Source of the DNA: a virus
Direction: 5' to 3' (one strand)
Virus record (IMG/VR): IMGVR_UViG_3300044904_000040
Coordinates: 1-55,955 of that record
Length of the DNA: 55,955 nucleotides
In this document: piece after piece, positions 1 through 55,955 of the stretch
How positions within the stretch are numbered: position 1 is the stretch's first letter
Layout: every line of letters begins with the position of its first letter
Notes under the pieces: generated by a model
Database searches by the model: none
What the model was told of the DNA's origin: nothing
Seen by the model: only the letters and a program-made list of their open reading frames with translations
Translations under genes and position numbers: made by a program

Positions 1-161
1 CCCGAACCTAAAGCCCCAAGTGTATTGGAACTATTAAGTATAGTTGAGCCTGCCGGAACTTGAGCGGTAGGAAGTGACCCGTTAGAATTGCAATATGCGG
101 ATATTACAAATTCCGATGAACCGGAAGTATTTATCGTTGTCGAGATGTTGCCACTTGATCC
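1..161. repeat. Terminal direct repeat, left copy (assembly overlap)
   Basis: Bases 1-161 match 55795-55955 except at positions 33 (A versus C) and 35 (T versus C). This is the signature of a circular or circularly permuted genome cut open inside a gene, giving a unique length of about 55,794 bp. It fits headful packaging, as in P22-like phages. The two differences turn one Asn codon into Glu in the tail-fibre gene, so they look like population variants rather than a frame-breaking error. Confidence 0.95.
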
Positions 162-542
162 GTTATTAGCGGTAGGTGCCGGCAATGCCGTTGGGTCAAG
201 GTAAAACGATGTGGCCGAATATGCTGCCCAAGCAATCGCCAAGCCTGGGTCTGTGCCGCCGGTTGAAGTTGCAGTAATAGTTGCCCCGGAAAGTGGCGCA
301 GTCAGGATCGCATAGAAAAGGGCCGTCGTTGCATTGTAGCTAGAGCCGCCTGTTATCTGCGGTCCGATCTGGGACCATGAGACTCCGCCCCCGGATATGC
401 TGAGAGTGCCGGGCGCGCTGAAGAAGTTGGTAAAACCAACTGAGACAAAGACAATATTCCCGGTTCCGGCGGTGATGGTCGCCGTAGCGGTTAAGGCTGC
501 GGCATTTCCCGAACCAGATCCGACAAGGACCGGCGCTGGCAT
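1..542 (-). CDS. Tail fibre / receptor-binding-like protein, N-terminal part (continues at window end)
   Basis: An open frame starts at ATG 542-540, three bases after the stop of the upstream gene, and runs off base 1. Through the 161-base overlap it continues in frame at 55794 and ends at 54684, for about 550 residues. The N-terminal part begins MPAPVLVGSGSGNAAALT and is rich in Gly, Ser, Thr and Asn, typical of beta-structured fibre proteins. No catalytic motif is seen. It lies at the end of the first part of the late operon, after tail accessory genes. The role in host binding is inferred from context and composition. Confidence 0.75.
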   Translation of the reverse strand, partial: MPAPVLVGSGSGNAAALTATATITAGTGNIVFVSVGFTNFFSAPGTLSISGGGVSWSQIGPQITGGSSYNATTALFYAILTAPLSGATITATSTGGTDPGLAIAWAAYSATSFYLDPTALPAPTANNGSSGNISTTINTSGSSEFVISAYCNSNGSLPTAQVPAGSTILNSSNTLGALGS

Positions 543-545
543 GGC

Positions 546-1025
546 TTACGGCAATTCTTCGAGCGTCACGGTGCCGCTGGCAGTGATACCTACTCCTGGT
601 GCGAGATCAAGTGACAGCACCAGTGCGCCAGACAGCGCCGAGACCGGCGGCCGGTTGACGTTCGGGGGCACCCACAGCACGCCGTTGATCAGGTTCCACT
701 GGTCGGACCAGAGATTGATTCCCGTTCCGCTGGTCGTGGCCTGGGTCGTGTCGTTGGTGCGGGCGGTGCAGGTTGCTGCGGCATCCCCTGGGTTGAGCGG
801 CGAGATTACACCCGCAGATCCGCCGCTGCCCGCTGTGACCGTCGGCGGCAGATACCGCAGGCGCCACCGCAGCGAACCGATCGTGGCCTGCGTCACCTGC
901 GACAACTCGATGGATTGGATGGCGACGATCTTGCTCGCGCCTGCGTAGATGGCGATGAGATCCTGCACGGCAGAGATTGAAACCGCGGTGAAGCCCACGC
1001 TGTAAAGCCGGCCCGAAGCAGCCAT
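546..1025 (-). CDS. Virion structural protein, hypothetical
   Basis: 159 residues, starting at an ATG preceded by a strong AGGAGG site. The sequence is a mixture of beta-forming and Gly/Thr-rich stretches (for example LDLAPGVGITASGTVTLEEL at the C terminus), as in small tail or head decoration proteins. It lies between the tail accessory genes and the tail-fibre gene and is transcribed with them. I do not recognise the family; a virion role is inferred from position. Confidence 0.7.
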   Translation of the reverse strand: MAASGRLYSVGFTAVSISAVQDLIAIYAGASKIVAIQSIELSQVTQATIGSLRWRLRYLPPTVTAGSGGSAGVISPLNPGDAAATCTARTNDTTQATTSGTGINLWSDQWNLINGVLWVPPNVNRPPVSALSGALVLSLDLAPGVGITASGTVTLEELP

Positions 1026-1034
1026 TTTAGCCTC

Positions 1035-1688
1035 CTATGCCAAGCGTTGCCCGGCGAATGTCCAGTTCAAACTGGCGAGTGTGGCGTCAGGCGACGCCGG
1101 CGCATCAACTTCGATGATATCACCGATCAGGACGATCACGGCAGCGGTGAATGTGAAGGTGCCGACGATCGCGCTGCCCGCAATATTCAACGTGCCGACG
1201 ATGGTGCCATTGTGCTTCAGGTTCATCGCCACGGGGCCGGTCGGCGCTGCGGCGCACGCCAGCTTTGAACCAGATAGGCCCACCGGCAACACGAACGGAC
1301 GATCGGCGGTGAAGCGCCAGAGCGCATACGTTGGTGCGCCGATCAGGCCGGGAACATAGACCGCCATATCGTAGGATGGGAACAGTGGGGCGGATTTCTG
1401 CATTGCCGCGGCGACTCGCTTTTGCAGGTCGGAAACCTGAAGCTGCAAGGCGACAAGCTGCGGTGATGCTGCGACGGCTGGCGCCGCTATGGCGGCAGCA
1501 ACGGTAGTCTCCAACGCTGCCAGGGCGGCCTGCGTCTCGGTCAGCGTGGCCGTAGCATTGCCGCTGCCGGTCGATACATAGAGGTTGGATAGGAAGCGGA
1601 ACCAGACGGTATCGACCTTGTGCCCCGCTTGCGTGATCTGCTGCGTAGCTGTTGGGATCGAATAGTTCTGCTGGGCGGTCTGGCTCAC
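1035..1688 (-). CDS. Tail-associated structural protein with coiled coil
   Basis: 217 residues from a GTG start whose bases overlap the TGA of the upstream gene (GTGA). The N-terminal half has an Ala-rich helical region with heptad-like Leu spacing (about residues 50-105, TLTETQAALAALETTVAAA). The C-terminal half is beta-rich. This resembles short trimeric tail needles or fibres and follows the gp10-like genes, where P22 has gp26, but I cannot show homology. The longer open frame upstream of the GTG lies inside the preceding gene and was not used. Confidence 0.6.
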   Translation of the reverse strand: MSQTAQQNYSIPTATQQITQAGHKVDTVWFRFLSNLYVSTGSGNATATLTETQAALAALETTVAAAIAAPAVAASPQLVALQLQVSDLQKRVAAAMQKSAPLFPSYDMAVYVPGLIGAPTYALWRFTADRPFVLPVGLSGSKLACAAAPTGPVAMNLKHNGTIVGTLNIAGSAIVGTFTFTAAVIVLIGDIIEVDAPASPDATLASLNWTFAGQRLA

Positions 1689-3265
1689 GGCTCGAACTCG
1701 GCGCGGATGATCGCCACCCTGAACGGATCGGTGCAGGAAAGCTCGAAGATCCGGTCCAGGCCGGTCCCGCGCCGGGTCGATCCGAGGCGCTTGAACATGA
1801 CCCGCTGCGCCGTTGCGCCAACCGGGCCGGCGGCGCGGATCATCGTGTTGGACCATGTATGGCCGCCATCGTCGCTCCACCGAAGCATCAGTTGCGGAGC
1901 AGTGCCGTCGGGCACGCCGATGCCCGTCTCGATATCAATGGTCAGGGTGCTGAACCGCTGCGGAAACACGGTAGCCGTCGGTGTTGCGCGCCATGTGCGA
2001 AGCCACTTCCGTTGTGCTCCGTTATCAAGATTCTGGTCCATGTCGAACGTGTAGATATTCCCGTTTTGGAAATCTCCCACCATGATGTTGCTCGCCGGGG
2101 CTGCGGCCTGGGCGCCGGGTGGATCCGTCGGGCTGAAAGACAAGGGGCCATTCGTTTCAACAAAGGATCCGCCATAACCATTGTTCGCCGCAAACGTGTC
2201 CGCGGTCGATGGCAGGCCGCCGCCGGTGACGGTCAGGAATACCGCCGGCTGCACGCCCAAGGCCGCAGAGCCATCACCACCGAGATACTGAGCCCGGCCG
2301 GTGGGCGTAATGAACAGGTCCAGATTGGCGGCATTGGTGAAGTCGATGAAACTCGCCGTGGCGGTGAAGAACAGATCGGCAATCCCGGCTGAGATCCCTA
2401 CGGGAAGCGGAAGCGTCGTCGCCTGGGTCGTGGCGGTGAACCCGCTGTTGCCGAACGGCCCTAGTGCCTCAACCTGAAAGTCATATTCCGTGTCCGCCAG
2501 CAGGCCGCCGACAGTGTAGGTCATGCCGGGCAGGCCGGTAATCTGCGTCCATGACGTTGTGCCGGTCTGGCGGAACTGCAGCGTGTAGCTGGTAACGGTT
2601 CCGCCGCCTGATGTCCATTGGACCTCGATCGTGCTGACGGTTTCAGCAATGGCGGTCAGGACTGGCAATCCCGCAGCAGCCGGCGTGCCGATGATCGCGG
2701 CAATGCAGATTACCGTTCCAACGCCGGTTGAATTACCGAAGTTAATATTTGCTCCGCCATTAATGGACCAATAGCATGGGTTCGGGTTTACATTAAATAA
2801 TGCTTCAGCATTACATTGAGGCCCAGACAATGTTTGAAGGCCGACATTTGAATCGGTATTTATGGTCTCCAATAAATGATTAAGAGTGCATTCAAAATAT
2901 ACCGGGGCATTTAAATTTGATCCAATTGAATTTGCAAAAGATGTAAAAGACGAATTATTCGAAATTGACAGATTGCCATTCGTCAATTGCGTTCCAGGCG
3001 CGATAGATGCGGGATTCCAAGTGTCTCCTGCTCCCCAAGGGGCAAATCCAGTCGGCACAACCCCGACAAATAGCGTTCCACCGAAATTTGCGGTGATCTT
3101 GTCGCTATCGCCAAATTCGTAGATCATTCCTCCGCCAAAGGCATAGACTGGCAAGCCCGTATAGGGAACGCTGATGCCACCAACCTGCGTCGTGGGGTCC
3201 GCTGTGGGGCTACCGTTCCATTCTCCGGCAGCGCCGACGCGCGCCCAGACCTGCATCGTTGTCAT
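1685..3265 (-). CDS. gp10-like tail accessory protein, C-terminal half, with FN3 domain
   Basis: 526 residues. About residues 200-285 form a fibronectin type III-like domain (VSTIEVQW, SYTLQFRQTG, TEYDFQVEALGPFG). The C-terminal ~150 residues have the signature expected at the end of P22 gp10-type DNA-stabilisation proteins: VGDFQNGNIYTFDMDQ, DNGAQRKWLRTWRA, MLRWSDDGGHTWSN, RLGSTRRG. The matching N-terminal gp10 part is encoded just upstream (3262-5133), and the two genes overlap by ATGA. Bases about 2700-3060 are clearly more AT-rich than their surroundings, which suggests acquired DNA. The split may be compensated by assembly of both chains at the tail; that is inference. Confidence 0.75.
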   Translation of the reverse strand: MTTMQVWARVGAAGEWNGSPTADPTTQVGGISVPYTGLPVYAFGGGMIYEFGDSDKITANFGGTLFVGVVPTGFAPWGAGDTWNPASIAPGTQLTNGNLSISNNSSFTSFANSIGSNLNAPVYFECTLNHLLETINTDSNVGLQTLSGPQCNAEALFNVNPNPCYWSINGGANINFGNSTGVGTVICIAAIIGTPAAAGLPVLTAIAETVSTIEVQWTSGGGTVTSYTLQFRQTGTTSWTQITGLPGMTYTVGGLLADTEYDFQVEALGPFGNSGFTATTQATTLPLPVGISAGIADLFFTATASFIDFTNAANLDLFITPTGRAQYLGGDGSAALGVQPAVFLTVTGGGLPSTADTFAANNGYGGSFVETNGPLSFSPTDPPGAQAAAPASNIMVGDFQNGNIYTFDMDQNLDNGAQRKWLRTWRATPTATVFPQRFSTLTIDIETGIGVPDGTAPQLMLRWSDDGGHTWSNTMIRAAGPVGATAQRVMFKRLGSTRRGTGLDRIFELSCTDPFRVAIIRAEFEP

Positions 3266-5133
3266 GGTGCGCTCGCTGGGATCAGATGCCAGGGCTGAGT
3301 GGCTACCGCGGCGATCGGGTTGGTGGAGGACCAGACTTCAGTGGTGGCCGGCACCGGCGCCTGGGTGCCGCCCTGGCCCGCATAGACCTGCAGGATTTGA
3401 GTCTGCGTGTCGATCGAGATGCCAAGCCACACCCAATCCGACCAACCGGAGAAATTGAAGGTGGCTTGGACGATCGCGGTGGCGCTGGCGTCGTAGGCGT
3501 TGACGATGATCTGCGGCGTGTGGGTCAGGTCGTTGAACATTTCGATCTGCAGGCCGCCGTTGGGTGGACCCGCATCGTTCGCCTGATTCGAGAAGATCAG
3601 GCCTGCCTTGCCGGCGACATCTGGCATGTAGAGCCATGTGGTGAACACTGCCGTCGTGAACGTCGCCGGCAGGCCGGTCAAACCCGCCGGGGTGGCCAAT
3701 TCCTGCGCGGGATAGGTCGATAGTTCGACGCCCTTCGGGAAATACGTCGATCCCGACACAAGGAAGCGCGCAAAGCAATTCGAGATATGCCGGCTATATT
3801 CCCCATTCGAGTATGACGCACGTTGATGCCAGCATGGATAGCCCATTTTGGCAGATGTGGTGAGGTCAAGAACCCAAGTTGTATCCGCAGTTGGGAAAGT
3901 AAGAACATAAAAGACGTGTCCTTCTTGCTGATATGCATACGCGATAGCATCGTTCACGACTGTATACTTAGCAAGTTCCTGTTCAATCTCGTGAGTGGAC
4001 TTCCTTACGGGGGAATATCCCTCCGACATGGCGACGAACCGATCGCCGGATGAATTTTGTCCAAGCCACAACAGCACTTGCCCGGTCTTCACCAGGGAGG
4101 CGGGCGCCGCGAGCCCGGACTCGATGAACACGCCCGTCGCACGCTGGAAAGTGAATCCCGCAACGCCGGCGTTCACCCATATCTCGATGTGCGTTTCCTT
4201 CATCAGCCAGAACTCGCGGGCGAGGTCGATGATCCCCACCAGGGCGTCCGGGGTGGCATCGGCTTTCGAGAAGTTCAGGGCTTGCCAGTTGGACAGATCA
4301 TCGAGATCCGACTGATACCACGATGTTGTGTCCGCCACGCCGACAACGCCGAAGCCATCCTGATATGAGGCCATCGACGGGAACCCGGTGAATGGCAACA
4401 GGATCGGGCCAACCTTCGTGCTGGCGCCGAATGTCGGGGTGGTGATGGTGATGCCGGCGCCGCTGCCCGATGTGGTGTTCTGCGTGAACGTCGTAGGCGT
4501 GCCGCTGAACAGGCCCGGTTGCGTGACGCTGAAAGCGGTGGCCACGCCCTCATAGGTGGCAGTGGTGGTGATCCCATTGACCGTGACGGAATAGGTGATG
4601 GTCTGGACAGCGGTGATCGTGATGATCGCCGTCATCGACTGGACGCCGCCCTGCTGTTGGAGGGTTACGGTGTCGCCAACCGCGTAGAGGGTGCCGCCAG
4701 GGTAGGGTGGGGCCGCCGCAGTGGCGATCACGCCGCCGGTGAGGGGCTTGCCGCCGGCGGCCACTAGTTCGGCTGTGGTGAGGTAGCCGGCATATCCATC
4801 GAACACCGCAAGCTGCGTGCCGTTGTCGATCATGGAGACAGGGCCGGTGGACGTGCTGAGATAGCCGAGGAACGTCGCCACCAGGGCCGGGGTGATGGCC
4901 CAAAGCTGCGGGCCTGACACGGCATACATCAACTCGCCCATGACATGCAGGCCGCGCTGTGGCCCTGGGCCGCAAGTCAGAAGGCGATCGAGCCCGGGCG
5001 TCATCAGCAAGTAGCCTGGGGATTTGCCGTCCTTCGACTCGATCACTTCGAGAAAAAGGTTGATCTCCTGCGCATCGGCCGCGTTGGTCGAGCGAGATAC
5101 GCCGAACGCGCCGAGGATGGGGGATTCTGCCAT
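3262..5133 (-). CDS. P22 gp10-like packaged-DNA stabilisation protein, N-terminal part, with inserted domains
   Basis: 623 residues. The start (MAESPILGAFGVSRSTNAAD, EINLFLEV, SPGYLLMTPGL) and the region near WYQSDLDDLSNWQALNF and LVGIIDLAREFWLMKETHIE are typical of gp10-type tail accessory proteins, which plug the portal after packaging. A beta domain with TLYAVGDTVTL sits at roughly residues 130-240. From about residue 495 the protein becomes a LamG/concanavalin-like domain (VFTTWLYMPDVAGKAGLIF, WVWLGISIDTQTQILQVY) instead of the usual gp10 C terminus, which is encoded by the next gene. The ATG overlaps the upstream TAA (TAATG). Confidence 0.8.
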   Translation of the reverse strand: MAESPILGAFGVSRSTNAADAQEINLFLEVIESKDGKSPGYLLMTPGLDRLLTCGPGPQRGLHVMGELMYAVSGPQLWAITPALVATFLGYLSTSTGPVSMIDNGTQLAVFDGYAGYLTTAELVAAGGKPLTGGVIATAAAPPYPGGTLYAVGDTVTLQQQGGVQSMTAIITITAVQTITYSVTVNGITTTATYEGVATAFSVTQPGLFSGTPTTFTQNTTSGSGAGITITTPTFGASTKVGPILLPFTGFPSMASYQDGFGVVGVADTTSWYQSDLDDLSNWQALNFSKADATPDALVGIIDLAREFWLMKETHIEIWVNAGVAGFTFQRATGVFIESGLAAPASLVKTGQVLLWLGQNSSGDRFVAMSEGYSPVRKSTHEIEQELAKYTVVNDAIAYAYQQEGHVFYVLTFPTADTTWVLDLTTSAKMGYPCWHQRASYSNGEYSRHISNCFARFLVSGSTYFPKGVELSTYPAQELATPAGLTGLPATFTTAVFTTWLYMPDVAGKAGLIFSNQANDAGPPNGGLQIEMFNDLTHTPQIIVNAYDASATAIVQATFNFSGWSDWVWLGISIDTQTQILQVYAGQGGTQAPVPATTEVWSSTNPIAAVATQPWHLIPASAP

Positions 5134-5861
5134 TACCGGCGATAGCTGTCCGTGTAGATGTTATAGGTGCCGGGCGCCCTCGCCATAATCTCGGGATCGT
5201 AGCGGACGATGTTCTGGCGGATGTTGGCGCGCTTGATCGCCGCCTTGCTGTCCATGGCTTCCTTCATGATCAGCGGGTCGATTTGCGCGGACTTGAAGTA
5301 AGGCTTCAGCGACACCGCGAGGTTGCTGGTCACAGCCAACTTGTAGCCGGGCGGCAGGCTCAACGGGGTGGTGAGCGATGCGAAGTCGGAGATTTGGAGA
5401 TAGGAATCGAAATACGCGGTGTATCCGATGTTGGGGATCGGATCGAAGTTGAGGATGCCGAGAGGGAACTGCGGATCGTAGAACACCACGTCGGGGAAAT
5501 TGCTGTTGGTGTTGCGGGATCCGCGGCTGTTCCACATCGACTGCGTGATGACGTCCACGCCATATTGGTTGCCGTTCTCATCAAGGATGTAGCAGGAACC
5601 GGGGCTAGATATGAGAGAGATAGGTCGGGTGCTGTTCACCATTCCACCGGGGCCGATCGTATATTGGAACACCCCGGGCGTGAACACCACGGACTGTTCC
5701 AATATCGCGAAGCACGTCAGCGACTCGTTCGACCAAGAATCCAGCATGTCGTTCATGACCGTCAATCCGCGCGCTGCATCTGCGGCGGTGATCGGCTCGC
5801 CAGGGGCATATTCACCCAGCTTTTCGAGCGCATCTTGGATCAGGTCGAGCGCGGTCGCCAT
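5133..5861 (-). CDS. P22 gp4-like head-tail adaptor
   Basis: 242 residues. The opening MATALDLIQDALEKLGEYAPG followed by MNDMLDSWSNESLT is the usual start of gp4-type head completion proteins, and the length fits. The C terminus (LAVSLKPYFKSA, AKAAIKRANIRQ-like segment) also fits. gp4-like proteins bind the portal ring after packaging and form the platform for gp10 and the tail needle. It sits directly upstream of the gp10-like gene, as in P22-type phages. Confidence 0.85.
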   Translation of the reverse strand: MATALDLIQDALEKLGEYAPGEPITAADAARGLTVMNDMLDSWSNESLTCFAILEQSVVFTPGVFQYTIGPGGMVNSTRPISLISSPGSCYILDENGNQYGVDVITQSMWNSRGSRNTNSNFPDVVFYDPQFPLGILNFDPIPNIGYTAYFDSYLQISDFASLTTPLSLPPGYKLAVTSNLAVSLKPYFKSAQIDPLIMKEAMDSKAAIKRANIRQNIVRYDPEIMARAPGTYNIYTDSYRR

Positions 5862-5865
5862 GGTG

Positions 5866-6585
5866 TCAGAACTCCAAGTTCAGAGGATCGACCGCGGCTG
5901 CAGACTTCCGCTCGGCGGCTTCAGCTTCAGCCGTTGCCGAGATCAGCTTTTCCAAGCTCCACCGGCGATCGACCTTCACGCCCGCCGCCAGGGCGCGTTC
6001 CTCGTAGGACTGGAATAGGGCGTCAACGGAGGTCGGCAACTTCTCGGGCGCAATCATGGGAGGGGGCGCCGATGCCATGGCGAAGGCGAGGTCGCCAACG
6101 GACTTGGTGAGGCCTGCAACCACGGCCTGCATCGCCGCCATGTTCTTGGCCATCGCCTCCATCTGGACGTTGGTGTCGGCCGGCTTGTTGGCATCTATCT
6201 CGGCCAACCGGCGGGCTTCGGCGCGAGCGCGGGACAGTTCCTTGGCGTTCTTCTCGATCGCCGCCCGTTCCTCGTCCTCGTTTTTCACAAGGATTTCGCC
6301 AACGAATTTGGGGAACTCTTGATGGCCGTGGTGGCGCATCGGGTCAGGTGCAGCGTGCGCCTGCACGAAGGCGGCGGGGTTGCTCTTGCCGCCGGGCACG
6401 TAGCCCTGTGCCTCATGGTATTCGCGCTGCTGCTCATTCTGGACCGTCACCGGCGGGAACTTCATCGCAGTGCCGAACGTCGCCGGCGTGCCCTTGCGCG
6501 CATCTTCAGACGTGCCGAGGGTCGCGGGCTGGAAGTTGGGATGCACCATCATCATGGGAAAGTGCTGGAATTGCTGTTCGGTCAT
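5866..6585 (-). CDS. Hypothetical virion-module protein with helical core
   Basis: 239 residues from ATG 6585, behind GGGAGCCG. This ATG overlaps the stop of the upstream small gene (ATGA), which supports it over the longer frame. The middle (about 120-165) is highly charged and helical (NEDEERAAIEKNAKELSRARAEAR), followed by a Met/Ala-rich helix. No known domain is recognised. It lies between capsid-proximal genes and gp4. Confidence 0.7.
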   Translation of the reverse strand: MTEQQFQHFPMMMVHPNFQPATLGTSEDARKGTPATFGTAMKFPPVTVQNEQQREYHEAQGYVPGGKSNPAAFVQAHAAPDPMRHHGHQEFPKFVGEILVKNEDEERAAIEKNAKELSRARAEARRLAEIDANKPADTNVQMEAMAKNMAAMQAVVAGLTKSVGDLAFAMASAPPPMIAPEKLPTSVDALFQSYEERALAAGVKVDRRWSLEKLISATAEAEAAERKSAAAVDPLNLEF

Positions 6586-6731
6586 GCCACGGCTCCCGGC
6601 ATCGGGCGGCTGAGATATCGGTTCAGCGCGCCGCGGAAGATGCTGATTCCTGGCGTCCAAGCGGCGATCGGCATGTTGCGCGAGGTCAGCGAAGTGCTGC
6701 AAAGCAAGGCGTTGCGATAAGTCGGTTTCAT
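6582..6731 (-). CDS. Small virion-module protein
   Basis: 49 residues (MKPTYRNALLCSTSL...) with an excellent AAGGAG site eight bases before the ATG. Its stop overlaps the start of the next gene. The end of the protein (ISIFRGALNRYLSRP) is basic and helical. Function is unknown; a minor structural or assembly peptide is possible. Confidence 0.65.
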   Translation of the reverse strand: MKPTYRNALLCSTSLTSRNMPIAAWTPGISIFRGALNRYLSRPMPGAVA

Positions 6732-6834
6732 GGGAATCTCCTTTGTTTGAGAAAGGTTCCCCCCGATCCGGTTGCGGGATCGCTCGGGGGGCACACGATC
6801 AAACGCGGGGAGTGACCGCCCCGCACCGGATAGG

Positions 6835-8196
6835 TTAGCTGACCAAGCCGAGCGAGATCAACGCTGCCAGCAAAGCGTTCGATACGCTGGATTTGTTGCT
6901 GACAGCAACGCTCAACTCGGCGCCGCCGCCGGCTTCAAAGTTCACGACACCATACGTCTCCGCCGACGGCACGATCGCCGCAGCGGTGTTGTTCTGATAG
7001 GTGATCGCCAGGGTGTTCGTCGCAGACACGCGAACACCAACGATTGCCAGACCGGCTTGCAGCGAGGGTTTGGACACCAGAACGGGGGTTGCCGACACGA
7101 GCCCGGTGACAGTGAACGTCTGCTCGGCCGTGGTATTCGCTGCCACCGATGCGGGCGTCAGGGCAGGAGCGTAGGCCGTGCTCGGGACCGGCGGGGTGGT
7201 GCGGTTGATCGTCACCAAGTAGATTTCGCTTCCCGTCGGCGTTACAGGAGAGGCGGTCGCGTTGACGAAGCTGATGGCCACATGGCCGGCGCTGGAAACT
7301 CGGTAGCCAACGATTCCGATGCCGGCCTGCTCGGTCGGTTTCGAGACGCCCGCAACCACGTCGCTGGCGAGGATGCCCGTCACAGCAACGATCTGTTCTG
7401 CTGTGGTATTGGCCGCAACCGCCGCCAGCGTGCCGACGTTGATGCTGAAGATCATGGTTCCGTTGGCTGCGCCAAGCCCAACCATGTTCGCAAACAGGTA
7501 GGATTCGGCCGCCGTTGGGGTGATCGGGGAAGCGGTGTTGTTGAAGAACGTCACCGCAATGAGGTTCGGCAGGATCACGCGAACGGTCGATACGCCGAGC
7601 CCGGCCTGGGCGGTCGGCTTGTTGATGGCCAACACCGATCCGACCTGCACGTCGCCAAGGGGAACAGTGAACTGCTGTTCCACCGACGTATTCGCGGGGA
7701 CGGCGGCCGGGGTCAATGGGACGCTGAACACCAGGGAATTGCCGGAAGCAAGTTCGGTGACTTCATAGACTTCCGAGGCGGTCGGCGTGATCGAGCCGCT
7801 GGTATCGTTGCTGAACGTGATCGCCAGGGTATTGGCGGCGGAAACGCGCGCACCGGCAATTCCGAGCCCTGCCTGTGCCGTTGGTTTGTTCACAATCACC
7901 AGCGATGTCGTGCCGACGAGGCCGTTCACGGTGAACGTCTGCTCGGCCGTGGTATTCGCCGCTACAGCGGAAGGCGACAAGGTAGGCGTGTAGGTATTCA
8001 GCGTGCCAATGCCGCCCGTCGATGAAAGGCCGGCGGGCTGGGCAACAGGGGCGGCGCCAAAGAACGCCAGCAAAGCGGGGTTGCCGGCCGCGTCGGTGGC
8101 GGGGTTCACCACAACGCCGGTGGTGCTGCCATTTGCAAGCTGCTGCACCTGATTGGAAATTGAAGCCGGAAGGGTAGACGGGAAAGCGCGGGGCAT
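6835..8196 (-). CDS. Repeat-rich surface/decoration protein (four Ig-like repeats)
   Basis: 453 residues. After a unique N-terminal ~70 residues there are four repeats of about 90 residues, beginning near positions 73, 160, 256 and 347. Each follows the pattern VAANTTAEQTFTV...KPTxQAGLGI..RVSA..LAITFxNxTxxxITPT..E.Y.V. The repeats read as all-beta, Ig- or BACON-like modules. A short Ala/Leu-rich C-terminal tail ends the protein. The gene lies just after the coat gene, where head decoration or head-fibre proteins are common. DNA-level repeats are visible: 28 bases near 7107 recur near 7930. Confidence 0.7.
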   Translation of the reverse strand: MPRAFPSTLPASISNQVQQLANGSTTGVVVNPATDAAGNPALLAFFGAAPVAQPAGLSSTGGIGTLNTYTPTLSPSAVAANTTAEQTFTVNGLVGTTSLVIVNKPTAQAGLGIAGARVSAANTLAITFSNDTSGSITPTASEVYEVTELASGNSLVFSVPLTPAAVPANTSVEQQFTVPLGDVQVGSVLAINKPTAQAGLGVSTVRVILPNLIAVTFFNNTASPITPTAAESYLFANMVGLGAANGTMIFSINVGTLAAVAANTTAEQIVAVTGILASDVVAGVSKPTEQAGIGIVGYRVSSAGHVAISFVNATASPVTPTGSEIYLVTINRTTPPVPSTAYAPALTPASVAANTTAEQTFTVTGLVSATPVLVSKPSLQAGLAIVGVRVSATNTLAITYQNNTAAAIVPSAETYGVVNFEAGGGAELSVAVSNKSSVSNALLAALISLGLVS

Positions 8197-8212
8197 GGGG
8201 ATGTTCCTCAGT

Positions 8213-8515
8213 TCACAGGGAGATCAGGGATTCCGAAATCGTTTCCTCGCGGTGCGCGCCGACGCGATCGTTGGCTCGGTCTTCCCTGGTGAACGGCGAA
8301 CCGTGCGACAGCTTGAAAACCTTGACCAACCGCGGATTGCGCCACTGCTTTTCCTTTCCGTCGATGATGAAGCGGTTGATCTGCTCCATCAGTGGCTCAA
8401 GGAACTTCTTCAACATGCGCGGCCCGATCGGGATCTCTCGCTTTCCCAGCTTGGGATGATTGTCATCCACCCAAATCTGGTAGAGTTGCTGGTCCTGGGG
8501 ATCGGGCTGCGACAT
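8213..8515 (-). CDS. Hypothetical protein between coat and decoration genes
   Basis: 100 residues from MSQPDPQDQQLYQIWVDD. ATG 8515 has a GGAGAG site at the right distance. An in-frame ATG at 8527, overlapping the coat stop, would add four residues. The product is hydrophilic, with basic helical parts (RMLKKFLEPLMEQINRFIID, NPRLVKVFKLSHG). No family recognised; probably a minor capsid or assembly factor from its position. Confidence 0.7.
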   Translation of the reverse strand: MSQPDPQDQQLYQIWVDDNHPKLGKREIPIGPRMLKKFLEPLMEQINRFIIDGKEKQWRNPRLVKVFKLSHGSPFTREDRANDRVGAHREETISESLISL

Positions 8516-8526
8516 GTTGCTCTCCA

Positions 8527-9747
8527 TCAGTTTGTGAGGCGGACGCCAAGCTCGGGATAGAACGTCGCGGTGCCGTAAAGCAAATCGATACGGCAAGGGA
8601 GGACGTCGTTGTTGATGTCATACTGCCGCACGATGCGCAGCGACATGCCCTTCCACATCTGCCGGGCGGCGAAATCCACGCCCTGCGGAAGTTCCATCGG
8701 CACCATCACCAGACCGAAGCAATCCCGCACAAACGCGATGTTCTGCGCATAGCTGGTGCTGGCGGCGCCGCGGATCGTCAACGCTGCGCCGTTCGCCGGC
8801 GATGCGCTCACGGTCTGATAGGCGCCGGACACGGTGATGGCCGGGCTGATACCGATCGTCGAGTTGCCGCTGCCATCGCTGGATGCGGTGGCAGTCACGG
8901 TGAAGTTCTGCAGCGAGCCGGTGCTGGTCAGGTTCATCGGGTTGACGGCGAACACGCCCTGGATCGTGAACACGTCGCCCACGTTCAAGAGCCCGGCAAT
9001 GCCGGTCGCCCAACCGTTCGTCACCAGCGTCGAGCCGGTCTGGCCGGCGCCGTTGACGGAGCCAACGCCCGTGGTCAGGCCGGTGCCAGCGGTGAACGTG
9101 CCGCCGAACGCGCCTGTGGTCTGGCTCTGGATGTTCTGGTCCAGATAGATTTCGAAGTTGGCGAGGGAGGCGAGATAGCCCTTGAAGGCCGGCTCGGCCA
9201 CGCTCTTGACGTAGACGCCGGACGACAGCGCGTTGGCGATGGACCAGTTGGCGGCCGGGTTGAGGATCAGCACGCGGCCATCCTGGGGCACAGCGCCTTC
9301 ATCCATCCGCTGCCCGACCTGGGCGATGAATGAGAAGGCATTCGGCACCACGCCGGGCGTCCCAACCTGATTGTAGACCTGCTGGAAGTTGGTCAGCACG
9401 TCGAAGTCCACCTGATTGGCCAGCTTGGCGGCGGCCGGCTTCAGGTAGCGATCGGAAAATTCCTCGATTACCAGGGTCAGATCGCTGGTGCTGAACTGGA
9501 AATCGACATGCTTCTGGTTGGAAATGGTGATGGCCGTCGATGGCTCGGTCACATTCTGAATGGACAAGCCCGGGCCGCTGGTGACGGTGAATTTGTTCGG
9601 CTTGCGAACGGTGATCGTGTTGCCGATCTTGTTGAACTGGTTCTCGAACTGGCGGTTGACCTTGCCGGCGGCCACCAAGTTGTTCTCAAGGATCGCCAGG
9701 GTTTCTTTGGCGATGATGCTGGGGGTAAGCAGGCTGTTCGTTGACAT
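8527..9747 (-). CDS. Major capsid (coat) protein, P22 gp5-like
   Basis: 406 residues. The N-terminal part (MSTNSLLTPSIIAKETLAIL, NTITVRKPNKFTV) and the segment LPQGVDFAARQMWKGMSLRIVRQYDI match what is expected of P22 gp5-type coats with the HK97 fold. The protein contains a Gly/Thr-rich beta insertion (about residues 215-330), in line with the inserted domain found in P22-type coats. It follows portal and scaffold in the standard order. The ~150-base leader upstream contains GC hairpins and no gene. Confidence 0.9.
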   Translation of the reverse strand: MSTNSLLTPSIIAKETLAILENNLVAAGKVNRQFENQFNKIGNTITVRKPNKFTVTSGPGLSIQNVTEPSTAITISNQKHVDFQFSTSDLTLVIEEFSDRYLKPAAAKLANQVDFDVLTNFQQVYNQVGTPGVVPNAFSFIAQVGQRMDEGAVPQDGRVLILNPAANWSIANALSSGVYVKSVAEPAFKGYLASLANFEIYLDQNIQSQTTGAFGGTFTAGTGLTTGVGSVNGAGQTGSTLVTNGWATGIAGLLNVGDVFTIQGVFAVNPMNLTSTGSLQNFTVTATASSDGSGNSTIGISPAITVSGAYQTVSASPANGAALTIRGAASTSYAQNIAFVRDCFGLVMVPMELPQGVDFAARQMWKGMSLRIVRQYDINNDVLPCRIDLLYGTATFYPELGVRLTN

Positions 9748-9896
9748 CGTGCGATCTCCTGCGAGGCAGGACGCACTTCGCGCCGGCCCGCTACGTTGTT
9801 GGGGTCATGATCTTTTCCTGTGGATGCCCAGCATTGGCCTGCTGGTGGGCGGTAGGCACGCACCCGGCTTATCCCCCGGTGGGAGGGTCGCCGGGC
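9748..9896 (-). promoter_or_regulatory. Coat gene leader with GC-rich hairpin
   Basis: 149 bases without a gene separate scaffold and coat. At 9889-9906, next to the scaffold stop, GCCGGGC..GCCCGGC can form a hairpin with a short loop, and similar CCGGC/GCCGG stretches lie just downstream. There is no clear U-run, so this may be mRNA processing or partial attenuation between scaffold and coat rather than full termination. Confidence 0.35.
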
Positions 9897-10958
9897 TTAT
9901 GCCCGGCTTCCCCACATTGGCGCGCGGGCGGCAGACTCTCGCTGCCGAACGCGGATGGCGACTTCCTCCATGCTTTCTTCCCGATTTGCGTCCGTAGCCG
10001 GTTCGCGCGGGCCTTGCAGTGGAGTAATTGGTGCTGGTGCATTTGATACTCTCACCGGCGGTTCACTGGCAAGTTTTGCCGAAATGGCGCCGACTTCGAA
10101 CATTTGCATTGCAGCGGACAGCTTTGATATCCGCGTGGCCTCATCGATATTCTTGCCGAGGAAATACGCGATATCCGGGCCGTTTGGTGCGGCGATCATC
10201 GCCTGCGCGGTGGGGTAGTCGATCGGCAGGCTGTCGGCTTCTGCGACGGCCTCATAATCCGAGTATTTGAGGATCGCGTCCGCCTTCTTCACTTCGTAGC
10301 TGGCCTTCATCTGCTCAAGCTGCGCGGTCTGCGATGCCTCGCGCGCCTCCTGAAGCGCAGCTTCGCGGGCCTCCGTTGCCTTTTGCACTGCCTGGGACTC
10401 GGCCTTGGTGCGCGCAACCTCCACCGCATCCGTCGCCCAAGCATCGAGCGCGGCATCGTAGGCGTCCGGGTCATTGAAGTCCGCACGCTTCGGTCGTGGC
10501 GTTTCGATCGGCTCGGGTGTGGGCTTCGGCGCCAGGGCTTTCAAGGATGCCAGGGCTTCATCCAGCCGGGTCTGCGCCGCGGTCGATGCAGCAATCGCCG
10601 CCTCGCGGGCAGTGTCGGCCTCGCGGCGCTTGTTCCGCTCCTTGGTGATCTCGGCCTTCATCCAAGGCGGGGTCTTGTCGGACTTCAGGATCGCATCGTC
10701 AGCGTTCTCGTCCGCCACCGGCTCAACAGGGGCAGTGGTTGGTTCCGGCGCGTCGGCCGGCTTCGGTGCGTCGATCTGGTCAACGCCGCTGCGAGCCCGC
10801 ACCAGGGCGGCTTGGTCGGCCGCGCTCATCTCGCCAACGCTGCCCGCAGCTTGGTCCTTCGGGTCATTGGAGGCATTGACCGGCGGTGCCGGCGGCATTG
10901 CGCCAAGCGGATCGGATCCGGTGGCGTTCAAGGCTGGTCCAGTGGTTTGCTCAGACAT
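9897..10958 (-). CDS. Scaffolding protein
   Basis: 353 residues behind AGGAGTGA. Acidic, Pro/Ala-rich N terminus, then a long charged helical segment (KAEITKERNKRREADTAREAAIA, about 100-150; EAREAALQEAREASQTAQLEQM, about 190-215) and a basic C terminus (IRVRQRESAARAPMWGSRA). This is the usual make-up of P22 gp8-like scaffolds, whose basic C terminus binds coat protein. The place between portal and coat genes supports it. Confidence 0.85.
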   Translation of the reverse strand: MSEQTTGPALNATGSDPLGAMPPAPPVNASNDPKDQAAGSVGEMSAADQAALVRARSGVDQIDAPKPADAPEPTTAPVEPVADENADDAILKSDKTPPWMKAEITKERNKRREADTAREAAIAASTAAQTRLDEALASLKALAPKPTPEPIETPRPKRADFNDPDAYDAALDAWATDAVEVARTKAESQAVQKATEAREAALQEAREASQTAQLEQMKASYEVKKADAILKYSDYEAVAEADSLPIDYPTAQAMIAAPNGPDIAYFLGKNIDEATRISKLSAAMQMFEVGAISAKLASEPPVRVSNAPAPITPLQGPREPATDANREESMEEVAIRVRQRESAARAPMWGSRA

Positions 10959-10967
10959 GACTCACTC

Positions 10968-13900
10968 CTATCTCGGCGGCATCGGTGCTTGAGGCGGTGC
11001 TGCCGGCTGCATCCCGGCGGACGGTGCCGGTCCCGTAGGCGTAGGCTGCTGCTGCGTCATCGGCGGGACAATCTGCGCCGACTGGTGTAGGGCGGCCAAG
11101 GCCTGCCCTGCCGCATCTTCGACCTTTCCGCTGGAAAGCTGTTTCACCAGCCCCGTCACGTTCTGGCCAAGCTCTTGGATCTGCGAGCCGACGTGCGCGT
11201 TGAAGGAAGCCTCGGCCTTCTGCACCACGCCAAGCACTTTGGCCTCGAAGTCCAGATGGATCTTTTCCAGATCCACGGCGCGATCGGCGCCCTTGTCCTT
11301 CAGCGCCATCGCCGCGGCCTGCAGCTTCATTGTCAGGTCTTTGATCTGGCCGTCCATCGACTGCAGCAAGGCGGCAACCTGCGGCGTGACATCCTTCATG
11401 TCCGGCGCCAACAGGTGAGGCGGCAGGGTCTTCGCCAAGCGGGCGGCGATCTGCTCGGCTTCCGGCCAATCCTGATTCTTCGCAATCAGGTCGGCAACCA
11501 CGGCCGCGGTCTGCGGCAGGGCGCGGACGAACGCCATCATGCTCTCGGCGGCTTCGATGCGCTTGGTGGCGAAGCTCGGCCCGATTGTGACCGTCACCCC
11601 GTAGCGGCCCATCGTGGGGTTGAAAATCTTCTGCATCTTGCCGGTCTTCGGGTCCGGCTTCTGGTCGAAGGCCTTTGGTGCGTGGGGATCCAGCATCACC
11701 TGTTCCTCGCCGCCGTCTTCGCGGAGGATCGTGATCATCCGGCGCGTGTCGATCACCTTCGGGATCAGGTCGATGAACACGTCGCCCTGGTGCTTCAGCG
11801 TGCGGCACAGGTTGTCCATGTAGTGAAAGCTACCCATGTCGCTGGTCTGGCGAAGCTCACGCAGCGCACGGCCGCTCTCGTCCGTCACGCGCTCCTGCTT
11901 GGTGCTGTCGAAGCGGATGCCCGTGGTGGCCATCATGTCCTGCGCGGCGCTCTGCTTCAGGCTCTCCCATCCGGCGCTCGGCATCGACGGCGGCTGGCGC
12001 TGCGGCGCCGGCAAGGGCTGGCCCGCAAGAGTCCGCGGCTGATATTCGAGATAGGCGTAGGACTTCGTGTTCGCGTTGTTCCACTTGTCCTCGTGGCCTT
12101 CGAACTGGCCCTCGGCGCCGACGAACGGTGCTTTCGGTGCCAGGGCGATCGTCTCCATCTCCATGGTGTTGTGCGTCGGGATCATCGAATACCCGGCGAG
12201 AAACAAGTGGGAGTCATTCCCGACCTTGATGCACTTCACCGGGACTGATGGCACGGCAGTGACAGAGACGATGCCGAATCTCTTGGTGCGCCGCCAGTGG
12301 GTCGGGCCACCGCCGGTCTGGCGTGCCTTCTTTCGAGACAGACCAAACACGCTATCGTCTGGGCCGCATGAGAAGAAGAACCGATCTACTGAAATGCATT
12401 GACATAGATTTCCGCCAGGAAAGGCGGCAAGGCGCGGGGCAATCTTCTGAATTGCGACCTTGATACCAAGCCCCCGCAACAATTCTGAGAACCCTTCGCT
12501 CAATGCAGGGATCGTCGTCGTAAAAGCGCACTGGCGAAATTTCGTCACATTGCCATCGGAATCCATCAGGCCACGCAGAAGGTCGAGCCGTTGCTGCCGT
12601 GATGCACGCTGGTAGATGGCCGGGATGTGCTTGTTTCGGATGAGCCCAAGGCGCGCGAAGTGCTTCCGAATGCCGAACGCCGACAACTTCGAAGCCTTCT
12701 CGCCATACTTCCGCGCCTCGCCAACATGAAGGCCACGGGCGATCAGGATGTCTCGAACTTCCTCAACGTCCATGTCGCCTGGAGTCAACTCGATATCGCG
12801 GCTGGTGCCGTCTCCAAGCCACCAACCGAGGAAGTAAGGATCAATCGGCAGATCGGCATCAGGCATGTCGAGTGGCTTGGGCGAGAGGATGAATTGAATT
12901 TTCGGGTTCAATTCAGCAGTCGGAACAGTCTTGGTTTTCCAATCTCGGCGTCCTTCCTTCATGTTTGTCCGCTCTTCGACCGTCCACAGATGGTCTTTGT
13001 CAGCTACGATGGAACTGCCGTCATCGAACTCCACGCGGAAGCAATCTCGGTGCAGCAGCACCGGACTGGTTCCAACCACGTCCACAACAGCGCCAGTTTC
13101 ATCGAACACCCGATCTCCGGCGGCAATGTCGAGCATAGTTGTCCAACCACTTGGGGTCGGGATTGGCGTGTCGAGCGCGAGCGGGGAGGAATAGTTGTAG
13201 GAACGCTGTGCATCCTTGGCATTGCGGATGATGCCGGACAGCTTCAGTTTGCCCTCGATGTCTATTTCATTGCCGACAACGCGGAATATCGGAATCCATT
13301 TGCCAGCCCACTCGCGGCGCTCAAGGATCTCCACGGCGGTCAGCTTATACCACATGACCGTTGGGACTTCGGCATCGCGCTCCTTCAGCACCTTCAGCTT
13401 GCCGGACTTGATCGCCGCGTCAACTTCATCGGAAAGGTCTTCGCGGAACCCGACATGGCCATTCGAAAGCTGAACAAGTTCTTTGGTCTTGTAAGTAATC
13501 AGGAAGTATTCAGCGACACGGACGTTCTTTTCGTCAATCCAGTTCTTGTATGTGTCGCCGGCCGCGCTCTCCGTCCATGACATTGGATCCGCATCAGGAT
13601 AGGTTTCTTCGAACTCGCCCCGCGGGATCAACTCGGTGATGAAAGCAAACCGCTTGTCGGAAGTGTCGGGCTCCTGGGAGGTCGGGTCCACATAGACGGA
13701 AAAGGTGTTGCGGATCCGCTTGATCACGATGGTCTGGTCCATCGAGTCCGGCGACTCATATTCCGTCACCATCCGCCAATAGCCCCAACCGATCGATGCG
13801 GCGCTGTCGAAGGCCGTGTCATAGGCCACATCGGCGTGGCTCTCGCGTTCGAAATAGCGGATCAGGCCGCGATACATCTTCGCGACTTCGGGATCTGACT

Positions 13901-14318
13901 TGTCGCCAACCGGGGACACATTGATCGCCGGCCGGTTGTTCCGCTGCTCATTCACCACCTGATTGACGAAAGTGGGGATCTTGTTGATCGTCATGCAGGG
14001 GCGGAAGTCGTTGTTCCGCTGTGCTGCGATCGTTGCTGGCCATTGGTCGCCGGCCTTGAACTTTAGGTCTTCCAGCCCGGCGGCGCGGTTCTCGCTCTCA
14101 GCGGACGCCGCGGTTTCGAAGTGCTTGCGGGCTTTTGCCAGGATCTTCTGGTCCTCCTGCTCATCCTTCTCTTGGCCGAGCATGATATCCTTGGCGTCAT
14201 CCTTGCCGCCCTTTCCCCCTTTGTCCTTCACCATGATCGGGACGCGGTTCATGCCCGCTGTCACCTTCGGCAGTTTCAATCTGCCGTTGTCCTTCGGCGC
14301 GCGGGGGTCTTGGACCAT
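10968..14318 (-). CDS. Portal protein (P22 gp1-like) interrupted by an intein
   Basis: 1116 residues encoded; removal of the intein (379-717) leaves a 777-residue portal. The N-extein carries portal features (FKAGDQWP, RPCMTINKIPTFVNQVVNEQR, FDSAASIGWGYWRM). The junction region IIRNAKDAQRSYNYSS joins TMEMETIALAPKAPFVGAEG, restoring the conserved YNY-x3-x-E-x-E...LAPKAPF segment with the expected spacing. The C-terminal part is helical and ends in a Gln/Pro-rich tail. A portal is needed in 12 copies in every virion, so efficient splicing must occur. SD-like GGAAGG precedes ATG 14318. Confidence 0.9.
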   Translation of the reverse strand: MVQDPRAPKDNGRLKLPKVTAGMNRVPIMVKDKGGKGGKDDAKDIMLGQEKDEQEDQKILAKARKHFETAASAESENRAAGLEDLKFKAGDQWPATIAAQRNNDFRPCMTINKIPTFVNQVVNEQRNNRPAINVSPVGDKSDPEVAKMYRGLIRYFERESHADVAYDTAFDSAASIGWGYWRMVTEYESPDSMDQTIVIKRIRNTFSVYVDPTSQEPDTSDKRFAFITELIPRGEFEETYPDADPMSWTESAAGDTYKNWIDEKNVRVAEYFLITYKTKELVQLSNGHVGFREDLSDEVDAAIKSGKLKVLKERDAEVPTVMWYKLTAVEILERREWAGKWIPIFRVVGNEIDIEGKLKLSGIIRNAKDAQRSYNYSSPLALDTPIPTPSGWTTMLDIAAGDRVFDETGAVVDVVGTSPVLLHRDCFRVEFDDGSSIVADKDHLWTVEERTNMKEGRRDWKTKTVPTAELNPKIQFILSPKPLDMPDADLPIDPYFLGWWLGDGTSRDIELTPGDMDVEEVRDILIARGLHVGEARKYGEKASKLSAFGIRKHFARLGLIRNKHIPAIYQRASRQQRLDLLRGLMDSDGNVTKFRQCAFTTTIPALSEGFSELLRGLGIKVAIQKIAPRLAAFPGGNLCQCISVDRFFFSCGPDDSVFGLSRKKARQTGGGPTHWRRTKRFGIVSVTAVPSVPVKCIKVGNDSHLFLAGYSMIPTHNTMEMETIALAPKAPFVGAEGQFEGHEDKWNNANTKSYAYLEYQPRTLAGQPLPAPQRQPPSMPSAGWESLKQSAAQDMMATTGIRFDSTKQERVTDESGRALRELRQTSDMGSFHYMDNLCRTLKHQGDVFIDLIPKVIDTRRMITILREDGGEEQVMLDPHAPKAFDQKPDPKTGKMQKIFNPTMGRYGVTVTIGPSFATKRIEAAESMMAFVRALPQTAAVVADLIAKNQDWPEAEQIAARLAKTLPPHLLAPDMKDVTPQVAALLQSMDGQIKDLTMKLQAAAMALKDKGADRAVDLEKIHLDFEAKVLGVVQKAEASFNAHVGSQIQELGQNVTGLVKQLSSGKVEDAAGQALAALHQSAQIVPPMTQQQPTPTGPAPSAGMQPAAPPQAPMPPR
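12168..13184 (-). mobile_element. Class 3 (WCT) intein with LAGLIDADG endonuclease, inside portal
   Basis: 339 residues, portal positions 379-717. It starts PLALDTPIPTPSGWTTMLDI, so position 1 is Pro, not Cys or Ser, and it ends SMIPTHN before Thr 718. Trp 445 (block B, KDHLWTV), Cys 696 (block F, VKCIKVG) and Thr 715 (block G, THN) make the Trp-Cys-Thr set that defines class 3 inteins, in which the internal Cys starts splicing. Two LAGLIDADG-type motifs (YFLGWWLGDGT near 496-505; LLRGLMDSDGN near 580-590) show a homing endonuclease domain. Boundaries come from comparison with the expected uninterrupted portal sequence. Confidence 0.88.
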
Positions 14319-14338
14319 TGGTCAGGCCTTCCTATGAA

Positions 14339-14623
14339 TCATGACGCCCGCTCAAGCTCGCGGGCGGCCTCGGCAACCATGTTGTCCCACACGTCGGGAT
14401 CAACCTTCACTTCGCCGGGCTCGCCGCCGGCGTCCAGCGCATCCATCAGGCAGTCGATCGCAGCGTTGCGCTTCGCCCGATAGGATCGCCTGGGTCCGTC
14501 GTCAACAACAAGCATGAACAGTTCATGGCCATGCTCGTTGCCGACGGATATCCGAACCACATCGCAGTCATGGAATGGGCTGTAGCTCCGCAGGGCTTGG
14601 TAGCCGCTCAACTCTTTCCCCAC
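14339..14623 (-). CDS. Hypothetical protein downstream of terminase
   Basis: 94 residues; the chosen start is GTG 14623, which overlaps the upstream gene by 16 bases. A TTG at 14611 is an alternative. The product has a beta-like N-terminal half (DVVRISVGNEHGHELFMLVVDD) and an acidic helical C-terminal half. No family recognised. It lies in the terminase-portal interval with three other very small genes. Confidence 0.55.
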   Translation of the reverse strand: MGKELSGYQALRSYSPFHDCDVVRISVGNEHGHELFMLVVDDGPRRSYRAKRNAAIDCLMDALDAGGEPGEVKVDPDVWDNMVAEAARELERAS

Positions 14624-14811
14624 TGCCCTGGCGCGCGAGTGTTGTTCGTCTCAGGGATCGGCTTGTTGATCCCGTCCGTCGCGCCCGGCTTCATGGTCGG
14701 CCTGCCGCTGGGCGTTGCGGAACTTTTCTCAATCGCAGGGCGCCGGAACACCACCTCGCCGTAGTCCGGCCCCTTGCCATTGTTGGGGTGCGGGTCATTG
14801 CCCTTGGCCAT
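14608..14811 (-). CDS. Small Pro/Gly-rich protein
   Basis: 67 residues from ATG 14811 (MAKGNDPHPNNGKG), with GGGGAAG just upstream. A GTG two codons earlier is possible. The product is hydrophilic, disordered-looking and basic. It resembles in style the 17394-17585 product, which also starts MAKG. Function unknown. Confidence 0.5.
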   Translation of the reverse strand: MAKGNDPHPNNGKGPDYGEVVFRRPAIEKSSATPSGRPTMKPGATDGINKPIPETNNTRAPGQWGKS

Positions 14812-14813
14812 GG

Positions 14814-14945
14814 TCACTTCCCCTTCTTCGGCTTGTGGACGTGCGGCATGGCTTTCGCCTCCTTGCCAGCCTTCGCGCCGGGCATCCCCTTCATCGGGGG
14901 CATCGGCTTCATGGCGGAAACCGGCTTGCTGTTCTTTGCGGCCAT
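14814..14945 (-). CDS. Very small Met/Lys/Pro-rich basic peptide
   Basis: 43 residues, MAAKNSKPVSAMKPMPPMKG then GMPGAKAGKEAKAMPHVHKP and KKGK. Strongly basic with repeated MKP/MP units. Its stop touches the start of the next gene and its start follows the 14948 gene by three bases, so it fits the translational chain. Such peptides occur between terminase and portal genes in several phages; the role is unknown. Confidence 0.5.
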   Translation of the reverse strand: MAAKNSKPVSAMKPMPPMKGMPGAKAGKEAKAMPHVHKPKKGK

Positions 14946-14947
14946 GA

Positions 14948-15091
14948 TCATTTTCCTTTGGGCTTGGGGCGGGACTTTCCCGCGGTGTGCAGCGCGATCG
15001 CCACGGCCTGCTTCTGTGGTTTGCCGGCCGCCATTTCCGTCTTCACGTTGGCGGAAATTGTCTTGCTCGATGAACCCTTCTTCAACGGCAT
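14948..15091 (-). CDS. Small conserved basic phage protein (DUF6496-like)
   Basis: 47 residues from ATG 15091, with AGGGAG upstream: [40 protein letters not shown]. The pattern KKGSSxKTISxN..[17 protein letters not shown] is one I recognise from many phage and bacterial small proteins annotated DUF6496. Function is not established. It is in the terminase-portal gap. Confidence 0.65.
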
Positions 15092-15104
15092 GTCAAGAAT
15101 CTCC

Positions 15105-16694
15105 CTATGTTCCCAACCAACCAAGTTGCCCGCCACTCGGGCCGCCGCTGCGGGAATTTTCACGGGGGCGCGGACGTCGCGCACGCACCGGCTCGGCAAA
15201 GGTCAGCGCAACCGCATCCCATTCGTCCGGTGATCGGATCCCGCGCGCAACCATCTTCTCCTTCGGCTCAAGCAAAAGCTGCTGCTTCAGGTCATAGGTG
15301 AACGACGGGCCGCACGCATCCGACTGCAGGCTATCCAGATCGGGAATGTCGGCGCCACCAACCTGTGTCAGCCAGTCCCGCGACCGCGACCACATCTCAG
15401 CCCGCCGGTTCGCCGCGCCCGGCACCTTCGTCCCGTCGTCCAAGATGATCACCGGATCCTGCGGCGAGCCGCCGAAGTTCACGCCAACCACGATCGACTC
15501 ATAGGGCTCGCCCCATGAGTGCAGAATGTCGAACGTGCCAGCACCAACGCCGCCGAGGTCGATGAACACCCGGTCGGGGTTGTCGGCGTCGATCACGCGC
15601 TTGATCCAGTTGGCGCCCTCGATCGTTCCCATCTTCAGGTTGCTCTCAACCTTCTCAACCTTGCGCCCGCGCCGCCATGCCAGGGAGAAGCGATCCTTGC
15701 CCATGCGCGCCGGGTCAGCGCCGATCACCAGCGGGCCGAACGCCTCGCACGTCGCCTTGCGCGCCCAAACCACGCTCTCAGGCGTGATGAAGCTCTCATG
15801 GCCGGAAAACTGGAACATCTCCTGCGCCGTCGCCGGATACTCCTGGCGGAAAAGATTCGGGTCTTTCAACTCGGCAACCTTCGCACGCCGCCAAACCATC
15901 TGTCGCATGGTCAGCCGGTGCATCCCGGCATATTCCAGTTCCTCGGTGTCCAACACGAAATCCAGCGGCACATCCCGCGAATATTCCGGCGTCATGAACC
16001 AGGGAATGAAAATGTTGATGTAATCGCCCTCGCCAGCTTCAGCCTGCATCCACCGCTCATGGAACTCACCGCCAACGCCGGCGCCTGTCGATTCCAAGAT
16101 GATCTCCGTGTCAGGCAGATCAGGAACAGCCTGCACAACGCCGCCAAAGTGCGCCGCCGCGTTCGCCCAGAACGCTACCTCGGAACCATGCAACAACTGG
16201 ATCGTCTTCGAGCGGCCGATTGCCTTCGTGCCAGCCGTTCCGACCGCATACCCGCTGTCGAGCTTGTCGAAGAATAATTCCTTGGCGTTCGCCTTCGCCG
16301 TCGATACCCGCATCGCGTTGTGCTTGTGAAACCGCTCAACCATCCCGAACAGGTTGTCTGTCGCCGGCTGCTCATGGGTCAGGATGAACGTGTTCACCCC
16401 GCGGCGCATCGAAGTCCGATGATAAAATCGGCCGCCGATATAGGTGCTGCCGCCAGACTGCCGGCCCTTGCCCAAAATAGCGCGAACCTTGCCAGTCCGC
16501 GCCTTTTGTTCCTCAAGACGGGTGTGCAAATACACCTGGGCCAAGTTGAAATCGAACGGAACAATCGTTCCCGCTTTAGTCTTGATCTTCAAAAACTGCG
16601 CAGCAAACAACGGGTAGTTATCCAGAAGTCGCTTCATGGCCGCATCATGACGCGCCCTCGTTTCTTCGTCCGCCGTGTAATACGACGCACTCAC
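15105..16694 (-). CDS. terL: Terminase large subunit
   Basis: 529 residues. ATPase: Walker A variant [12 protein letters not shown] at 74-85, Walker B-like HGSEVAFW at 169-176, coupling motif ILESTG near 199-204. Nuclease: [12 protein letters not shown] with Asp 327 and FIDLGG with Asp 379, an RNase H-like fold. The basic C-terminal tail ([10 protein letters not shown]) is usual. The enzyme cuts the concatemer and pumps DNA through the portal. Its ATG overlaps the stop of the 16691-17032 gene. Confidence 0.92.
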
Positions 16695-17032
16695 TTCGAA
16701 TATCCAAGCTCGGCCATGATATTTTGCTCTGCCGCATCCCCTGTGATTGCGGCCCGCAGATATTCAGCCGCCATCACCGGGAGAAGGCGAACCGGAAGGG
16801 ATGGAGCGTGGCTGTGATAGATGCAGGACCAGACCCATTCGCCATCGACCAATGAGAAAGCAATGGCTGCAACAGCCTGCGGCTGGTTTTCGAAATCATC
16901 AAAACGCCGGATCCACGATTGCAGCGCAGCCACAATTTTAGACGGCGCCTCTGGTGGTGGCAGGATATGCACATCCGCACCGCCGGCCTTCATCTTCACC
17001 CGCCCAATCCGAACCCGGGCGATCCCACTCAC
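16691..17032 (-). CDS. Hypothetical protein between terminase subunits
   Basis: 113 residues, ATGA-coupled both to the small subunit gene upstream and to the large subunit gene downstream. Contains a beta-like core (VAAIAFSLVDGEWVWSCIYH) and a C-terminal helix. Not recognised. Genes inserted between terS and terL are uncommon; an accessory packaging or host-interaction role is only a guess. Confidence 0.65.
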   Translation of the reverse strand: MSGIARVRIGRVKMKAGGADVHILPPPEAPSKIVAALQSWIRRFDDFENQPQAVAAIAFSLVDGEWVWSCIYHSHAPSLPVRLLPVMAAEYLRAAITGDAAEQNIMAELGYSK

Positions 17033-17352
17033 AGCCGCGAAATGCGGTCCAGCATTTCCTCCAAGCCCTCGTCCGCAGAGTGCTCCATCGGCTGCGAAGC
17101 CTTCCCATACGCACGATCCAGCAATTCCTTCAACGCCGTCACCTGCGCGTTCTCGCTCCGCGCCATCTCATACGCCGGCTTCCCGGTCAGCTTCACCCGG
17201 CCACCCTCGCGGTCCAGCAACCCGCTAAGCCGCGCCAGACGCTCAAGCGCATCAGGACCGTAGACACCAGCAAGGGCGCGAACTTCCGCGGATGTCGTCT
17301 TCAGCCCACCAGGGCCACCCGCCTTCGTAACCTTCGTCGCACCCTTGCTCAT
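17029..17352 (-). CDS. terS: Terminase small subunit (putative)
   Basis: 107 residues: basic N terminus, then YGPDALERLARLSGL, NAQVTALKELLDRAYGKASQ and an acidic C-terminal helix. This helical arrangement ending near KELLDRAYGKP-type sequence is common in small terminase subunits and their neighbours. The assignment rests on that and on position two genes before terL. It would recognise the pac site and set headful packaging. Confidence 0.65.
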   Translation of the reverse strand: MSKGATKVTKAGGPGGLKTTSAEVRALAGVYGPDALERLARLSGLLDREGGRVKLTGKPAYEMARSENAQVTALKELLDRAYGKASQPMEHSADEGLEEMLDRISRL

Positions 17353-17393
17353 GTCACCGTCACTCCCTGAAAACCAAACCCATCAAGATCCGC

Positions 17394-17585
17394 TTATTTC
17401 AGCGAACCGCCAGGGTCACGGCCCAACGTCTTCGGATTGACCGGCGCACTCGTCGGCGTCGAAAACTTCGAACCGCCAGGACGCGAACCGCTCCCGATCG
17501 CATAGCCGTTCGGAGAACTCGTCTGCTTCGGAGGCATAACACCACCAACGCTCGCACCAATCACACCACTCGAACCTTTTGCCAT
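17394..17585 (-). CDS. Small Gly/Ser/Pro-rich protein, first gene of late operon
   Basis: 63 residues from ATG 17585, preceded by AAGGGGAAG. MAKGSSGVIGASVGG then low-complexity Gly, Ser, Pro. No domain. It appears to be the first gene of the minus-strand packaging and capsid operon. Confidence 0.5.
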   Translation of the reverse strand: MAKGSSGVIGASVGGVMPPKQTSSPNGYAIGSGSRPGGSKFSTPTSAPVNPKTLGRDPGGSLK

Positions 17586-17832
17586 CTCACTTCCCCTTGC
17601 AAAGAAAATACTTGACCAAGCCACAACCCTCTTATCACACCCCACAAACCCTTTCCATCATCCACAAAACAACCTCATAAATCCGGGAAAATAGTGGGGG
17701 AAAAGGTATTTTGGGGGGATATCCTGTGTGGGGGTTTAGAAGCCGCCCCCCCGCCGGGAGCGATCGGGGGTCGATTTGCTGGCGCTGGTCCGGCCGCGGG
17801 AGATCCTGACGCCCTGGCCTAAGCCGCTCGGC
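17586..17832. other. Gene-free stretch upstream of the late operon
   Basis: About 247 bases without a convincing gene between the late operon and the 17833-18096 gene. On the plus strand it has G-runs and AT-rich patches near 17640-17700. The late promoter and possibly the pac site would be expected here, but I cannot identify good -35/-10 boxes or a repeat pattern. Confidence 0.4.
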
Positions 17833-18096
17833 CTAGTCCACATCACCCTCCTCCGCCCTAGTCTCGCTCGCTCGGTGGCCACGCTGCTGTGCTGCGCGCT
17901 CACTCGCTGCGTCGGCTGCTGCGCTAGCCCTGCGGTCCCTGACGCCGAGGTCAACGCCGAGGCTAGCATGCAGCGCAGCGCGGCATCGCAGCACGCCCTT
18001 GCTCGGCTGACCACGCAGCATCAGCAGGTGCAACAGCATCTCGGCGTCGTCGCGCGACAGCGTGATATCGACCGTTGCGTAGGTTTGTTGTCCCAT
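17833..18096 (-). CDS. Small protein related to the C terminus of the 18224-18772 protein
   Basis: 87 residues, MGQQTYATVDITLSRDDAEM then LLHLLML and a basic, Ala/Arg-rich tail. The first ~45 residues resemble the C-terminal part of the next minus-strand product (TVTTTMQAGDAAALLHALTA), sharing T-V-x-x-T-x4-D-A-x2-L-L-H and a later CxxAxxALH-like helix, so they may share a small domain. AGGGAG lies about 13 bases before the ATG. Function unknown. Confidence 0.5.
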   Translation of the reverse strand: MGQQTYATVDITLSRDDAEMLLHLLMLRGQPSKGVLRCRAALHASLGVDLGVRDRRASAAADAASERAAQQRGHRASETRAEEGDVD

Positions 18097-18160
18097 GTGT
18101 TAGCCGCGCTCCCTGACTCGCACCGTTCCGTAATGGCAACTCACGCAATATCAATAACTT

Positions 18161-18190
18161 ATCCAACTAACGAAAGTCGCGTAATGTCAA
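18161..18190 (-). promoter_or_regulatory. Candidate promoter upstream of 17833-18096
   Basis: On the minus strand a perfect TTGACA (18190-18185) is followed after 18 bases by TTGGAT (18166-18161). The region is AT-rich compared with its surroundings and lies 65 bases before the start codon. The -10 box matches the consensus in only three positions, so the call is tentative. Confidence 0.35.
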
Positions 18191-18223
18191 TTATGGAAAG
18201 CCGTGGTGAAACAACCTTTCCAA

Positions 18224-18772
18224 TCAGCGGGTTGCGTTGTTAGCGTCGCGCGCTGCCGTGGTGATGGCATCGTGCAGGGCTCGCATGGCGCGGTGGCATC
18301 GCGGCCCACCATCAGGCAGGGCTGTCAGTGCGTGCAGCAACGCAGCGGCATCGCCAGCTTGCATCGTGGTTGTGACGGTCGGCTCGGGTCGGCGCGTGTG
18401 GCGGGCGTCGATGCGATCCCCAAGCGTAACAGCACGGCGAGGCGGTAGCGGGATCAGGTGGAGCGGCCGGCCTGCCTTCTGATTGCGTGACAGCCGGGCG
18501 GGCCGGTGGAGGATGCCGGCGCGCGTCTCGGCTTCGCGTAGGTCGATGAGGTCGGCAATACGGAACAGCATGGGCAAGCCGAACCACGACGGCTGACCGT
18601 GCTTGCGAGCGCGCACCATCGTTATATCTGTCACGCCAAACAACGCGGCTGCCTGTAGGCCACTCAAACCGCGCGCCACAATCCAGGCGTCGAGGTCGTA
18701 GCCGTCTCTCGGTCGATCGTCCGTCATTCCCACTCCCGTTCGGCGGGCGAGTTCGGCGCGGCTTATGCTCAT
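18224..18772 (-). CDS. Putative DNA-binding regulator
   Basis: 182 residues from ATG 18772, which overlaps the stop of the upstream gene (ATGA). A GGGAGTGGGA site also supports a shorter form from ATG 18727. Residues about 30-85 (LDAWIVARGLSGLQAAALFG, VTDITMVRARKHGQP) look like a helix-turn-helix with a following helix. The C-terminal part resembles the small 17833-18096 product. Together with its place next to a divergent control region this suggests a transcriptional regulator, not proven. Confidence 0.5.
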   Translation of the reverse strand: MSISRAELARRTGVGMTDDRPRDGYDLDAWIVARGLSGLQAAALFGVTDITMVRARKHGQPSWFGLPMLFRIADLIDLREAETRAGILHRPARLSRNQKAGRPLHLIPLPPRRAVTLGDRIDARHTRRPEPTVTTTMQAGDAAALLHALTALPDGGPRCHRAMRALHDAITTAARDANNATR

Positions 18773-19191
18773 CGTTGCGTTTCCTGCTGCACGTAATTTC
18801 GTTTGACGGCGTGGCGGCGCATCATTGTTGCTACTCGGCGCGTGTCGAGCATCCATTTAGTTGCGTGGCGCGCAATAAATGCAAAGCAAACCACAGCCAG
18901 GTTTAACATAATCTTGCGCCGCGGGCGTGATCTGGCCGGCTGGCGTCGGGCTCTCGCTAGGTCAACCGGCTCGGCTGTCAGGTGGTGGCGATGGCTCGGC
19001 GCTGTCGTGCCAGGGATCGAGCGCAAGCCGGTGGCGAGGTCGGCCGCCGTGTCCTGCGTGGCTGTCGCGTGGCTCTGCATGTGCTGCGGTGTGGCGGTGT
19101 GCATGGCGCGATAATGCGGCGCCGCCGCGTGCGCTGTCGAGCGTGCCAGCTTAACCCACTGGAATTGCGCGTGATGTTCTCGTGTTCTCAT
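18769..19191 (-). CDS. Hypothetical basic protein with one possible membrane segment
   Basis: 140 residues from ATG 19191; the site before it is weak. N-terminal two thirds are rich in His, Ala, Thr and Arg and look unstructured. Near the C terminus IMLNLAVVCFAFIARH could span the membrane, followed by a basic tail. Its stop overlaps the next start, which supports translation. A short form from ATG 18909 (46 residues, containing the membrane segment) is possible. Confidence 0.4.
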   Translation of the reverse strand: MRTREHHAQFQWVKLARSTAHAAAPHYRAMHTATPQHMQSHATATQDTAADLATGLRSIPGTTAPSHRHHLTAEPVDLARARRQPARSRPRRKIMLNLAVVCFAFIARHATKWMLDTRRVATMMRRHAVKRNYVQQETQR

Positions 19192-19539
19192 TCCACAAAT
19201 CGTTCGCGGAGTATGAAAAGGGAACAAATCGCTCTGGCCGTGAGGCAGGGTAGTTGCACCGGGCCGTCTGTCACAGGCCTGTAGCGCCAAAAATCCAGGG
19301 TTAGCGTGGGCTGTGAACATCTCGATTTATTCTCGATTATTCGATATCGCACGTTTTCAAGCACTTAGCGTCCATGCGTCGCAAATTCTCTCCCCCCTCT
19401 TTCCCCTCTAAATCCGGCGATAAAATCGTGTCATTTATCTGCTGCGCTATGAATGAGTGTGTTGTGTCTGCGCACATATGCGCGTATATAGATGGTGCGG
19501 CCTGGGTTCCTCCGTGGCTCTGATTAGAGGGTTCTCACC
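19192..19539. promoter_or_regulatory. Divergent control region between minus regulators and plus small-gene operon
   Basis: About 348 gene-free bases, much more AT-rich than either flank. At 19320-19348 there are near-direct repeats of TCGATTATT ending in CGATATCG. At 19468-19484 a near-palindrome CGCACATATGCG lies exactly between the boxes of a plus-strand promoter. Such repeats are candidate operators or iterons. Confidence 0.5.
19462..19490 (+). promoter_or_regulatory. Promoter for the plus-strand small-gene operon
   Basis: TTGTGT at 19462-19467, a 17-base spacer, then TATATA at 19485-19490, 50 bases before the first ATG. The spacer contains the near-palindrome GCGCACATATGCGC, so a regulator bound there would block RNA polymerase. 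Sigma-70-type promoter by sequence. Confidence 0.6.
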
Positions 19540-19728
19540 ATGATGACGATTTCTTTGCTGGCGGTTGGGGTTGGCTTCGTTGGCTCGGCTGGTTGCGTTG
19601 GCCTGCTGGGCGTCGAGCGTTCGTGGCGGCGGGTTGGCGGGCTGCGGTTCTGGCGTGTGGGTCGGCTCGGTGGGTCTTTCTATGTGGCTGCGCGCCGTAG
19701 CGGCGCGGCTGTGAAGGGAGCGGTGTGA
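19540..19728 (+). CDS. Small membrane-like protein, first gene of plus operon
   Basis: 62 residues, MMTISLLAVGVGFVGSAGCV then GLLGVERSWRRVGG. The N-terminal ~23 residues are hydrophobic and could be a membrane anchor, followed by a basic tail. AGAGGG precedes the ATG. Its stop overlaps the next ATG in the TGATG form that recurs in this operon. Confidence 0.6.
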   Translation: MMTISLLAVGVGFVGSAGCVGLLGVERSWRRVGGLRFWRVGRLGGSFYVAARRSGAAVKGAV

Positions 19729-19907
19729 TGTCGGGGCGTTCATGGCGTGTTGTGTGTGAGGGGCTTGGGACCGGGCATCTGTGGCTTTGTGTGAGCGCGG
19801 CTCGGTCGGCTCTGCGTGATGGTTCGGTGGCGGGCGCGGATGCGGTGGTTAATGCCGTGTTCCTGGGTGTGGCGCGCGGTGTGCTGGTGCGTCGGGGGGT
19901 CGTGTGA
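19728..19907 (+). CDS. Small hypothetical protein
   Basis: 59 residues from the ATG in GTGTGATG (the in-frame GTG three bases earlier is possible). Basic at both ends with an Ala/Val helix (ADAVVNAVFLGVARGVLVRR). The GGAGCGG needed for initiation lies inside the end of the upstream gene. No family recognised. Confidence 0.55.
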   Translation: MSGRSWRVVCEGLGTGHLWLCVSAARSALRDGSVAGADAVVNAVFLGVARGVLVRRGVV

Positions 19908-20128
19908 TGGGTCTGTATTCCACGGCTTTGGCTTGCGAACGGGCGGAGGCGGATTTCACTGAGGCTCTGGCGCGGGTGTGGGGGGCGCGGGCTTGTGAGA
20001 TGCGCTACGCGACATTTTCGCAGATGGGCAGGGAGTGCGCCGCGCTGCTGGTGATTAAATCGGCGGCGGATGCGGAGCGGTCGCGCGTGTATTACGCGCA
20101 CATTGATGCGGTGGGGGGGCGGGTGTGA
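19907..20128 (+). CDS. Small hypothetical helical protein
   Basis: 73 residues, MGLYSTALACERAEADFTEA, predicted helical, ending AVGGRV. TGATG overlap at both ends. No known domain. Confidence 0.55.
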   Translation: MGLYSTALACERAEADFTEALARVWGARACEMRYATFSQMGRECAALLVIKSAADAERSRVYYAHIDAVGGRV

Positions 20129-20322
20129 TGGCAACGCTGCGAATTGAAATCCAGACGGACAACGCGGTTTTTGACGATGGTGAGTGCCAGGAGGTTTCGC
20201 GCATCCTGCGGGCGCTGGCAGATGAGTATGACGCGGTGCTGCGGCTGGATCTGGTGGCGCCGCTGCTGCTGGATCTGAACGGCAATGCCGTTGGCGTGGC
20301 GCGGGTGCTGCGGGCGGCATGA
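20128..20322 (+). CDS. Small hypothetical acidic protein
   Basis: 64 residues, MATLRIEIQTDNAVFDDGEC followed by QEVSRILRALADEYDA. The MxTLRIEIQTDNAAFxDG.. opening, with a beta strand and then a helix, is a pattern I recall from conserved phage small proteins. Acidic. Followed by an intergenic hairpin. Confidence 0.65.
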   Translation: MATLRIEIQTDNAVFDDGECQEVSRILRALADEYDAVLRLDLVAPLLLDLNGNAVGVARVLRAA

Positions 20323-20329
20323 CGGGCTT

Positions 20330-20347
20330 GCCAGGGTGCGCCCTGGC
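20330..20347 (+). other. Intergenic hairpin 1 (perfect 7-bp stem, 4-base loop)
   Basis: GCCAGGG-TGCG-CCCTGGC, eight bases after the stop at 20322. A second weaker hairpin (20356-20372, CCTGGC/GTCGGG with G-U pairs) follows. No U-run follows, so it is not a standard terminator. Related hairpins occupy the other gaps of this operon at 21010, 21955 and 23477. Confidence 0.65.
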
Positions 20348-20393
20348 TTTCCTGTCCTGGCGTTGGGTCGGGGCGATTTGAGGGGGTTACACC

Positions 20394-20696
20394 ATGGGCG
20401 TTTTCACGAATTTGCGGGGGCCACACTGCGCACGGGATCGGCGCGAGTGCGTGCAAGGCTGGTCGGCTGGTCAGATTGTCGAATCCCTGCGCACGGCTCG
20501 GGAGTCGTTGGAGACTTTCGCGGCGAGCATGGAATCGGGGATGGCCGGCGAGCGTTCGCCGTGGATTTGGGCTTGGTCGGCGTCGTGGCTGGGCACGCTG
20601 CGGGCGGAACAGCGGCGGCGGGCTTGGCTGCGGGTGCGGGACGCCTGGGCGAAAGATGCGTCTGACGCGCGGCGCGAGTTCGGGGGGCGGGTGTGA
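20394..20696 (+). CDS. Hypothetical helical protein
   Basis: 100 residues, MGVFTNLRGPHCARDRRECV, then Trp/Arg/Ala-rich helices (SPWIWAWSASWLGTLRAEQR) and the C-terminal GGRV typical of this operon. AGGGGG lies 10 bases before the ATG. The Trp-rich segment could be membrane-facing. A related layout is seen at 22895-23251 (AAWAWAWAASRAG). Unknown function. Confidence 0.55.
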   Translation: MGVFTNLRGPHCARDRRECVQGWSAGQIVESLRTARESLETFAASMESGMAGERSPWIWAWSASWLGTLRAEQRRRAWLRVRDAWAKDASDARREFGGRV

Positions 20697-20998
20697 TGGG
20701 GATCACTCAATCGGGGTTGGCTGCGGTTGCGGCGGCGCCGCTGTCCGGGCCGGTGGCGGATCTGGTGGCGCTGCGTGATGAGGCTGTGGCGGCGGCGCTG
20801 CGTGATGTGTGTGTAGGCGAGCGGTTCCGGGGTGCGCTGCCGCGTGCGACTGCGGCGGGTTACACGGCGGCCGATCCGGTGGCGCGGTCCTGCTTTGTCT
20901 CGCTCTATCTGAACGCTCTGGCGGTGCTGGCTCCTGACGGCGTTCGCACGGATGCCGGCGGCTACGTGGTCGGCCTGGGGCGCGCGTCTGCGGTCTGA
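20696..20998 (+). CDS. Hypothetical protein
   Basis: 100 residues from the ATG in GTGTGATG. Ala-rich helices (VADLVALRDEAVAAALRDVC) and a hydrophobic middle (SCFVSLYLNALAVLAPDG). No family recognised. Ends before intergenic hairpin 2. Confidence 0.55.
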   Translation: MGITQSGLAAVAAAPLSGPVADLVALRDEAVAAALRDVCVGERFRGALPRATAAGYTAADPVARSCFVSLYLNALAVLAPDGVRTDAGGYVVGLGRASAV

Positions 20999-21009
20999 CG
21001 GTCTGGCTT

Positions 21010-21029
21010 GCCAGGGTTCGCGCCCTGGC
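21010..21029 (+). other. Intergenic hairpin 2 (7-bp stem, 6-base loop)
   Basis: GCCAGGG-TTCGCG-CCCTGGC, twelve bases after the stop at 20998. The stem arms are identical to those of hairpin 1 at 20330, but the loop differs, which argues for a conserved RNA (or DNA) element. Confidence 0.65.
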
Positions 21030-21077
21030 TTTCCAGATGGCCGGGTTGTCTGTCCATCTTTTCGAGGGGATCGCCAC

Positions 21078-21935
21078 ATGTCGTTCATTCGTTCATCGTC
21101 TAAGCTGGGTTCCGTTGCGCTGTCTGATGATCAGCTTTTGCGGCTGGCGCCGTCGATTTTCGCGGCCGCCCGGCACGAGTCGAGGTCGGCGCGATACAGC
21201 TATATCCCGACGTCTGAGATTTTGGCCGGGATGCGCAAGGAGGGGTTTTTGCCCACTTTCGCGAAACAGGGCGGATCGCGCGTGGTCGGCAAGGCGGCCT
21301 TTACCAAGCACCTGATCAGGTTTCGGCGCGTGGATCAGATGGCCATCAAGCCGGCGCTCGGCGCGCTGTATCCCGAAGTGGTCTTGATCAATTCGCACGA
21401 TGGCACGTCGGCGTATCAGGTCAGCGCGGGCTTGATGCGGCTGGCGTGCCTGAACGGAATGATGGTGGCCGACAAGGAATTCGCGAGCGTCCGCGTGCCT
21501 CACAAAGGCGATGTGATGGGGCAGGTAATCGAGGGCAGTTTCACAGTGTTGGACGAATCGACTCGGGCATTGGATGTGGCCGAAGCCTGGGCCGGCGTCA
21601 CGCTGTCGAACGATGAGCGGCGGATCATGGCTGAGAGCGCGCACATGATCAGGTTCGCGGATTCGGAGGGCAAGATCACGACTCCGATCCAGCCGGCTCA
21701 ACTGCTGCACGCGCGGCGGACGGATGATCGCGGGTCGGACCTGTGGACCGTCAACAACGTCCTGCAAGAGAACGCGATCCGCGGCGGGCAAACTGCCTGG
21801 GGGCGTGATGCGCAGGGGCGCGGCCGTCGGGTGACGTCGCGCGAGGTCGGCGCGATTGATCAAGACGTGAAGATCAACCGGGCACTCTGGCACTTGTCCA
21901 CTGAAATGGCGAAGCTCAAAGGCGTCTACGTCTGA
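21078..21935 (+). CDS. DUF932-type phage/plasmid protein
   Basis: 285 residues from ATG 21078 (MSFIRSSSKLGSVALSDDQL), behind GAGGGGATCG. Features of the DUF932 / phage-plasmid-like family: SRSARYSYIPTSEIL, KHLIRFRR, PEVVLINSHDGTSAYQVSAG, LRLACLNGMMV, with a C-terminal TVNNVLQENAIRGG. Molecular function is not settled. The family is typical of plasmids and phages with large accessory regions. It is the only large gene of this operon. Confidence 0.85.
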   Translation: MSFIRSSSKLGSVALSDDQLLRLAPSIFAAARHESRSARYSYIPTSEILAGMRKEGFLPTFAKQGGSRVVGKAAFTKHLIRFRRVDQMAIKPALGALYPEVVLINSHDGTSAYQVSAGLMRLACLNGMMVADKEFASVRVPHKGDVMGQVIEGSFTVLDESTRALDVAEAWAGVTLSNDERRIMAESAHMIRFADSEGKITTPIQPAQLLHARRTDDRGSDLWTVNNVLQENAIRGGQTAWGRDAQGRGRRVTSREVGAIDQDVKINRALWHLSTEMAKLKGVYV

Positions 21936-21954
21936 CCGGGGACGGTCGGGTTTT

Positions 21955-21976
21955 CCGCCTGGGGCAACCTGGGCGG
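21955..21976 (+). other. Intergenic hairpin 3 with GCAA tetraloop
   Basis: CCGCCTGGG-GCAA-CCTGGGCGG: all nine positions can pair if two G-U pairs are allowed, closed by a GNRA-type loop. The DUF932 stop lies just upstream at 21933-21935, and a smaller GACCG-GGGA-CGGTC hairpin overlaps it (21934-21947). Confidence 0.6.
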
Positions 21977-22023
21977 GCTTCCTGACCGGCAATGGCGCCG
22001 GGCTGTTAGAGGGTTTCACCACA

Positions 22024-22374
22024 ATGATCAGAACGATTCTAGAAGTCAGCACGGGGCATCTGTGCCCTGCGACGTGTAAGAAGTTGGATGCCTGGGCGGG
22101 GCGCATCGATTTTGCAAATCGTAAATCCGATAGTGCGATGTTGCCTGTGTTCATGGGTGGAACTGAGTTTGGTTGGCTGGTTCGCTGCATGAACGCAACC
22201 GGATTTACTGCGGGAGAGGGTGACAACGATATGCCGGCGGATTTGCTGGCCTGCCTGACGGTCGGGGACTGCCTGGGCGTTGATTTCGTGCTGTTCGATG
22301 CTGACGCAGATGAGTTCGCATCGATGCCGTGGGGCGGCGGTCCAAGCGGCGATAGTGTGCGGGAGGCGGTGTGA
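22024..22374 (+). CDS. Hypothetical protein, DUF5983-like
   Basis: 116 residues, MIRTILEVSTGHLCPATCKK, with DMPADLLACLTVGDCLGVDF and VLFDADADEF. The layout STxHL...., gW.VR, lP.dL..cl..., FD.DA resembles DUF5983 proteins of plasmids and phages; this is by eye only. AGAGGG before the ATG. Ends EAV with a TGATG overlap. Confidence 0.6.
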   Translation: MIRTILEVSTGHLCPATCKKLDAWAGRIDFANRKSDSAMLPVFMGGTEFGWLVRCMNATGFTAGEGDNDMPADLLACLTVGDCLGVDFVLFDADADEFASMPWGGGPSGDSVREAV

Positions 22375-22685
22375 TGGGCGACGTTTCCACGGCTGCGGCG
22401 GATTGGGTGGCGCTGATATCCGATCCGGCGCGAATGGTGGCGCTGGGTCTGCTGGCTGCTGCGCTCAAGGCGGGCGAGGTCAATCAGGCTGATGTGCTGA
22501 AGCTGCTCGCAATGAATGATCCGCCATTGGCGGGCGTGGTCGATCAGGCGCGCGATTTGATCAAACGGCCGCGCAATCTGGACTCGTCTGATCTGGAAAT
22601 TGACGATGAGCCAATGTGCAGCGATGCGGCGGGCGGGTGCTGGGTGTCGGCCTGGGTGTGGGTCGATGATGCCGGGGAGGGCTGA
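22374..22685 (+). CDS. Hypothetical acidic protein
   Basis: 103 residues from the ATG of GTGTGATG. Ala/Leu-rich helices (RMVALGLLAAALKAGEVNQA) and an acidic, Cys-containing C-terminal part (DEPMCSDAAGGCWVSAWVWV). The C-terminal WVSAWVWVDDAGEG motif, ending a short phage protein, is a pattern I recall from conserved hypotheticals. Function unknown. Confidence 0.6.
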   Translation: MGDVSTAAADWVALISDPARMVALGLLAAALKAGEVNQADVLKLLAMNDPPLAGVVDQARDLIKRPRNLDSSDLEIDDEPMCSDAAGGCWVSAWVWVDDAGEG

Positions 22686-22688
22686 GAG

Positions 22689-22898
22689 ATGGCCGAGTCC
22701 AAACCGCTGGCGCGGGTCCACCGATTCCGGGGCGAAGTGGCCGTTTCTTTGCTGCTGGGGCCTACCGCGTATTTCGATCCGGCCGTTGCTCGGGTGCTGG
22801 CTGCGGCGCTGATTCAAGCTGCTACCGATTGCGAGAGGGTGGATTTTTGCGAGTCGAAATTTCAGACGGTGGCGATCATGGGGGAGGCGGGCAAATGA
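22689..22898 (+). CDS. Small hypothetical protein
   Basis: 69 residues, MAESKPLARVHRFRGEVAVS, with a hydrophobic strand (VAVSLLLG) and Ala-rich helix. GGAGGG lies before the ATG, inside the end of the upstream gene. Its stop overlaps the next start (ATGA). Confidence 0.6.
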   Translation: MAESKPLARVHRFRGEVAVSLLLGPTAYFDPAVARVLAAALIQAATDCERVDFCESKFQTVAIMGEAGK

Positions 22899-23251
22899 CG
22901 GAGTTTTCGCTAAGGCAAGACAAGCTGGCCAACCGGGATTGGCTGCTCCGGGCCAGTGAGGCGCAAGTGCTGGCCAAGCTGCACAGCGCGCGGGCCACGA
23001 TGTTTCGGAACGGGTTTCTTGGGCTTGCCGCCTGGGCGTGGGCGTGGGCTGCGTCGCGCGCCGGTATGTGGCGGGCGGAAGCCATTCTTGATTCGCAATT
23101 GCGGGCTCTCGATCCGGCGCCGGTTGATCCGACACACTCGCCACCGGAAGCGCGGGTGAAGCTCGGCGGCGATCCGCGCGGGCGGTGCGCTTCGCTGCTT
23201 CTCCCTGGTGTGTTCGGTGACGGCTGGGGTGACGGGTTCTCAATTTTTTGA
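22895..23251 (+). CDS. Hypothetical protein with Trp/Ala-rich segment
   Basis: 118 residues from ATG 22895, preceded by GGGGGAGG. Helical N terminus (QVLAKLHSARATMFRNGFLG) followed by LAAWAWAWAASRAGMW, which could be a membrane or amphipathic segment, then a Pro/Gly-rich tail. No family recognised. Confidence 0.55.
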   Translation: MTEFSLRQDKLANRDWLLRASEAQVLAKLHSARATMFRNGFLGLAAWAWAWAASRAGMWRAEAILDSQLRALDPAPVDPTHSPPEARVKLGGDPRGRCASLLLPGVFGDGWGDGFSIF

Positions 23252-23264
23252 AGGGATTGGTTCG

Positions 23265-23456
23265 ATGAACGATCGTGAAAAGTCGGCGGTGCTGGCGCTG
23301 TTCGATGCAATGGCAACCGTGGAAGCGGAAAGCGGCTCGGTGCGGGCCTATGGGCTGGATGAACTGCAAAGGCAGGTTGACGCCCGGACGCTGCGGCGAA
23401 CGGCTGCGGCAGAACGGCTGGCGCGCTGCAAGGATGATCTGCGGGCGATGCTGTAG
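23265..23456 (+). CDS. Small helical protein
   Basis: 63 residues, MNDREKSAVLALFDAMATVE, charged and helical throughout, with AAGGGA upstream of the ATG. Followed by intergenic hairpin 4. No family recognised. Confidence 0.55.
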   Translation: MNDREKSAVLALFDAMATVEAESGSVRAYGLDELQRQVDARTLRRTAAAERLARCKDDLRAML

Positions 23457-23476
23457 CGGCGGCGGTGCCGTTTCCT

Positions 23477-23496
23477 GCCCTGGCGCAAGCTGGGGC
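23477..23496 (+). other. Intergenic hairpin 4 with GCAA tetraloop
   Basis: GCCCTGGC-GCAA-GCTGGGGC: eight pairs including two G-U pairs, GNRA-type loop. It lies 20 bases after the stop at 23456 and resembles hairpin 3 in loop, wobble positions and the following GGGTTCC-like bases. Confidence 0.6.
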
Positions 23497-23544
23497 GGGT
23501 TCCGGGATCGGCGTTGTGATCCGACACCACATGAGGGCAACACC

Positions 23545-23808
23545 ATGGCGAAGTATTCTTGTGAGGGCTTCCGATCAGTCGAAGCGCGATCGGTGAACGA
23601 TGCGGCGCGTGCATTTGCGCGGCGGGCCGCTTTTCGGGCGCTAGGTCGGCGCGGTGCGGTCTGCGTGCTGCGGCTGGCACATTGGAATAACGGCGGATCC
23701 TGGGCGGAATTTTCGGCGTTTCTCGGCAAGCCGGCGCGCGAGGGCGGCGGGATGGTGGGGCACAATGTCACGCTTTACGTGACGCGCTGCGAAGGGGGCC
23801 GAGTGTGA
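23545..23808 (+). CDS. Hypothetical basic protein
   Basis: 87 residues, MAKYSCEGFRSVEARSVNDA, with a helical Ala/Arg segment, then beta strands (AVCVLRLAHW, NVTLYVTRCEGGRV). The C-terminal GGRV again ends on a TGATG overlap. The shape (short, helix then strands, ending YVTRCEGGRV) resembles small plasmid/phage accessory proteins; unknown function. Confidence 0.6.
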   Translation: MAKYSCEGFRSVEARSVNDAARAFARRAAFRALGRRGAVCVLRLAHWNNGGSWAEFSAFLGKPAREGGGMVGHNVTLYVTRCEGGRV

Positions 23809-24131
23809 TGGGCGATCGTGTTTCGATCAGTGGCGAAACCGCGCGGCGGCTGGCTCTGAAGTGGGGCGGGTGGTGGGCTGTCGTCCTCCACCACGACGAT
23901 ACGCTGGCCGTGGTCGGCGGGCGGGGCGCGTGGCTTCGCCTGGCGCGTCTGCCTGTCGTCGCGTCGTGGTGGAGCCATGAGGCCGGGGCGGTCTGTGACG
24001 GGGCTTGCAGGGTCGGCACAGATGGCCCGGCTTGGGACGATGAATTTCTGCCGAACACGGGCAACAACAGCACGGCACGGGCGCGCGTTGCGCCTGCGCA
24101 GGGCTGGGAGCGGTCAACAGCGCATTATTGA
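23808..24131 (+). CDS. Hypothetical protein
   Basis: 107 residues from the ATG of GTGTGATG. The N-terminal half is beta-like with Trp residues (LKWGGWWAVVLHHDDTLAVV). The C-terminal half (VCDGACRVGTDGPAW) is Gly/Ala-rich. No family recognised. Confidence 0.5.
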   Translation: MGDRVSISGETARRLALKWGGWWAVVLHHDDTLAVVGGRGAWLRLARLPVVASWWSHEAGAVCDGACRVGTDGPAWDDEFLPNTGNNSTARARVAPAQGWERSTAHY

Positions 24132-24144
24132 GGAGGACACCACA

Positions 24145-24258
24145 ATGACAACCGATTGGCTGATTGCGTGCATCGGCGGCTGGGCCTGGGGCTGCGTGCT
24201 GGTGATCTGGTGCATGTCGCGTGTACCCTGGCGGGATGATGGGGAGAGTAGGCCATGA
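24145..24258 (+). CDS. Single-pass membrane peptide
   Basis: 37 residues, MTTDWLIACIGGWAWGCVLV then IWCMSRVPWRDDGESRP. AGGAGG lies upstream. A single hydrophobic helix (5-24) is followed by a charged tail, so a small inner-membrane protein is likely. Its stop overlaps the next start (ATGA). Confidence 0.6.
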   Translation: MTTDWLIACIGGWAWGCVLVIWCMSRVPWRDDGESRP

Positions 24259-24476
24259 AATTGCACATAGTTTCGCTGACGATCAGCGATATTGAAGACG
24301 CGATCTATGCCGTGAAGGCGTATTGCAATGAAAACAGATATCATCCTGGGCTGTCGGCGCGGCAGCGGTGGCACCGGCTGTCCAACACGCTCGCAAAGCT
24401 GGAACTGGCGCGGGATATTGCGCTGTCTGAACCGCGGGAATCTTTAGACCCTCGGCCGCCAACGGTGGAAGGATGA
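24255..24476 (+). CDS. Small hypothetical helical protein
   Basis: 73 residues, MKLHIVSLTISDIEDAIYAV, with helical segments (RWHRLSNTLAKLELARDIAL) and a Pro-rich end. ATGA-coupled to the membrane peptide gene. Not recognised. Confidence 0.55.
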   Translation: MKLHIVSLTISDIEDAIYAVKAYCNENRYHPGLSARQRWHRLSNTLAKLELARDIALSEPRESLDPRPPTVEG

Positions 24477-24480
24477 CACC

Positions 24481-24831
24481 ATGAGCGATCAAATTCCAGA
24501 TGCCGTGCCGCAAAAGAACAAGGGCGGGCGACCCAAAGGGTCGATAGACAAGCCGGCGTCCACACGGGAATACATCAAGCTGTTGCGCGCGGTCGGGTGG
24601 GAACCCGCGGAACTGGCGCGGCGATCGGGATATTCGATGGCCACGGTCAATCAATGGTCCGTTGGCTGGGATCACCTGGGGAAAGAATATCGGCCGCCTC
24701 CATTCATTATCGAACATTTGACACGCCATGCGGCGTGGCTGAAGGCGAATCGCTTGCCATTCCGGCGCGTTCGGGCCTACACCAAAAAATCGGCCCATTG
24801 GTCGAAAGGCGTTTCCTCCCTGGTCGAGTGA
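24481..24831 (+). CDS. Putative DNA-binding protein with AT-hook-like motif
   Basis: 116 residues behind GGAAGG. KNKGGRPKGS (residues 13-22) is an AT-hook-like GRP motif. It is followed by a helix-turn-helix-like stretch (AELARRSGYSMATVNQWSVG, about 46-65) and PPPFIIEHLTRHA, an order seen in Cro/CI-like regulators. It is the last gene of the plus operon, before a terminator. A regulatory role is inferred. Confidence 0.55.
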   Translation: MSDQIPDAVPQKNKGGRPKGSIDKPASTREYIKLLRAVGWEPAELARRSGYSMATVNQWSVGWDHLGKEYRPPPFIIEHLTRHAAWLKANRLPFRRVRAYTKKSAHWSKGVSSLVE

Positions 24832-24838
24832 CCCACTT

Positions 24839-24869
24839 CCCCCGCACCGAAACTGCGGGGGATTTTTTT
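24839..24869 (+). terminator. Rho-independent terminator of the plus small-gene operon
   Basis: Stem CCCCCGCA/TGCGGGGG (8 perfect pairs), 7-base loop, then ATTTTTTT. It starts 8 bases after the stop of the last plus gene and faces a convergent minus operon. Confidence 0.9.
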
Positions 24870-24909
24870 GGCATATAGGCCGGATAGTTTTTCTCGGCGG
24901 CCAATTTTT

Positions 24910-25290
24910 TCAGATCGTTGCGGTGGCTGGTTTGGTTTTCCGCATCCTGGCGAGCCAGCGCGAGGCCGCGGCACGATCCAGCATGGGTTGCAGCAACGGG
25001 CGGGGCGCTGATTTTTCATGCGGCTCGAACGGCACACTTCGGCATGTCGGATTTTCTGCGATGGCGCGGACTGCGCAGGCATGAACTTTTCCGCTTATCC
25101 GGCCGGGCACGACCCATTGCAGATCGGGGCATCCGGCATCGACCAACGCACGGCAGAGCGCGAAAATGGATCCACCTACGGCCATCTCGGAAAACTCCTG
25201 GCCTTCCCAAATTGCGGAGGCGGTATGGGTGCCGCTGGGGTTCTCGTGAAGCGTCACGGTGATGATGGGGTGCGATGTGGTGTCTGACAT
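24910..25290 (-). CDS. Hypothetical protein
   Basis: 126 residues from ATG 25290 with a perfect AAGGAGG site; the long frame upstream overlaps another gene and was rejected. Starts MSDTTSHPIITVTLHENPSG, with WEGQEFSEMAVGGSIFALCR, PDLQWVVPG and two Cys. Mixed alpha/beta. Last gene of the minus replication set. No family recognised. Confidence 0.65.
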   Translation of the reverse strand: MSDTTSHPIITVTLHENPSGTHTASAIWEGQEFSEMAVGGSIFALCRALVDAGCPDLQWVVPGRISGKVHACAVRAIAENPTCRSVPFEPHEKSAPRPLLQPMLDRAAASRWLARMRKTKPATATI

Positions 25291-25364
25291 GGTGTTTTTA
25301 ACCTCCTTGCGGCTCCGCCTGGGCCGGTCTGGCATCAGGCCGGTAGGGTAGCAGCCCGCGAGGG

Positions 25365-25865
25365 CTAAGGGGCGTCTGAGGCGAGATATCGCAGAACAGC
25401 GGCGGCGCGTCGGATCTCCTTGATTTCGTCCTGCAGCAGAGCAACCACGGCGGCCGGGGATGGGAAAAAATCGAATTTCTGAGCGGCGGCGCGCTGGGTC
25501 TTGGCGTTGAAGGCGCCGGCCGGGATATCCGCCAGGGCTTGCGCGAACAGCGTCACCACGCCGGGCATGGCATCGAACGCGGGAGCGCCGCGGCAAAGTG
25601 TGAGCATTTCCAGCCAAACTTTGATCAGCGCCGGCGACGGGCCTTTCGTGGCGGCGATCGCGACCGGCAGCAGCGAGGCGGCGAGCAGCGAAATGTCAGG
25701 GGTTTTGGTCAGGCTGGCGGGCACCTTGATCGCACGGGAGCCGTCGGAAGGCGGGGCCGTCCACCGCATTTCGTAATCCTCGGACAGCCACGCATGGAGG
25801 TCGGCCGGGAATTTTTCGACGTGCAGGGAAACATTTTGCGCGGTGGTGGTGACACTGCGGGTCAT
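25365..25865 (-). CDS. Hypothetical replication-module protein
   Basis: 166 residues, ATGA-coupled to the DUF1376-type gene. Helical, with a C-terminal KFDFFPSPAAVVALLQDEIKE. The FPS-helix signature resembles the C-terminal part of small phage proteins found next to helicase loaders, so a role in loading the helicase is possible, but this is inference from context. Confidence 0.6.
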   Translation of the reverse strand: MTRSVTTTAQNVSLHVEKFPADLHAWLSEDYEMRWTAPPSDGSRAIKVPASLTKTPDISLLAASLLPVAIAATKGPSPALIKVWLEMLTLCRGAPAFDAMPGVVTLFAQALADIPAGAFNAKTQRAAAQKFDFFPSPAAVVALLQDEIKEIRRAAAVLRYLASDAP

Positions 25866-26773
25866 CGGCGGGCTTCCTCGAAAATCGATCCTTCGATCGT
25901 GTTGAAATCCGCCATCAGATCGGCGGGTTCCTCGTCCATCAATCCCATCGCGCCCAGCTTTTTGGCGAGATCGGTTTGATACGCTGATTTTTGCGGCTGG
26001 TGTAATTTCGTTTGCCGGGTGTCCTGCCTGGGTTCGAAAACTCCCTGCCAGCCGGCGGCGGTGGATGCGTCCAGTGCTGCGGCGACGTCGAGCCCGCGGT
26101 CATGGAAGCCCTCCAATTTCCGAATTAGGATTTTCGCTGCGATCGGCGTGAGGGGCTTACGCGATTGGCGCCTGCCTTCGACAAACTCGGACCATGAACG
26201 CAGGGGCATCCAATTGGGGAGCACAGCGACCAACGCCACGGGGGCTGGCTTCGGCGTTTTGGGGGAGGGGGGTTCTTTCTTACTTTCTTTCTTTTTTGAT
26301 TCTGAAAGGGATTCAGAAAGGGAGTCTTCCTTCTCTTTCTTCTCTATCTCTTTATGTAGTTGTAGAGAGCATTGCGTTCGCATATGCGGATCGTATGCGT
26401 TCGCATCAGGCTTGTCATTGATATCATTGGGAACAGGGGTATTTTTCTTGTTCCAACGTGAGCCCGCGGATCTCGATGCTTCCTCACATTTTTTTTGCGT
26501 TTTTGCCCGCTCTTTGTCGAGCCGACGCTGGATCAGGCCTTCAGCGATGGCGGAAAAAAAAGGCAAAACAACCCCTGAGATTTTCGTTTTCCAGCGTCCG
26601 ATTGTGCAACGGGTGATCTGCGCCAGGGACTCGTCATCGGCCGGCAGGAAGCCGCGGCGCCACTGGTGCATCAGCAGCAGCAAATAGGCGCCATGCTGTT
26701 CCGTGGTCAGGTGCGCGGTGTCTCCCAAATAATCTCCGATATAAAGTGGCATCCAATTCGAGATCGCGCTCAT
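25862..26773 (-). CDS. DUF1376-type phage replication protein
   Basis: 303 residues. The N terminus MSAISNWMPLYIGDYLGDTA, LTTEQHGAYLLLLMHQW and LAQITRCTIGRW are characteristic of DUF1376 proteins, which lie beside phage helicases and probably act in origin binding or helicase loading. The centre is a very charged Ser/Lys/Glu linker (about 140-175) encoded by a strikingly T/C-rich tract (minus-strand A/G) near 26270-26350. The C-terminal part (LRSWSEFVEGRRQSRKPLT, LEGFHDRGLDVAAALDAST) is the domain common at the end of such proteins. ATGA-coupled to the helicase gene. Confidence 0.85.
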   Translation of the reverse strand: MSAISNWMPLYIGDYLGDTAHLTTEQHGAYLLLLMHQWRRGFLPADDESLAQITRCTIGRWKTKISGVVLPFFSAIAEGLIQRRLDKERAKTQKKCEEASRSAGSRWNKKNTPVPNDINDKPDANAYDPHMRTQCSLQLHKEIEKKEKEDSLSESLSESKKKESKKEPPSPKTPKPAPVALVAVLPNWMPLRSWSEFVEGRRQSRKPLTPIAAKILIRKLEGFHDRGLDVAAALDASTAAGWQGVFEPRQDTRQTKLHQPQKSAYQTDLAKKLGAMGLMDEEPADLMADFNTIEGSIFEEARR

Positions 26774-28167
26774 CGGGTTTCGTCCTTCGGATCATAAAAG
26801 TTGGCGGTGGGGCCGTGGAATTTGAGCGCGATCGAAGTGGTTTCCCCTTCGCGCACCTTGGCTGCAATCAATTCGGCGGTCCCCTTTGTCGCCTCTTTGA
26901 TTTTGTGGAAGTCGTTGACGCGAGCCGCGTGCTTTTCCTCGCTCTCACCTTCGCGTCGATCTGGTGGGGATTTTGGCAGGAAAGTTTCTGCCCGGTGGAC
27001 AAATAACACCATATCCGCGTCTTCCTCGATCGCACCGGCCTGCCGCAGATCGCTCATGGTCGGCCGCTTGTCGTCGCGTGCTTCGAGTGCGCGCGATAGT
27101 TGAGATAACAGGATCACGGGACAGTTGAGGGTCTTGGCCATCTTTTTGACGGTGTGCGCAATGCCGGCGGTGGCCGAGGTCGAGCCGTTTCGGAGGTCGT
27201 TCGCGTCGGGTTCCGCAATCTGCAAATGGTCGATCATGACAAGCCGCAGGCCATGCTTTTTTTGAGCGCGGCGTGCCATCTGCATCATCTCGGCTACGGT
27301 TGCCCTGCCGCCGTCTTCGATGGTCAGGGGGAGGTCCAGCAGGGCTTTGCGGGCCGCCAGCAACGCTTCGATATCCTCGGCGTGTTCGCCCTTCTTCATT
27401 TTCCAGATCGGCACGCCCGATAGAACGGACAGAGCCCGGCGGCCGAGTGCCGCGGCCGTCATTTCCATCTCGATCGCCAACACGCCATTGCCGGCTTGCG
27501 CCTGGGTGATGGCCCATTTCCATACCAGCGCGCTTTTTCCCGAACCGGGTCGGCCGCCAACGACAATCATGTCGCCATTTTCGAGCCCGCCAAGCGCGGC
27601 ATCGACGCTGGGCATCCCGGTCTTGATTCCGAGGCCGGCTTGGCCGCTGGCGACAGCATCGGCTTGCGCCAGCGCGGAATCGACGGCTTCGTTGAGGGTC
27701 TTCGGGCCGCCAATGCCGGTGCCGACGGCGCCTATCGAAACTTCCTCGATCGCGTCCTGGGCGGCCTTGAGCAAGCCGGCAATATCCTGGCCGCCGTGGA
27801 CGGCCGCGGCGAGGGAGGCGGAAAGCGTGATCAGTTCTCGCCGTGTCCATGCGTCGATCACTGCGTCGGCATACGGGCGGGCCATCATCCAGCCCGGGGA
27901 CGCCACCATCAGCTTGGCCAGATAGTCCATGCCGCCTACCGCATCGAGAAGGCCAACGCTGCCGAGTATGGTCTTCAGCGTGATCGCGTCGGGAACCGTG
28001 CCGGCGGTAAAGCTGCGCTGGATGGCGTCATAGACGATGCTGTTGATCGGATCCGCGAAGTGCTTGCCTTGCAGGTGATCTTCGATTTCCCGATAGGCCT
28101 TCGGGCTTCCCAAAAGGGCGCCAAGAAGTCCCTGTTCGGCCAATATGTTGGTCAGGTTGTCGCTCAT
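26770..28167 (-). CDS. dnaB: DnaB-like replicative helicase
   Basis: 465 residues. N-terminal DnaB domain (EQGLLGALLGSPKAYREIED), then the RecA-like core: Walker A GRPGSGKS at 205-212, Walker B LVMID at 309-313 with DHLQ, SQLSR at 355-359, and RPTMSDLRQAGAIEEDADMV with the arginine-finger region. This is the full domain order of a DnaB-family hexameric helicase, so the phage probably drives its own theta or rolling replication with host polymerase. Confidence 0.93.
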   Translation of the reverse strand: MSDNLTNILAEQGLLGALLGSPKAYREIEDHLQGKHFADPINSIVYDAIQRSFTAGTVPDAITLKTILGSVGLLDAVGGMDYLAKLMVASPGWMMARPYADAVIDAWTRRELITLSASLAAAVHGGQDIAGLLKAAQDAIEEVSIGAVGTGIGGPKTLNEAVDSALAQADAVASGQAGLGIKTGMPSVDAALGGLENGDMIVVGGRPGSGKSALVWKWAITQAQAGNGVLAIEMEMTAAALGRRALSVLSGVPIWKMKKGEHAEDIEALLAARKALLDLPLTIEDGGRATVAEMMQMARRAQKKHGLRLVMIDHLQIAEPDANDLRNGSTSATAGIAHTVKKMAKTLNCPVILLSQLSRALEARDDKRPTMSDLRQAGAIEEDADMVLFVHRAETFLPKSPPDRREGESEEKHAARVNDFHKIKEATKGTAELIAAKVREGETTSIALKFHGPTANFYDPKDETR

Positions 28168-28359
28168 GACAGAGCCGTCCTGGGACGCTTGCTTGTCTGA
28201 GATTGTTCAGGTATTTTAATCAAAGGCCGCCTCCAATTCATACTTGGTGTGCAGGCAAGTCCCGATGCCTAGCCCTCGCATCGGTCGGATAGGCGGGCGG
28301 CCCTTGTGGTGGGGGCCGCCCGTTTCCGTGTCAGGGTAGATCCGCGGTATCAGTTCTGT
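28168..28359 (-). promoter_or_regulatory. Helicase leader with two hairpins
   Basis: 192 gene-free bases. A strong hairpin CGGGCGGCCC/GGGCCGCCCG (28294-28322, loop of 9) and a second one CCGATGC/GCATCGG (28262-28284) stand between the small-gene cluster and the helicase. No U-run follows on the minus strand, so attenuation or RNA processing is more likely than full termination. Confidence 0.45.
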
Positions 28360-28593
28360 CTAGCTTTCGCGGTTTGATCGCTCAACCAAGCGCGCACCAG
28401 CGCCCGATGCTCGGGTGATCTGTGTTTGGTTGGCGCGCGCTGGTTCCCCATGCATCGGGCAATCGCCGTTAACCCAGAACGGACCCGAGCCAATCCCTTG
28501 CCGATTATCAAGAATGGGGCATTTGCACCCTATCGAAATGGCCCGCTGGCTTCCGGGGCTTGGTTGCTCGGTGGTCTGCTCGTGGGTTTTCAT
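28360..28593 (-). CDS. Small conserved Cys-containing protein
   Basis: 77 residues from ATG 28593, which overlaps the TGA of the upstream gene. Contains ISIGCKCPILDNRQGIG and VNGDCPMHG, that is CxCP...DN.xG and DCPxH, which could bind zinc. I recall this pattern from conserved hypotheticals of phages. The longer upstream frame overlaps another gene and was rejected. Confidence 0.65.
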   Translation of the reverse strand: MKTHEQTTEQPSPGSQRAISIGCKCPILDNRQGIGSGPFWVNGDCPMHGEPARANQTQITRASGAGARLVERSNRES

Positions 28594-28742
28594 GGCCCTA
28601 TTTCTTTCCACATTGCCTCTCGGCGGCGTTCCTCGGCTGCGCTTTGAATCATGCAGAATTCTTTGATGCACCACGGCTCGCGGCATTGGTTTTTCGTAGC
28701 CGGGCATTCCCTGTTGTCTGGGTATTTAGTGGTTTCAGTCAT
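28590..28742 (-). CDS. Very small Cys-rich protein
   Basis: 50 residues: MTETTKYPDNRECPATKNQC then REPWCIKEFCMIQSAAEERR. Four Cys in the first half (spacing C-x6-C-x4-C-x4-C) suggest a zinc-binding knuckle; the second half is a charged helix. ATGA overlaps at both ends show that it is part of the translated chain. Confidence 0.65.
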   Translation of the reverse strand: MTETTKYPDNRECPATKNQCREPWCIKEFCMIQSAAEERRREAMWKEIGP

Positions 28743-28951
28743 GATGCGAACTCCGTTTCTACGGCCTTGATGGCACGGTTCATTGCCTCGAACGCCGCCC
28801 GATGTCGCTCGCTCTCGGTGGAGGAAATCGACACCTCGTCCATCTCACCAGCCGCGGCCTTGCGCTCAGCAATATCCGCAGCGGCGTTCATTTTGCGGCG
28901 GTATTCCTCGCGGATACGGTTCAGGCTGGCGTAGAGCGTGTCGCTCATCAT
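28739..28951 (-). CDS. Small helical protein
   Basis: 70 residues from ATG 28951, overlapping the stop upstream: MMSDTLYASLNRIREEYRRK, then helices with KAAAGEMDEVSISSTESERH. CAGAGGG lies before the start. Function unknown. Confidence 0.65.
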   Translation of the reverse strand: MMSDTLYASLNRIREEYRRKMNAAADIAERKAAAGEMDEVSISSTESERHRAAFEAMNRAIKAVETEFAS

Positions 28952-29181
28952 GGTATCTGATCCCTCTGGAAATCGTAGCCGCCGCGATTGTCGGTCAGCG
29001 GGCCGGACATAGTGACCGTGTTGCACATGCGCAGACAGTCGATGCACGGCAGATCGTCAGTGCAGCCTGGGACGCCGCTGCAATAGGAAGTCAATACCAG
29101 CACTCTCCGGGAGCGCGAGTTGTAGGCGTCGGTGCCGGGGTGCATGGCCTCGGTGGTCTGCGGCGTGGTGTTTTCAGCCAT
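28948..29181 (-). CDS. Small Cys-rich protein
   Basis: 77 residues, MAENTTPQTTEAMHPGTDAY, then SYCSGVPGCTDDLPCIDCLR with five Cys in about 20 residues, likely metal binding. AAGGAAAAGG lies just before the ATG. Overlaps the end of the recombinase gene and is coupled to the next gene. Confidence 0.65.
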   Translation of the reverse strand: MAENTTPQTTEAMHPGTDAYNSRSRRVLVLTSYCSGVPGCTDDLPCIDCLRMCNTVTMSGPLTDNRGGYDFQRDQIP

Positions 29182-29761
29182 TGGCCTTTTCCTTCTTCCT
29201 GAGCTTGTCCACCCGGCGGATGAACTGCGTCTTACTCATCCCCAGCGCGGCAGCACCCTTGGCGGACCCCAGGTGCATGACCTCCGAAATCTGCGCGTCG
29301 GTATATTGCTCCTTGCGGCCACCGATCCGCCCGACAGCCCGCGCGGCCTTGAGCCCCGCCGCCGTCCGCTCGTTGATCAGGTCTTTCTCCATCTCCGCGA
29401 CCGCCGCCATGATGGTGACGATCAGCCGCCCCATGGCCGTGCTAGTGTCCATGCCGGGCTGAGTGATCACCCGGACGGCCACGCCTTTGCGGGCCAGATA
29501 ATCGAACGTGGAGAGCACTTGGCGCACGCTGCGGCCGAGCCGGTCGAGCTTCCAGATCACCACGATGTCGCCGGCCCGCGCATCCTTGAGCATGGCGTCA
29601 AACTCGGGGCGCTTCACGCCCGACCCGCTCGCCTGCTCCTCATAGATGTCGCGCCGATCCACACCAGCCGCCAGCAGCGCATCAATCTGCAACTGAGGGC
29701 TTTGGTCGGACATCGACACCCGCGCGTAGCCGATCATGTGCAGTTTGGGGTCATCGTTCAC
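29174..29761 (-). CDS. Small serine recombinase (resolvase/invertase type)
   Basis: 195 residues. IGYARVSMSDQSPQLQIDAL gives the nucleophile Ser 16 in YARVS. KLDRLGRSVRQVLSTFDYL holds the conserved Arg residues, and the E-helix region and a C-terminal helix-turn-helix (YTDAQISEVMHLGSAKGAAA, LGMSKTQFIRR) complete the classic ~190-residue enzyme. Such enzymes resolve dimers or invert segments. No integrase or Par system is visible, so a multimer-resolution or inversion role is an inference. First gene of its minus operon. Confidence 0.92.
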   Translation of the reverse strand: MNDDPKLHMIGYARVSMSDQSPQLQIDALLAAGVDRRDIYEEQASGSGVKRPEFDAMLKDARAGDIVVIWKLDRLGRSVRQVLSTFDYLARKGVAVRVITQPGMDTSTAMGRLIVTIMAAVAEMEKDLINERTAAGLKAARAVGRIGGRKEQYTDAQISEVMHLGSAKGAAALGMSKTQFIRRVDKLRKKEKANG

Positions 29762-29899
29762 TAATCATGTCCTGTCCTTCGGTCTGTCATTCGCAGGGCA
29801 TACCGTAATCTACTTTGGGAGTTTTGCAAACGTTTTCGGTTGAAATTACTAAACGGCTGTGTCATAGGATAAGGCACAAAATGAACGGAGACTTGGTCG

Positions 29900-30097
29900 A
29901 TGACGGACGAACAAAAGGTGGCATTCATCAACGCGCAAACCGCGTGCGCTCTGGCGGAAATCGCGGGAATGCAGGCCGAGAACAGCCACCGCGCGGCGAA
30001 TGGCAATTCGGTTGCCTATGGGGATGAGGCGTTCTTCGCCATCCCGGACAAATACGGCATCGGGCACAACACCGTTGTGGCGCTGTTCCAAGGCTAA
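29900..30097 (+). CDS. Small hypothetical protein
   Basis: 65 residues, MTDEQKVAFINAQTACALAE, helical and Ala-rich, ending GIGHNTVVALFQG. A GGAG lies 11 bases before the ATG. Divergent from the recombinase gene, with about 140 bases between them holding an AT-rich likely promoter region (TTGAAA at 29840). Confidence 0.6.
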   Translation: MTDEQKVAFINAQTACALAEIAGMQAENSHRAANGNSVAYGDEAFFAIPDKYGIGHNTVVALFQG

Positions 30098-30135
30098 GAC
30101 GTAACCCCTAACCCCAATTTATCAAGGGCTTACCA

Positions 30136-30303
30136 ATGAAGACGATTAAAACGATTGGGTTATGGCTCGGCCCGGATTGCCCGATAGGCGCAGGCTTCGG
30201 GGCAGTTGCATCAGTCATTCTGTTTATTGTCGCCATCGATTTGCTGGCGGTTCCGTTCGTCGCCTTCATGAGGTGGTGGTGGACGCTATTCCTCGGGCAG
30301 TGA
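30136..30303 (+). CDS. Small single-pass membrane protein
   Basis: 55 residues, MKTIKTIGLWLGPDCPIGAG then FGAVASVILFIVAIDLLAVP. One clear membrane helix (about 21-45) and a Trp-rich end. AAGGG precedes the ATG. Function unknown. Confidence 0.6.
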   Translation: MKTIKTIGLWLGPDCPIGAGFGAVASVILFIVAIDLLAVPFVAFMRWWWTLFLGQ

Positions 30304-30341
30304 TCTCCTTGACTAAATTCAAACCCCGGAAGGCCGAAACC

Positions 30342-30512
30342 ATGAGAGCATTGAGGGAAATCCGCAGGGTCATGAACCGCCTGCGCCGGAAGGTAGGCAA
30401 GCCAAACGGCGTCATCCCCACCTGGGCGCTTGATATCCCGTGGGTCGATGTTCAGGCCGGGAAAGACATTAAAAGACGCCGCCGTAAGTCTATTCCTGAA
30501 CTGAAACTCTAA
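30342..30512 (+). CDS. Small basic protein
   Basis: 56 residues, MRALREIRRVMNRLRRKVGK, ending DIKRRRRKSIPELKL. Very basic at both ends; nucleic-acid binding is plausible. AAGG lies 10 bases upstream. The longer frame starting at 30162 overlaps the membrane protein gene and was rejected. Confidence 0.6.
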   Translation: MRALREIRRVMNRLRRKVGKPNGVIPTWALDIPWVDVQAGKDIKRRRRKSIPELKL

Positions 30513-30539
30513 CCACAATTAACAGAAGGACTTAGCTCA

Positions 30540-31003
30540 TGGGCTGCGACATTCATTCAGTGGCGGAAAAACGAGAAAGAAATACTTGGGTCGACCTTGG
30601 TTTGGTGCCGCAGCCATTCGATTGGCGCTCCTACAGCTTGTTCGGGTTTCTTGCTGGTGTGCGCAATTACTCAGCCATTCCGTCGATTGCCGAATTTCGA
30701 GGCTTTCCCGCCGATGCAAGTGACGTAACAAAAAGCGACTATAAAAAATGGGACATGGACGCGCATTCTCCGTCATGGTTGCTCATGTCGGAGTTGCTGG
30801 AGTTTGACTATGACGCACCCATGATTGACCGTCGCGTGACCCGCCAGACCGGGCCGAATTCTTGGAGTGGCGGTGTGACCGGGACGATTGAGGAAGGCGA
30901 GAAAACGACGTTTCGAGCATTCCTTGGGGAAGGCTATTTCAGAGAATTGGATCGCCTGAAAGCCGCCGGATGCGGTCGTGTCGTGTTCTGGTTCGATAAC
31001 TAA
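30540..31003 (+). CDS. Conserved phage hypothetical protein (MGCDIH family)
   Basis: 154 residues. The opening MGCDIH, then W.DLG....FDWRSYSLFGFLAG, NYSAIPSIAEFRGFPAD and LGEGYFRELDRLKA is the layout of a widely spread phage family of unknown function. SD GAAGGA precedes it. The last plus gene of this block, facing the minus recombination set. Confidence 0.8.
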
Positions 31004-31081
31004 CCCCCAACCCCGGTTCCCAGATCATCAGACGGCACGACTGACAATAGCGACAGTGACGTGATCGGGCGTCTGGTGCCG

Positions 31082-31120
31082 CGCTGCCCTGGCTGGTTCT
31101 TGTGACCGGGGGCAGCGTGG
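31082..31120. terminator. Possible bidirectional hairpin between convergent blocks
   Basis: GCGCTGCCCTGG and CCGGGGGCAGCGTG can form a stem with a loop of about 15 bases, between the end of the plus gene (31003) and the end of the minus small gene (31133). There is no clear U-run, so confidence is low. Confidence 0.35.
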
Positions 31121-31132
31121 GATAATCCGATA

Positions 31133-31261
31133 TCAGCGCCGGTGGACTGCTCGCCCTACCAACGTCCAGATGAACGCTCCACCGATCAGGGCTGCATAGG
31201 CGATGCGCAGCAGCGCGAGGTCGATCAATATCATCGCCAGCCGGACCGCGGTGCGGATCAT
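31133..31261 (-). CDS. Small single-pass membrane protein
   Basis: 42 residues, MIRTAVRLAMILIDLALLRI then AYAALIGGAFIWTLVGRAVH. Hydrophobic throughout with basic ends. The ATG overlaps the stop of the HNH gene (ATGA). Function unknown. Confidence 0.6.
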   Translation of the reverse strand: MIRTAVRLAMILIDLALLRIAYAALIGGAFIWTLVGRAVHRR

Positions 31262-31587
31262 GGCATTGCCTTCCCTGCGCGGATTGCTTCAGATTCCAGC
31301 CATAGTCGTTCCGCCGCCTGCAGCGGATCAATCCCCAGTGCTTGCCAGAACGCCCGCTCATCGCCGCGGGCATGCAGAGCGGTGTGGTCATCGGCGCACA
31401 TCGGCAGTGTCCAGTTGTCGCCGGCCTTTAGGCCGCGTGCTTTTGGGTCCGGCGAACAGGTCAGATGATGAACCTGAACATACTGCCACATGCAGACAAT
31501 ACACGGCTGGCTGGCCACGTAGGACATGTGCGCCTTGCTGCGGATGCGGCGCACCTTGAAGTTGGGCTGGTAGCTCATGGCAACCAT
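31258..31587 (-). CDS. HNH-type nuclease (Ref/DUF968-like)
   Basis: 109 residues. PCIVCMWQYVQVHHLTCSPD, then KARGLKAGDNWTLPMCADDH and TALHARGDERAFWQALGI form the CxxC...HH...G.k..DnwtlPlC..dH..lH pattern of zinc-supported HNH nucleases found in phage recombination modules (Ref- or DUF968-type). The start is either ATG 31587, overlapping the previous gene, or ATG 31578. Likely to cut recombination or replication intermediates; not proven. Confidence 0.75.
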   Translation of the reverse strand: MVAMSYQPNFKVRRIRSKAHMSYVASQPCIVCMWQYVQVHHLTCSPDPKARGLKAGDNWTLPMCADDHTALHARGDERAFWQALGIDPLQAAERLWLESEAIRAGKAMP

Positions 31588-32084
31588 CCCAGGGTAGCCG
31601 GCTGGCCCGGCGGGGTGCGGGGAAAATTTAGCTTGGCAAATTCGCCGTGGTGAATGATGGCGAGTTCATCATATGCTGCCGCAGCTTCTTCCTCGGTCGC
31701 GTAACCGTAACTACCGAATGATTTTCGCTTGATGATTATTTGCGCCCAGAAAGTGCCGTTTCGACGGTCCGGATAGACCCCTTTATAATTCTTGTGAGCG
31801 CGCTTTTTTGATGAGTTCATCACATTCCCGGCCTGATGACATACGCGAAGATTTCTTCGGCGGTTGTCAAGTCCATCACCGTTTATGTGATCTGTCACCA
31901 TCCCCTTCGGGGTTCCTGCCACTAAGCTGTGCATGTAAACCATAGGGCCGCGCCAGCCTGACATGAATGCGCGGGCGTATTTCGTATGTCTTCCTGAATT
32001 GAGCCACCACCTAAAGCCAGAAACAAGATATTCATCTTCGGCATCAATTTGCACAACTGCGCCGCAGAACAGAATGATGTTCAT
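31575..32084 (-). CDS. HNH homing endonuclease with AP2 domain
   Basis: 169 residues. HNH core: VYMHSLVAGTPKGMVTDHIN, GDGLDNRRRNLRVCHQAGN (His-Asn-His layout). AP2-like DNA-binding domain: KNYKGVYPDRRNGTFWAQII, GSYGYATEEEAAAAYDELAI. This is the standard free-standing homing endonuclease layout. The last 14 residues (RTPPGQPATLGWLP) look like the end of the methyltransferase just upstream (RTPDGQFPTLGWLK). The gene's DNA is more AT-rich than its neighbours, so it looks inserted. Confidence 0.9.
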   Translation of the reverse strand: MNIILFCGAVVQIDAEDEYLVSGFRWWLNSGRHTKYARAFMSGWRGPMVYMHSLVAGTPKGMVTDHINGDGLDNRRRNLRVCHQAGNVMNSSKKRAHKNYKGVYPDRRNGTFWAQIIIKRKSFGSYGYATEEEAAAAYDELAIIHHGEFAKLNFPRTPPGQPATLGWLP

Positions 32085-32665
32085 TTAAGCCATCCTAATG
32101 TGGGGAATTGACCGTCAGGTGTTCTTCGCCACACCAGCCAACAGTAGGCTATGCTGCCATTCTGCGCTGGCACATCGGTGCCGCCGGGCGGCATCGACAC
32201 GCGACTTGAGTGAACCCAGATGTGAGACAGTCCCGTATTTTGGAAAAAAGTGCGCCTTTTCTGGCCCTCAAGCCACGCGAGGCGCTGCAAAACGATGACT
32301 TTGCCGGGCACCACGTCGAGCGCGCGCTCCACGAATTGCTGCGCGAGGGAGAACGGCGGGTTGAACACGCAATTCGTGATACCCTTCAGCCTCTCGCGCA
32401 CATTCTCGATCGGTCCCAGGAAGTCCATCACTTCATAGCGGTCGGCGCGCTGGCGCAGGTCGGATCCGTAGCAGGTCAGCCCGGCCGCCTGGAACCGGCG
32501 CGGAATGTTGCCGCCACCGCACGCCGGGTCGTGGCTGCGGCCCACGATCGGCTCCGCGGCAAGCATTGCGTCCACGCAGGCGGCGCTCTCCACATACCAA
32601 CCGTCGTCGGCCTTCTCATAGCCGGATGATCTTGCATTGCCTTTGCTCAAAACATGGGCTCCCAT
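32081..32665 (-). CDS. DNA N6-adenine-type methyltransferase
   Basis: 194 residues. SAM-binding motif I-like HDPACGGGNI (about 45-54) and catalytic NPPF in TNCVFNPPFSLAQQFVERAL, with an order motif I before NPPF. A small class I methyltransferase, probably protecting phage DNA or marking it. The start at ATG 32665 overlaps the RuvC-like gene by 19 bases. The final residues RTPDGQFPTLGWLK are echoed in the next gene. Confidence 0.8.
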   Translation of the reverse strand: MGAHVLSKGNARSSGYEKADDGWYVESAACVDAMLAAEPIVGRSHDPACGGGNIPRRFQAAGLTCYGSDLRQRADRYEVMDFLGPIENVRERLKGITNCVFNPPFSLAQQFVERALDVVPGKVIVLQRLAWLEGQKRRTFFQNTGLSHIWVHSSRVSMPPGGTDVPAQNGSIAYCWLVWRRTPDGQFPTLGWLK

Positions 32666-33216
32666 TTTTTCTTCGGATCGTTGACGATTTGCTGTGCGAA
32701 GCGCAGCAGCACCAGCGCATCGCCAACGTCATGCGTGAGCGGGTCGTAGCCTTGCTCATGGCACCAACCCATCACCGCCAGCTTTGCGTTCTTGCTGCCG
32801 TCCAGCCACATTTTCTCGGGCCTCTTGCCGTCAATCGTTTTGCCCGGATACCGTGGATTTCGGATTGCAAAAGTTGACCGGCCCAGCACAGCTTTTCGGG
32901 CTTGCATTTCGTTCGCCACCATGACCGGCACGTTCATGTCATAGGCGACAAGCTCAGTGATGGTCTGCACGCCGCCCAACGCCCTGGCGGCTGTTTGCGC
33001 ATCTCGGAACAACGCCATGCAAAAGACGATCAGTTCCGGGTCGTGGTCTTCGATCTTTTTTTCGACTGCATTGCGGCAGGCTGCATAGAGCATCCCAAGG
33101 TCTTTCATGCCCGGGAATGCCATCAGCCCGTAAGCTGGAATGGGCGTGCCATTGCTGCACGCCCATCCCACATCCCGCGTCGAAAGATCGAGAGTCATGA
33201 TTCTCGATATCGACAT
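32647..33216 (-). CDS. RuvC-like Holliday junction resolvase
   Basis: 189 residues from ATG 33216, behind AAGGG. RNase H-like fold: MTLDLSTRDVGWACSNG gives the first acidic residue. AARALGGVQTITELVAYDMN and HDVGDALVLLRFAQ (C-terminal Asp residues) match phage RuvC-like enzymes. At the second acidic site the expected Glu appears as Cys (ELIVFCMALFRD), which may change or weaken catalysis. Probably resolves branched DNA before packaging. Confidence 0.75.
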   Translation of the reverse strand: MSISRIMTLDLSTRDVGWACSNGTPIPAYGLMAFPGMKDLGMLYAACRNAVEKKIEDHDPELIVFCMALFRDAQTAARALGGVQTITELVAYDMNVPVMVANEMQARKAVLGRSTFAIRNPRYPGKTIDGKRPEKMWLDGSKNAKLAVMGWCHEQGYDPLTHDVGDALVLLRFAQQIVNDPKKKWEPMF

Positions 33217-33228
33217 TGGATCAGACCC

Positions 33229-34044
33229 TTAGTTGTTCCAACCCGGCGCCGTGTCGGGGAAATGCACGACGTCTGCAGTCGGGATCGCCTCGGCCACCGG
33301 GATGGCTTCGGCCGCGTCGTCAGCGGCGATCGTCGCGCGCACGGTTTCGGGGCGGGTTTCGATCAGCGCCGCCGGGATCTTCTTCGGGCGCCCGCGGGGG
33401 CGGGGTTCCTGAACCACTTCCTGTTCCTGCTTCGGGCGTCCGCGGCCACGGCGCTCGGTGCTGGCCAGTTCCACCTTCGGCGGCTTCGCCTTGATCTCGG
33501 TGTCGATCATCAGCCAGGAGTTTGCCCAAGTCTGGTGATCGCGCGTGCCCGGCGTGTGCGGATTGGAGTCGACGGCCGAACCATGGCGACGGCTGTTGGC
33601 GGCGTCGGCGCTCACCCGGGCGTCCTGCAGATTTTCGGCCGCCTTCATCGCCTCGGGATCGTCCGCGAACAGCAAGCCCTGCGGCACGCCTTCGGTCGGC
33701 AGCACCCACAGTTTCACGCCTTCCCAATCGGCGTATTTGTTGACGTTTTCGAGCAGGTGATTGCGTTCGTCGTCCTCCATCTTGGCCAGGGCGCGGAGAT
33801 GCTTGATGGCTTCGACGTCGGCGCCGGCGTTCTTGGCGCGGCGATAGATGCCGGCCTGCACGCCGCGGGCTGCAGCAAGCTCGGCGGTCGCCGCCTGGAC
33901 CTCGCGTTGGCTGCGGATCAGATCAGCGATGATATTGAGATATTCCTTCGGCTGCACGGTGTTCGACCGTGCATCGATTTTTGGTGCCACGTTGATTTTC
34001 CTCATGTGAAAGTGGTGCCCGGCGTTTGTCCGCGCGTGCAGCAT
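33229..34044 (-). CDS. AT-hook DNA-binding protein
   Basis: 271 residues (the ATG at 34005 would shorten it by 13). N-terminal ~100 residues are helical (EYLNIIADLIRSQREVQAAT, YRRAKNAGADVEAIKHLRAL), similar in style to small nucleoid proteins such as GapR, though I do not claim homology. The C-terminal half has two AT-hooks, RGRGRPKQ and RPRGRPKK, then an Ala/Pro/Asp-rich tail. First gene of the minus recombination set. A DNA-organising or regulatory role is likely. Confidence 0.65.
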   Translation of the reverse strand: MLHARTNAGHHFHMRKINVAPKIDARSNTVQPKEYLNIIADLIRSQREVQAATAELAAARGVQAGIYRRAKNAGADVEAIKHLRALAKMEDDERNHLLENVNKYADWEGVKLWVLPTEGVPQGLLFADDPEAMKAAENLQDARVSADAANSRRHGSAVDSNPHTPGTRDHQTWANSWLMIDTEIKAKPPKVELASTERRGRGRPKQEQEVVQEPRPRGRPKKIPAALIETRPETVRATIAADDAAEAIPVAEAIPTADVVHFPDTAPGWNN

Positions 34045-34143
34045 ACCAATTAAACGGAAAAGAATCTATTTTCCTGATCGAATGGGGTTGTGCTCGCTTG
34101 TGCGCAAATGATATATGTAAAGGTGCGGATAAGGAGCCACCAC
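34045..34143 (+). promoter_or_regulatory. Divergent promoter region before the plus early/middle operon
   Basis: AT-rich gap of 99 bases. On the plus strand TTGTGC (34088-34093) is followed after 17 bases by ATATAT, or after 18 by TATATG, 26 bases before the ATG. The -35 box resembles that of the other plus promoter at 19462 (TTGTGT). AAGGAG gives the ribosome site for the next gene. Confidence 0.45.
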
Positions 34144-34488
34144 ATGAACCGACGCGACGAAGCTCCGCGGGCCGTCGATAAGCCTGAAGCTGGGTATTTT
34201 TCCATGAGACTCGTCAAAAACGGCCCGCAGGTTGCGGCCGAAATTCGGTTCGATCCCGCCGTTGGATGGTCCGCCATCATCAACGGGGTCCAATGCGGGC
34301 CGCCTGCTGAAGATCCCGTTCACGCTGAAGGGGTATTCCGCATTTGGCTGGGTGCCACGCGCTGCTCTGAGACTGAACACCGCTACCTGAAGCGCATCGC
34401 AGCCTGGGCGAACAAATACTCGAAGGGCGATCCGGCGGCCAATCCTTCCAAGCCTATCGATCTGCGCAACCTGCCACCAATTTTTTAG
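34144..34488 (+). CDS. Hypothetical protein
   Basis: 114 residues from ATG 34144 with AAGGAG seven bases upstream; earlier ATGs lack such a site. MNRRDEAPRAVDKPEAGYFS, then beta strands (AAEIRFDPAVGWSAIINGVQ) and a helical end (YLKRIAAWANKYSKGDPAAN). First gene of the plus operon. The layout resembles small phage proteins preceding recombination genes. Unknown function. Confidence 0.65.
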   Translation: MNRRDEAPRAVDKPEAGYFSMRLVKNGPQVAAEIRFDPAVGWSAIINGVQCGPPAEDPVHAEGVFRIWLGATRCSETEHRYLKRIAAWANKYSKGDPAANPSKPIDLRNLPPIF

Positions 34489-34497
34489 GATTCTCAA

Positions 34498-35337
34498 ATG
34501 CCAACCATAGGCGACAACCATCCGCCAAGCCCGATCGTGGATCTGGCGGTAACGCTTCACCCTGACATTCTACAGGCGTCGATCGCCGCGGACTTCATTG
34601 TGGAGCAACAGCGCGCTGATGCTCTGATTGCGGCAATGGGCCGCTTCAACGTCGCGCTGAAGCCGACGGACGGCGAGATCCGCACGGCCGATATCGCCAA
34701 GAAAGCGGCGGATTTCGTCCTGCAGGTGCGCGACACGGTGAAGGATCTGGAAGCCAAGCGGGAGGCCTACAAGCGGCCGGTGCTGCTCGCCGGCCGGACG
34801 ATCGATGCGGCTTTCAAAAATCCGATGATCGCTCCGCTGGAAAAGATCCAGCGAGATGTGATGTATGAGATCAACGGATATCAGGCCCGGGAGCGCAAGG
34901 CGGAAGCTCTGCGGCTGCAGCAGGTTGCCGAAGCGGAGGCGTTGGAGCGCCGCAAGGCCGCGGATGCTGAAGCGGCGCGGCTGGCCGAGGAAGCTGCGGC
35001 GGCCGAGAAGGCTGGCGATATCGAGTCGGCTCTTGAGATCGAGAGCGTAGCTGAACAGGTGCGCGAGGTCGCCAAGGTTGAGGCGCGGCCGGTCTACACG
35101 CCACCGGCGGCCGAGGTTCGCCTTGCCGTGCAGAAAAGCGATCTCGGGTCGAGCGTGGGAACGCGCGTCACCTGGGATTTCGAACTGACGGATATCGCGT
35201 TGGTGCCGAAGATGTTTGTTTCGCTCAACGCCGACATGGTGAAGGCCATGCTCAAATCGGACAAGTCGATCAAGGATGGAGCGCAACCGATTCCTGGAGT
35301 GCGGTTCTTCAGCAAGCAGTCGGCCAACGTCCGATGA
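34498..35337 (+). CDS. Coiled-coil phage protein of recombination/replication module
   Basis: 279 residues. Start MPTIGDNHPPSP; a helical core (TADIAKKAADFVLQVRDTVK, DLEAKREAYKRPVLLAGRTI) and a long Ala/Glu coiled coil (about 135-205). The C-terminal ~75 residues (GTRVTWDFELTDIALVPKMF, ADMVKAMLKS, PIPGVRFFSK) match the ending of phage proteins often found beside single-strand annealing proteins. Function not established. Confidence 0.7.
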   Translation: MPTIGDNHPPSPIVDLAVTLHPDILQASIAADFIVEQQRADALIAAMGRFNVALKPTDGEIRTADIAKKAADFVLQVRDTVKDLEAKREAYKRPVLLAGRTIDAAFKNPMIAPLEKIQRDVMYEINGYQARERKAEALRLQQVAEAEALERRKAADAEAARLAEEAAAAEKAGDIESALEIESVAEQVREVAKVEARPVYTPPAAEVRLAVQKSDLGSSVGTRVTWDFELTDIALVPKMFVSLNADMVKAMLKSDKSIKDGAQPIPGVRFFSKQSANVR

Positions 35338-35537
35338 AATGGCTGGATAGACTTCCGCCGAGGTCGAGCACCTGGGCAGATGCCTTGGATAACTGCCTCT
35401 GCGAAGTCGAGATCGATCTTATCCATTGGCATGTGTATTTCGATATTGGGATAGATCCGGCCAATATCGACTGTCAACTGGCTTGGTTTCTTCTCCACAT
35501 CGGCCCACTTCGTATTGCCCTGGCGATCGGGCACTGA
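35334..35537 (+). CDS. Small hypothetical protein
   Basis: 67 residues, MKWLDRLPPRSSTWADALDN, with alternating Trp/Ile/His (IDLIHWHVYFDIGIDPANID). ATGA overlap with the coiled-coil gene. Not recognised. Confidence 0.6.
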   Translation: MKWLDRLPPRSSTWADALDNCLCEVEIDLIHWHVYFDIGIDPANIDCQLAWFLLHIGPLRIALAIGH

Positions 35538-35548
35538 AAGGTAAATTA

Positions 35549-35836
35549 ATGGCTTATGGTGTAATGGCTTCGCAGGCAATGCCGATCGATTCCCGCGAGC
35601 GCGTGGAAGGCGCGATCATCAAATCGGCACAAAGCCGGGTCGAACAGGCGCTTGAGATCTCATCTCGGCTGAAGCGTATTCTCGATGCTCTGCGGCCGGC
35701 ACCGCCTGAGCCTGCCGAGGGAGGCTTCGACAAGTTGCTATCGTCGAGGACATTGATGGAACTCATGGAAAGTATTCAGAGCCATCACGATCGGTCGGTG
35801 GCCATGCTGTCCGAGATCGAAAGCCTTATCGGCTAA
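35549..35836 (+). CDS. Small helical protein
   Basis: 95 residues from ATG 35549 with AAAGG upstream: MAYGVMASQAMPIDSRERVE, followed by helices (VEQALEISSRLKRILDALRP; LMELMESIQSHHDRSVAMLS). Coiled-coil-like. Unknown function. Confidence 0.6.
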   Translation: MAYGVMASQAMPIDSRERVEGAIIKSAQSRVEQALEISSRLKRILDALRPAPPEPAEGGFDKLLSSRTLMELMESIQSHHDRSVAMLSEIESLIG

Positions 35837-35853
35837 ATAAAAAGGGATTTGAA

Positions 35854-36129
35854 ATGCTGCTGCCAGATGAACTGAACCCGGAATTGATGGAAATTCTGGG
35901 TCGCCCAAACTTCACTTGCGCTGGGCTCGCCAGCGTCTTGCGTGTCGATGGCGTCGATATCGCCCGGCGGGCTGAGCATGAGCAGGCTCAAGTCTTGTTC
36001 AAGCTGCTCGGCTTCTATGCCGCGCATGGTGATGGCTGGAAGAAAGCCGCGGCCGAGTGGATCGATAGCGTGCAGATCCGGGCCGGCGGCCTGGATGTAG
36101 CCGTGGGGGTGCTTTCCGATGGATCTTGA
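35854..36129 (+). CDS. Small hypothetical protein
   Basis: 91 residues, MLLPDELNPELMEILGRPNF then TCAGLASVLR, AEHEQAQVLFKLLGFYAAHG. Helical. Overlaps the next start by 11 bases. I recall the LLPDELNPELMxILGRPNF...A..LR..G..I...AE.EQA opening from conserved phage hypotheticals. Confidence 0.65.
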   Translation: MLLPDELNPELMEILGRPNFTCAGLASVLRVDGVDIARRAEHEQAQVLFKLLGFYAAHGDGWKKAAAEWIDSVQIRAGGLDVAVGVLSDGS

Positions 36130-36280
36130 CGAAAAGAAGCTGCAATCCGCGGCGATGGCCATTCTCAACCATGTCCGCGGTGAACAGGGAAAGAACCTGA
36201 TTTCCGACTGGTCGGTGGTGGAAAACCCCGAGGTCTGGCTGGCGATGGCCAAGATTGCGATCGAAACCTATCTCGCGTAA
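36119..36280 (+). CDS. Very small helical protein
   Basis: 53 residues, MDLDEKKLQSAAMAILNHVR then GEQGKNLISDWSVVENPEVW. The start lies inside the end of the upstream gene in another frame. Good coding character and a close downstream gene support it. Unknown function. Confidence 0.55.
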   Translation: MDLDEKKLQSAAMAILNHVRGEQGKNLISDWSVVENPEVWLAMAKIAIETYLA

Positions 36281-36297
36281 ATCACAAGGAAATTCCT

Positions 36298-38004
36298 ATG
36301 CAACAGCCTCGCCCCACCCGCGACACGATCAATATGTCGCAAACTGCTGACGGCACGTTCGATCAAGATGCCTATGCCGTCATGAACATGCGCGACAACG
36401 CGCTGATCGAATCAGAGATCCTGTATGGCCAGGGCAGCAGCAAGTTCGTCTATCAGTTCAGCATCGGTGGCAGCGGCACCGTCTCTGGCATCAGCGTGGT
36501 GGGCGCGCGTCATCTGGCCGCTCATTACGGCGGGATGCGTCACAAGCTGATTGGCTCCATGCAAAAGCAGGGCAGCTTGTTCACTTTCACCAGCTTTCCG
36601 CAGGCCGGCGTTCCGATGGCGGTGTCCTGTCAGGTGGTGCCGGAACTAGCCGATGAAGACGATTTCTATGGCGCGATCGTGGAAGTCACCGATACGCGAA
36701 CCGGCAATATGATTCAGGTGGAAAAGCGCGAAAACCGCTTCGAGAAAAAGAGGGATGGATCCTACTTCGAGCGTCCGCATTTCGCCATCATCGCGCAATC
36801 GAAGGCCTACCGGAACGCCGTGCTAACCTTGATCCCGCAGGACATTCAGGTCGAGTGGCGCGAGAATATGCTCAAGCTGGCCAAAACGGACGTAATCACC
36901 ACCAGCATCTTGGATGAGAAGCGGGCCGGCGTGCTGCGCTTTGCCACATCGAAGGGCTTGGCGATCAATCGTCTGGGCGTGGACAAGCTGACGATGGATC
37001 AGATCGCCGGCCTTTCGGATGCAGCGCGCGAAGGTGTGGCGTCCTTCAAGGTGGCGGCGCTGTCGTGTGGGATCCTGCGTGGCGGCTCCTTTGTCCAACT
37101 GCCGTCCGCCGGCACGGCTTCGGCCGCCACCAGCGGTCCTGCGCCAACCGTGGCCCCAACACCACTGCCAACGCCGACGCCGGCCCCTATCGATGCACCG
37201 CGGCATACGCCTTCGCCAACATCCGCGCCGACGCCGGCTCCTACTTTGGCACCAGTCGCATCAGCCCGGGCCTTTGCGGAATACATGGCCGATGAGGTCG
37301 GTGAGATGATCATGGATGGCGAAGATGCCATGGTGTTCACCGATCCGGTGGCGTTTGCCAATTGCCTGTCTAATTTGATGGTGTCGGCGGATCCGGCGGC
37401 GCGCAAGATGCTGTTCGAAAACAATCAGGAAGGCATCTGGCAGGCCATCGAGATCAGCGACGAAGCCAGATCGATCTTGGATACATGGCGGGCCGTTTCG
37501 CCGCTGCCAAAATCTGCGGCCGCGTCTGATCCTGTCGCCTTGGTGATCCCGATGAAGGGCGATCGGCAGGACTTCATCGCCTTTGGCAAGACGGTGAAGG
37601 CGGCGCTGGCGGCGATTACGTCGATGGTGGATATCGACGGGTGGATCGAAACGAATGGCCCCACGATCGCCAAAATGCCGTCGGTTGCTCGCCGGCAGAT
37701 TGAGAAAGCCATCCTTGAGCGGCAGGCCGAGATCCAGCCGCGTGATGAAGCCCATCGCAACACGCCGACGGCGGCCCCTACGCCAGCGCCGACGGACGCG
37801 CCAGTTGAAACCGTCGATCGAGATGCGGCGACGTGCCAGGGGTTCCTGGCTGAGATCGCAGCCTGCCGCACGTTCGATGACATTCTGTTCTGGTCGAAAC
37901 AGGCCATTCCCAAAGCGGTGGTGCGTCGCTGGGTCGATGAGCGGCCGGATCTTTTCAAGCTGATTGATGATGCGGTCGTGGCGCGCAAGCCCGCGGAGGG
38001 TTGA
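36298..38004 (+). CDS. Putative single-strand annealing / DNA-binding recombination protein
   Basis: 568 residues, AAGGAA before ATG. The N-terminal ~250 residues (VSGISVVGARHLAAHYGGMR, FYGAIVEVTDTRTGNMIQVE, FAIIAQSKAYRNAVLTLIPQ) are followed by a long Pro/Thr/Ala linker (about 275-320) and a helical C-terminal part with a second PTA linker near 490. The AxSKAxRNA...LIP segment recalls Rad52-like or RecT-type annealing proteins, but I cannot confirm a fold. Its place beside the coiled-coil gene supports a recombination role. Confidence 0.5.
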   Translation: MQQPRPTRDTINMSQTADGTFDQDAYAVMNMRDNALIESEILYGQGSSKFVYQFSIGGSGTVSGISVVGARHLAAHYGGMRHKLIGSMQKQGSLFTFTSFPQAGVPMAVSCQVVPELADEDDFYGAIVEVTDTRTGNMIQVEKRENRFEKKRDGSYFERPHFAIIAQSKAYRNAVLTLIPQDIQVEWRENMLKLAKTDVITTSILDEKRAGVLRFATSKGLAINRLGVDKLTMDQIAGLSDAAREGVASFKVAALSCGILRGGSFVQLPSAGTASAATSGPAPTVAPTPLPTPTPAPIDAPRHTPSPTSAPTPAPTLAPVASARAFAEYMADEVGEMIMDGEDAMVFTDPVAFANCLSNLMVSADPAARKMLFENNQEGIWQAIEISDEARSILDTWRAVSPLPKSAAASDPVALVIPMKGDRQDFIAFGKTVKAALAAITSMVDIDGWIETNGPTIAKMPSVARRQIEKAILERQAEIQPRDEAHRNTPTAAPTPAPTDAPVETVDRDAATCQGFLAEIAACRTFDDILFWSKQAIPKAVVRRWVDERPDLFKLIDDAVVARKPAEG

Positions 38005-38007
38005 TCT

Positions 38008-38361
38008 ATGGCTCTGCCAACCGAAGTCGCGGCGGCCCTTTACGGGGCTGGCCGCATCCTCACCGCCAGCATCAAGCTGGGGTTGATCGACAAAATGACG
38101 GCGCGGCAAGTTGCCGTGCTGCTGGCGATCCCGCGGGTCCGAAAGGACTCGCTGGGCGCTACGCTGGTCGAAGACCTGGGTATCCCGCTGGGCTCTGTCT
38201 CACGGATCATTGATTCGCTGGTCGATCTTCGTCTGTTGGAAAAGTCCACCAATCCCGAAGATGCCCGGCGCATGGTTGTCGATTTCACGCCGGCCGGGGT
38301 GGACATGATGACAAAGATGGCCGCCACGAATTACCGTTTTCGAAAGGGAGACGTCGCATGA
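38008..38361 (+). CDS. MarR-like winged-helix regulator
   Basis: 117 residues, MALPTEVAAALYGAGRILTA. Helix-turn-helix and wing: ARQVAVLLAIPRVRKDSLGA, LGIPLGSVSRIIDSLVDLRL, LEKSTNPEDARRMVVDFTPA-GV. The DARR..V..T..G motif at the wing is a MarR-family hallmark. Probably a dimeric phage regulator. Its stop overlaps the GcrA-like start. Confidence 0.75.
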   Translation: MALPTEVAAALYGAGRILTASIKLGLIDKMTARQVAVLLAIPRVRKDSLGATLVEDLGIPLGSVSRIIDSLVDLRLLEKSTNPEDARRMVVDFTPAGVDMMTKMAATNYRFRKGDVA

Positions 38362-38942
38362 CCGGCGCCCGCGGCAAGTGGAAGGAACGCAAGCCGCCCT
38401 TCGTGTGGGATGCTGCTGCCGATGAAAAGCTGAAGGCTCTGTGGCCGGACCCGAAAAACACGGTCAACAAGATCGGCGCGGTGTTCGGTGTCAGCAAGGC
38501 GGCTGTCTGCGGACGCGCTCGGCGGCTGCGGCTTGAACCGAAAGGGAGTGACAAGTTAAACCGGCTCTCCATGGCACAATGCGCCGATATCCTGGCGGCG
38601 AAACAGGGGAAAGATCCGCTGCCATTGACGCCGGCGCAAAGCCAGGAATTTGTCGATGTCGTGTTCAGCACCGCAGAGCCATGCCCAGCATTGCAAGAGG
38701 CGGCAGATCGATATGTCGAGCAATCGGCTGCGTCGCGCGTGTCGCTGATGGAGGCGATCAGCAAGGTTCTGCTGCGGCCGGTCAAGGCCTGCCAGTTCCC
38801 AATCAACAGGTCCAGGCCTTACCTGTTCTGCGAAGCGATGGCGCGAGACGGGTTTCCATACTGTCAGCACCATTGCGAGATTGCCTACATGTCTTTCGTG
38901 GCCAGGAATGGTGATGGCAAACAGGAGAGGGTTTCGGCATGA
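38358..38942 (+). CDS. GcrA-like cell-cycle regulator homologue
   Basis: 194 residues. N-terminal helix-turn-helix like that of GcrA: FVWDAAADEKLKALWPDPKN, TVNKIGAVFGVSKAAVCGRA-RRLRL. The C-terminal motif KACQFPINRSRPYLFCEAMA then FPYCQHHCEIAYM matches the GcrA pattern C-x-(W/F)-P-I...FC....PYC..H...AY. GcrA binds sigma-70 RNA polymerase at methylated promoters in Alphaproteobacteria. A phage copy could redirect host or phage transcription. Confidence 0.8.
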   Translation: MTGARGKWKERKPPFVWDAAADEKLKALWPDPKNTVNKIGAVFGVSKAAVCGRARRLRLEPKGSDKLNRLSMAQCADILAAKQGKDPLPLTPAQSQEFVDVVFSTAEPCPALQEAADRYVEQSAASRVSLMEAISKVLLRPVKACQFPINRSRPYLFCEAMARDGFPYCQHHCEIAYMSFVARNGDGKQERVSA

Positions 38943-39106
38943 CGAATCTCGAAACTGCATATTTCATCATGGGCTTTGGCGGCGGTGGCTTCCTGGCGAC
39001 AGCGCTGCTGCGTTGGAAGTGGCGCGTGCTGAAGGAATGGCAGGATACCCTGGAAAACCGCGAGAAATGCTTGACGAAAAAAATAACCGAAGGGGGCTGG
39101 CTGTGA
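38939..39106 (+). CDS. Small single-pass membrane protein
   Basis: 55 residues, MTNLETAYFIMGFGGGGFLA then TALLRWKWRVLKEWQDTLEN. One membrane helix near the N terminus, then a basic helix. ATGA overlap with the GcrA-like gene; its TGA overlaps the next GTG. Confidence 0.6.
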   Translation: MTNLETAYFIMGFGGGGFLATALLRWKWRVLKEWQDTLENREKCLTKKITEGGWL

Positions 39107-39480
39107 GCGAAATCACCACTTTGCTGAACAATATGCGCAATCTGCTGGAACCTTCGATAAAGGTCGATGCGGAAATCTGGCGAATTTTCGAAGCCGAACT
39201 GCGGGATGAGGTCGGCGGGATTCCTGAGAATATCCCGGTGCCGGCCTTCACGCGCTCCGTCGATTATGCGCTGCTGTTGATGCCAGATGAATGCTGGTGG
39301 ACCGTCAATAGCCAATGCAGCGGTGCGCTGGGGGTAAAATCAGCGCGCGATACGGAGCCGCTGTTTTTTATTAACGGCGCAGGGAATGTAGCGATTGCCC
39401 TGGCTATCATGGGGATCGAGATCCGTCGCCAAGCTCGGGGGCTGTTGGAACGCATAGGTTCCGACACGGTGAAACACTGA
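39103..39480 (+). CDS. Conserved phage hypothetical protein
   Basis: 125 residues from GTG 39103 (GTGA overlap) with AGGGGG upstream. The segment FTRSVDYALLLMPDECWWTV, followed later by NGAGNVAIALAIMGIEIRRQ, has the pattern yT.SlDaAl.L.P....w.v......A...ALa..alrar of a common phage family. Unknown function. The longer frame starting at 38881 overlaps coding genes and was rejected. Confidence 0.75.
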   Translation: MSEITTLLNNMRNLLEPSIKVDAEIWRIFEAELRDEVGGIPENIPVPAFTRSVDYALLLMPDECWWTVNSQCSGALGVKSARDTEPLFFINGAGNVAIALAIMGIEIRRQARGLLERIGSDTVKH

Positions 39481-39629
39481 TGCCGTCCATTCGCCGCCGG
39501 CGGGGGTGGACTCGCTTCTGGTTGAAGATCCGGCCGGTGGCGACAGTGGTGTCAGTTCCGTTGGCGATCGGTCTGGCGCTGTTCGGATATTGGCTGGTTC
39601 TCAAATCGATCGGGGATCTCACAAGATGA
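39480..39629 (+). CDS. Small single-pass membrane protein
   Basis: 49 residues, MPSIRRRRGWTRFWLKIRPV then ATVVSVPLAIGLALFGYWLV. Basic N terminus followed by one membrane helix. TGATG-coupled to both neighbours. Confidence 0.6.
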   Translation: MPSIRRRRGWTRFWLKIRPVATVVSVPLAIGLALFGYWLVLKSIGDLTR

Positions 39630-39835
39630 AAATCGAAGCCGGTCAGCTTTGGTTGCCGATGCGTCCGAAGGAACTGAAGCTGGCCCGGTTCGTCTGCGAG
39701 GTTCGCATAAGCTGGGTCGGCTATCGCTTCGGGAAGCCTCTCACGGTGGAGGAATCGGACAACCTGTTGTGGGTCCGCGATACGGTGTTCCTGTCCTGGC
39801 TGTCGGACTGCGGCGCCGTGAGACTGCCAACATGA
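39626..39835 (+). CDS. Small beta-rich hypothetical protein
   Basis: 69 residues, MKIEAGQLWLPMRPKELKLA, then RFVCEVRISWVGYRFGKPLT. Looks like a small all-beta (SH3-like) protein. ATGA overlap with the membrane peptide gene and with the next gene. Confidence 0.65.
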   Translation: MKIEAGQLWLPMRPKELKLARFVCEVRISWVGYRFGKPLTVEESDNLLWVRDTVFLSWLSDCGAVRLPT

Positions 39836-40074
39836 GCGTGGAATACACTCGGGACGTGATGAGCTCGGCATTGACCGTGGCCATCGCTGAACTGCCCGAA
39901 GATTTTGCCGTTGTCCTGCTGGTTTTCCGACGGGACGGTGAAAAAGATCAAGTGAACTACATCGCCAACTGCGAGCGGCTGACCGTTCGTGACGCCATGA
40001 AAACGGTGTTGGATCGCTGGGCGCGGCGCGATGAAACAATCAAGGGGATATTGGATAATGGTCATGGAAAGTAA
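39832..40074 (+). CDS. Small hypothetical protein
   Basis: 80 residues, MSVEYTRDVMSSALTVAIAE then LPEDFAVVLLVFRRDG and ERLTVRDAMKTVLDRWARRD. Mixed alpha/beta. The longer frame from 39649 is a shadow of the previous gene. Unknown function. Confidence 0.65.
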   Translation: MSVEYTRDVMSSALTVAIAELPEDFAVVLLVFRRDGEKDQVNYIANCERLTVRDAMKTVLDRWARRDETIKGILDNGHGK

Positions 40075-40381
40075 GCCCGCGCCGGAACTTGTCGTCATCG
40101 TCGATGCGGTCAACGCGGTCAACGCGGTGGTGGAAACCAGCCTTGCATATCGGCGGAAGCTGAAAATGGATCAGGCAGTCGATAGCAGGGCTGAAGGGGA
40201 GGCTTGGCGGAAGGCGACGGACGCCTTGGCGGATCTCCGCAAGCCGAAAGATCCGCTGGCCGTGGCCCGGGTGGCTTTGGAGAAGCTGGCGTGCCTGGGA
40301 AATGAGCCTTACGTCGGGAACAGAGCCAGCATCATGATCGCTCGCCGGGCGCTTGATGAAATGGACGGAATCGGGAAATGA
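40058..40381 (+). CDS. Hypothetical protein, last gene of plus operon
   Basis: 107 residues from ATG 40058 with AAGGGG 10 bases before; an ATG at 40031 would add nine residues. Helical (DAVNAVNAVVETSLAYRRKL; ATDALADLRKPKDPLAVARV). Directly followed by a strong terminator. Confidence 0.65.
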   Translation: MVMESKPAPELVVIVDAVNAVNAVVETSLAYRRKLKMDQAVDSRAEGEAWRKATDALADLRKPKDPLAVARVALEKLACLGNEPYVGNRASIMIARRALDEMDGIGK

Positions 40382-40415
40382 AAAGGGCGCCCTGTGATGG
40401 GGCGCCCTTTCTTTT
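40382..40415. terminator. Bidirectional rho-independent terminator
   Basis: AAAGGGCGCCC-TGTGATGG-GGCGCCCTTT followed by CTTTT. A 10-pair stem flanked by A-run and T-run can end both the plus operon and the convergent late (minus) operon. Confidence 0.92.
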
Positions 40416-40417
40416 GT

Positions 40418-40960
40418 CTACAGGATGAAGCGCACCAGCAACGCGCCGGCGGCACCGCCGAACAGCAAGGCGGCGATCCCGATCACCCACTTCGGCAAGA
40501 CGATGCCGGTCAACGACTTCACTTCAGCATCGGCCGAAGTTTCCAGCTTGCCAATCTCGGCGCCGATCGCGCTCACCACGATGCGGGCTTCGCTGGGCGG
40601 CGCGGCCGCGGCCATGGCGGACGTCACCGCCTGCGTGTGGATGGCGACGGCGCTTTCCAGTGCGCCTTCAATCGTAGCCAGGATGGACGACGCCCGGGCC
40701 GCTGGGGCGGCGTGGACGTGTGCCGTCACCAGTCGCGCCAGGGCGGTCATGGCGGTGGCTGGCATGGGCAGGGGATCGACTGCAGCGGTCACTGCTGGGG
40801 CGGCAGCGGCTTGGCTGGCGGGCTGCGCGGCATTGGCCGCGGCGTTGGCCGGCGCCTGCGCGGGGGTGGCCTGGGCGGCGGCTGCAGCTACCAGGGCAGC
40901 GTCAACGGAGGTCGGCGGGAAGGCGGATGCGGACGGCAACAGGGATACAGTTTCGGACAT
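40418..40960 (-). CDS. Ala-rich protein with C-terminal membrane anchor
   Basis: 180 residues behind GGAGCC. Very Ala/Pro-rich (about 20-75), a helical middle, and a C-terminal membrane helix (PKWVIGIAALLFGGAAGALL, about 156-178). Last gene of the late operon, after the endolysin. A holin or spanin-like accessory is possible; no motif proves it. Confidence 0.65.
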   Translation of the reverse strand: MSETVSLLPSASAFPPTSVDAALVAAAAAQATPAQAPANAAANAAQPASQAAAAPAVTAAVDPLPMPATAMTALARLVTAHVHAAPAARASSILATIEGALESAVAIHTQAVTSAMAAAAPPSEARIVVSAIGAEIGKLETSADAEVKSLTGIVLPKWVIGIAALLFGGAAGALLVRFIL

Positions 40961-40961
40961 G

Positions 40962-41444
40962 TCAGGCTCCTTGGTTTGTGGTGGGGTCGCCGCCGGACAG
41001 CATGAGGTCGCGCTCGGCGGCGCGGCGGCGGGTCAGGCCGGCAAGCATCTGTCCGCCGGCGTGGTTCCATAGCATCAGATCGTCGGCGGCGCCGTGGAAG
41101 TTGCCGGCGTTGAGGTAGCGCAGGATCCGCGAGCCCGCGAAATTGCCGGATCCGAGGTTGTAGACGAAATCTGCCAGGGCGGCTTCTTCCTCCGTCGTCA
41201 TCGGAACCTTCACGTCGGCCTCCACGGTCTGCAGGGCTGACCGCATCTCGTTCTCGGCCCATGTCTTCGCCGTCGCCTCGTCGATCGGCGGGCTGTCCGC
41301 GGTGATCCGGTTGCCGTCCGCATCACGGATCGAGCCATAGCCGATCGTCCAGATGCCAACGGGGTCTTGGTAGGGCGGGGATGAAAACCCCTCGAAGGGT
41401 ATGGCCAGATCGGCGGCCTTTTCCAGTGCGTCCTCGTTCATCAC
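40962..41444 (-). CDS. Endolysin, GH24 lysozyme
   Basis: 160 residues. PFEGFSSPPYQDPVGIWTIG contains the GH24 catalytic triad layout: Glu 18, Asp 27 and Thr 33 (E-x8-D-x5-T). FVYNLGSGNFAGSRILRYLN and GLTRRRAAERDLML are the further lysozyme motifs. It hydrolyses peptidoglycan glycan strands. There is no signal peptide, so export needs a holin; candidates lie upstream. Confidence 0.93.
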   Translation of the reverse strand: MMNEDALEKAADLAIPFEGFSSPPYQDPVGIWTIGYGSIRDADGNRITADSPPIDEATAKTWAENEMRSALQTVEADVKVPMTTEEEAALADFVYNLGSGNFAGSRILRYLNAGNFHGAADDLMLWNHAGGQMLAGLTRRRAAERDLMLSGGDPTTNQGA

Positions 41445-41719
41445 TCAAATTCCCTTGCAGGAGTATCTGTCTGCACTTCGACGGGCGAAAAATCGGCGTA
41501 GTATTCGGCGCCGAGTTTGAAGTGTCGCGCGTGTTCTTCCTTCACCAGCGACAGTTCAATGCCGCCCGATGGGGTAGACGCATGGAAGTCCGGGTCGTAG
41601 GAAACGGACATTTTGATCGTCCGCATCTCGGCTGCGCTGCTCTTTCTGGTTTCGGGGTCGTAGGTGTGGCCGAGAGAGCGCGTGATGCTATCGACGCGAA
41701 ATTTGCAACGGATGTTCAT
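41441..41719 (-). CDS. Hypothetical protein between Rz and endolysin
   Basis: 92 residues from ATG 41719 with AGGAAAAG before it; the start lies inside the end of Rz. MNIRCKFRVDSITRSLGHTY, then strands (TIKMSVSYDPDFHASTPSGG, LGAEYYADFSPVE). A beta-rich conserved-looking phage protein: the order SxxRS....E.rTIkm.pV...sf....P.g..el.......f..G.eYYvDFtP. is one I recall from phage genomes. Function unknown. Confidence 0.7.
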   Translation of the reverse strand: MNIRCKFRVDSITRSLGHTYDPETRKSSAAEMRTIKMSVSYDPDFHASTPSGGIELSLVKEEHARHFKLGAEYYADFSPVEVQTDTPAREFE

Positions 41720-41735
41720 GATTCTTTTCCTGGCT

Positions 41736-42266
41736 TCATTGTTTCGTGCTGACGGCACGCGCGTAATCCTGGCAGGCACCAAGCTGTGCCTTATACCGAT
41801 CGGCCCTGGCCGCTATGGCGACAAGAGCTTCTGCAGTTCCTCTGTCGATGATGGCCCGGCCGGCGGTGGATCCATGACCCACGCCGCCGGTGGAGGCGGC
41901 AGGGGGCACGCGACTGCCACCGCTTGCATTGGTGGCGACTGAGATTGACAACTGGCGAGTGCCAGCAACAACAGAGGCACGCAGATCGTCATTGGCCACC
42001 TGGGCATCGGTCAACTCCTTGAAATGTTCGGCATCGGATTGTGCAAGCTGGGCCTGCAGCTTTTGCTCCGTCGCAATGTGTTCGGCCTCGGCCACTGCGG
42101 CGGCATCAGACACGGCCTTCAGGTCGCGCTGGTGGGCGGCAATCTCGGTCTGCAGCGCCACTTCCTGCCAGTGATAGGTGGTGTATCCGCCCGTCCCGGC
42201 GCCGATCAGGAAGGCGCCAAGCGCGATCCAAAGGGTTGACATGCCGCCTGAAAGAAATGAAAGCAT
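41736..42266 (-). CDS. Rz: Rz-like inner-membrane spanin (i-spanin)
   Basis: 176 residues. N-terminal membrane anchor (STLWIALGAFLIGAGTGGYT, about 10-30), then a long helical periplasmic segment (HQRDLKAVSDAAAVAEAEHI; AEHFKELTDAQVANDDLRAS) followed by GTRQLSISV, the usual Rz pattern. It bridges the periplasm with Rz1 to fuse the membranes in the last step of lysis. Its ATG overlaps the stop of the previous gene (TGATG). The o-spanin gene lies wholly inside it. Confidence 0.85.
   Translation of the reverse strand: MLSFLSGGMSTLWIALGAFLIGAGTGGYTTYHWQEVALQTEIAAHQRDLKAVSDAAAVAEAEHIATEQKLQAQLAQSDAEHFKELTDAQVANDDLRASVVAGTRQLSISVATNASGGSRVPPAASTGGVGHGSTAGRAIIDRGTAEALVAIAARADRYKAQLGACQDYARAVSTKQ
41813..42007 (-). 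CDS. Rz1: Rz1-like outer-membrane lipoprotein (o-spanin), embedded in Rz
   Basis: 64 residues in another frame of the Rz gene. MPRWPMTICVPLLLLALASC has a signal peptide and a lipobox (LASC, Cys 20). The mature part is short and Pro-rich (PLPPPPAAWVMDPPPAGPSS), exactly as in Rz1. The fully nested layout is that of lambda Rz/Rz1. Confidence 0.85.
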   Translation of the reverse strand: MPRWPMTICVPLLLLALASCQSQSPPMQAVAVACPLPPPPAAWVMDPPPAGPSSTEELQKLLSP

Positions 42267-42592
42267 CAGCTTGGTCCCCTATCTGCATCCTGTCGCGGAG
42301 GCACGTCGGCATAGGGTCTGGCGTCCGGTTCAGTCCGGCCCTTCAGGCCCAAGGCCGCGCCGGCTCCGGTAATCAGCAACGCCGCGCCCTGGCAAAATGC
42401 CAATCCGTCAAATGGTCGGCCTTTGCATAGCACAGAATAGATGCTGAGGAACATGAACACCGCGCCGGACAGCGCGAAGAATATCCTTACAATATCGAGT
42501 GTAATGTTGTCCTTTCCAGTGATGGCGCCAATCAACTTGGTCTTTCCATCCGGGGATACCCTGGCCGGACAATCAATGCAGGGTTCAGCCAT
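42266..42592 (-). CDS. Small membrane protein, holin candidate
   Basis: 108 residues, MAEPCIDCPARVSPDGKTKL with two Cys near the N terminus, two membrane helices (IVRIFFALSGAVFMFLSIYS; LAFCQGAALLITGAGAALGL) and a charged tail. Two membrane segments between tail-fibre and lysis genes fit a holin or antiholin. Confidence 0.6.
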   Translation of the reverse strand: MAEPCIDCPARVSPDGKTKLIGAITGKDNITLDIVRIFFALSGAVFMFLSIYSVLCKGRPFDGLAFCQGAALLITGAGAALGLKGRTEPDARPYADVPPRQDADRGPS

Positions 42593-42926
42593 GCCTCAAT
42601 GCCAACACTGCGATAACGCAACTGGCTATTCCGCACAAAATTGCACAGATCGATACCCATCGAGACAATATATCCTTGTCTTCGTTTCTGCTGGCGTGAG
42701 ATGCAGCGTTCTGAGAAGCCGTCGAAATTTCAAGATTGTGAACGGCAACAAGAACAACCTTCAGGTCTGTCCTGATATCATCTAGCCACTTTCGTGTTTC
42801 TCTTACCTCGGCTTCCATTTTGTGAACGCCTGATAAAGCAATTTTTAGGTCGCTCCTAAATTCTTCATGGACATGTCTTATCTCTTTAATCTCAGCTTCG
42901 AGAAGCGATACGCGTGTCTCCATCAT
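42585..42926 (-). CDS. XhlA-like hemolysin/holin accessory protein
   Basis: 113 residues behind AGGATGGG. A coiled coil (SLLEAEIKEIRHVHEEFRSD; MEAEVRETRKWLDDIRTDLK) ends in a C-terminal membrane helix (WVSICAILCGIASCVIAVLA). This coiled-coil plus anchor layout is that of XhlA-type lysis proteins. It is the first gene of the lysis cassette. Confidence 0.65.
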   Translation of the reverse strand: MMETRVSLLEAEIKEIRHVHEEFRSDLKIALSGVHKMEAEVRETRKWLDDIRTDLKVVLVAVHNLEISTASQNAASHASRNEDKDILSRWVSICAILCGIASCVIAVLALRHG

Positions 42927-42932
42927 CCCATC

Positions 42933-44060
42933 CTAGCCTGGAACCCACGTTATCGTAGGTGCGGTGCCAGTATAGGTTATAGTTACGGTATCAGTCTGCA
43001 AAAGCCTTACGCCACCAGACACGATCCCGGTGTTGATGGTGGTGCTGGCTCGGGTGAAGTCGATTTGCGACACGGTGCCGCCGGTCACATAGAGCGTGCC
43101 CTGGGCGCCGGCGACGTAGGCGAACGGGGAGCCGGTGGGGGTGACGGCCACCATGGCTGAGCCCGGGCCGGACGGGCCGTTGATGGTCATGTTGGGGCCG
43201 GTCCAGATGATCCAGTTATCAAACTCGGTCGGCTGGATGTTCTGCTGGTTGCCGGTCAAGTTGCTGGTAACGGTGATCCCGGTTTCAGCCGGCTCTGTGT
43301 TCAGTGTGCCGCCGGTGCCGCCGTTTGGGACGTGGAAAGAGTTGTAGCCGCCAAAGCCGAAATCAAATCCGGTTACAATGCCGTGCATGTGGCCAGCATC
43401 AGCAACGGTGAGGGTGTCAGTTTGCGCAAGTTCACTGCCGCCGGATACGCCCAACGTGGCGGCTATGCCGATGCTGGCAGTGGTGACGCGATTGGCGGCC
43501 GTGCCGCCCATGTTGTCCGCGCCCGCGGATACCCGGCCGCGCTTATCGGGGAGGTTGAATGTGGTGCTGCCGTCGCCGGCGCCGTAGGCCGTCTGGATGA
43601 CGGCGAATAGCGTGGCATAGGTGCTGCGGGAGACAGGCGCACCAGTGCAGAGCAACCAGCCTGGGGGAATGGCAGATGCCGGTCCTGAATAGGCCTTCTG
43701 CTCGCCGGTCAGCACCGCAACGCCGCTGGCCAAGCCTTGTCCGCCTGTGGTAGCGGAAATATCGCCAATGCCGGTGATGCCGTTTTCCGTCCAATATGGA
43801 TTGGTCGGCGGGTCGCTATCGGTCGGCGGCGACAGGACGAATGTGTAAGCATTGCCCTGGATCAGCCAGATATCGCACTGGCCGTTCGAGTCGAGAATGA
43901 TCGGGTTCGTGTTCGGTGTGCTGCCGGTGTATTCGGTATAAGTCTTCAGCTTGGTCGTGGTGCCGGACAGATAGGTGAACAGCTTGCCGCCGGAAAGCGG
44001 GGCGCCGTTCTGATTGAACTGGAACTTGGGAAGCGGAGCCTGGAATACGGGGGTTGCCAT
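42933..44060 (-). CDS. Tail fibre with phage collar domain
   Basis: 375 residues from the ATG of GTGATG 44060. The N-terminal ~90 residues (LPKFQFNQNGAPLSGGKLFT) resemble the attachment part of short fibres. Residues about 125-190 form a phage tail collar domain (PPGWLLCTGAPVSRSTYATL; GAGDGSTTFNLPDKRGRVSA), followed by HMHGIV. The C-terminal part is Gly/Thr-rich beta. Likely receptor-binding or collar fibre. Confidence 0.85.
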   Translation of the reverse strand: MATPVFQAPLPKFQFNQNGAPLSGGKLFTYLSGTTTKLKTYTEYTGSTPNTNPIILDSNGQCDIWLIQGNAYTFVLSPPTDSDPPTNPYWTENGITGIGDISATTGGQGLASGVAVLTGEQKAYSGPASAIPPGWLLCTGAPVSRSTYATLFAVIQTAYGAGDGSTTFNLPDKRGRVSAGADNMGGTAANRVTTASIGIAATLGVSGGSELAQTDTLTVADAGHMHGIVTGFDFGFGGYNSFHVPNGGTGGTLNTEPAETGITVTSNLTGNQQNIQPTEFDNWIIWTGPNMTINGPSGPGSAMVAVTPTGSPFAYVAGAQGTLYVTGGTVSQIDFTRASTTINTGIVSGGVRLLQTDTVTITYTGTAPTITWVPG

Positions 44061-45394
44061 CACTCACCTTCCATTTCGAGCGCGTAGCCAAAGCTGTGCA
44101 ATTCTGGCAAACTTTTGATCACTTTGTCACCAATATCGGTTCGATACATTTTATTGGGGAAGTGGATCTTCTTTATCGCTCCATACACTTTTTTCTGCGC
44201 CTGGGCGACGGTTTTACCAAGGCCGCTTGTTACCAGAACGTATTCGCCAGTGGTCTGGTGGCCGAGTCCTTCAACAACCTTTCCGTCTTTCATCATCGGG
44301 CCTTTCCCCATCATGACGCAGGCCGGGTGGACCTGACGCCAAACCGAGTCCAGCCCGGTGATCGGGTTGCCTTCGACCATCTCGGGGGTGCTGGCGTTGT
44401 AGGGGTAGCGCGGCTGGGCCATCACCACGCCGATCGCCACGTCATTCGACACGCGAAGGCTGTCTTTGCCGTCCAACAGATCCCGCATCCATTGCGCAGG
44501 ATCTCCGCGGTGCGATGCCACCTGAATATAGAACGCCGGCCAGCCGCAACGCACGGTGAACTCGAACGGCCACGCCTTGCCCTTGTTGTCGATGCCAACG
44601 CCGACGGCAAAGTCGCCGCGGTGGCCGAGCGCAGCCAGGGCCGGCGCCATCGGCTTCAGGCACTCGTCCGCGAGCTTGTCAGCTTCGACATACTGACAGA
44701 CCGAGCCCTGCTCGCCGCAGTTCGGCCCGATGTCGCCGTTCATCAGGGGTTTGTGTTCGAAGCAAATCTGCCAGCGTTCGGGGAGAAAGCCGTCGGGTCC
44801 GAACCAGCCGGACACGCCGAATTCACAGGCCATGTCGATCTTCTCCTGTAGCATACATTGCCCCTTGAGGGTCGCGCCGCAGGCGATCTGGCGTTGGATC
44901 CAGCCAACCATGTCAGCCGGGTCTTTGCCCACATAGGTCAGGGATTTGTCGTCGGTGTCGCCCATCGGTTTGAACACCCATGCGCGATCTGACTTCCGGG
45001 CGAAGGCCTCGGCATCCTTCATCGAATTGAACATTTGATAGGGCGGCAACTCCATGCCAGCCGCCTTCATCGAGTCCATGCCAGCCGATCGGTTGATCTC
45101 AAGGTTGGCGCTGGCCACCGTCGGGGCAAAAATCTTGTATCCAAAATCTGACCTGTAGCGGTCGAAATCGTGGAGGAACTTGAAGTTGCCGCTAGTCCAG
45201 ATCAGGCCGTCTTTGGCCCAAGCCATGTGCGGCTTCCAATCATCCACGATCGTGATGCCCTTGAACCCCTCGCCGTCGCGTAGGGACTTTCCCGGCTTCG
45301 TCCATCGGAACCAGCGAACTTCGTGGCCGGCGGCGGCGCACCGCAGCGCGAAGTCCAGGCCAAGCGCCTCGGTATCGACCAGCAAGATTCTCAC
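44060..45394 (-). CDS. PurD-like ATP-grasp ligase
   Basis: 444 residues from GTG 45394 (GTGA overlap; GGAGG nine bases upstream). N-terminal Rossmann-like start (RILLVDTEALGLDFALRCAA). ATP-grasp part: NRSAGMDSMKAAGMELPPYQ, AWVFKP, EKIDMACEFGVSGWFGPDGF. PurD-specific pattern: CFEHKPLMNGDIGPNCGEQG (compare DHKR..D.GPNTGGMG), and PFEFTVRCGWPAF at the metal-binding site (compare EyNvRfGDPE). It could make a phosphoribosylglycinamide-like or other amide bond. The normal Asn and Asp-Pro-Glu are altered, so the substrate may differ. Lies between ejection genes and the collar fibre. Confidence 0.8.
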   Translation of the reverse strand: MRILLVDTEALGLDFALRCAAAGHEVRWFRWTKPGKSLRDGEGFKGITIVDDWKPHMAWAKDGLIWTSGNFKFLHDFDRYRSDFGYKIFAPTVASANLEINRSAGMDSMKAAGMELPPYQMFNSMKDAEAFARKSDRAWVFKPMGDTDDKSLTYVGKDPADMVGWIQRQIACGATLKGQCMLQEKIDMACEFGVSGWFGPDGFLPERWQICFEHKPLMNGDIGPNCGEQGSVCQYVEADKLADECLKPMAPALAALGHRGDFAVGVGIDNKGKAWPFEFTVRCGWPAFYIQVASHRGDPAQWMRDLLDGKDSLRVSNDVAIGVVMAQPRYPYNASTPEMVEGNPITGLDSVWRQVHPACVMMGKGPMMKDGKVVEGLGHQTTGEYVLVTSGLGKTVAQAQKKVYGAIKKIHFPNKMYRTDIGDKVIKSLPELHSFGYALEMEGE

Positions 45395-45750
45395 TTCGGT
45401 TCCTCCCAATCGACCGTGCCGTATCGGTCGATTCCCATCTCATGAGCGATCATGTGGTCGATCAGGGCGGCGAAGCGATGCTGACGGATATAGGGGGCGC
45501 CGGGTGCGTCTCCTGGCTCGCCGTCGCCGGTGAAGGCCATGTCGAAGTCGTCAACGGCCTGCTGCGTGACGCCGGCGCTCTCGCAAAGCTTCATCTCGAT
45601 CAATTCGTGAATGGCGATCAAGAACTGGTCGTGCTGCGGCATTTCCTCGTTGATCTGGATCATGATCACGCCGTCGGGGGTGGTGAACCAGTCGCCGTCC
45701 GTCCGGTAGCGCATCTCGTCGGCCGGCAAAGTCTCGATCACGATTCTCAT
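45391..45750 (-). CDS. Conserved phage hypothetical protein with HELIE motif
   Basis: 119 residues. FLIAIHELIEMKLCESAGVT followed by VDDFDMAF, PGDAPGAPYIRQHRFAALID and a final W gives a pattern HEliE..LC...Gi....vD.FD......PYhreH..A found in many phage proteins. The HEL.E helix and later His could bind zinc, but it is not a standard HExxH protease. Coupled by ATGA to the upstream gene and GTGA to the PurD-like gene. Confidence 0.75.
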   Translation of the reverse strand: MRIVIETLPADEMRYRTDGDWFTTPDGVIMIQINEEMPQHDQFLIAIHELIEMKLCESAGVTQQAVDDFDMAFTGDGEPGDAPGAPYIRQHRFAALIDHMIAHEMGIDRYGTVDWEEPK

Positions 45751-48506
45751 TGCTGCTGTCCTTTGTCGCCCATGATCATCTGCAGCCCTGGGTAAAGCAC
45801 GAATGGGGAAAGCGCGCCGCTGGGTTGTGCTAGGGATGGCTTCACAATCCCCACCATCTGCTGCTGAAAGCCTTTGTTCATCACGGCCGCGCGCGCCAGC
45901 GGGCGGATGCCGGCGGCGGCCATGAAGGCCGCGGCCTCGCCGTAGTCGCCTTTGATCAGCGATCGTGCGGCGGCCATTCCAGCGAAGGACACATCCAGCA
46001 CGCTCAAGCTCTCCACGGCGCCAAATTTCGTCGGAGTCTGGAAGGATCTTTCGAAATTGTTGGCGGCATCAGCGATCACCTTTAGGTTGCCGCCTAATGG
46101 CTTGCCGCGGTTCTGCAGGGCGGCCAGCCGGCGGGCACTCACTTGATGCGTGGCATCATTCAGAGCCGTCTCGATGTCGTAAGACTTGGCAATATTCACC
46201 CTGGCAGTGCGAACGTCATCCAACAGATGTCCCTGATTGGTCTTGGCGAGATTTCGTTCAATCAGTTCTTCCATAGCCTGTGCTGCGCCGCGTTGGGCTG
46301 TTCCGAGGGACAGGTCTTTGTAGGCCACCTGTTTGCCGCCGGGCGCGGATAGATTGGATACCGAATCCTGCCGCAGAGCCTTGATCCGTTCGATCATAGC
46401 GGTTGGACTGTAGGATGGCTTGGCCACCAGGTCCTTGAGCATCGCCTCCAATTCGGGGCTTTTCATCTGGCTGTATTCGGAGCCAGCAATTCGGGCCTCG
46501 CGTGCCAGCTTCGAAATATCGTCTTGGAATGTCTGGTCGATGGAGAAGGGCTGCTGGATGGACTTCAGCCGGCCATAGGCCAACCCTTGCATGTCGCGGT
46601 AATGCTGCAACATGTCCTTGTCGATCAAAGTCTTCTCGGGGAAGCCAAGCTCTCGGGCCGCAAGGCCATCGGTTACGGCCTGATTCTTCGCGCTGGCGAA
46701 CTGCTCCATTTTAATCTTGCCGCCAGCGCCGGCCATGATGTTTGGCAGGCTCACCTTGGCGATACTGCCTTCAGTGGCCTCGGCCGGGGGCAGGACATAT
46801 CCCACGCCGATCGCATCCTTGGCCGCTTGGCTGGGATTGATCTTGATGGCGTTGTAGAACATTCGCGGTCCGGCAAATGGCAGGACCGATGCGAGCGCGC
46901 CGGCAGTGAACTGCACCCATGGCGGGGCGCCCGATTCCTTGGCGATCGTGGAGGCTGTTGCTGAGAGGCCGCCGGCCACCATCTGCACATTGGGTTTTTC
47001 GGAAAGCGATACGGCAACGGCCTTCACCAGCGGATTGATGGCGGTTTCTGCCAGTGCTTTCGCTGCGGCTGCGCCGCTGAGTGCGTTGCCGACGCCTGCG
47101 CCTGCTGCCTGGGCTACACGCTCCGTCGCTGTCTGGGGGCGCGGTAGGCCAAGATGGTCGAGCGCCATGTCGGTGATCGTGCCAAGGGTGGCGCTCTGCG
47201 GCAGGCCAACATGGGGGGCGATCGCGTTGTAAGCTGTGGTGCCAAGGTCGGTTGCGCCGGCGAGCGCCAGTCCAGCCAAAGCGCCTGGGGGCCCAGCCAA
47301 CGCGCCACCGATGCCGCCGGCTGTCGCATAGGGAGCAAGCCCGCGCCCCAACGATCCGGCCACGCGGGCGGCGGTGGTGCGGCCGACATCTTCCGGGGCG
47401 CCCTCGGTTATGCCGCCCGGCGTTATTGGTGGGGCTGTGGGCATAGGCTCGGGGACGCCCATGATGAACTGGTCGCTGGGCGGGACTTCGGCCGCCTGGG
47501 CGCCTGGGATCAACGCATTGCCAACGGACGATGCGATCCGGCCCATCAAGGATCCGCCCTCGCCGGGCTGCGGCTGCACGTCGGATGCGGGAATGAATTT
47601 GTGGGGCACGACCTTGCCAGTGGTGCCGACAATCTCGGTGGGGTTGCCTTCGCCCTCTTTGCGGATCGCCACGGGGATCATGTCCACGCCGGCTTCCTGC
47701 GCCAGCAATGCGCGGTGGCGGCCGTCTTGATCTGTGACCTGGGCGGTGCTGCCATCCACCTTCAGGTTGAGGGAGGGGATTTCTTCCACCTTATCGCCGC
47801 GGGCAACCGATTTGGCGATCGAGCGGCCAGCCGGGGTTTGGAAGGCGTCTTTGCCGAGCGGGGGGGTCAGCGCAAGATAGTCCTCCGGTGGCATATAAAC
47901 GACGTCGGTTCCTTCGTCGGCCTCATGCTCCCGCAGTGCGTAATCGCTGAACTGATATTTGTCGGTGCCGATCCGCGGGCCGCCGCCGGCCTTGCCCTGC
48001 CACATCACCGACGCCGGCCGTTCGAATACCCGCTTAAACGAGTCCTCGGCCTCCGACACCGGCACATTTTCGTCTGTGAGGCGCTTGCGGAGCGAGGGAT
48101 ACTGTTCGCGCAATTCCTTGTCGGCAAAGGCGAACTGCGCGTCGGGACTGTTCGGGTCCAGGCCTTCCTTCTTCGCGAAGGCCTGCAGTTGATCCCATCG
48201 CTCGTTGTGGTGCTGGAACAGGCCGTGGCTGGTGCCATTGTCGCCGGTGTCCAGCGGGTTGCCGCCCGATTCCCGCATCACATTCTGCGCAACGCCGGCG
48301 GCGCCGTTGGGCGAATATCCAAGAGCGATCCCCTTCTGAACAAGCTGGTCGTAATCCAGCTTCATCGGTTTGGCCGGCGCGGCGGGACGGGGGGCCGGTG
48401 TGGGGGCGGGTGTCTGCGATGGCGGCCGGACGGTCACAGTCGGCGCCGAGAACATGACCGGGGCGGTCGGCATCGGCTCGGGCTCGCCAAGAATGAACTC
48501 GCTCAT
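45747..48506 (-). CDS. Large virion protein with phage tail lysin domain and ParB-like segment
   Basis: 919 residues. Near residues 50-160 a phage tail-type lysin/transglycosylase domain: GAAGVAQNVMRESGGNPLDT, GTSHGLFQHHNERWDQLQAF, FADKELREQYPSL. Near 255-285 STAQVTDQDGRHRALLAQEA-GVDMIPV resembles a ParB/sulfiredoxin-type DGRHR motif. The centre has Gly/Ala-rich hydrophobic segments (GRGLAPYATAGGIGGALAGP), and the C-terminal third is helical. This is the make-up of injected proteins that breach the cell wall. ATGA-coupled at both ends. Confidence 0.8.
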   Translation of the reverse strand: MSEFILGEPEPMPTAPVMFSAPTVTVRPPSQTPAPTPAPRPAAPAKPMKLDYDQLVQKGIALGYSPNGAAGVAQNVMRESGGNPLDTGDNGTSHGLFQHHNERWDQLQAFAKKEGLDPNSPDAQFAFADKELREQYPSLRKRLTDENVPVSEAEDSFKRVFERPASVMWQGKAGGGPRIGTDKYQFSDYALREHEADEGTDVVYMPPEDYLALTPPLGKDAFQTPAGRSIAKSVARGDKVEEIPSLNLKVDGSTAQVTDQDGRHRALLAQEAGVDMIPVAIRKEGEGNPTEIVGTTGKVVPHKFIPASDVQPQPGEGGSLMGRIASSVGNALIPGAQAAEVPPSDQFIMGVPEPMPTAPPITPGGITEGAPEDVGRTTAARVAGSLGRGLAPYATAGGIGGALAGPPGALAGLALAGATDLGTTAYNAIAPHVGLPQSATLGTITDMALDHLGLPRPQTATERVAQAAGAGVGNALSGAAAAKALAETAINPLVKAVAVSLSEKPNVQMVAGGLSATASTIAKESGAPPWVQFTAGALASVLPFAGPRMFYNAIKINPSQAAKDAIGVGYVLPPAEATEGSIAKVSLPNIMAGAGGKIKMEQFASAKNQAVTDGLAARELGFPEKTLIDKDMLQHYRDMQGLAYGRLKSIQQPFSIDQTFQDDISKLAREARIAGSEYSQMKSPELEAMLKDLVAKPSYSPTAMIERIKALRQDSVSNLSAPGGKQVAYKDLSLGTAQRGAAQAMEELIERNLAKTNQGHLLDDVRTARVNIAKSYDIETALNDATHQVSARRLAALQNRGKPLGGNLKVIADAANNFERSFQTPTKFGAVESLSVLDVSFAGMAAARSLIKGDYGEAAAFMAAAGIRPLARAAVMNKGFQQQMVGIVKPSLAQPSGALSPFVLYPGLQMIMGDKGQQQ

Positions 48507-50842
48507 TGCTTCACCATGTTTTTCAAGCTGTTGATCGGCTTCGGGTCATTGAATCCTTGATCCAATGCCTCCCGGAACGCCGCCTTGGCATTCGGAAATT
48601 CGACATGTCCGCTCGGGCCGTCTTTGTCGAAATAAGTCATCCGCCATTTGCCAGGGGTATCAAGGTCTTTTGATACCAGAACGGCGCGTTCTGTACCTGG
48701 CTTGCTGAATTTCAGCGGAGCGCCTTCTTCGGCCCATTTTTCAGCCAAGGCTGTTTTTCGTGCAATGTTGGCCTGAGCGGCCTCAAGCAGTTTTAGAAAT
48801 TCTTCATCAGTCGTGCCTTTGATGGCCGCCGCTGTCTCTGATGTCTCCTTCGGCTCGCCCGCCTTCGCAAACATATCCCTTTCAGGTTTGGTGGCTGGTT
48901 TGGCGAACAGGCCTTCATCCGGCTTCGCCTGCTCTGCCTTCGCGGTCAGCCCGCCGCGGCCGGCTTGATCTCTGGCCGCCTGGGCCTGCTTTGCTGACGG
49001 CTCCATGCCGGGCATGGCGATCTGGTTCGGGTCGTTGACGATCGTCGGCTCGGGGGCGGCCGGCGCGGCTTTCTCCACCGGCATTTCACCGAACAGGTCG
49101 GCGCCGGTGGGGCGCGGCGGCTCGGGCGTCTCGCTGAGATCCGTCGACTCCGAATGATCCCACTTGCCTTCGTTCTGCGCGCTGATATCGGCCAGGGCAT
49201 TGACCGGCTTCGGGGCGGGCGGGGCTTCCTCGGCATTGGCCGGCAACTTCTTCGCGGCGGCGACGAACGCCTTGGTGACGGAGGCCATGCTCTTGCCGGC
49301 GGTGAGGTCTTTGGCCGCCTGGGTCAGAAGATCCGACATGCCGCCGCGTTTGGTGGCCTCGGCTTCCAACCGGGCAATCAGCATTTCGTTCTCGGCGCGG
49401 GCCTTGATGTTGCCTTCGGTCGCCAGCTTGTTCCCGGCTTCGGTCAATGCTTCTTCGCCAGTGACGGCCGCCTTGAACACGTTCTTCTGTGCCCGCAAGC
49501 TGCGCAGCGTGTTGTCCAGCACGCGGGCACGGGGCACGAACAGCGGGACTGCCTTAGCCGTGCTGCCAGTGCCGAACAGGTTGCCCTGGCCTTCATCGCC
49601 CGGGCCGGCCTGAAGGAACCCGGATCCCTGAATGTCATCGATCAACAGCTTGGTCTGCTGGTCGGTGAGCGACTCGGTCTTCTGCAGCACCTTCATGATC
49701 GCGGTTTGCTGGGCCGGATCCTTCACCATCTTGCCGACAAGGATCCCCTGCTCGGGACTCACGGCGCCGGTCTTCACCATTGACCACGCATCGTCGCCAA
49801 GGGACGCCAGGGCGCGGCCTTTCTGCACCATCGGCTCGTTCGGGGGCAGTTGGGGCAGCTTCAGATTGGGGCCGAACTCTTTGGCCGAACGCAGGATGTT
49901 CGCGGCATCCATTGGCGTGCCGCTGCCTTCGGTGATGTTCTGGTAGGCGCCAAGCGCCTTCACGTAGTCGGCCGGGTATCCGTCGGCTTCCTTGAAAACC
50001 TTGGCGTGAAGCTCAATCCCCTCCTGGCCACTGGCCTCGGCGCGCTTGGCGAGGTCAGTTCGCTGGTGGCCGTTCACCACGATGTTCTCACCGGCCTTGT
50101 TCTGCCAAACTACGATCGGAGAGGCGAGGTTCGGTTCGAACACGGTAGACGCGCTCAAGCGGCCGGTGACGCCGCGGGCGTCGGACGCCTTGTATTGCAT
50201 GAGGTCCGGGCGAAGGGTCAATTGATCGGGCCGGAACTTCACGATATCAGCGGCCGGCGGTGGCTCGGCTGGGGCCGCGGGCGCTGGCTCTGTAGGGGCT
50301 GCGGCCGGGCCCGGGGTGGTTGGTGCGGCTTCAGTCGCCGGGGCTGCTGGCGTGGCCAGACGCGGGGCCGCAGGGGGCGGTGCGGCGGGCTCGGCCGGGG
50401 TGAAAGTCAACTCGCGTGGCGGCGGTGCTGCAAGGGCTGGTTGGCCGGGCTGTGGCGGGCGATTGAACTGCGGCGGGACGTTGCCGACTCGTTCGGCCTC
50501 TACCAGCGGCGGCAGCACAGTGGGTCGGCCGAGGGACTTTACCGCACCGGGGAACAGAGAGATCGCCGCTTGGAGGTCTTGGACGTGCTGGGGGTTGTTG
50601 GGGTCGAACTGGTCGATCGGCCGGGTCCAACCGCGGATTGGTCCGCGAAGGATCTCTGGCAACGCCAATCCCATCTCGCCGGTCTTCACGTCCCGGCTGA
50701 TTGGCAGGATTTGTCCATACTCGGTGCCGGGCTTGTCCTCCAACAGCGGACGCTGCTCGGGCGTGAAGGTCAACGGCGCGGCTGTGAAGGTCAACGGCGG
50801 CGGGGCGCTCGGGGCGGGCGTGAAGGTGAGTGCATCGGCCAT
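48503..50842 (-). CDS. Large virion protein with ParB-like domain
   Basis: 779 residues. N-terminal repeats of LTFTPA and Pro/Ala-rich linkers (to about 195). Then a DdrB/ParB-like nuclease-type domain: IVVWQNKAGENIVVNGHQRT, DLAKRAEASGQEGIELHAKV, YPADYVKALGAYQNITEGSG (about 230-310). The rest is helical and acidic, with a small C-terminal beta module (WRMTYFDKDGPSGHVEFPNA). ParB-like domains of this kind occur in very large phage and mobile-element proteins delivered into the cell. TGATG coupling upstream. Confidence 0.75.
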   Translation of the reverse strand: MADALTFTPAPSAPPPLTFTAAPLTFTPEQRPLLEDKPGTEYGQILPISRDVKTGEMGLALPEILRGPIRGWTRPIDQFDPNNPQHVQDLQAAISLFPGAVKSLGRPTVLPPLVEAERVGNVPPQFNRPPQPGQPALAAPPPRELTFTPAEPAAPPPAAPRLATPAAPATEAAPTTPGPAAAPTEPAPAAPAEPPPAADIVKFRPDQLTLRPDLMQYKASDARGVTGRLSASTVFEPNLASPIVVWQNKAGENIVVNGHQRTDLAKRAEASGQEGIELHAKVFKEADGYPADYVKALGAYQNITEGSGTPMDAANILRSAKEFGPNLKLPQLPPNEPMVQKGRALASLGDDAWSMVKTGAVSPEQGILVGKMVKDPAQQTAIMKVLQKTESLTDQQTKLLIDDIQGSGFLQAGPGDEGQGNLFGTGSTAKAVPLFVPRARVLDNTLRSLRAQKNVFKAAVTGEEALTEAGNKLATEGNIKARAENEMLIARLEAEATKRGGMSDLLTQAAKDLTAGKSMASVTKAFVAAAKKLPANAEEAPPAPKPVNALADISAQNEGKWDHSESTDLSETPEPPRPTGADLFGEMPVEKAAPAAPEPTIVNDPNQIAMPGMEPSAKQAQAARDQAGRGGLTAKAEQAKPDEGLFAKPATKPERDMFAKAGEPKETSETAAAIKGTTDEEFLKLLEAAQANIARKTALAEKWAEEGAPLKFSKPGTERAVLVSKDLDTPGKWRMTYFDKDGPSGHVEFPNAKAAFREALDQGFNDPKPINSLKNMVKQ

Positions 50843-52689
50843 CAGGCGGCCGGGGCGTTATACGTCGCCGCTGGGACAAGCTGGTTGCCGCGCTTCATCC
50901 ATTTGCTGCCGTCGCTGGCGTTGAACACACGGCCGTCCGGGTCGCCTTCGTGACCTGGGGGCACCGGGTAAGCTGTCGGCGCCGCCGATGCCGCCGGCGC
51001 CGATGGTGCTGCCGGTTGCGTTCCGGCCGCCGGCGCGGTGGGGGGCGCCGGCTGCGTGCCGCTGCGCATCAACGGGATAAATGTGTTGTTCGGGCCGGGC
51101 ACACCAACGCGGCCGTCTGGCGCCTGGATTGCATTTGGATGCGCGGCTTTGGCAGCGGCCAGATCATCGCCGCCTCTCATCGGCACCGGCCCGGTTGGGG
51201 CAGTCGGCTTGTCCGGACCGTGGGTTTGAACTCCGGGGGGAGTGCCGTGGACGTCCTTTTTGATAGCATCCACTTCCTCGTTGTAGCCCTTGATCTTCAA
51301 CCCCATGTCGGCTTTGAGCGTGTCCACGATGGCGGGGATCTGGTCCGCTGTGGTGCCTGGGGGGATCAATGACAACGCGAGGTTTCGGGCGCTGTCAGTC
51401 GATGCTTGGGCGCCAGTTGAACCGCTCAACACCTTCGCATATTGGTCGAGCGCCGTGATCAACTGCGCCTCGTATGGCAGCACGTCAGTTCCGCCGGTCG
51501 CAGTCGAACCAGTCCGCGCCCATTTGGTGAAAAACGGCATGTGTAGCGGCTCGGGCGTCTTCGGGATCATCGTCACCATCTTGTCCAGCGCAGCGATCGT
51601 GCCCTTCTCGTAGCCTTCGGCCGCATTGCGAATGGCAGTGACCTTTCCAAGCGACGCGGTATCAGCCTTCAGCGTTGCCCGGCCTTCGATATAATCGTTC
51701 ACATCATGGCCGTTCGGGTGATCGGCATCGACATCGGCTTTGGCAAGTTTGGTCGCTTCCTCCAACACTTGATCGATCATGTATTGGTTGCGGGTGCCGC
51801 CGGGCATCTGGCCCGTGCGCAGATAGGTCCGTGCGCTAAAGTCCGCGGCATCTGGCGACAACACGGCTGCGGCCTTCTTAACTCCCTCTTTTGCCTGTGC
51901 GACGCCGCCGGCGCTGGCCGCTGCATCACGGTTGGTGACGTCACGACGGATCTGCGCACGCTGGGCCGGTGAAACCGGATACCCTTGCTTGGCTTCCTCA
52001 TCGGCCACTTGCTCAGATGTCAGCGTTTCGATATCGCGCGCCTTATCGCTAGCCATGGTTTCGGCCGGGGTTTTCGGTGGTTTTGCCGCCCGGGCCTCGG
52101 CGTCGGCCGTCCTCAATTCAGCGTTCTTCTCCTGCCAGGACAGATTCGCACGCGCCCTGGCGGGGTCGAACTTCGGGGACATCTGCGAATGGAAATCTGG
52201 ACCGGCAACACCTGATGCCTGGAATGCATCAAGCTGGTCCGTGTAATAGGCTTGGGCCTGCTGCTGCGCCTCATCAGGGGAATGTCCATCGTGAATCGCT
52301 TGGTCGTAAAGCGAGAGAGAGGTTCGGCCAATCTCCATTGCTTCCTTGGTCGCGGCTGACAGCAATTTCGATTTTTGGGCGAATTGCTTATCCTGCATAC
52401 CCTGGAGCTGCACGCTCTGATTCACACCAGCCTGCATGAGCGCCATCCCGGCCTGCGGATTGATGGCCAGGATCTCCTTCATGGCGTTGGTGGTTGGCTG
52501 TCCCGTGGCAGGATCGACAGCGCCCGGCTTTTTCAGAATGTCGTTCAGCGCATTTGTCCGGGCGGCCACGTCCTTCTGCTGCTGCAGTTGCATGGCGTCT
52601 TGCTGGATGGCCATCATCTTCTGCGGATCGGGGCCGATCTGCATCTGCGTGTTGGTAGACATCGGGATTTGGGCGAAAACACCGCTCAT
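50842..52689 (-). CDS. Ejection/internal virion protein
   Basis: 615 residues from ATG 52689 with AGGGA upstream; the earlier start overlaps the previous gene. Gln/Met/Ala-rich helical N-terminal half (QKMMAIQQDAMQLQQQKDVA; FDPARARANLSWQEKNAELR), a helical middle and a Pro/Ala-rich C-terminal third. Composition and position match P22 gp16/gp20-like DNA-ejection proteins; there is no catalytic motif. Confidence 0.7.
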   Translation of the reverse strand: MSGVFAQIPMSTNTQMQIGPDPQKMMAIQQDAMQLQQQKDVAARTNALNDILKKPGAVDPATGQPTTNAMKEILAINPQAGMALMQAGVNQSVQLQGMQDKQFAQKSKLLSAATKEAMEIGRTSLSLYDQAIHDGHSPDEAQQQAQAYYTDQLDAFQASGVAGPDFHSQMSPKFDPARARANLSWQEKNAELRTADAEARAAKPPKTPAETMASDKARDIETLTSEQVADEEAKQGYPVSPAQRAQIRRDVTNRDAAASAGGVAQAKEGVKKAAAVLSPDAADFSARTYLRTGQMPGGTRNQYMIDQVLEEATKLAKADVDADHPNGHDVNDYIEGRATLKADTASLGKVTAIRNAAEGYEKGTIAALDKMVTMIPKTPEPLHMPFFTKWARTGSTATGGTDVLPYEAQLITALDQYAKVLSGSTGAQASTDSARNLALSLIPPGTTADQIPAIVDTLKADMGLKIKGYNEEVDAIKKDVHGTPPGVQTHGPDKPTAPTGPVPMRGGDDLAAAKAAHPNAIQAPDGRVGVPGPNNTFIPLMRSGTQPAPPTAPAAGTQPAAPSAPAASAAPTAYPVPPGHEGDPDGRVFNASDGSKWMKRGNQLVPAATYNAPAA

Positions 52690-52690
52690 A

Positions 52691-53425
52691 TCAGAACATC
52701 CCTGCAAGGCTAGACATACCGCCAGCGCCGCCGCCGCCTCCGAACAATCCAGACAACATGCTCATCAGGCCATTGCCTCCGCCGGCTGCGCCAGCACCTG
52801 CCGCGGAAGTGCCCTGCTGCTGCTGCTGGGCACCTGTGAGATTGTTCAGCGCCGAGGACATGATATTGCCCTGCGCCATCGAATTGCCTGCCGCAGCCAG
52901 TCCCGAATTAATCGTGTTCTGGCCAACCTGATTGGCCATGTTGGCGCCAAACGAGCCGAGACTGTTGGCTGCGGTCTGGCCGCTACTCGCAACGCCGCCG
53001 AGATTGCCGAGATAACTCTGCCATCCCTGGTTTGCGAGCCCGCTGCCATAGGATTGAAGCGCCTTCAAGGCATTTCCGCCGCCGACGCCGCCGGTGTTTG
53101 CAGTGGCGTTCTGGACGCTGTTCAAGCCCTGCTGAAGCTGGAATTGATAGCCTGGGGATGCCTGGAATGATGCGGGGTTGATGGACCCGGCGCCGCCGCT
53201 TGTTCCAATGCCAAGCGCCGATTGAAGGGCGCTGAAAGCGTTCTGCCCTCCGGTGATGTAGGGTTGCAGGTTCCCAGCGGTTTGATTGTATTGATTTTGC
53301 TCAATATTTGAGGCGTTCAGAAGGGCGCCTTGCTCATCCTTCGCAGCGCCTTTGGCTGCATTTGAACTGATAAGAGCGCTGCCGACTGTGCCAAGCGCCA
53401 TCGCGCCCATTGTGAAAAACGGCAT
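52691..53425 (-). CDS. Ejection protein, gp7/gp14-like
   Basis: 244 residues behind GGGGGA. N-terminal hydrophobic segment (MGAMALGTVGSALISSNAAK) then Gln/Asn/Gly-rich helices (NASNIEQNQYNQTAGNLQPY, ALKALQSYGSGLANQGWQSY) and a Gly-rich C terminus. This is a familiar type of small pilot protein (DNA transfer protein) that precedes the larger ejection proteins. Confidence 0.75.
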   Translation of the reverse strand: MPFFTMGAMALGTVGSALISSNAAKGAAKDEQGALLNASNIEQNQYNQTAGNLQPYITGGQNAFSALQSALGIGTSGGAGSINPASFQASPGYQFQLQQGLNSVQNATANTGGVGGGNALKALQSYGSGLANQGWQSYLGNLGGVASSGQTAANSLGSFGANMANQVGQNTINSGLAAAGNSMAQGNIMSSALNNLTGAQQQQQGTSAAGAGAAGGGNGLMSMLSGLFGGGGGAGGMSSLAGMF

Positions 53426-53531
53426 TGTTCAATCCCCCGGCCATGCCGGTCAAAGGTGTTGAAGATGCCCGCACAAGGAGTCGGTGGTGACGTCTATATC
53501 ACAATCGGCAGTTGACAATCCAGCGGGCGGG

Positions 53532-54110
53532 TTAAACCGCCACTAGCCTCGACGCCATCTCATCATCTATGTAGCCGGACAGGTCGCCGCCGCGGGCCTG
53601 CACCGCTTTCCATACCCGGACCATGTCAGCCTGGATGTTCAACCGCTGCATGATCTCGATCTGCGGCAGGCTAATTCGCGCGCCGGGCATTAGGTGTTCC
53701 AAGCAACCAGCGACGACGTGATTGTTGGTGAGGTCTGCGAAGTTCACGCGCATAACGCCATCGGCCGCACTTACGGCGCCCAAGCGTTCGTGCATCAGGT
53801 CACAGATGTTGGACCGGCGGATACCGATGCCTTCGAGCGAGGTTAGGACTTCGCCGGCGGGGCGTTCGATGATCAAAACCTGGGGGTGCCATTGGTCGAT
53901 AATCTCGCGGATCTTGAAGCTGAACCCGGAGTCCGAAATGCCGCACCATTTCTGCCGCGCCGAATCCCAAAGCGATGCGGCGGCCTGCCATGTCCGATAA
54001 TCTGAGGACGGTTCATGGTAGCAGATCGAGCCGTCTACCGTGCTGCACATCGCTGCAAACCAAGCCGTCCGCGAGCGCGGCAGGCCGGTGATCAGGTAAG
54101 GAAGCGCCAT
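53532..54110 (-). CDS. Sulfotransferase-like P-loop protein
   Basis: 192 residues from ATG 54110 (TGATG overlap; the GTG at 54113 is possible). MALPYLITGLPRSRTAWFAA has the 5'-phosphosulfate-binding loop of sulfotransferases (P-R-S-x-T-x-W). QVLIIERPAGEVLTSLEGIG resembles the 3'-phosphate motif (R-P-x4-xS). The remainder (RVNFADLTNNHVVAGCLEHL-MPG) fits this family. Length is shorter than typical enzymes. It might modify a virion or host surface component using PAPS; substrate unknown. Confidence 0.7.
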   Translation of the reverse strand: MALPYLITGLPRSRTAWFAAMCSTVDGSICYHEPSSDYRTWQAAASLWDSARQKWCGISDSGFSFKIREIIDQWHPQVLIIERPAGEVLTSLEGIGIRRSNICDLMHERLGAVSAADGVMRVNFADLTNNHVVAGCLEHLMPGARISLPQIEIMQRLNIQADMVRVWKAVQARGGDLSGYIDDEMASRLVAV

Positions 54111-54451
54111 CACGACACCAAAGTTCCGGCAAGGGGTGAAACGGTCACGACGCCCGTCGTGTCCGCGAGGAATTGATAGGTGCCGCCGGCGCCCAACACC
54201 GGCAAGGCGACGTCTTGATGGGTGTTGGGGGCGATGGGCTCGGCGTTCATGAAGCAGTTGCCGACGCCAGGACTTCCGGCGGACGGAACCGCATAGGCGG
54301 TCACTGCATGGCCAGCGACGTCGGTGTTCGTCATTCGCACCACGCCGCCGCTGAGAATGATGGTGGCGGGAGTGCCCGGCACGGTGAGCAACGATACCGC
54401 ACCGGCGGTCAACTGCGTGGGATTGAAAAGCGTGGCGGTTTGCACGGGCAT
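54110..54451 (-). CDS. Small beta-rich virion protein
   Basis: 113 residues, MPVQTATLFNPTQLTAGAVS. Repeated beta strands with Gly/Thr (ATIILSGGVVRMTNTDVAGH; GGTYQFLADTTGVVTVSPLA). GAAGGA precedes the ATG. Looks like a small decoration or fibre-associated protein. TGATG-coupled to the sulfotransferase-like gene. Confidence 0.7.
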   Translation of the reverse strand: MPVQTATLFNPTQLTAGAVSLLTVPGTPATIILSGGVVRMTNTDVAGHAVTAYAVPSAGSPGVGNCFMNAEPIAPNTHQDVALPVLGAGGTYQFLADTTGVVTVSPLAGTLVS

Positions 54452-54473
54452 AATGCCGATCCTTCGGTAGTGG

Positions 54474-54683
54474 TCAGCCGATGATCATGGTTATGACATA
54501 TCGAACGGAAATAATCAGGGGGGTTTTCGGATTGAGCCGTGTGCGTCTTTGCGATTCCTCGTCATCAACAGCCGACGCCTGCATCTGCAAAACCCGACGC
54601 CAGGGTGAGATGAACGTGGTGAACGCCTGCGATGGCGGAAGGCCCGAGATCGGCGCACCCGAAAGGGGATAGGACCCGAGCAT
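54474..54683 (-). CDS. Doubtful small ORF directly after the tail-fibre stop
   Basis: 69 residues, MLGSYPLSGAPISGLPPSQA..., with the ATG immediately after the fibre TAA and no good ribosome site. It ends RYVITMIIG. Composition is unlike the neighbours. It may be a remnant of a fibre tail or chance; the gap 54452-54683 otherwise shows no gene. Confidence 0.25.
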   Translation of the reverse strand: MLGSYPLSGAPISGLPPSQAFTTFISPWRRVLQMQASAVDDEESQRRTRLNPKTPLIISVRYVITMIIG

Positions 54684-55955
54684 TTACGAACCGTATTCTG
54701 GTGCGATATTTTGAATTACTGATTGAATATCTGAATAGCTATTCGCTGAAACGTAAAGAGTCCAGTTTCCAGATGTCAAATCGAAGTTTGTATTTGCCGT
54801 ATCGGCCGCCACGCAAGTATCTTTATTCACCCACATAATGTTGTTTGATGTTCCGGCTATTGAAATAAACCAACGCATAAGGCTAGTGCTTGCAAAATTA
54901 GTCCGAGCGCCATATCCAGGCGAATTATTTGCCGCACTAATCAATGCAGTTCCGCTTCCAATATTGTAATATTGAACCAAATTACCATCATTTTGCGATG
55001 TCGCCAAATAGCCCTGAGAACCACCATTTTTTGATAATCCCAAGCTGAGTCCAACCGTGGTCGCTGACCGCCTAAGTCGTCCAACAAACGCGGTAAGCTG
55101 ACCTGCATTGAATGTGAAGGTGCCAACGCTCGGATACCAATTAGCTGCAGCCCCACCAAGAGTAATTGAAACCGGGGTGCTAGATATTGCGATTGGAACG
55201 ATTTGACTGAATGGTGGAGGCGTTGGTGCTGTGATCTGAACCTTCGCCGCCGGCACATCGCACCATATCGTTGACACGCCTGCCAACGATATCGCCGCGC
55301 CACCATTGCTGGATGACAGCACCGTGGTGCGCGCGATACCGCTCGGATTGAGTTGCGTGATGGTGCCGATGCCGGTTTCCCAATTCACACCATCCCCTGA
55401 GATGATCGCATACCATGTCGTGTTGCCGGCGCCGATCGCGGAGAACGATTGATATTGCGCAACCGGGCCGGTGCAGATCACGGTGCCGGTGCCGGTGGTG
55501 TTGGTTTTCTCCATCGCCCGATCGGCCAACACCAACGCGCTTGCCCCGATCAGTGGGATCCTGCGATTGCGCAGTGCCAGCGAGCGAATGCCGGCAATCG
55601 TGTCCTCGTCGGCAGCCTGGGCGCGAAGTAGCGCAAGCTGCGGGGGAATTTCTGGGGAAGGGGCGGGCGTCGGTGGTGCCGCACCGATAAATGCAGCGGC
55701 GATAAGAGCGCAGGTAGTTCCGCTCGCGGTGACGCCAATAGGGAGAGATGTTTGTGGAGACGTATAATATGGCGATATCGTTAGAATAAGATACCCCGAA
55801 CCTAAAGCCCCAAGTGTATTGGAACTCTCAAGTATAGTTGAGCCTGCCGGAACTTGAGCGGTAGGAAGTGACCCGTTAGAATTGCAATATGCGGATATTA
55901 CAAATTCCGATGAACCGGAAGTATTTATCGTTGTCGAGATGTTGCCACTTGATCC
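54684..55955 (-). CDS. Tail fibre / receptor-binding-like protein, C-terminal part (start lies at 542)
   Basis: Joined across the terminal repeat to 1-542, this makes one ~550-residue protein. After the beta N-terminal part, PPTPAPSPEIPPQLALLRAQ and LALRNRRIPLIGASALVLAD lead to a second beta domain (AQYQSFSAIGAGNTTWYAII, SGDGVNWETGIGTITQLNPS, GIARTTVLSS) that looks like the start of many fibre proteins. The C-terminal ~200 residues are Ser/Asn/Thr-rich and encoded by markedly AT-rich DNA (54690-55170), as expected for a recently exchanged receptor-binding tip. The 424-residue track within the window has no stop. Confidence 0.8.
   Translation of the reverse strand, partial: GSSGNISTTINTSGSSEFVISAYCNSNGSLPTAQVPAGSTILESSNTLGALGSGYLILTISPYYTSPQTSLPIGVTASGTTCALIAAAFIGAAPPTPAPSPEIPPQLALLRAQAADEDTIAGIRSLALRNRRIPLIGASALVLADRAMEKTNTTGTGTVICTGPVAQYQSFSAIGAGNTTWYAIISGDGVNWETGIGTITQLNPSGIARTTVLSSSNGGAAISLAGVSTIWCDVPAAKVQITAPTPPPFSQIVPIAISSTPVSITLGGAAANWYPSVGTFTFNAGQLTAFVGRLRRSATTVGLSLGLSKNGGSQGYLATSQNDGNLVQYYNIGSGTALISAANNSPGYGARTNFASTSLMRWFISIAGTSNNIMWVNKDTCVAADTANTNFDLTSGNWTLYVSANSYSDIQSVIQNIAPEYGS
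55795..55955. repeat. Terminal direct repeat, right copy
   Basis: Matches 1-161 except at 55827 and 55829. See the left copy: it shows the genome is circular or circularly permuted. Confidence 0.95.

Follow-up and report, generated by a model that had tools for sequence, protein, structure and literature searches.

The portal gene of the window (the whole 55,955-nucleotide stretch of viral DNA analysed here) carries an insert of 339 codons, and this locus raises the question of what the insert is and whether it serves the phage or mainly itself. An earlier note had read it as a class 3 intein with a LAGLIDADG endonuclease in a P22-type portal, and had suggested that its splicing might time or limit procapsid formation. 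We consider it very probable that the insert is a mobile, full-length class 3 intein at a fixed site in the portal stem, which splices rapidly and constitutively and persists as a selfish homing parasite.

The host gene (10968..14318, minus strand; 1116 codons plus stop) is a single open frame encoding a 1116-residue precursor composed of the exteins and the intein. Its identity as a P22-type portal was confirmed by a Pfam match to PF16510 (P22_portal; E 1.1e-161), which was split into two pieces around the insert and covered both exteins, and by a match to PHROG 156 (portal; E 6e-116). The adjoining genes, all on the minus strand, encode an intein-free terminase large subunit upstream (15105..16694; PHROG 2, E 6e-29), a scaffolding protein downstream (9897..10958; PHROG 8865) and a P22-type coat protein (8527..9747; PF11651, E 8e-53), which is the usual packaging-gene order of terminase, portal, scaffold and coat. 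The portal ORF was the only match to an intein-family profile in the window; a DnaB-type replicative helicase at 26770-28167 has no intein, although helicases of this type often harbour class 3 inteins. A megablast search of the 10 kb around the portal gene against phage records gave no match, suggesting that there is no cultured close relative. Two further intein-bearing portals lie on contigs of about the size of the window (L066, 56,715 bases; L150, 55,257 bases), hinting at a group of ~55-kb P22-like phages.

The boundaries of the insert could be fixed by comparison with close relatives, which were collected by scanning viral contigs with the C-extein. Two of these, L037 and L038, have no intein; they are 86-87% identical to the window in the N-extein and 90% identical in the C-extein, and their exteins abut at the junction with a gap of 0 residues. 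A third contig, L039 (the same as L001 and L065), contains an intein at the same place that is 86% identical to that of the window, while its nucleotide identity to L037 and L038 around the portal is 98.7-99.2%. Apart from the 1017-nt insert, L039 equals L037 and L038 over ~368 nt on the upstream side and ~297 nt on the downstream side of the junction; the one mismatch listed, at position 1, arises where the alignment is shifted by one base between TCG/ACG and the intein ends. This is a clean presence/absence polymorphism at one site among phages that are practically of a single kind, and it sets the boundaries at YNYSS / P...HN / TMEMETIALAPK. The N-extein (residues 1-378, ending KDAQRSYNYSS; 13185..14318, minus strand) aligns without gaps to its intein-free counterparts, the intein (residues 379-717, PLALDTPIPTP...SMIPTHN; 12168..13184, minus strand) is 339 aa long, and the C-extein (399 aa, first residue Thr+1; 10971..12167, minus strand) follows, so that the coordinates and boundaries given in the earlier note proved exact. 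Its expectation that removal would restore a portal of normal length also held, since the predicted spliced product of 777 aa, deduced from the intact residues and the class 3 pathway, equals the length of the L037 portal from the equivalent start. Uninterrupted portals containing the inserted region would have spoken against an intein, but none of 110 uninterrupted portal ORF matches had an insert at the junction, and the whole of it was missing from them. Among the SNPs that distinguish L039 from L038 around the site there was no block of window-like alleles that would mark a co-conversion tract; these SNPs therefore fit either direction, gain or precise loss, and precise loss by recombination with an intein-free phage would leave the same polymorphism as gain. 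Two other length differences were seen near these portals: L037 has ~455 nt extra directly upstream of the portal (~3402-3866), mostly open frame, relative to L038, L039 and the window, and L039 has ~322 nt extra downstream of the portal (~6205-6541), mostly open in one reading frame.

The residues that define class 3 inteins are Trp at B:12, Cys at F:4 and Thr at G:5; these inteins need no nucleophile at position 1 and are followed by Ser or Thr at +1 (PMC5222942). The N-terminal splicing (HINT) part of the insert (intein residues 1-85; 12930..13184, minus strand) contains Pro1, which is nucleophile-free at a junction set by the empty relatives, together with Cys48, His65 and Trp67 (B:12). 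The C-terminal splicing part (residues 301-339; 12168..12284, minus strand) contains Cys318 (F:4), Thr337 (G:5) and the terminal His338-Asn339, after which comes Thr+1. Trp67, Cys318 and Thr337 are precisely the precursor residues Trp445, Cys696 and Thr715 on which the class 3 reading had been based, and this reading was upheld by the complete residue set and by the HINT fold of the structural model described below. The Trp-Cys-Thr set, His65, the His-Asn end and Asp208 (the block E aspartate) were invariant in 89 relatives (15 portal inteins and 74 others), and position 1 was non-nucleophilic in 14 of the 15 portal inteins. The portal intein of L224 has Cys at position 1 plus the full Trp-Cys-Thr set, and could for that reason in principle use class 1 or class 3 chemistry. 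By sequence, the best PDB match of the window intein was the class 3 DnaB intein of Msm (6bs8; E 2e-28), in an alignment spanning intein residues 2-75.

Scanning the window with PF14890 (Intein_splicing) produced no match, although the same model matched in control genomes; this miss appears to be a false negative that reflects a limit of the model, which apparently does not cover this branch. NCBIfam gave no useful match. A group I or group II intron was also considered as the identity of the insert; an Rfam scan of the window, which detected no intron or other RNA, argues against it together with the open reading frame.

The middle of the insert, a linker plus LAGLIDADG homing endonuclease (intein residues ~86-300; 12285..12929, minus strand), scored above the cut-off of Pfam model PF14528 and contains two motifs, YFLGWWLGDG and LLRGLMDSDG, both of which retain their acidic residue (D125 and D208, the catalytic acids), in agreement with the endonuclease proposed earlier. 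An AlphaFold2 model of the intein built from 22 relatives (mean pLDDT 92.1, pTM 0.89) is a confident one, and in it the architecture is predicted to be a HINT domain with a two-motif LAGLIDADG endonuclease. Foldseek comparison of this model recovered PI-SceI (E 5e-20, TMq 0.77), I-DmoI and the class 3 DnaB inteins (TMt 0.85-0.88; 0.88 for 6bs8).

How widely this intein family occupies the portal site was assessed with a DNA pattern for the C-terminal junction, consisting of Thr-His-Asn-Thr followed by a conserved portal motif and thus confined to Thr+1. All 19 contigs that matched the pattern had a window-related intein beside portal sequence. With 15 portal inteins (window included) analysed in full and a partial one in L240, at least 16 portal lineages share the site, all in environmental phages. 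Only two of ~105 portal loci fetched by portal sequence had the intein (L039 and L150), which suggests that it is uncommon, although selection of these loci by similarity makes the rate a rough one. Identity was higher between inteins than between portal cores in 88 of 105 pairs (53% versus 41% for window and L235; 59% versus 39% for L235 and L239), while in close pairs the intein diverged as fast as the portal or faster, as in L228 and L238 (57% versus 73%). This incongruence points to movement of the intein between distant portals. A tree of 46 rows grouped the 15 portal inteins with three non-portal inteins (L069, L072 and L077) in one supported set (98/88); a single origin of the portal inteins apart from these three may hold, as it was not rejected (AU p 0.39). 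The L069/L070 intein, located at ORF residues 197-537, is 50% identical to that of the window, and it is L069 that groups with the portal inteins. Its exteins had no Pfam match and are terminase-like by motif alone (YES/TAKG); the corresponding motif in the window terminase, ILESTGAG, is uninterrupted. A jump between packaging genes is thus possible for this intein, as judged from sequence.

In an alignment with P22 gp1, the junction corresponds to the boundary between M334 and S335 of this portal, whose stem comprises residues 320-343 (PMC12005531), and by this alignment it is located in the middle of the stem helix that lines the DNA channel. A precursor model built from the fetched loci, used solely for the helices beside the insert, placed helices at 363-377 and 719-726 flanking it, with low confidence (pLDDT 66). 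The 30 residues around the junction were within the 0.8% most conserved portal windows, and the +1 residue was Thr or Ser in 34 of 34 aligned portals, which suits a class 3 intein. As the insert interrupts the mid-stem helix, we infer that subunits would be unable to build the wall of the channel before splicing.

These observations are consistent with a model in which one 1116-aa precursor would be translated from the open frame. Cys318 (F:4) would attack the Ser378-Pro379 bond, giving the block F branched intermediate, after which the N-extein would be transferred to Thr+1; Asn339 would then cyclise and the exteins would be ligated as YNYSS-TMEMETIALAPK in the 777-aa portal. Splicing would probably occur soon after translation, with only spliced subunits entering the working dodecamer. 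During mixed infections, the freed endonuclease would cut empty portal sites and repair by recombination would copy the intein in, a homing step suggested by the polymorphism, the conservation of the endonuclease and the incongruence between intein and exteins, all of which are as predicted for a homing element. The proposed role of splicing in timing or limiting the formation of procapsids received no direct support, and the near-identical phages without the intein argue against it, since they make the intein look dispensable. It is most likely that splicing is fast and constitutive and that the element acts as a homing parasite, not as a timer of assembly.

There is a slim chance that this portal-stem intein instead splices slowly or under control, with a redox-sensitive Cys48-Cys318 disulfide as one conceivable switch, which would delay or prevent ring formation during stress or in the early phase of infection. 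Cys48 aligns with the cysteine of Msm DnaBi1 that pairs with the catalytic Cys in a disulfide induced by ROS (PMC6195587), it is present in 14 of the 15 portal inteins, and the insertion site would leave the precursor inactive for assembly; if such redox gating took place, conditions in the infected cell would decide whether the DNA-packaging ring is assembled. However, Cys48 occurs just as often outside the portal set (66 of 74 class 3 inteins), so that we regard the redox gate as a lead only, and its conservation may be purely catalytic, as DnaBi1 Cys48 mutants fail to splice (PMC6195587). No portal-specific feature was found, and the near-identical phages manage without the intein.

Returning to the preferred reading of an active, constitutively splicing homing intein, we estimated selection from one pair, the window and L039. 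The dN/dS ratio was 0.12 for the intein, 0.125 for its endonuclease region and 0.097 for its N-terminal splicing part, and 0.124 and 0.158 for the exteins. Purifying selection on both parts of the intein in this pair suggests that splicing and endonuclease activities both appear to be maintained. The dS of the intein (0.65) was close to that of the N-extein (0.67), so intein and portal have diverged together in this pair. The same values bear on the idea, improbable in our judgment, that the element is degenerate or only cleaves, no longer ligating the exteins and leaving the portal gene broken. Decayed inteins do exist, such as the class 3 intein pseudogene Arth_1007 of Arthrobacter (PMC3196547), but here every catalytic residue is preserved, nothing breaks the reading frame, and purifying selection acts as strongly on the intein as on the exteins. 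That the insert is a lineage-specific portal domain kept in the virion can be virtually discounted, for although it keeps the portal reading frame and, between L039 and the window, has diverged in step with the portal, it has a HINT plus LAGLIDADG fold and homology to terminase and helicase inteins, sits inside the stem helix, and is cleanly absent from near-identical phages.

Among known systems, PI-SceI, the VMA1 intein, has the same architecture of HINT domain and two-motif LAGLIDADG endonuclease (TMq 0.77), but it is 17% identical to the window intein, uses class 1 chemistry and sits in a yeast gene. The mycobacterial DnaB class 3 inteins (Msm DnaB-1/DnaBi1 and MchDnaB-1; PDB 6bs8 and 6rix) share with the window intein the Trp-Cys-Thr set, the HINT fold, the 21-residue spacing from Cys F:4 to Asn G:7, and Cys48; in the experimentally proven Msm DnaB-1, His65 and Trp67 even have identical numbers (PMC5222942). 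They are mini-inteins of 139-145 aa in a replicative helicase and lack an endonuclease, whereas the window intein is full length, carries LAGLIDADG motifs and occupies a structural portal. The TerL intein of phiCbK (class 3-like, 341 aa, Pro1 to Asn, Ser+1; PMC3556154) resembles it in Pro1, the His-Asn end and length, but differs in host protein and site; the window intein also matches PHROG terminase profiles through inteins contained in them. The view that inteins are less usual in portals was only partly right, given the at least 16 lineages at this site and the inteins already listed for the portals (PORT) of cluster C1 mycobacteriophages (PMC5050341). The cluster C1 intein of Colt gp80 is likewise a LAGLIDADG intein in a phage portal, but it begins with Cys (class 1 type, as we read it) and not Pro, and Colt gp80 has a weak PF14890 match, which the window intein does not; it has no P22_portal match, and by sequence this portal appears unrelated to the P22-type portal of the window. 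We found no inteins in P22-type portals in the open-access literature, so that, although the type of element is well known, its site in the P22-type portal stem and the class 3 family found there were not found described in open-access text. The class 3 intein map gains a recurrent site in the stem helix that lines the channel of P22-type portals; apart from portal inteins, most of those recovered in our intein scans interrupt P-loop-like motifs in terminases and helicases. Near-isogenic phages that differ in having the intein offer a natural system for measuring its cost in an assembly protein of twelve copies, and the precisely defined empty site would be a ready-made endonuclease substrate. 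Since the Pfam intein model misses this branch, annotation pipelines relying on PF14890 will miss window-type inteins, and such genes are probably annotated as oversized portals.

Follow-up and report, generated by a model that had tools for sequence, protein, structure and literature searches.

A phage HNH-AP2 homing-type gene that probably replaced the end of a DNA methyltransferase gene and kept the displaced end as its own C terminus

The window analysed here is the whole 55,955-nucleotide stretch of a viral record (IMG/VR IMGVR_UViG_3300044904_000040), and the features described lie on its minus strand. A DNA methyltransferase gene (32081..32665, 194 aa; phrog_799, E 5.5e-45), an HNH-AP2 homing-type endonuclease gene (31575..32084; HNH_3, E 1.2e-6; phrog_99, E 1.4e-30) and a DUF968 gene (31258..31578; PF06147, E 9.8e-12) follow one another in that order. 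They are joined by two ATGA stop/start overlaps, one from the methyltransferase to the HNH gene (32081..32084) and one from the HNH gene to the DUF968 gene (31575..31578), which we infer couple translation of the three genes. The preceding gene of the operon encodes a RuvC-like protein (32647..33216; phrog_159, E 2.5e-8) and is a neighbour outside the inserted element inferred below. The DUF968 ORF was listed with a start at 31587; relatives align from M4, at 31578, and the start used here was taken from the alignment to L021. An ATGA overlap with the preceding gene, whichever that gene is, is kept in the DUF968 relatives L140 and L141. Past the AP2 domain the HNH ORF lacks its own stop codon; the one it uses is supplied by a C-terminal tail, overlaps the DUF968 start and is inferred to be the native methyltransferase stop.

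HNH_3 was the only domain detected by Pfam in the window HNH protein; the Pfam AP2 model was not reached, and relatives match it weakly. A Foldseek search with the predicted structure matched the AP2 domain 7et5 and, weakly, I-HmuI (1u3e), and the model overlays on the TEM1 AP2 domain at 1.6 Å over 65 columns. The catalytic motif is present, with D65, H66, N78 and N87 invariant across 27 rows of the alignment. The protein has the HNH motif and the AP2 domain of the HNH-AP2 homing endonuclease family; cleavage and inheritance by conversion are not shown. Its core, as delimited by the ends of relatives and by third-position GC content (GC3), comprises codons 1–155 (31620..32084), ends AKLNFP and is GC-poor.

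Beyond the core, codons 156–169 (31578..31619) encode RTPPGQPATLGWLP, which closely resembles the last 14 residues of the methyltransferase, RTPDGQFPTLGWLK (codons 181–194, 32084..32125). The earlier note had reported that 10 of 14 residues are identical between these two stretches and that the DNA encoding them is diverged and unlike in GC content, and both observations hold. In particular, 21 of 42 bases are identical, GC is 0.76 in the HNH-fused tail versus 0.45 in the methyltransferase tail, and of ten same-residue codons only two, GGA and TGG, are the same. The local alignment score of the tails, 52, was reached by none of 20,000 shuffles (maximum 43), and the top score among 3,583 comparisons of mispaired flanks from other HNH loci was 44. 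The resemblance is thereby confirmed as a real observation.

Relatives of the methyltransferase, all at 49% identity or lower, typically finish in tails of the G-x-P-x-x-G-W-L type at the loci fetched by methyltransferase searches. The nearest, L060, ends HGHSGSPVIGWLP; xW[LIF] occurs within the last 60 residues in 54 of 88 distinct C-termini, and GWLP in six of the 88. HNH-AP2 relatives usually end in FA-x-LN(F) plus a few residues. The same 14-residue C terminus in HNH-AP2 relatives from other settings would have refuted the scar reading set out below; a methyltransferase-type tail was found in none of 106 closed ORFs (99 distinct C-termini), two of which carry a chance W[LIF] in the last 20 residues, and the best tail score was 23. 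In the AlphaFold2 model of the methyltransferase (pLDDT 85.6) the final strand spans residues 174–180 and the tail follows directly, and the HNH model is confident through the AP2 helix (131–149) and falls to a block mean pLDDT of 52 beyond residue 160. Thus, from the tail type of the methyltransferase family, its absence from HNH-AP2 relatives and the structure models, we conclude that the C-terminal tail of the HNH protein is a methyltransferase end. That this tail is a functional part of the nuclease, recruited for regulation or binding rather than left as a scar, could be argued from its being in frame and still recognisable. Such a role is highly improbable given the low predicted confidence past the AP2 domain, the absence of the tail from the 106 relatives and the finding, described below, that the extra segment at other loci is the end of a different gene each time.

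Composition separates the two copies. GC3 is 0.73 in the methyltransferase gene, 0.29 in its last 14 codons, 0.52 in the HNH core, 0.79 in the HNH tail and 0.70 in the DUF968 gene; 70 of 8,126 host windows of 14 codons are as GC3-poor as the methyltransferase tail, and sliding GC drops between about 31620 and 32160. When a third-position likelihood ratio for HNH-like versus host-like codons is accumulated from the C-terminal end of the methyltransferase, its maximum lies at codon 180, and a full codon model has its maxima at codons 172 (9.62) and 136 (9.68); with the models peaking at different codons, the upstream, methyltransferase-side limit of the foreign stretch remains unresolved. The HNH tail is host-like in both models (-3.1 and -4.2). 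The comparison of GC and codon use that had been proposed as a check therefore finds the HNH-fused copy host-like and the methyltransferase copy HNH-like at third positions. On the simplest reading, 31578–31619 would be the resident methyltransferase end, an assignment with which its low pLDDT is also in keeping, and 32084–32125 would have arrived with the HNH core. The putative inserted element, replacement tail plus core, would then measure about 506 bp (31620..32125), limits that rest on composition and homology and are uncertain on the methyltransferase side. The foreign origin of 32084–32125 is an inference from composition and divergence, no donor having been identified.

An empty site, with this methyltransferase adjoining DUF968, was not found by blastn or tblastn in phages, viral contigs, prokaryote contigs or 385 genomes of one class. 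Since no relative with an intact methyltransferase-DUF968 junction was found, the call of the native copy rests on composition and position. Against 88 distant methyltransferase tails, none from a close uninvaded relative, the HNH-fused tail scores higher in 47 cases and lower in 25. The independent contig L211 (the same as L225/L230) carries at 1821–2902 a methyltransferase of the same family with an HNH-AP2 gene immediately behind it and no scar, possibly a donor-type arrangement.

One alternative is a local origin of both copies, in which the methyltransferase 3' end was duplicated at insertion or repair, as a target duplication, and the copies then diverged with no foreign tail involved. 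The lack of a donor leaves room for this, and the window tails are more like each other (52) than like the tail of any relative (best 38 and 36, L062). We nevertheless think it unlikely: the tails share 50% of bases against 71% of residues, and a plain duplication would not yield a GC-poor, HNH-like copy in the methyltransferase beside a host-like one in the nuclease.

We give virtually no weight to a self-splicing intron or intein whose splice-site features would produce the likeness. A similar 11-residue likeness at the insertion in the ShiLan methylase was first taken as a possible intron sign, in the accessible part of that report (PMC11855218). At the window, however, no Rfam intron class was matched apart from one chance match at E 0.99, none was found in nine loci, and Pfam detected no splicing domain in the HNH protein. 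Moreover, both ORFs are complete with stop/start overlaps, and removal of an intron is unnecessary for either protein.

The reading we consider likely, drawn from the sequence without any enzyme assay, is that an HNH homing gene entered the end of the methyltransferase gene and supplied a diverged replacement for it, with the native end surviving as a scar joined to the nuclease. The entry point of the HNH-AP2 gene would lie in the last ~15 codons of the methyltransferase gene. There the nuclease, or an ancestor of it, is inferred to have cut the resident end, and repair would have copied the donor gene end together with the HNH ORF by homology on the methyltransferase side. Closure on the far side may have occurred at the break without homology, leaving the resident end behind. 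With a diverged 3' end placed ahead of the nuclease ORF, the methyltransferase would have stayed whole at 194 codons, and the displaced resident end would now encode the last 14 residues of the nuclease and its stop. The diverged replacement end may also resist the nuclease; such protection is plausible, though not shown, for strongly diverged pairs (the window and the first of two cases at L200). The observed parts of this scheme are the two tails and the family they belong to, the change in composition, the junctions, and six comparable scars at 3' and 5' gene ends around other HNH-AP2 genes. The earlier note had already read the arrangement as a scar in which an HNH element brought a foreign 3' end and the native end became fused to the HNH protein, and the tail family, the third positions and these six further scars support it.

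These scars came from a comparison of 183 distinct HNH-AP2 genes with their translated flanks. A 3' test set whatever follows the AP2 core against the 30 C-terminal residues of the gene upstream (144 testable cases; 3,583 mispaired controls), and a 5' test set whatever precedes the HNH start against the 30 N-terminal residues of the gene downstream (146 testable cases; 3,631 mispaired controls). This stricter form was adopted because the first null contained high-scoring low-complexity pairs. Scores of at least 44 were obtained four times in the 3' test and four times in the 5' test, versus 0.04 and 0 expected from mispaired flanks. One of the eight matches, L299, is of low complexity and was rejected as a copy; the seven kept on inspection are the window and six further scarred HNH-AP2 genes in five contigs, all of them uncultured viral contigs. 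As a control, 811 non-HNH ORFs from the same loci gave scores of at least 44 in six of 1,077 tests; inspection showed these to be four low-complexity matches in GC-rich sequence (two of them from a single ORF that scored in both tests), one HNH-flanked gene and one pair of paralogues. Uncurated Fisher p values versus this control are 0.003 for 8/290 and 0.009 for 7/290. In cultured phages, no scar was seen in the 18 HNH regions scanned.

Two of the six scars lie at 3' ends. At L294 the HNH protein ends LLNF followed by RRVNDELMAEARRNPLPSDEPEEPE and a stop, against YRRVNEELMAEARRNPLPHDGDASGD and a stop at the end of the upstream gene, and ATGA leads into the next gene; the copy was recovered independently by a protein search of its record (22 residues, 77%). 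The L294 gene is absent from the comparator G010 (184,953 bp), and phage records contained no relative of it and none of the gene downstream at L330. At L287 an orphan TINFSQRVRDLP lies downstream of the HNH gene. The other four are mirror images at 5' ends. At L200, MIVLCRICQIRRVYGRFRDCL was left upstream and MTVLCKLCQIRRVYGRFEICL heads the downstream gene, and a second case there (MTHCPHCGKS / MKKCPHCGQL) is the weakest of the kept scars, with a score of 46. At L317, MSESPFRPAAKEA continues in frame into an HNH gene without a nearby start codon of its own and MTESPFRPAAKEA heads an ATPase gene, and at L330 the pair is ALLKLTDEE / ALSKLTDEE. On our reading, the nuclease would be using the displaced end as its own stop in the window and L294 and as its own start in L317. 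A further scar is likely at L321, where 11 of 11 residues and four of 11 codons are identical and which the formal 5' test missed owing to a short downstream ORF, and possible at L345 (score 41) and, as a displaced C terminus, at L339; the L339 HNH-AP2 ORF (1818–2759) has a resolvase-type HTH tail and lies directly behind a resolvase gene.

Other candidates were rejected as copies: L258 as a tandem HNH, L259 and L315 for want of real likeness, and the flank match of L150 (= L250) for low complexity. By eye, the ATPase gene that directly follows the HNH-AP2 gene of L299 resembles the L317 target. Several records hold more than one such gene, with five HNH-AP2 matches each in G400 and G402 (loci L212 and L170) and three in the record of L200, one with an internal stop. 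At L199 (2369–3319), a 316-aa HNH ORF carries a sigma-70 region 4 domain as its C terminus (E 1.4e-18).

The mirror-image cases weigh against a tandem of methyltransferase genes in which the HNH gene replaced all of the second gene except its 3' end. Such a history would be expected to leave the same final picture, and phage gene pairs do exist, for example p096 and p097 of phage 16-3. Yet no same-family tandem occurs among the methyltransferase loci listed, and insertion into a single gene accounts for the 5' cases as well; we regard a tandem as very doubtful. For end replacement by insertion, the further loci also limit what divergence can mean. DNA identity between the copies is close to 90% at both L294 and L287, and nine pairs together contain 89 degenerate codons for shared residues, 43 of them identical. 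Universal recoding of the copies was rejected for the closeness of the L294 and L287 copies in DNA, and these two figures together mean that divergence as evolved immunity is not general.

Whether the window represents a class is, in our judgement, evenly balanced. Some phage HNH-AP2 homing genes would then be gene-end-replacement elements that enter the first or last 10–25 codons of a gene, keep it whole with a diverged end that also protects against self-cleavage, and take their start or stop from the end they displaced. They would parallel, in phages, the fungal atp6-type elements and would act at both gene ends. Such a route would show how a homing gene without an intron or intein can enter a gene itself, and not just an intergenic gap, without destroying it. 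It predicts that the displaced end marks where the nuclease cut and that the diverged end is why its own genome is spared, so that sequence could reveal the target sites of HNH-AP2 nucleases not yet characterised. Unusual extensions at the C or N terminus of annotated HNH genes and local protein chimeras at phage gene ends would be explained as well. Separately, at L150 (2228–3370; also L151, L228 and L250) a deoxynucleotide monophosphate kinase gene contains an in-frame HNH-AP2 sequence, with PF21448 matched in two stretches of the kinase and no splicing domain seen.

As far as the accessible portions of the papers cited here extend, the gene-end architecture is already known in fungal mitochondria and a related one in a phage methylase, and the phage HNH-AP2 version and the 5' cases are unreported in the literature searched. 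We came across no description of a phage homing gene replacing the end of another gene, subscription journals being mostly outside the scope of the search. The seg and mob genes of T4-like phages are free-standing, and they spread, as is inferred for the window nuclease, when breaks are repaired and their flanks are co-converted; they differ in being intergenic and cleaving hundreds or thousands of bases away, and the available text describes no displaced gene end (PMC2988022). The HNH-AP2 homing genes of phage ICP1 and its relatives share the N-terminal HNH and C-terminal AP2 arrangement, with no gene-end copy described in the part of the source at hand (PMC10448857).

The ShiLan domain, an HNH insertion in an actinophage DNA methylase, is closer. 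The first 11 in-frame residues of the insert resemble the residues after the insertion site, a likeness left unexplained in the sections available (PMC11855218). As at the window, an HNH gene lies within a phage methylase gene, the likeness is stronger in protein than in DNA and an intron or intein is not shown. ShiLan differs in that the internal insertion is read through in frame, the HNH gene lies in another frame with its own stop, and there is no gene-end replacement in the description consulted (PMC11855218). Flank copying could possibly underlie the 11-residue likeness, for which we have no test here.

The nearest parallel comes from fungal mitochondria, where the portions of PMC3630166 available to us describe endonuclease elements with C-terminal duplications in Allomyces atp6 and in Glomus atp6, atp9, cox2 and nad3, one atp6 C-terminus pair being 63.5% identical at the DNA level and 91% at the protein level. 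The phage cases differ from them in the HNH-AP2 nuclease, in the fusion of the native end to its C terminus, with an ATGA overlap, in the 5' mirror images and in the lack of an uninvaded relative, whereas the fungal nucleases are of the LAGLIDADG or GIY-YIG type, act in mitochondria and are backed by uninvaded related genomes and RT-PCR (PMC3630166). In both, an endonuclease ORF sits in the end of a gene, with a diverged substitute C terminus on the gene and the native C terminus downstream, and in some fungal cases the element ORF (mORF) is in phase with the gene (PMC3630166). Two marks of the fungal type are present at the window: a copy of the host gene end on each side of the endonuclease ORF, and divergence between the gene-joined and displaced copies that is mostly synonymous (10/14 residues, 21/42 bases).

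Follow-up and report, generated by a model that had tools for sequence, protein, structure and literature searches.

A PurD-like ATP-grasp gene among the virion genes of a P22-like podovirus probably encodes a ligase other than GAR synthetase

Why should a podovirus carry a relative of the purine enzyme PurD among the genes for its own virion? The window, i.e. the whole 55,955 nt stretch analyzed here (IMGVR_UViG_3300044904_000040), has a 161 nt direct terminal repeat at positions 1-161 and 55795-55955; as the repeat is common to both ends, the record probably represents a complete genome. It encodes P22-type coat, portal, head-closure and ejection genes, and is apparently the complete genome of a P22-like podovirus. 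Its portal gene (10971-14318) is split by an insert that resembles an intein and contains a LAGLIDADG domain. A first-pass annotation had described a full-length ATP-grasp ORF of 444 residues that is translationally coupled on both sides and carries the motifs HKP...GDIGPN.GEQG and TVRCGWPAF. We found both motifs as described (EHKP..NGDIGPNCGEQG and EFTVRCGWPAF in the translation), and the coupling is confirmed by 4 nt overlaps; we add that the gene is on the minus strand. The 444 codons run from a GTG start at 45394 to the stop at 44062-44060. The start shares GTGA with the upstream 119-aa ORF, whose stop occupies 45393-45391, and the end overlaps the downstream fibre gene via GTGA or TGATG (4 nt). 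A scan for promoters and terminators gave a result at chance level. The gene and its neighbors are as follows.

42933..44063, minus strand: downstream fibre gene; N-terminal domain of ~85 aa common to 40 of 54 loci, C-terminal Collar domain in the window
44060..45394, minus strand: PurD-like ATP-grasp gene; 444 aa, GTG start, TGA stop
45391..45750, minus strand: 119-aa "HELIE" protein; translationally coupled upstream, in 19 loci
45747..48506, minus strand: gp16-like ejection protein candidate; 919 aa, Phage_lysozyme2 domain
50842..52707, minus strand: gp20-like ejection protein candidate; cluster 2, 40 loci
52691..53425, minus strand: gp7-like DNA-ejection protein; phrog_598
53532..54113, minus strand: 193-aa P-loop protein; homologues weakly sulfotransferase-like

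The relationship to PurD extends over the whole protein. In Pfam, GARS_C was matched with E=4e-14 and GARS_A was sub-threshold; phmmer against solved PurDs gave E=7e-21. Identity to solved PurDs is about 18-24%. No family for this protein was found in a PHROGs search. The structure comparison proposed in the first-pass annotation was carried out on an AF2 model built from 53 homologues (pLDDT 94.8, pTM 0.92; loop 147-149 poorly modelled), in which the ATP-grasp fold and the full-length PurD fold with its N, A, B and C domains are present. The model matched A. aeolicus PurD in Foldseek with an E of 3.7e-30, and its VIA Z scores were 31.7-35.3 to 13 GAR-synthetase entries and at most 23.5 to all other families; the match to GAR synthetases covers the whole length and lies well above those to PurT, PurK and biotin carboxylase. 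The dN/dS values were 0.031-0.046 (four finite values from six homologue pairs that are 82-98% identical), showing that the gene is under strong purifying selection. Together with the GARS_C and phmmer matches, these values argue that the ORF does not exist by chance.

Nevertheless, the protein scored 78.7 bits against NCBIfam TIGR00877, the purD equivalog, whose cut-off is 288; its homologues L018, L047 and L081 scored 83.1, 85.1 and 111.8 bits, respectively. GARS_C was recognized in all 53 homologues and GARS_N in two of them. We compared the alignment columns with those of 20 cellular PurDs, guided by the known Aquifex PurD binding residues (PMC8880213). With window numbering second, K143=K142, E192=E191, K214=K215, R287=R282 and E100=E99 are kept, and K103->R102, E185->Q183, D212->E213 and E292->A287 are changed. 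Of the three ATP lysines two are retained, along with one ATP glutamate and the arginine that binds the carboxylate. The ATP contacts K142, E191 and K215 are intact, and K->R102 and E->Q183 are conserved substitutions. Replacements affect the glycine-amine Glu, the Asp in GDPE and the Asn in EFN, as well as the whole GGMGAYSP segment and GxGGREHA loop. The EFN..GDPE motif has changed to T280 (from N) and W285 (from D); in the metal-binding E-x-N, E278 is invariant and N has given way to an equally invariant T280, a Thr that could still bind metal. The signature PS00184, R[LF]GDPEx[EQIM] as given in PMC3261824, is absent: the window protein reads RCGWPAFY, and G[WY]P is found in 53/53 homologues. 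The altered segments are listed below.

44537..44563, minus strand: E278-F-T-V-R-C-G-W-P286, replacing PurD E-F-N-x-R-x-G-D-P(-E); positions computed from the 45394 start
44705..44758, minus strand: E213-HK...GPN-C-GEQG230, replacing PurD D-HK...GPNTGGMGA
44945..44971, minus strand: K142...K150, ATP-site lysine and lid loop, invariant in the 53 homologues; loop 147-149 of low confidence
45341..45376, minus strand: D7...R18 (DTEALGLDFALR), replacing the phosphoribosyl-side loop GxGGREHA of PurD

The first-pass annotation had noted an altered metal-site motif, which we also see, but the change is not confined to the metal site, as the glycine-binding residues and the N-terminal loop on the phosphoribosylamine side are replaced as well. 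Its proposal that the altered motifs imply a new substrate is well supported by the sequence, including the TIGR00877 score.

In the alignment of 53 homologues, E278, T280, R282, G284 and P286 are invariant and position 285 is W or Y; the pocket is where the invariant residues are concentrated (K142, K150, Q183, E213, K215, E278, T280 and R282). The replacement motifs E-x-T-x-R-x-G-[WY]-P, EHK and TGExG are kept even in phage homologues of only ~41% identity. As the 53 rows were partly gathered using the EFT motif, its invariance in them is biased; cleaner evidence comes from 20 copies covering the motif in an independent set derived from the adaptor gene, from a further group of aligned relatives, and from the cellular relatives described below. 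All 20 adaptor-derived copies have E-x-T-x-R-x-G-[WY]-P, and the further relatives read the same. Because the replacement residues are conserved across the phage family, the pocket appears to have been remodelled and since maintained for a different substrate. That substrate should not be glycine plus phosphoribosylamine, since the glycine-amine Glu and the GxGGREH loop are replaced by other conserved residues, and the protein probably ligates another acid to another amine.

Relatives of the gene number at least 572 in IMG/VR and at least three in 84,980 genomes, the latter being a lower bound because the scan used two peptide patterns alone. One of the three lies in a prophage-like locus with phage context on a 462-kb Rhodanobacteraceae contig (ZG21-1, L098). 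Among 200 Pseudomonadota genomes, the phage family was found in the prophage-bearing one alone; the other matches listed scored no higher than 149 bits, and those of the top-scoring ones that were translated show ordinary PurD motifs. In the phage collection, the sole clear homologue is in MW202796.1, at a place where no gene is annotated. The other matches there are 22-29% identical, and several, on short contigs, are annotated as or resemble ordinary bacterial purD. Apart from shorter apparent N-terminal extensions in L039, L074 and L028, a ligase fused to a virion protein was not seen among the homologues; the longest frame (L182, 17193-19622) is a homologue split by an intein at the active-site motif GPN|TGE.

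The placement within the virion operon, for which the first-pass annotation had suggested a search in related phages, is conserved in many of them, a large group of podoviruses from the environment. In most loci the ligase follows the last ejection gene (gp16-like) and precedes a fibre gene; fibre genes with the common N-terminal domain are found within 5 kb downstream in 40 of 54 loci, mostly within 100 nt. The upstream neighbor is usually the last ejection gene itself, with the 119-aa HELIE gene intervening in one clade. When contigs were chosen by their adaptor gene, the ligase was present in the fetched stretch of 25 and elsewhere in the contig of seven more, counts that are not independent as several contigs are near-copies. 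Wherever a checked adaptor-bearing contig extends beyond the last ejection gene, the ligase is present, and the inspected contigs without it end before its spot. In L047 and L050, which belong to a different podovirus type, the ligase is again in the virion module, with head genes on one side and a tail-tube-like gene on the other (neighbors named by eye).

The neighboring proteins are less constant. The HELIE protein has an invariant HE..E and PG.....PY...H and a confident model that is weakly zincin-metalloprotease-like, with no significant match in the PDB; as it occurs in 19 loci alone, we rejected it as an obligate metallopeptidase partner in general. The Collar domain was found in three of the 11 related records checked and was rejected as a partner because most of them lack it. 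Accordingly, the neighbor named "collar fibre" in the first-pass annotation is indeed a fibre gene, but "collar" is incidental and the conserved part is the N-terminal domain of ~85 residues. The window copy of the P-loop protein has no Pfam match; its L001 homologue matches Sulfotransfer_3 with an E of 0.02. In related phages, this slot adjoining the ejection genes is occupied by exchangeable enzymes such as Asp/Arg hydroxylase, GNAT and cupin/SET proteins; L075 (2762-3625) and L079 (2877-3719) have a SET-domain protein with a cupin-like N-terminus there. As no one neighboring protein is common to all contexts, no target is singled out.

The altered motifs also occur in cells: in plasmid proteins of Halarchaeum and Roseomonas and in three of 385 alphaproteobacterial genomes (L242-L244). 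The alphaproteobacterial look-alikes lack K150 and do not lie among virion genes. Two of these genomes have the look-alike with a methyltransferase, an HDO-type iron redox enzyme (Haem_oxygenas_2) and a SET protein, and the third with at least the methyltransferase; in L244 (2781-6446) and L243 (6435-10194), the genes for the PurD-like ligase, an MTS methyltransferase, Haem_oxygenas_2 and SET proteins form a cassette. Sphingomonas has a split look-alike copy adjoining a SET gene. An unrooted tree separates PurD (100/100), the cellular look-alikes (100/96) and the phage proteins (90/93). The phage proteins and cellular look-alikes together make up an ATP-grasp family that is related to PurD but separate from it. 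In pathways for small peptides, HDO enzymes are known to accompany ATP-grasp amino-acid ligases (PMC13185094), and an amide-forming role is therefore the natural guess. Haloarchaeal PurD-like proteins without the GDPE Asp were judged not to be GAR synthetases in 2011 (PMC3261824). Our literature search found no paper on a PurD-like virion gene of phages and no characterized member of the family, which appears uncharacterized.

We consider it likely that the gene encodes an ATP-grasp carboxylate-amine ligase of PurD-fold descent that is not a GAR synthetase, is made with the virion proteins and most probably modifies a late product. We infer catalysis, late expression timing and target of the ligase as follows. 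Mg-ATP would be bound by K142, K215, E191 and E99; the carboxylate substrate, positioned by R282 together with E213, would be phosphorylated, and an amine would attack the resulting acyl phosphate to give an amide, ADP and phosphate. This acyl-phosphate-then-amide chemistry is established for PurD and goes with the ATP-grasp fold. Catalysis could be weak or altered because the putative metal ligand is changed from N to T and the adenine hinge from E to Q. Made with virion and ejection proteins, the ligase would act on a late product; our first guess is a virion or ejected protein, favored because the position of the ligase is constant while the accessory enzymes vary, and failing that a small molecule or a component of the surface. 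The conserved position may also reflect late co-expression alone. More specifically, and tentatively, it may be a virion-module peptide or amide ligase that belongs to the core genes of a large podovirus group and links an amino acid, or some other acid, to a fibre or an ejected protein, or is itself ejected, with the cellular members of the family acting in small biosynthetic cassettes.

Other explanations account for part of these observations. An ordinary phage-borne purine gene, i.e. a GAR synthetase raising nucleotide supply, would fit with the nearest solved structures being all PurD and with GARS_C in 53/53 homologues, and viral purD, as named in surveys of snow and vent viruses, is counted as a metabolic gene (PMC11097641, PMC12043954). 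This is highly improbable for the window gene: the score is far under the equivalog cut-off (78.7 versus 288 bits), GxGGREH, GDPE and the glycine-binding Glu are replaced, GARS_N is unrecognized in 51 of 53 homologues, and the gene lies among virion genes in a window where no other purine gene was recognized with the searches run; besides, haloarchaeal proteins without the GDPE Asp had already been judged non-GARS (PMC3261824). A catalytically dead ATP-grasp protein with a structural or scaffolding role in the tail or the ejection machinery would suit the location and the N->T and E->Q changes at the ATP and metal sites. However, the invariant residues cluster in the pocket, and one homologue (L182) has its intein at a pocket motif; inteins usually occupy functionally important sites. 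We regard this explanation as improbable.

A tailoring ligase for a small molecule or the host surface, which together with the exchangeable enzymes of the operon would make or cap a compound or surface group, e.g. against superinfection, is unlikely to a lesser degree. In many phages the exchangeable modifying enzymes (hydroxylase, GNAT, sulfotransferase-like, cupin/SET) directly precede the ejection genes, the cellular relatives lie in biosynthetic-looking cassettes, and a cell-wall target has been proposed for the amidoligase/GATase genes that other phages carry (PMC10580990). On the other hand, the ligase is constant where the exchangeable enzymes are variable, and the LUZ24-like genes are in the early region (PMC3890496) whereas the window gene is in a late module.

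Automatic annotation based on GARS_C can mislabel the gene as a viral "purD" auxiliary metabolic gene, which its motifs and context contradict; a PurD-like virion gene should not count as a purine-metabolism gene. The gene also points to an uncharacterized-looking ATP-grasp family with viral and cellular branches, and offers an entry point to the question of whether podoviral fibres or injected proteins are covalently modified by the phage itself. Compared with known systems, the window protein shares with PurD (TIGR00877; PDB 2yw2, 2qk4 and 1gso) the whole-length fold, GARS_C, most ATP-site residues and the carboxylate-binding Arg, but it is encoded in a virion operon and is devoid of GxGGREH, EFN..GDPE, GGMGAYSP and the glycine-amine Glu. 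Among cellular proteins, Halarchaeum WP_123078225 has EFTxRFGYP, FEHK, STGEMGT and LExxR as in the phages. The alphaproteobacterial PurD-like proteins and Roseomonas WP_207415351, whose gene adjoins a type III PKS, share the altered motifs on a branch of their own (100/96). Haloarchaeal Hlac_1553 and rrnAC0307, compared by their published description (PMC3261824), are cellular proteins without the GDPE Asp and with a divergent N-terminal loop. Amidoligase PF12224 had no match in 11 records, and the control genomes gave no match either. The ATP-grasp, amidoligase and GATase modules of LUZ24-like phages and phiEco32 resemble the present case in that a phage encodes an ATP-grasp protein whose substrate is unassigned, but the protein of the LUZ24-like phage UFV-P2 is a 291-aa ATP-grasp encoded in the early region (PMC3890496), whereas that of the window is a 444-aa PurD-type protein encoded among ejection and fibre genes.
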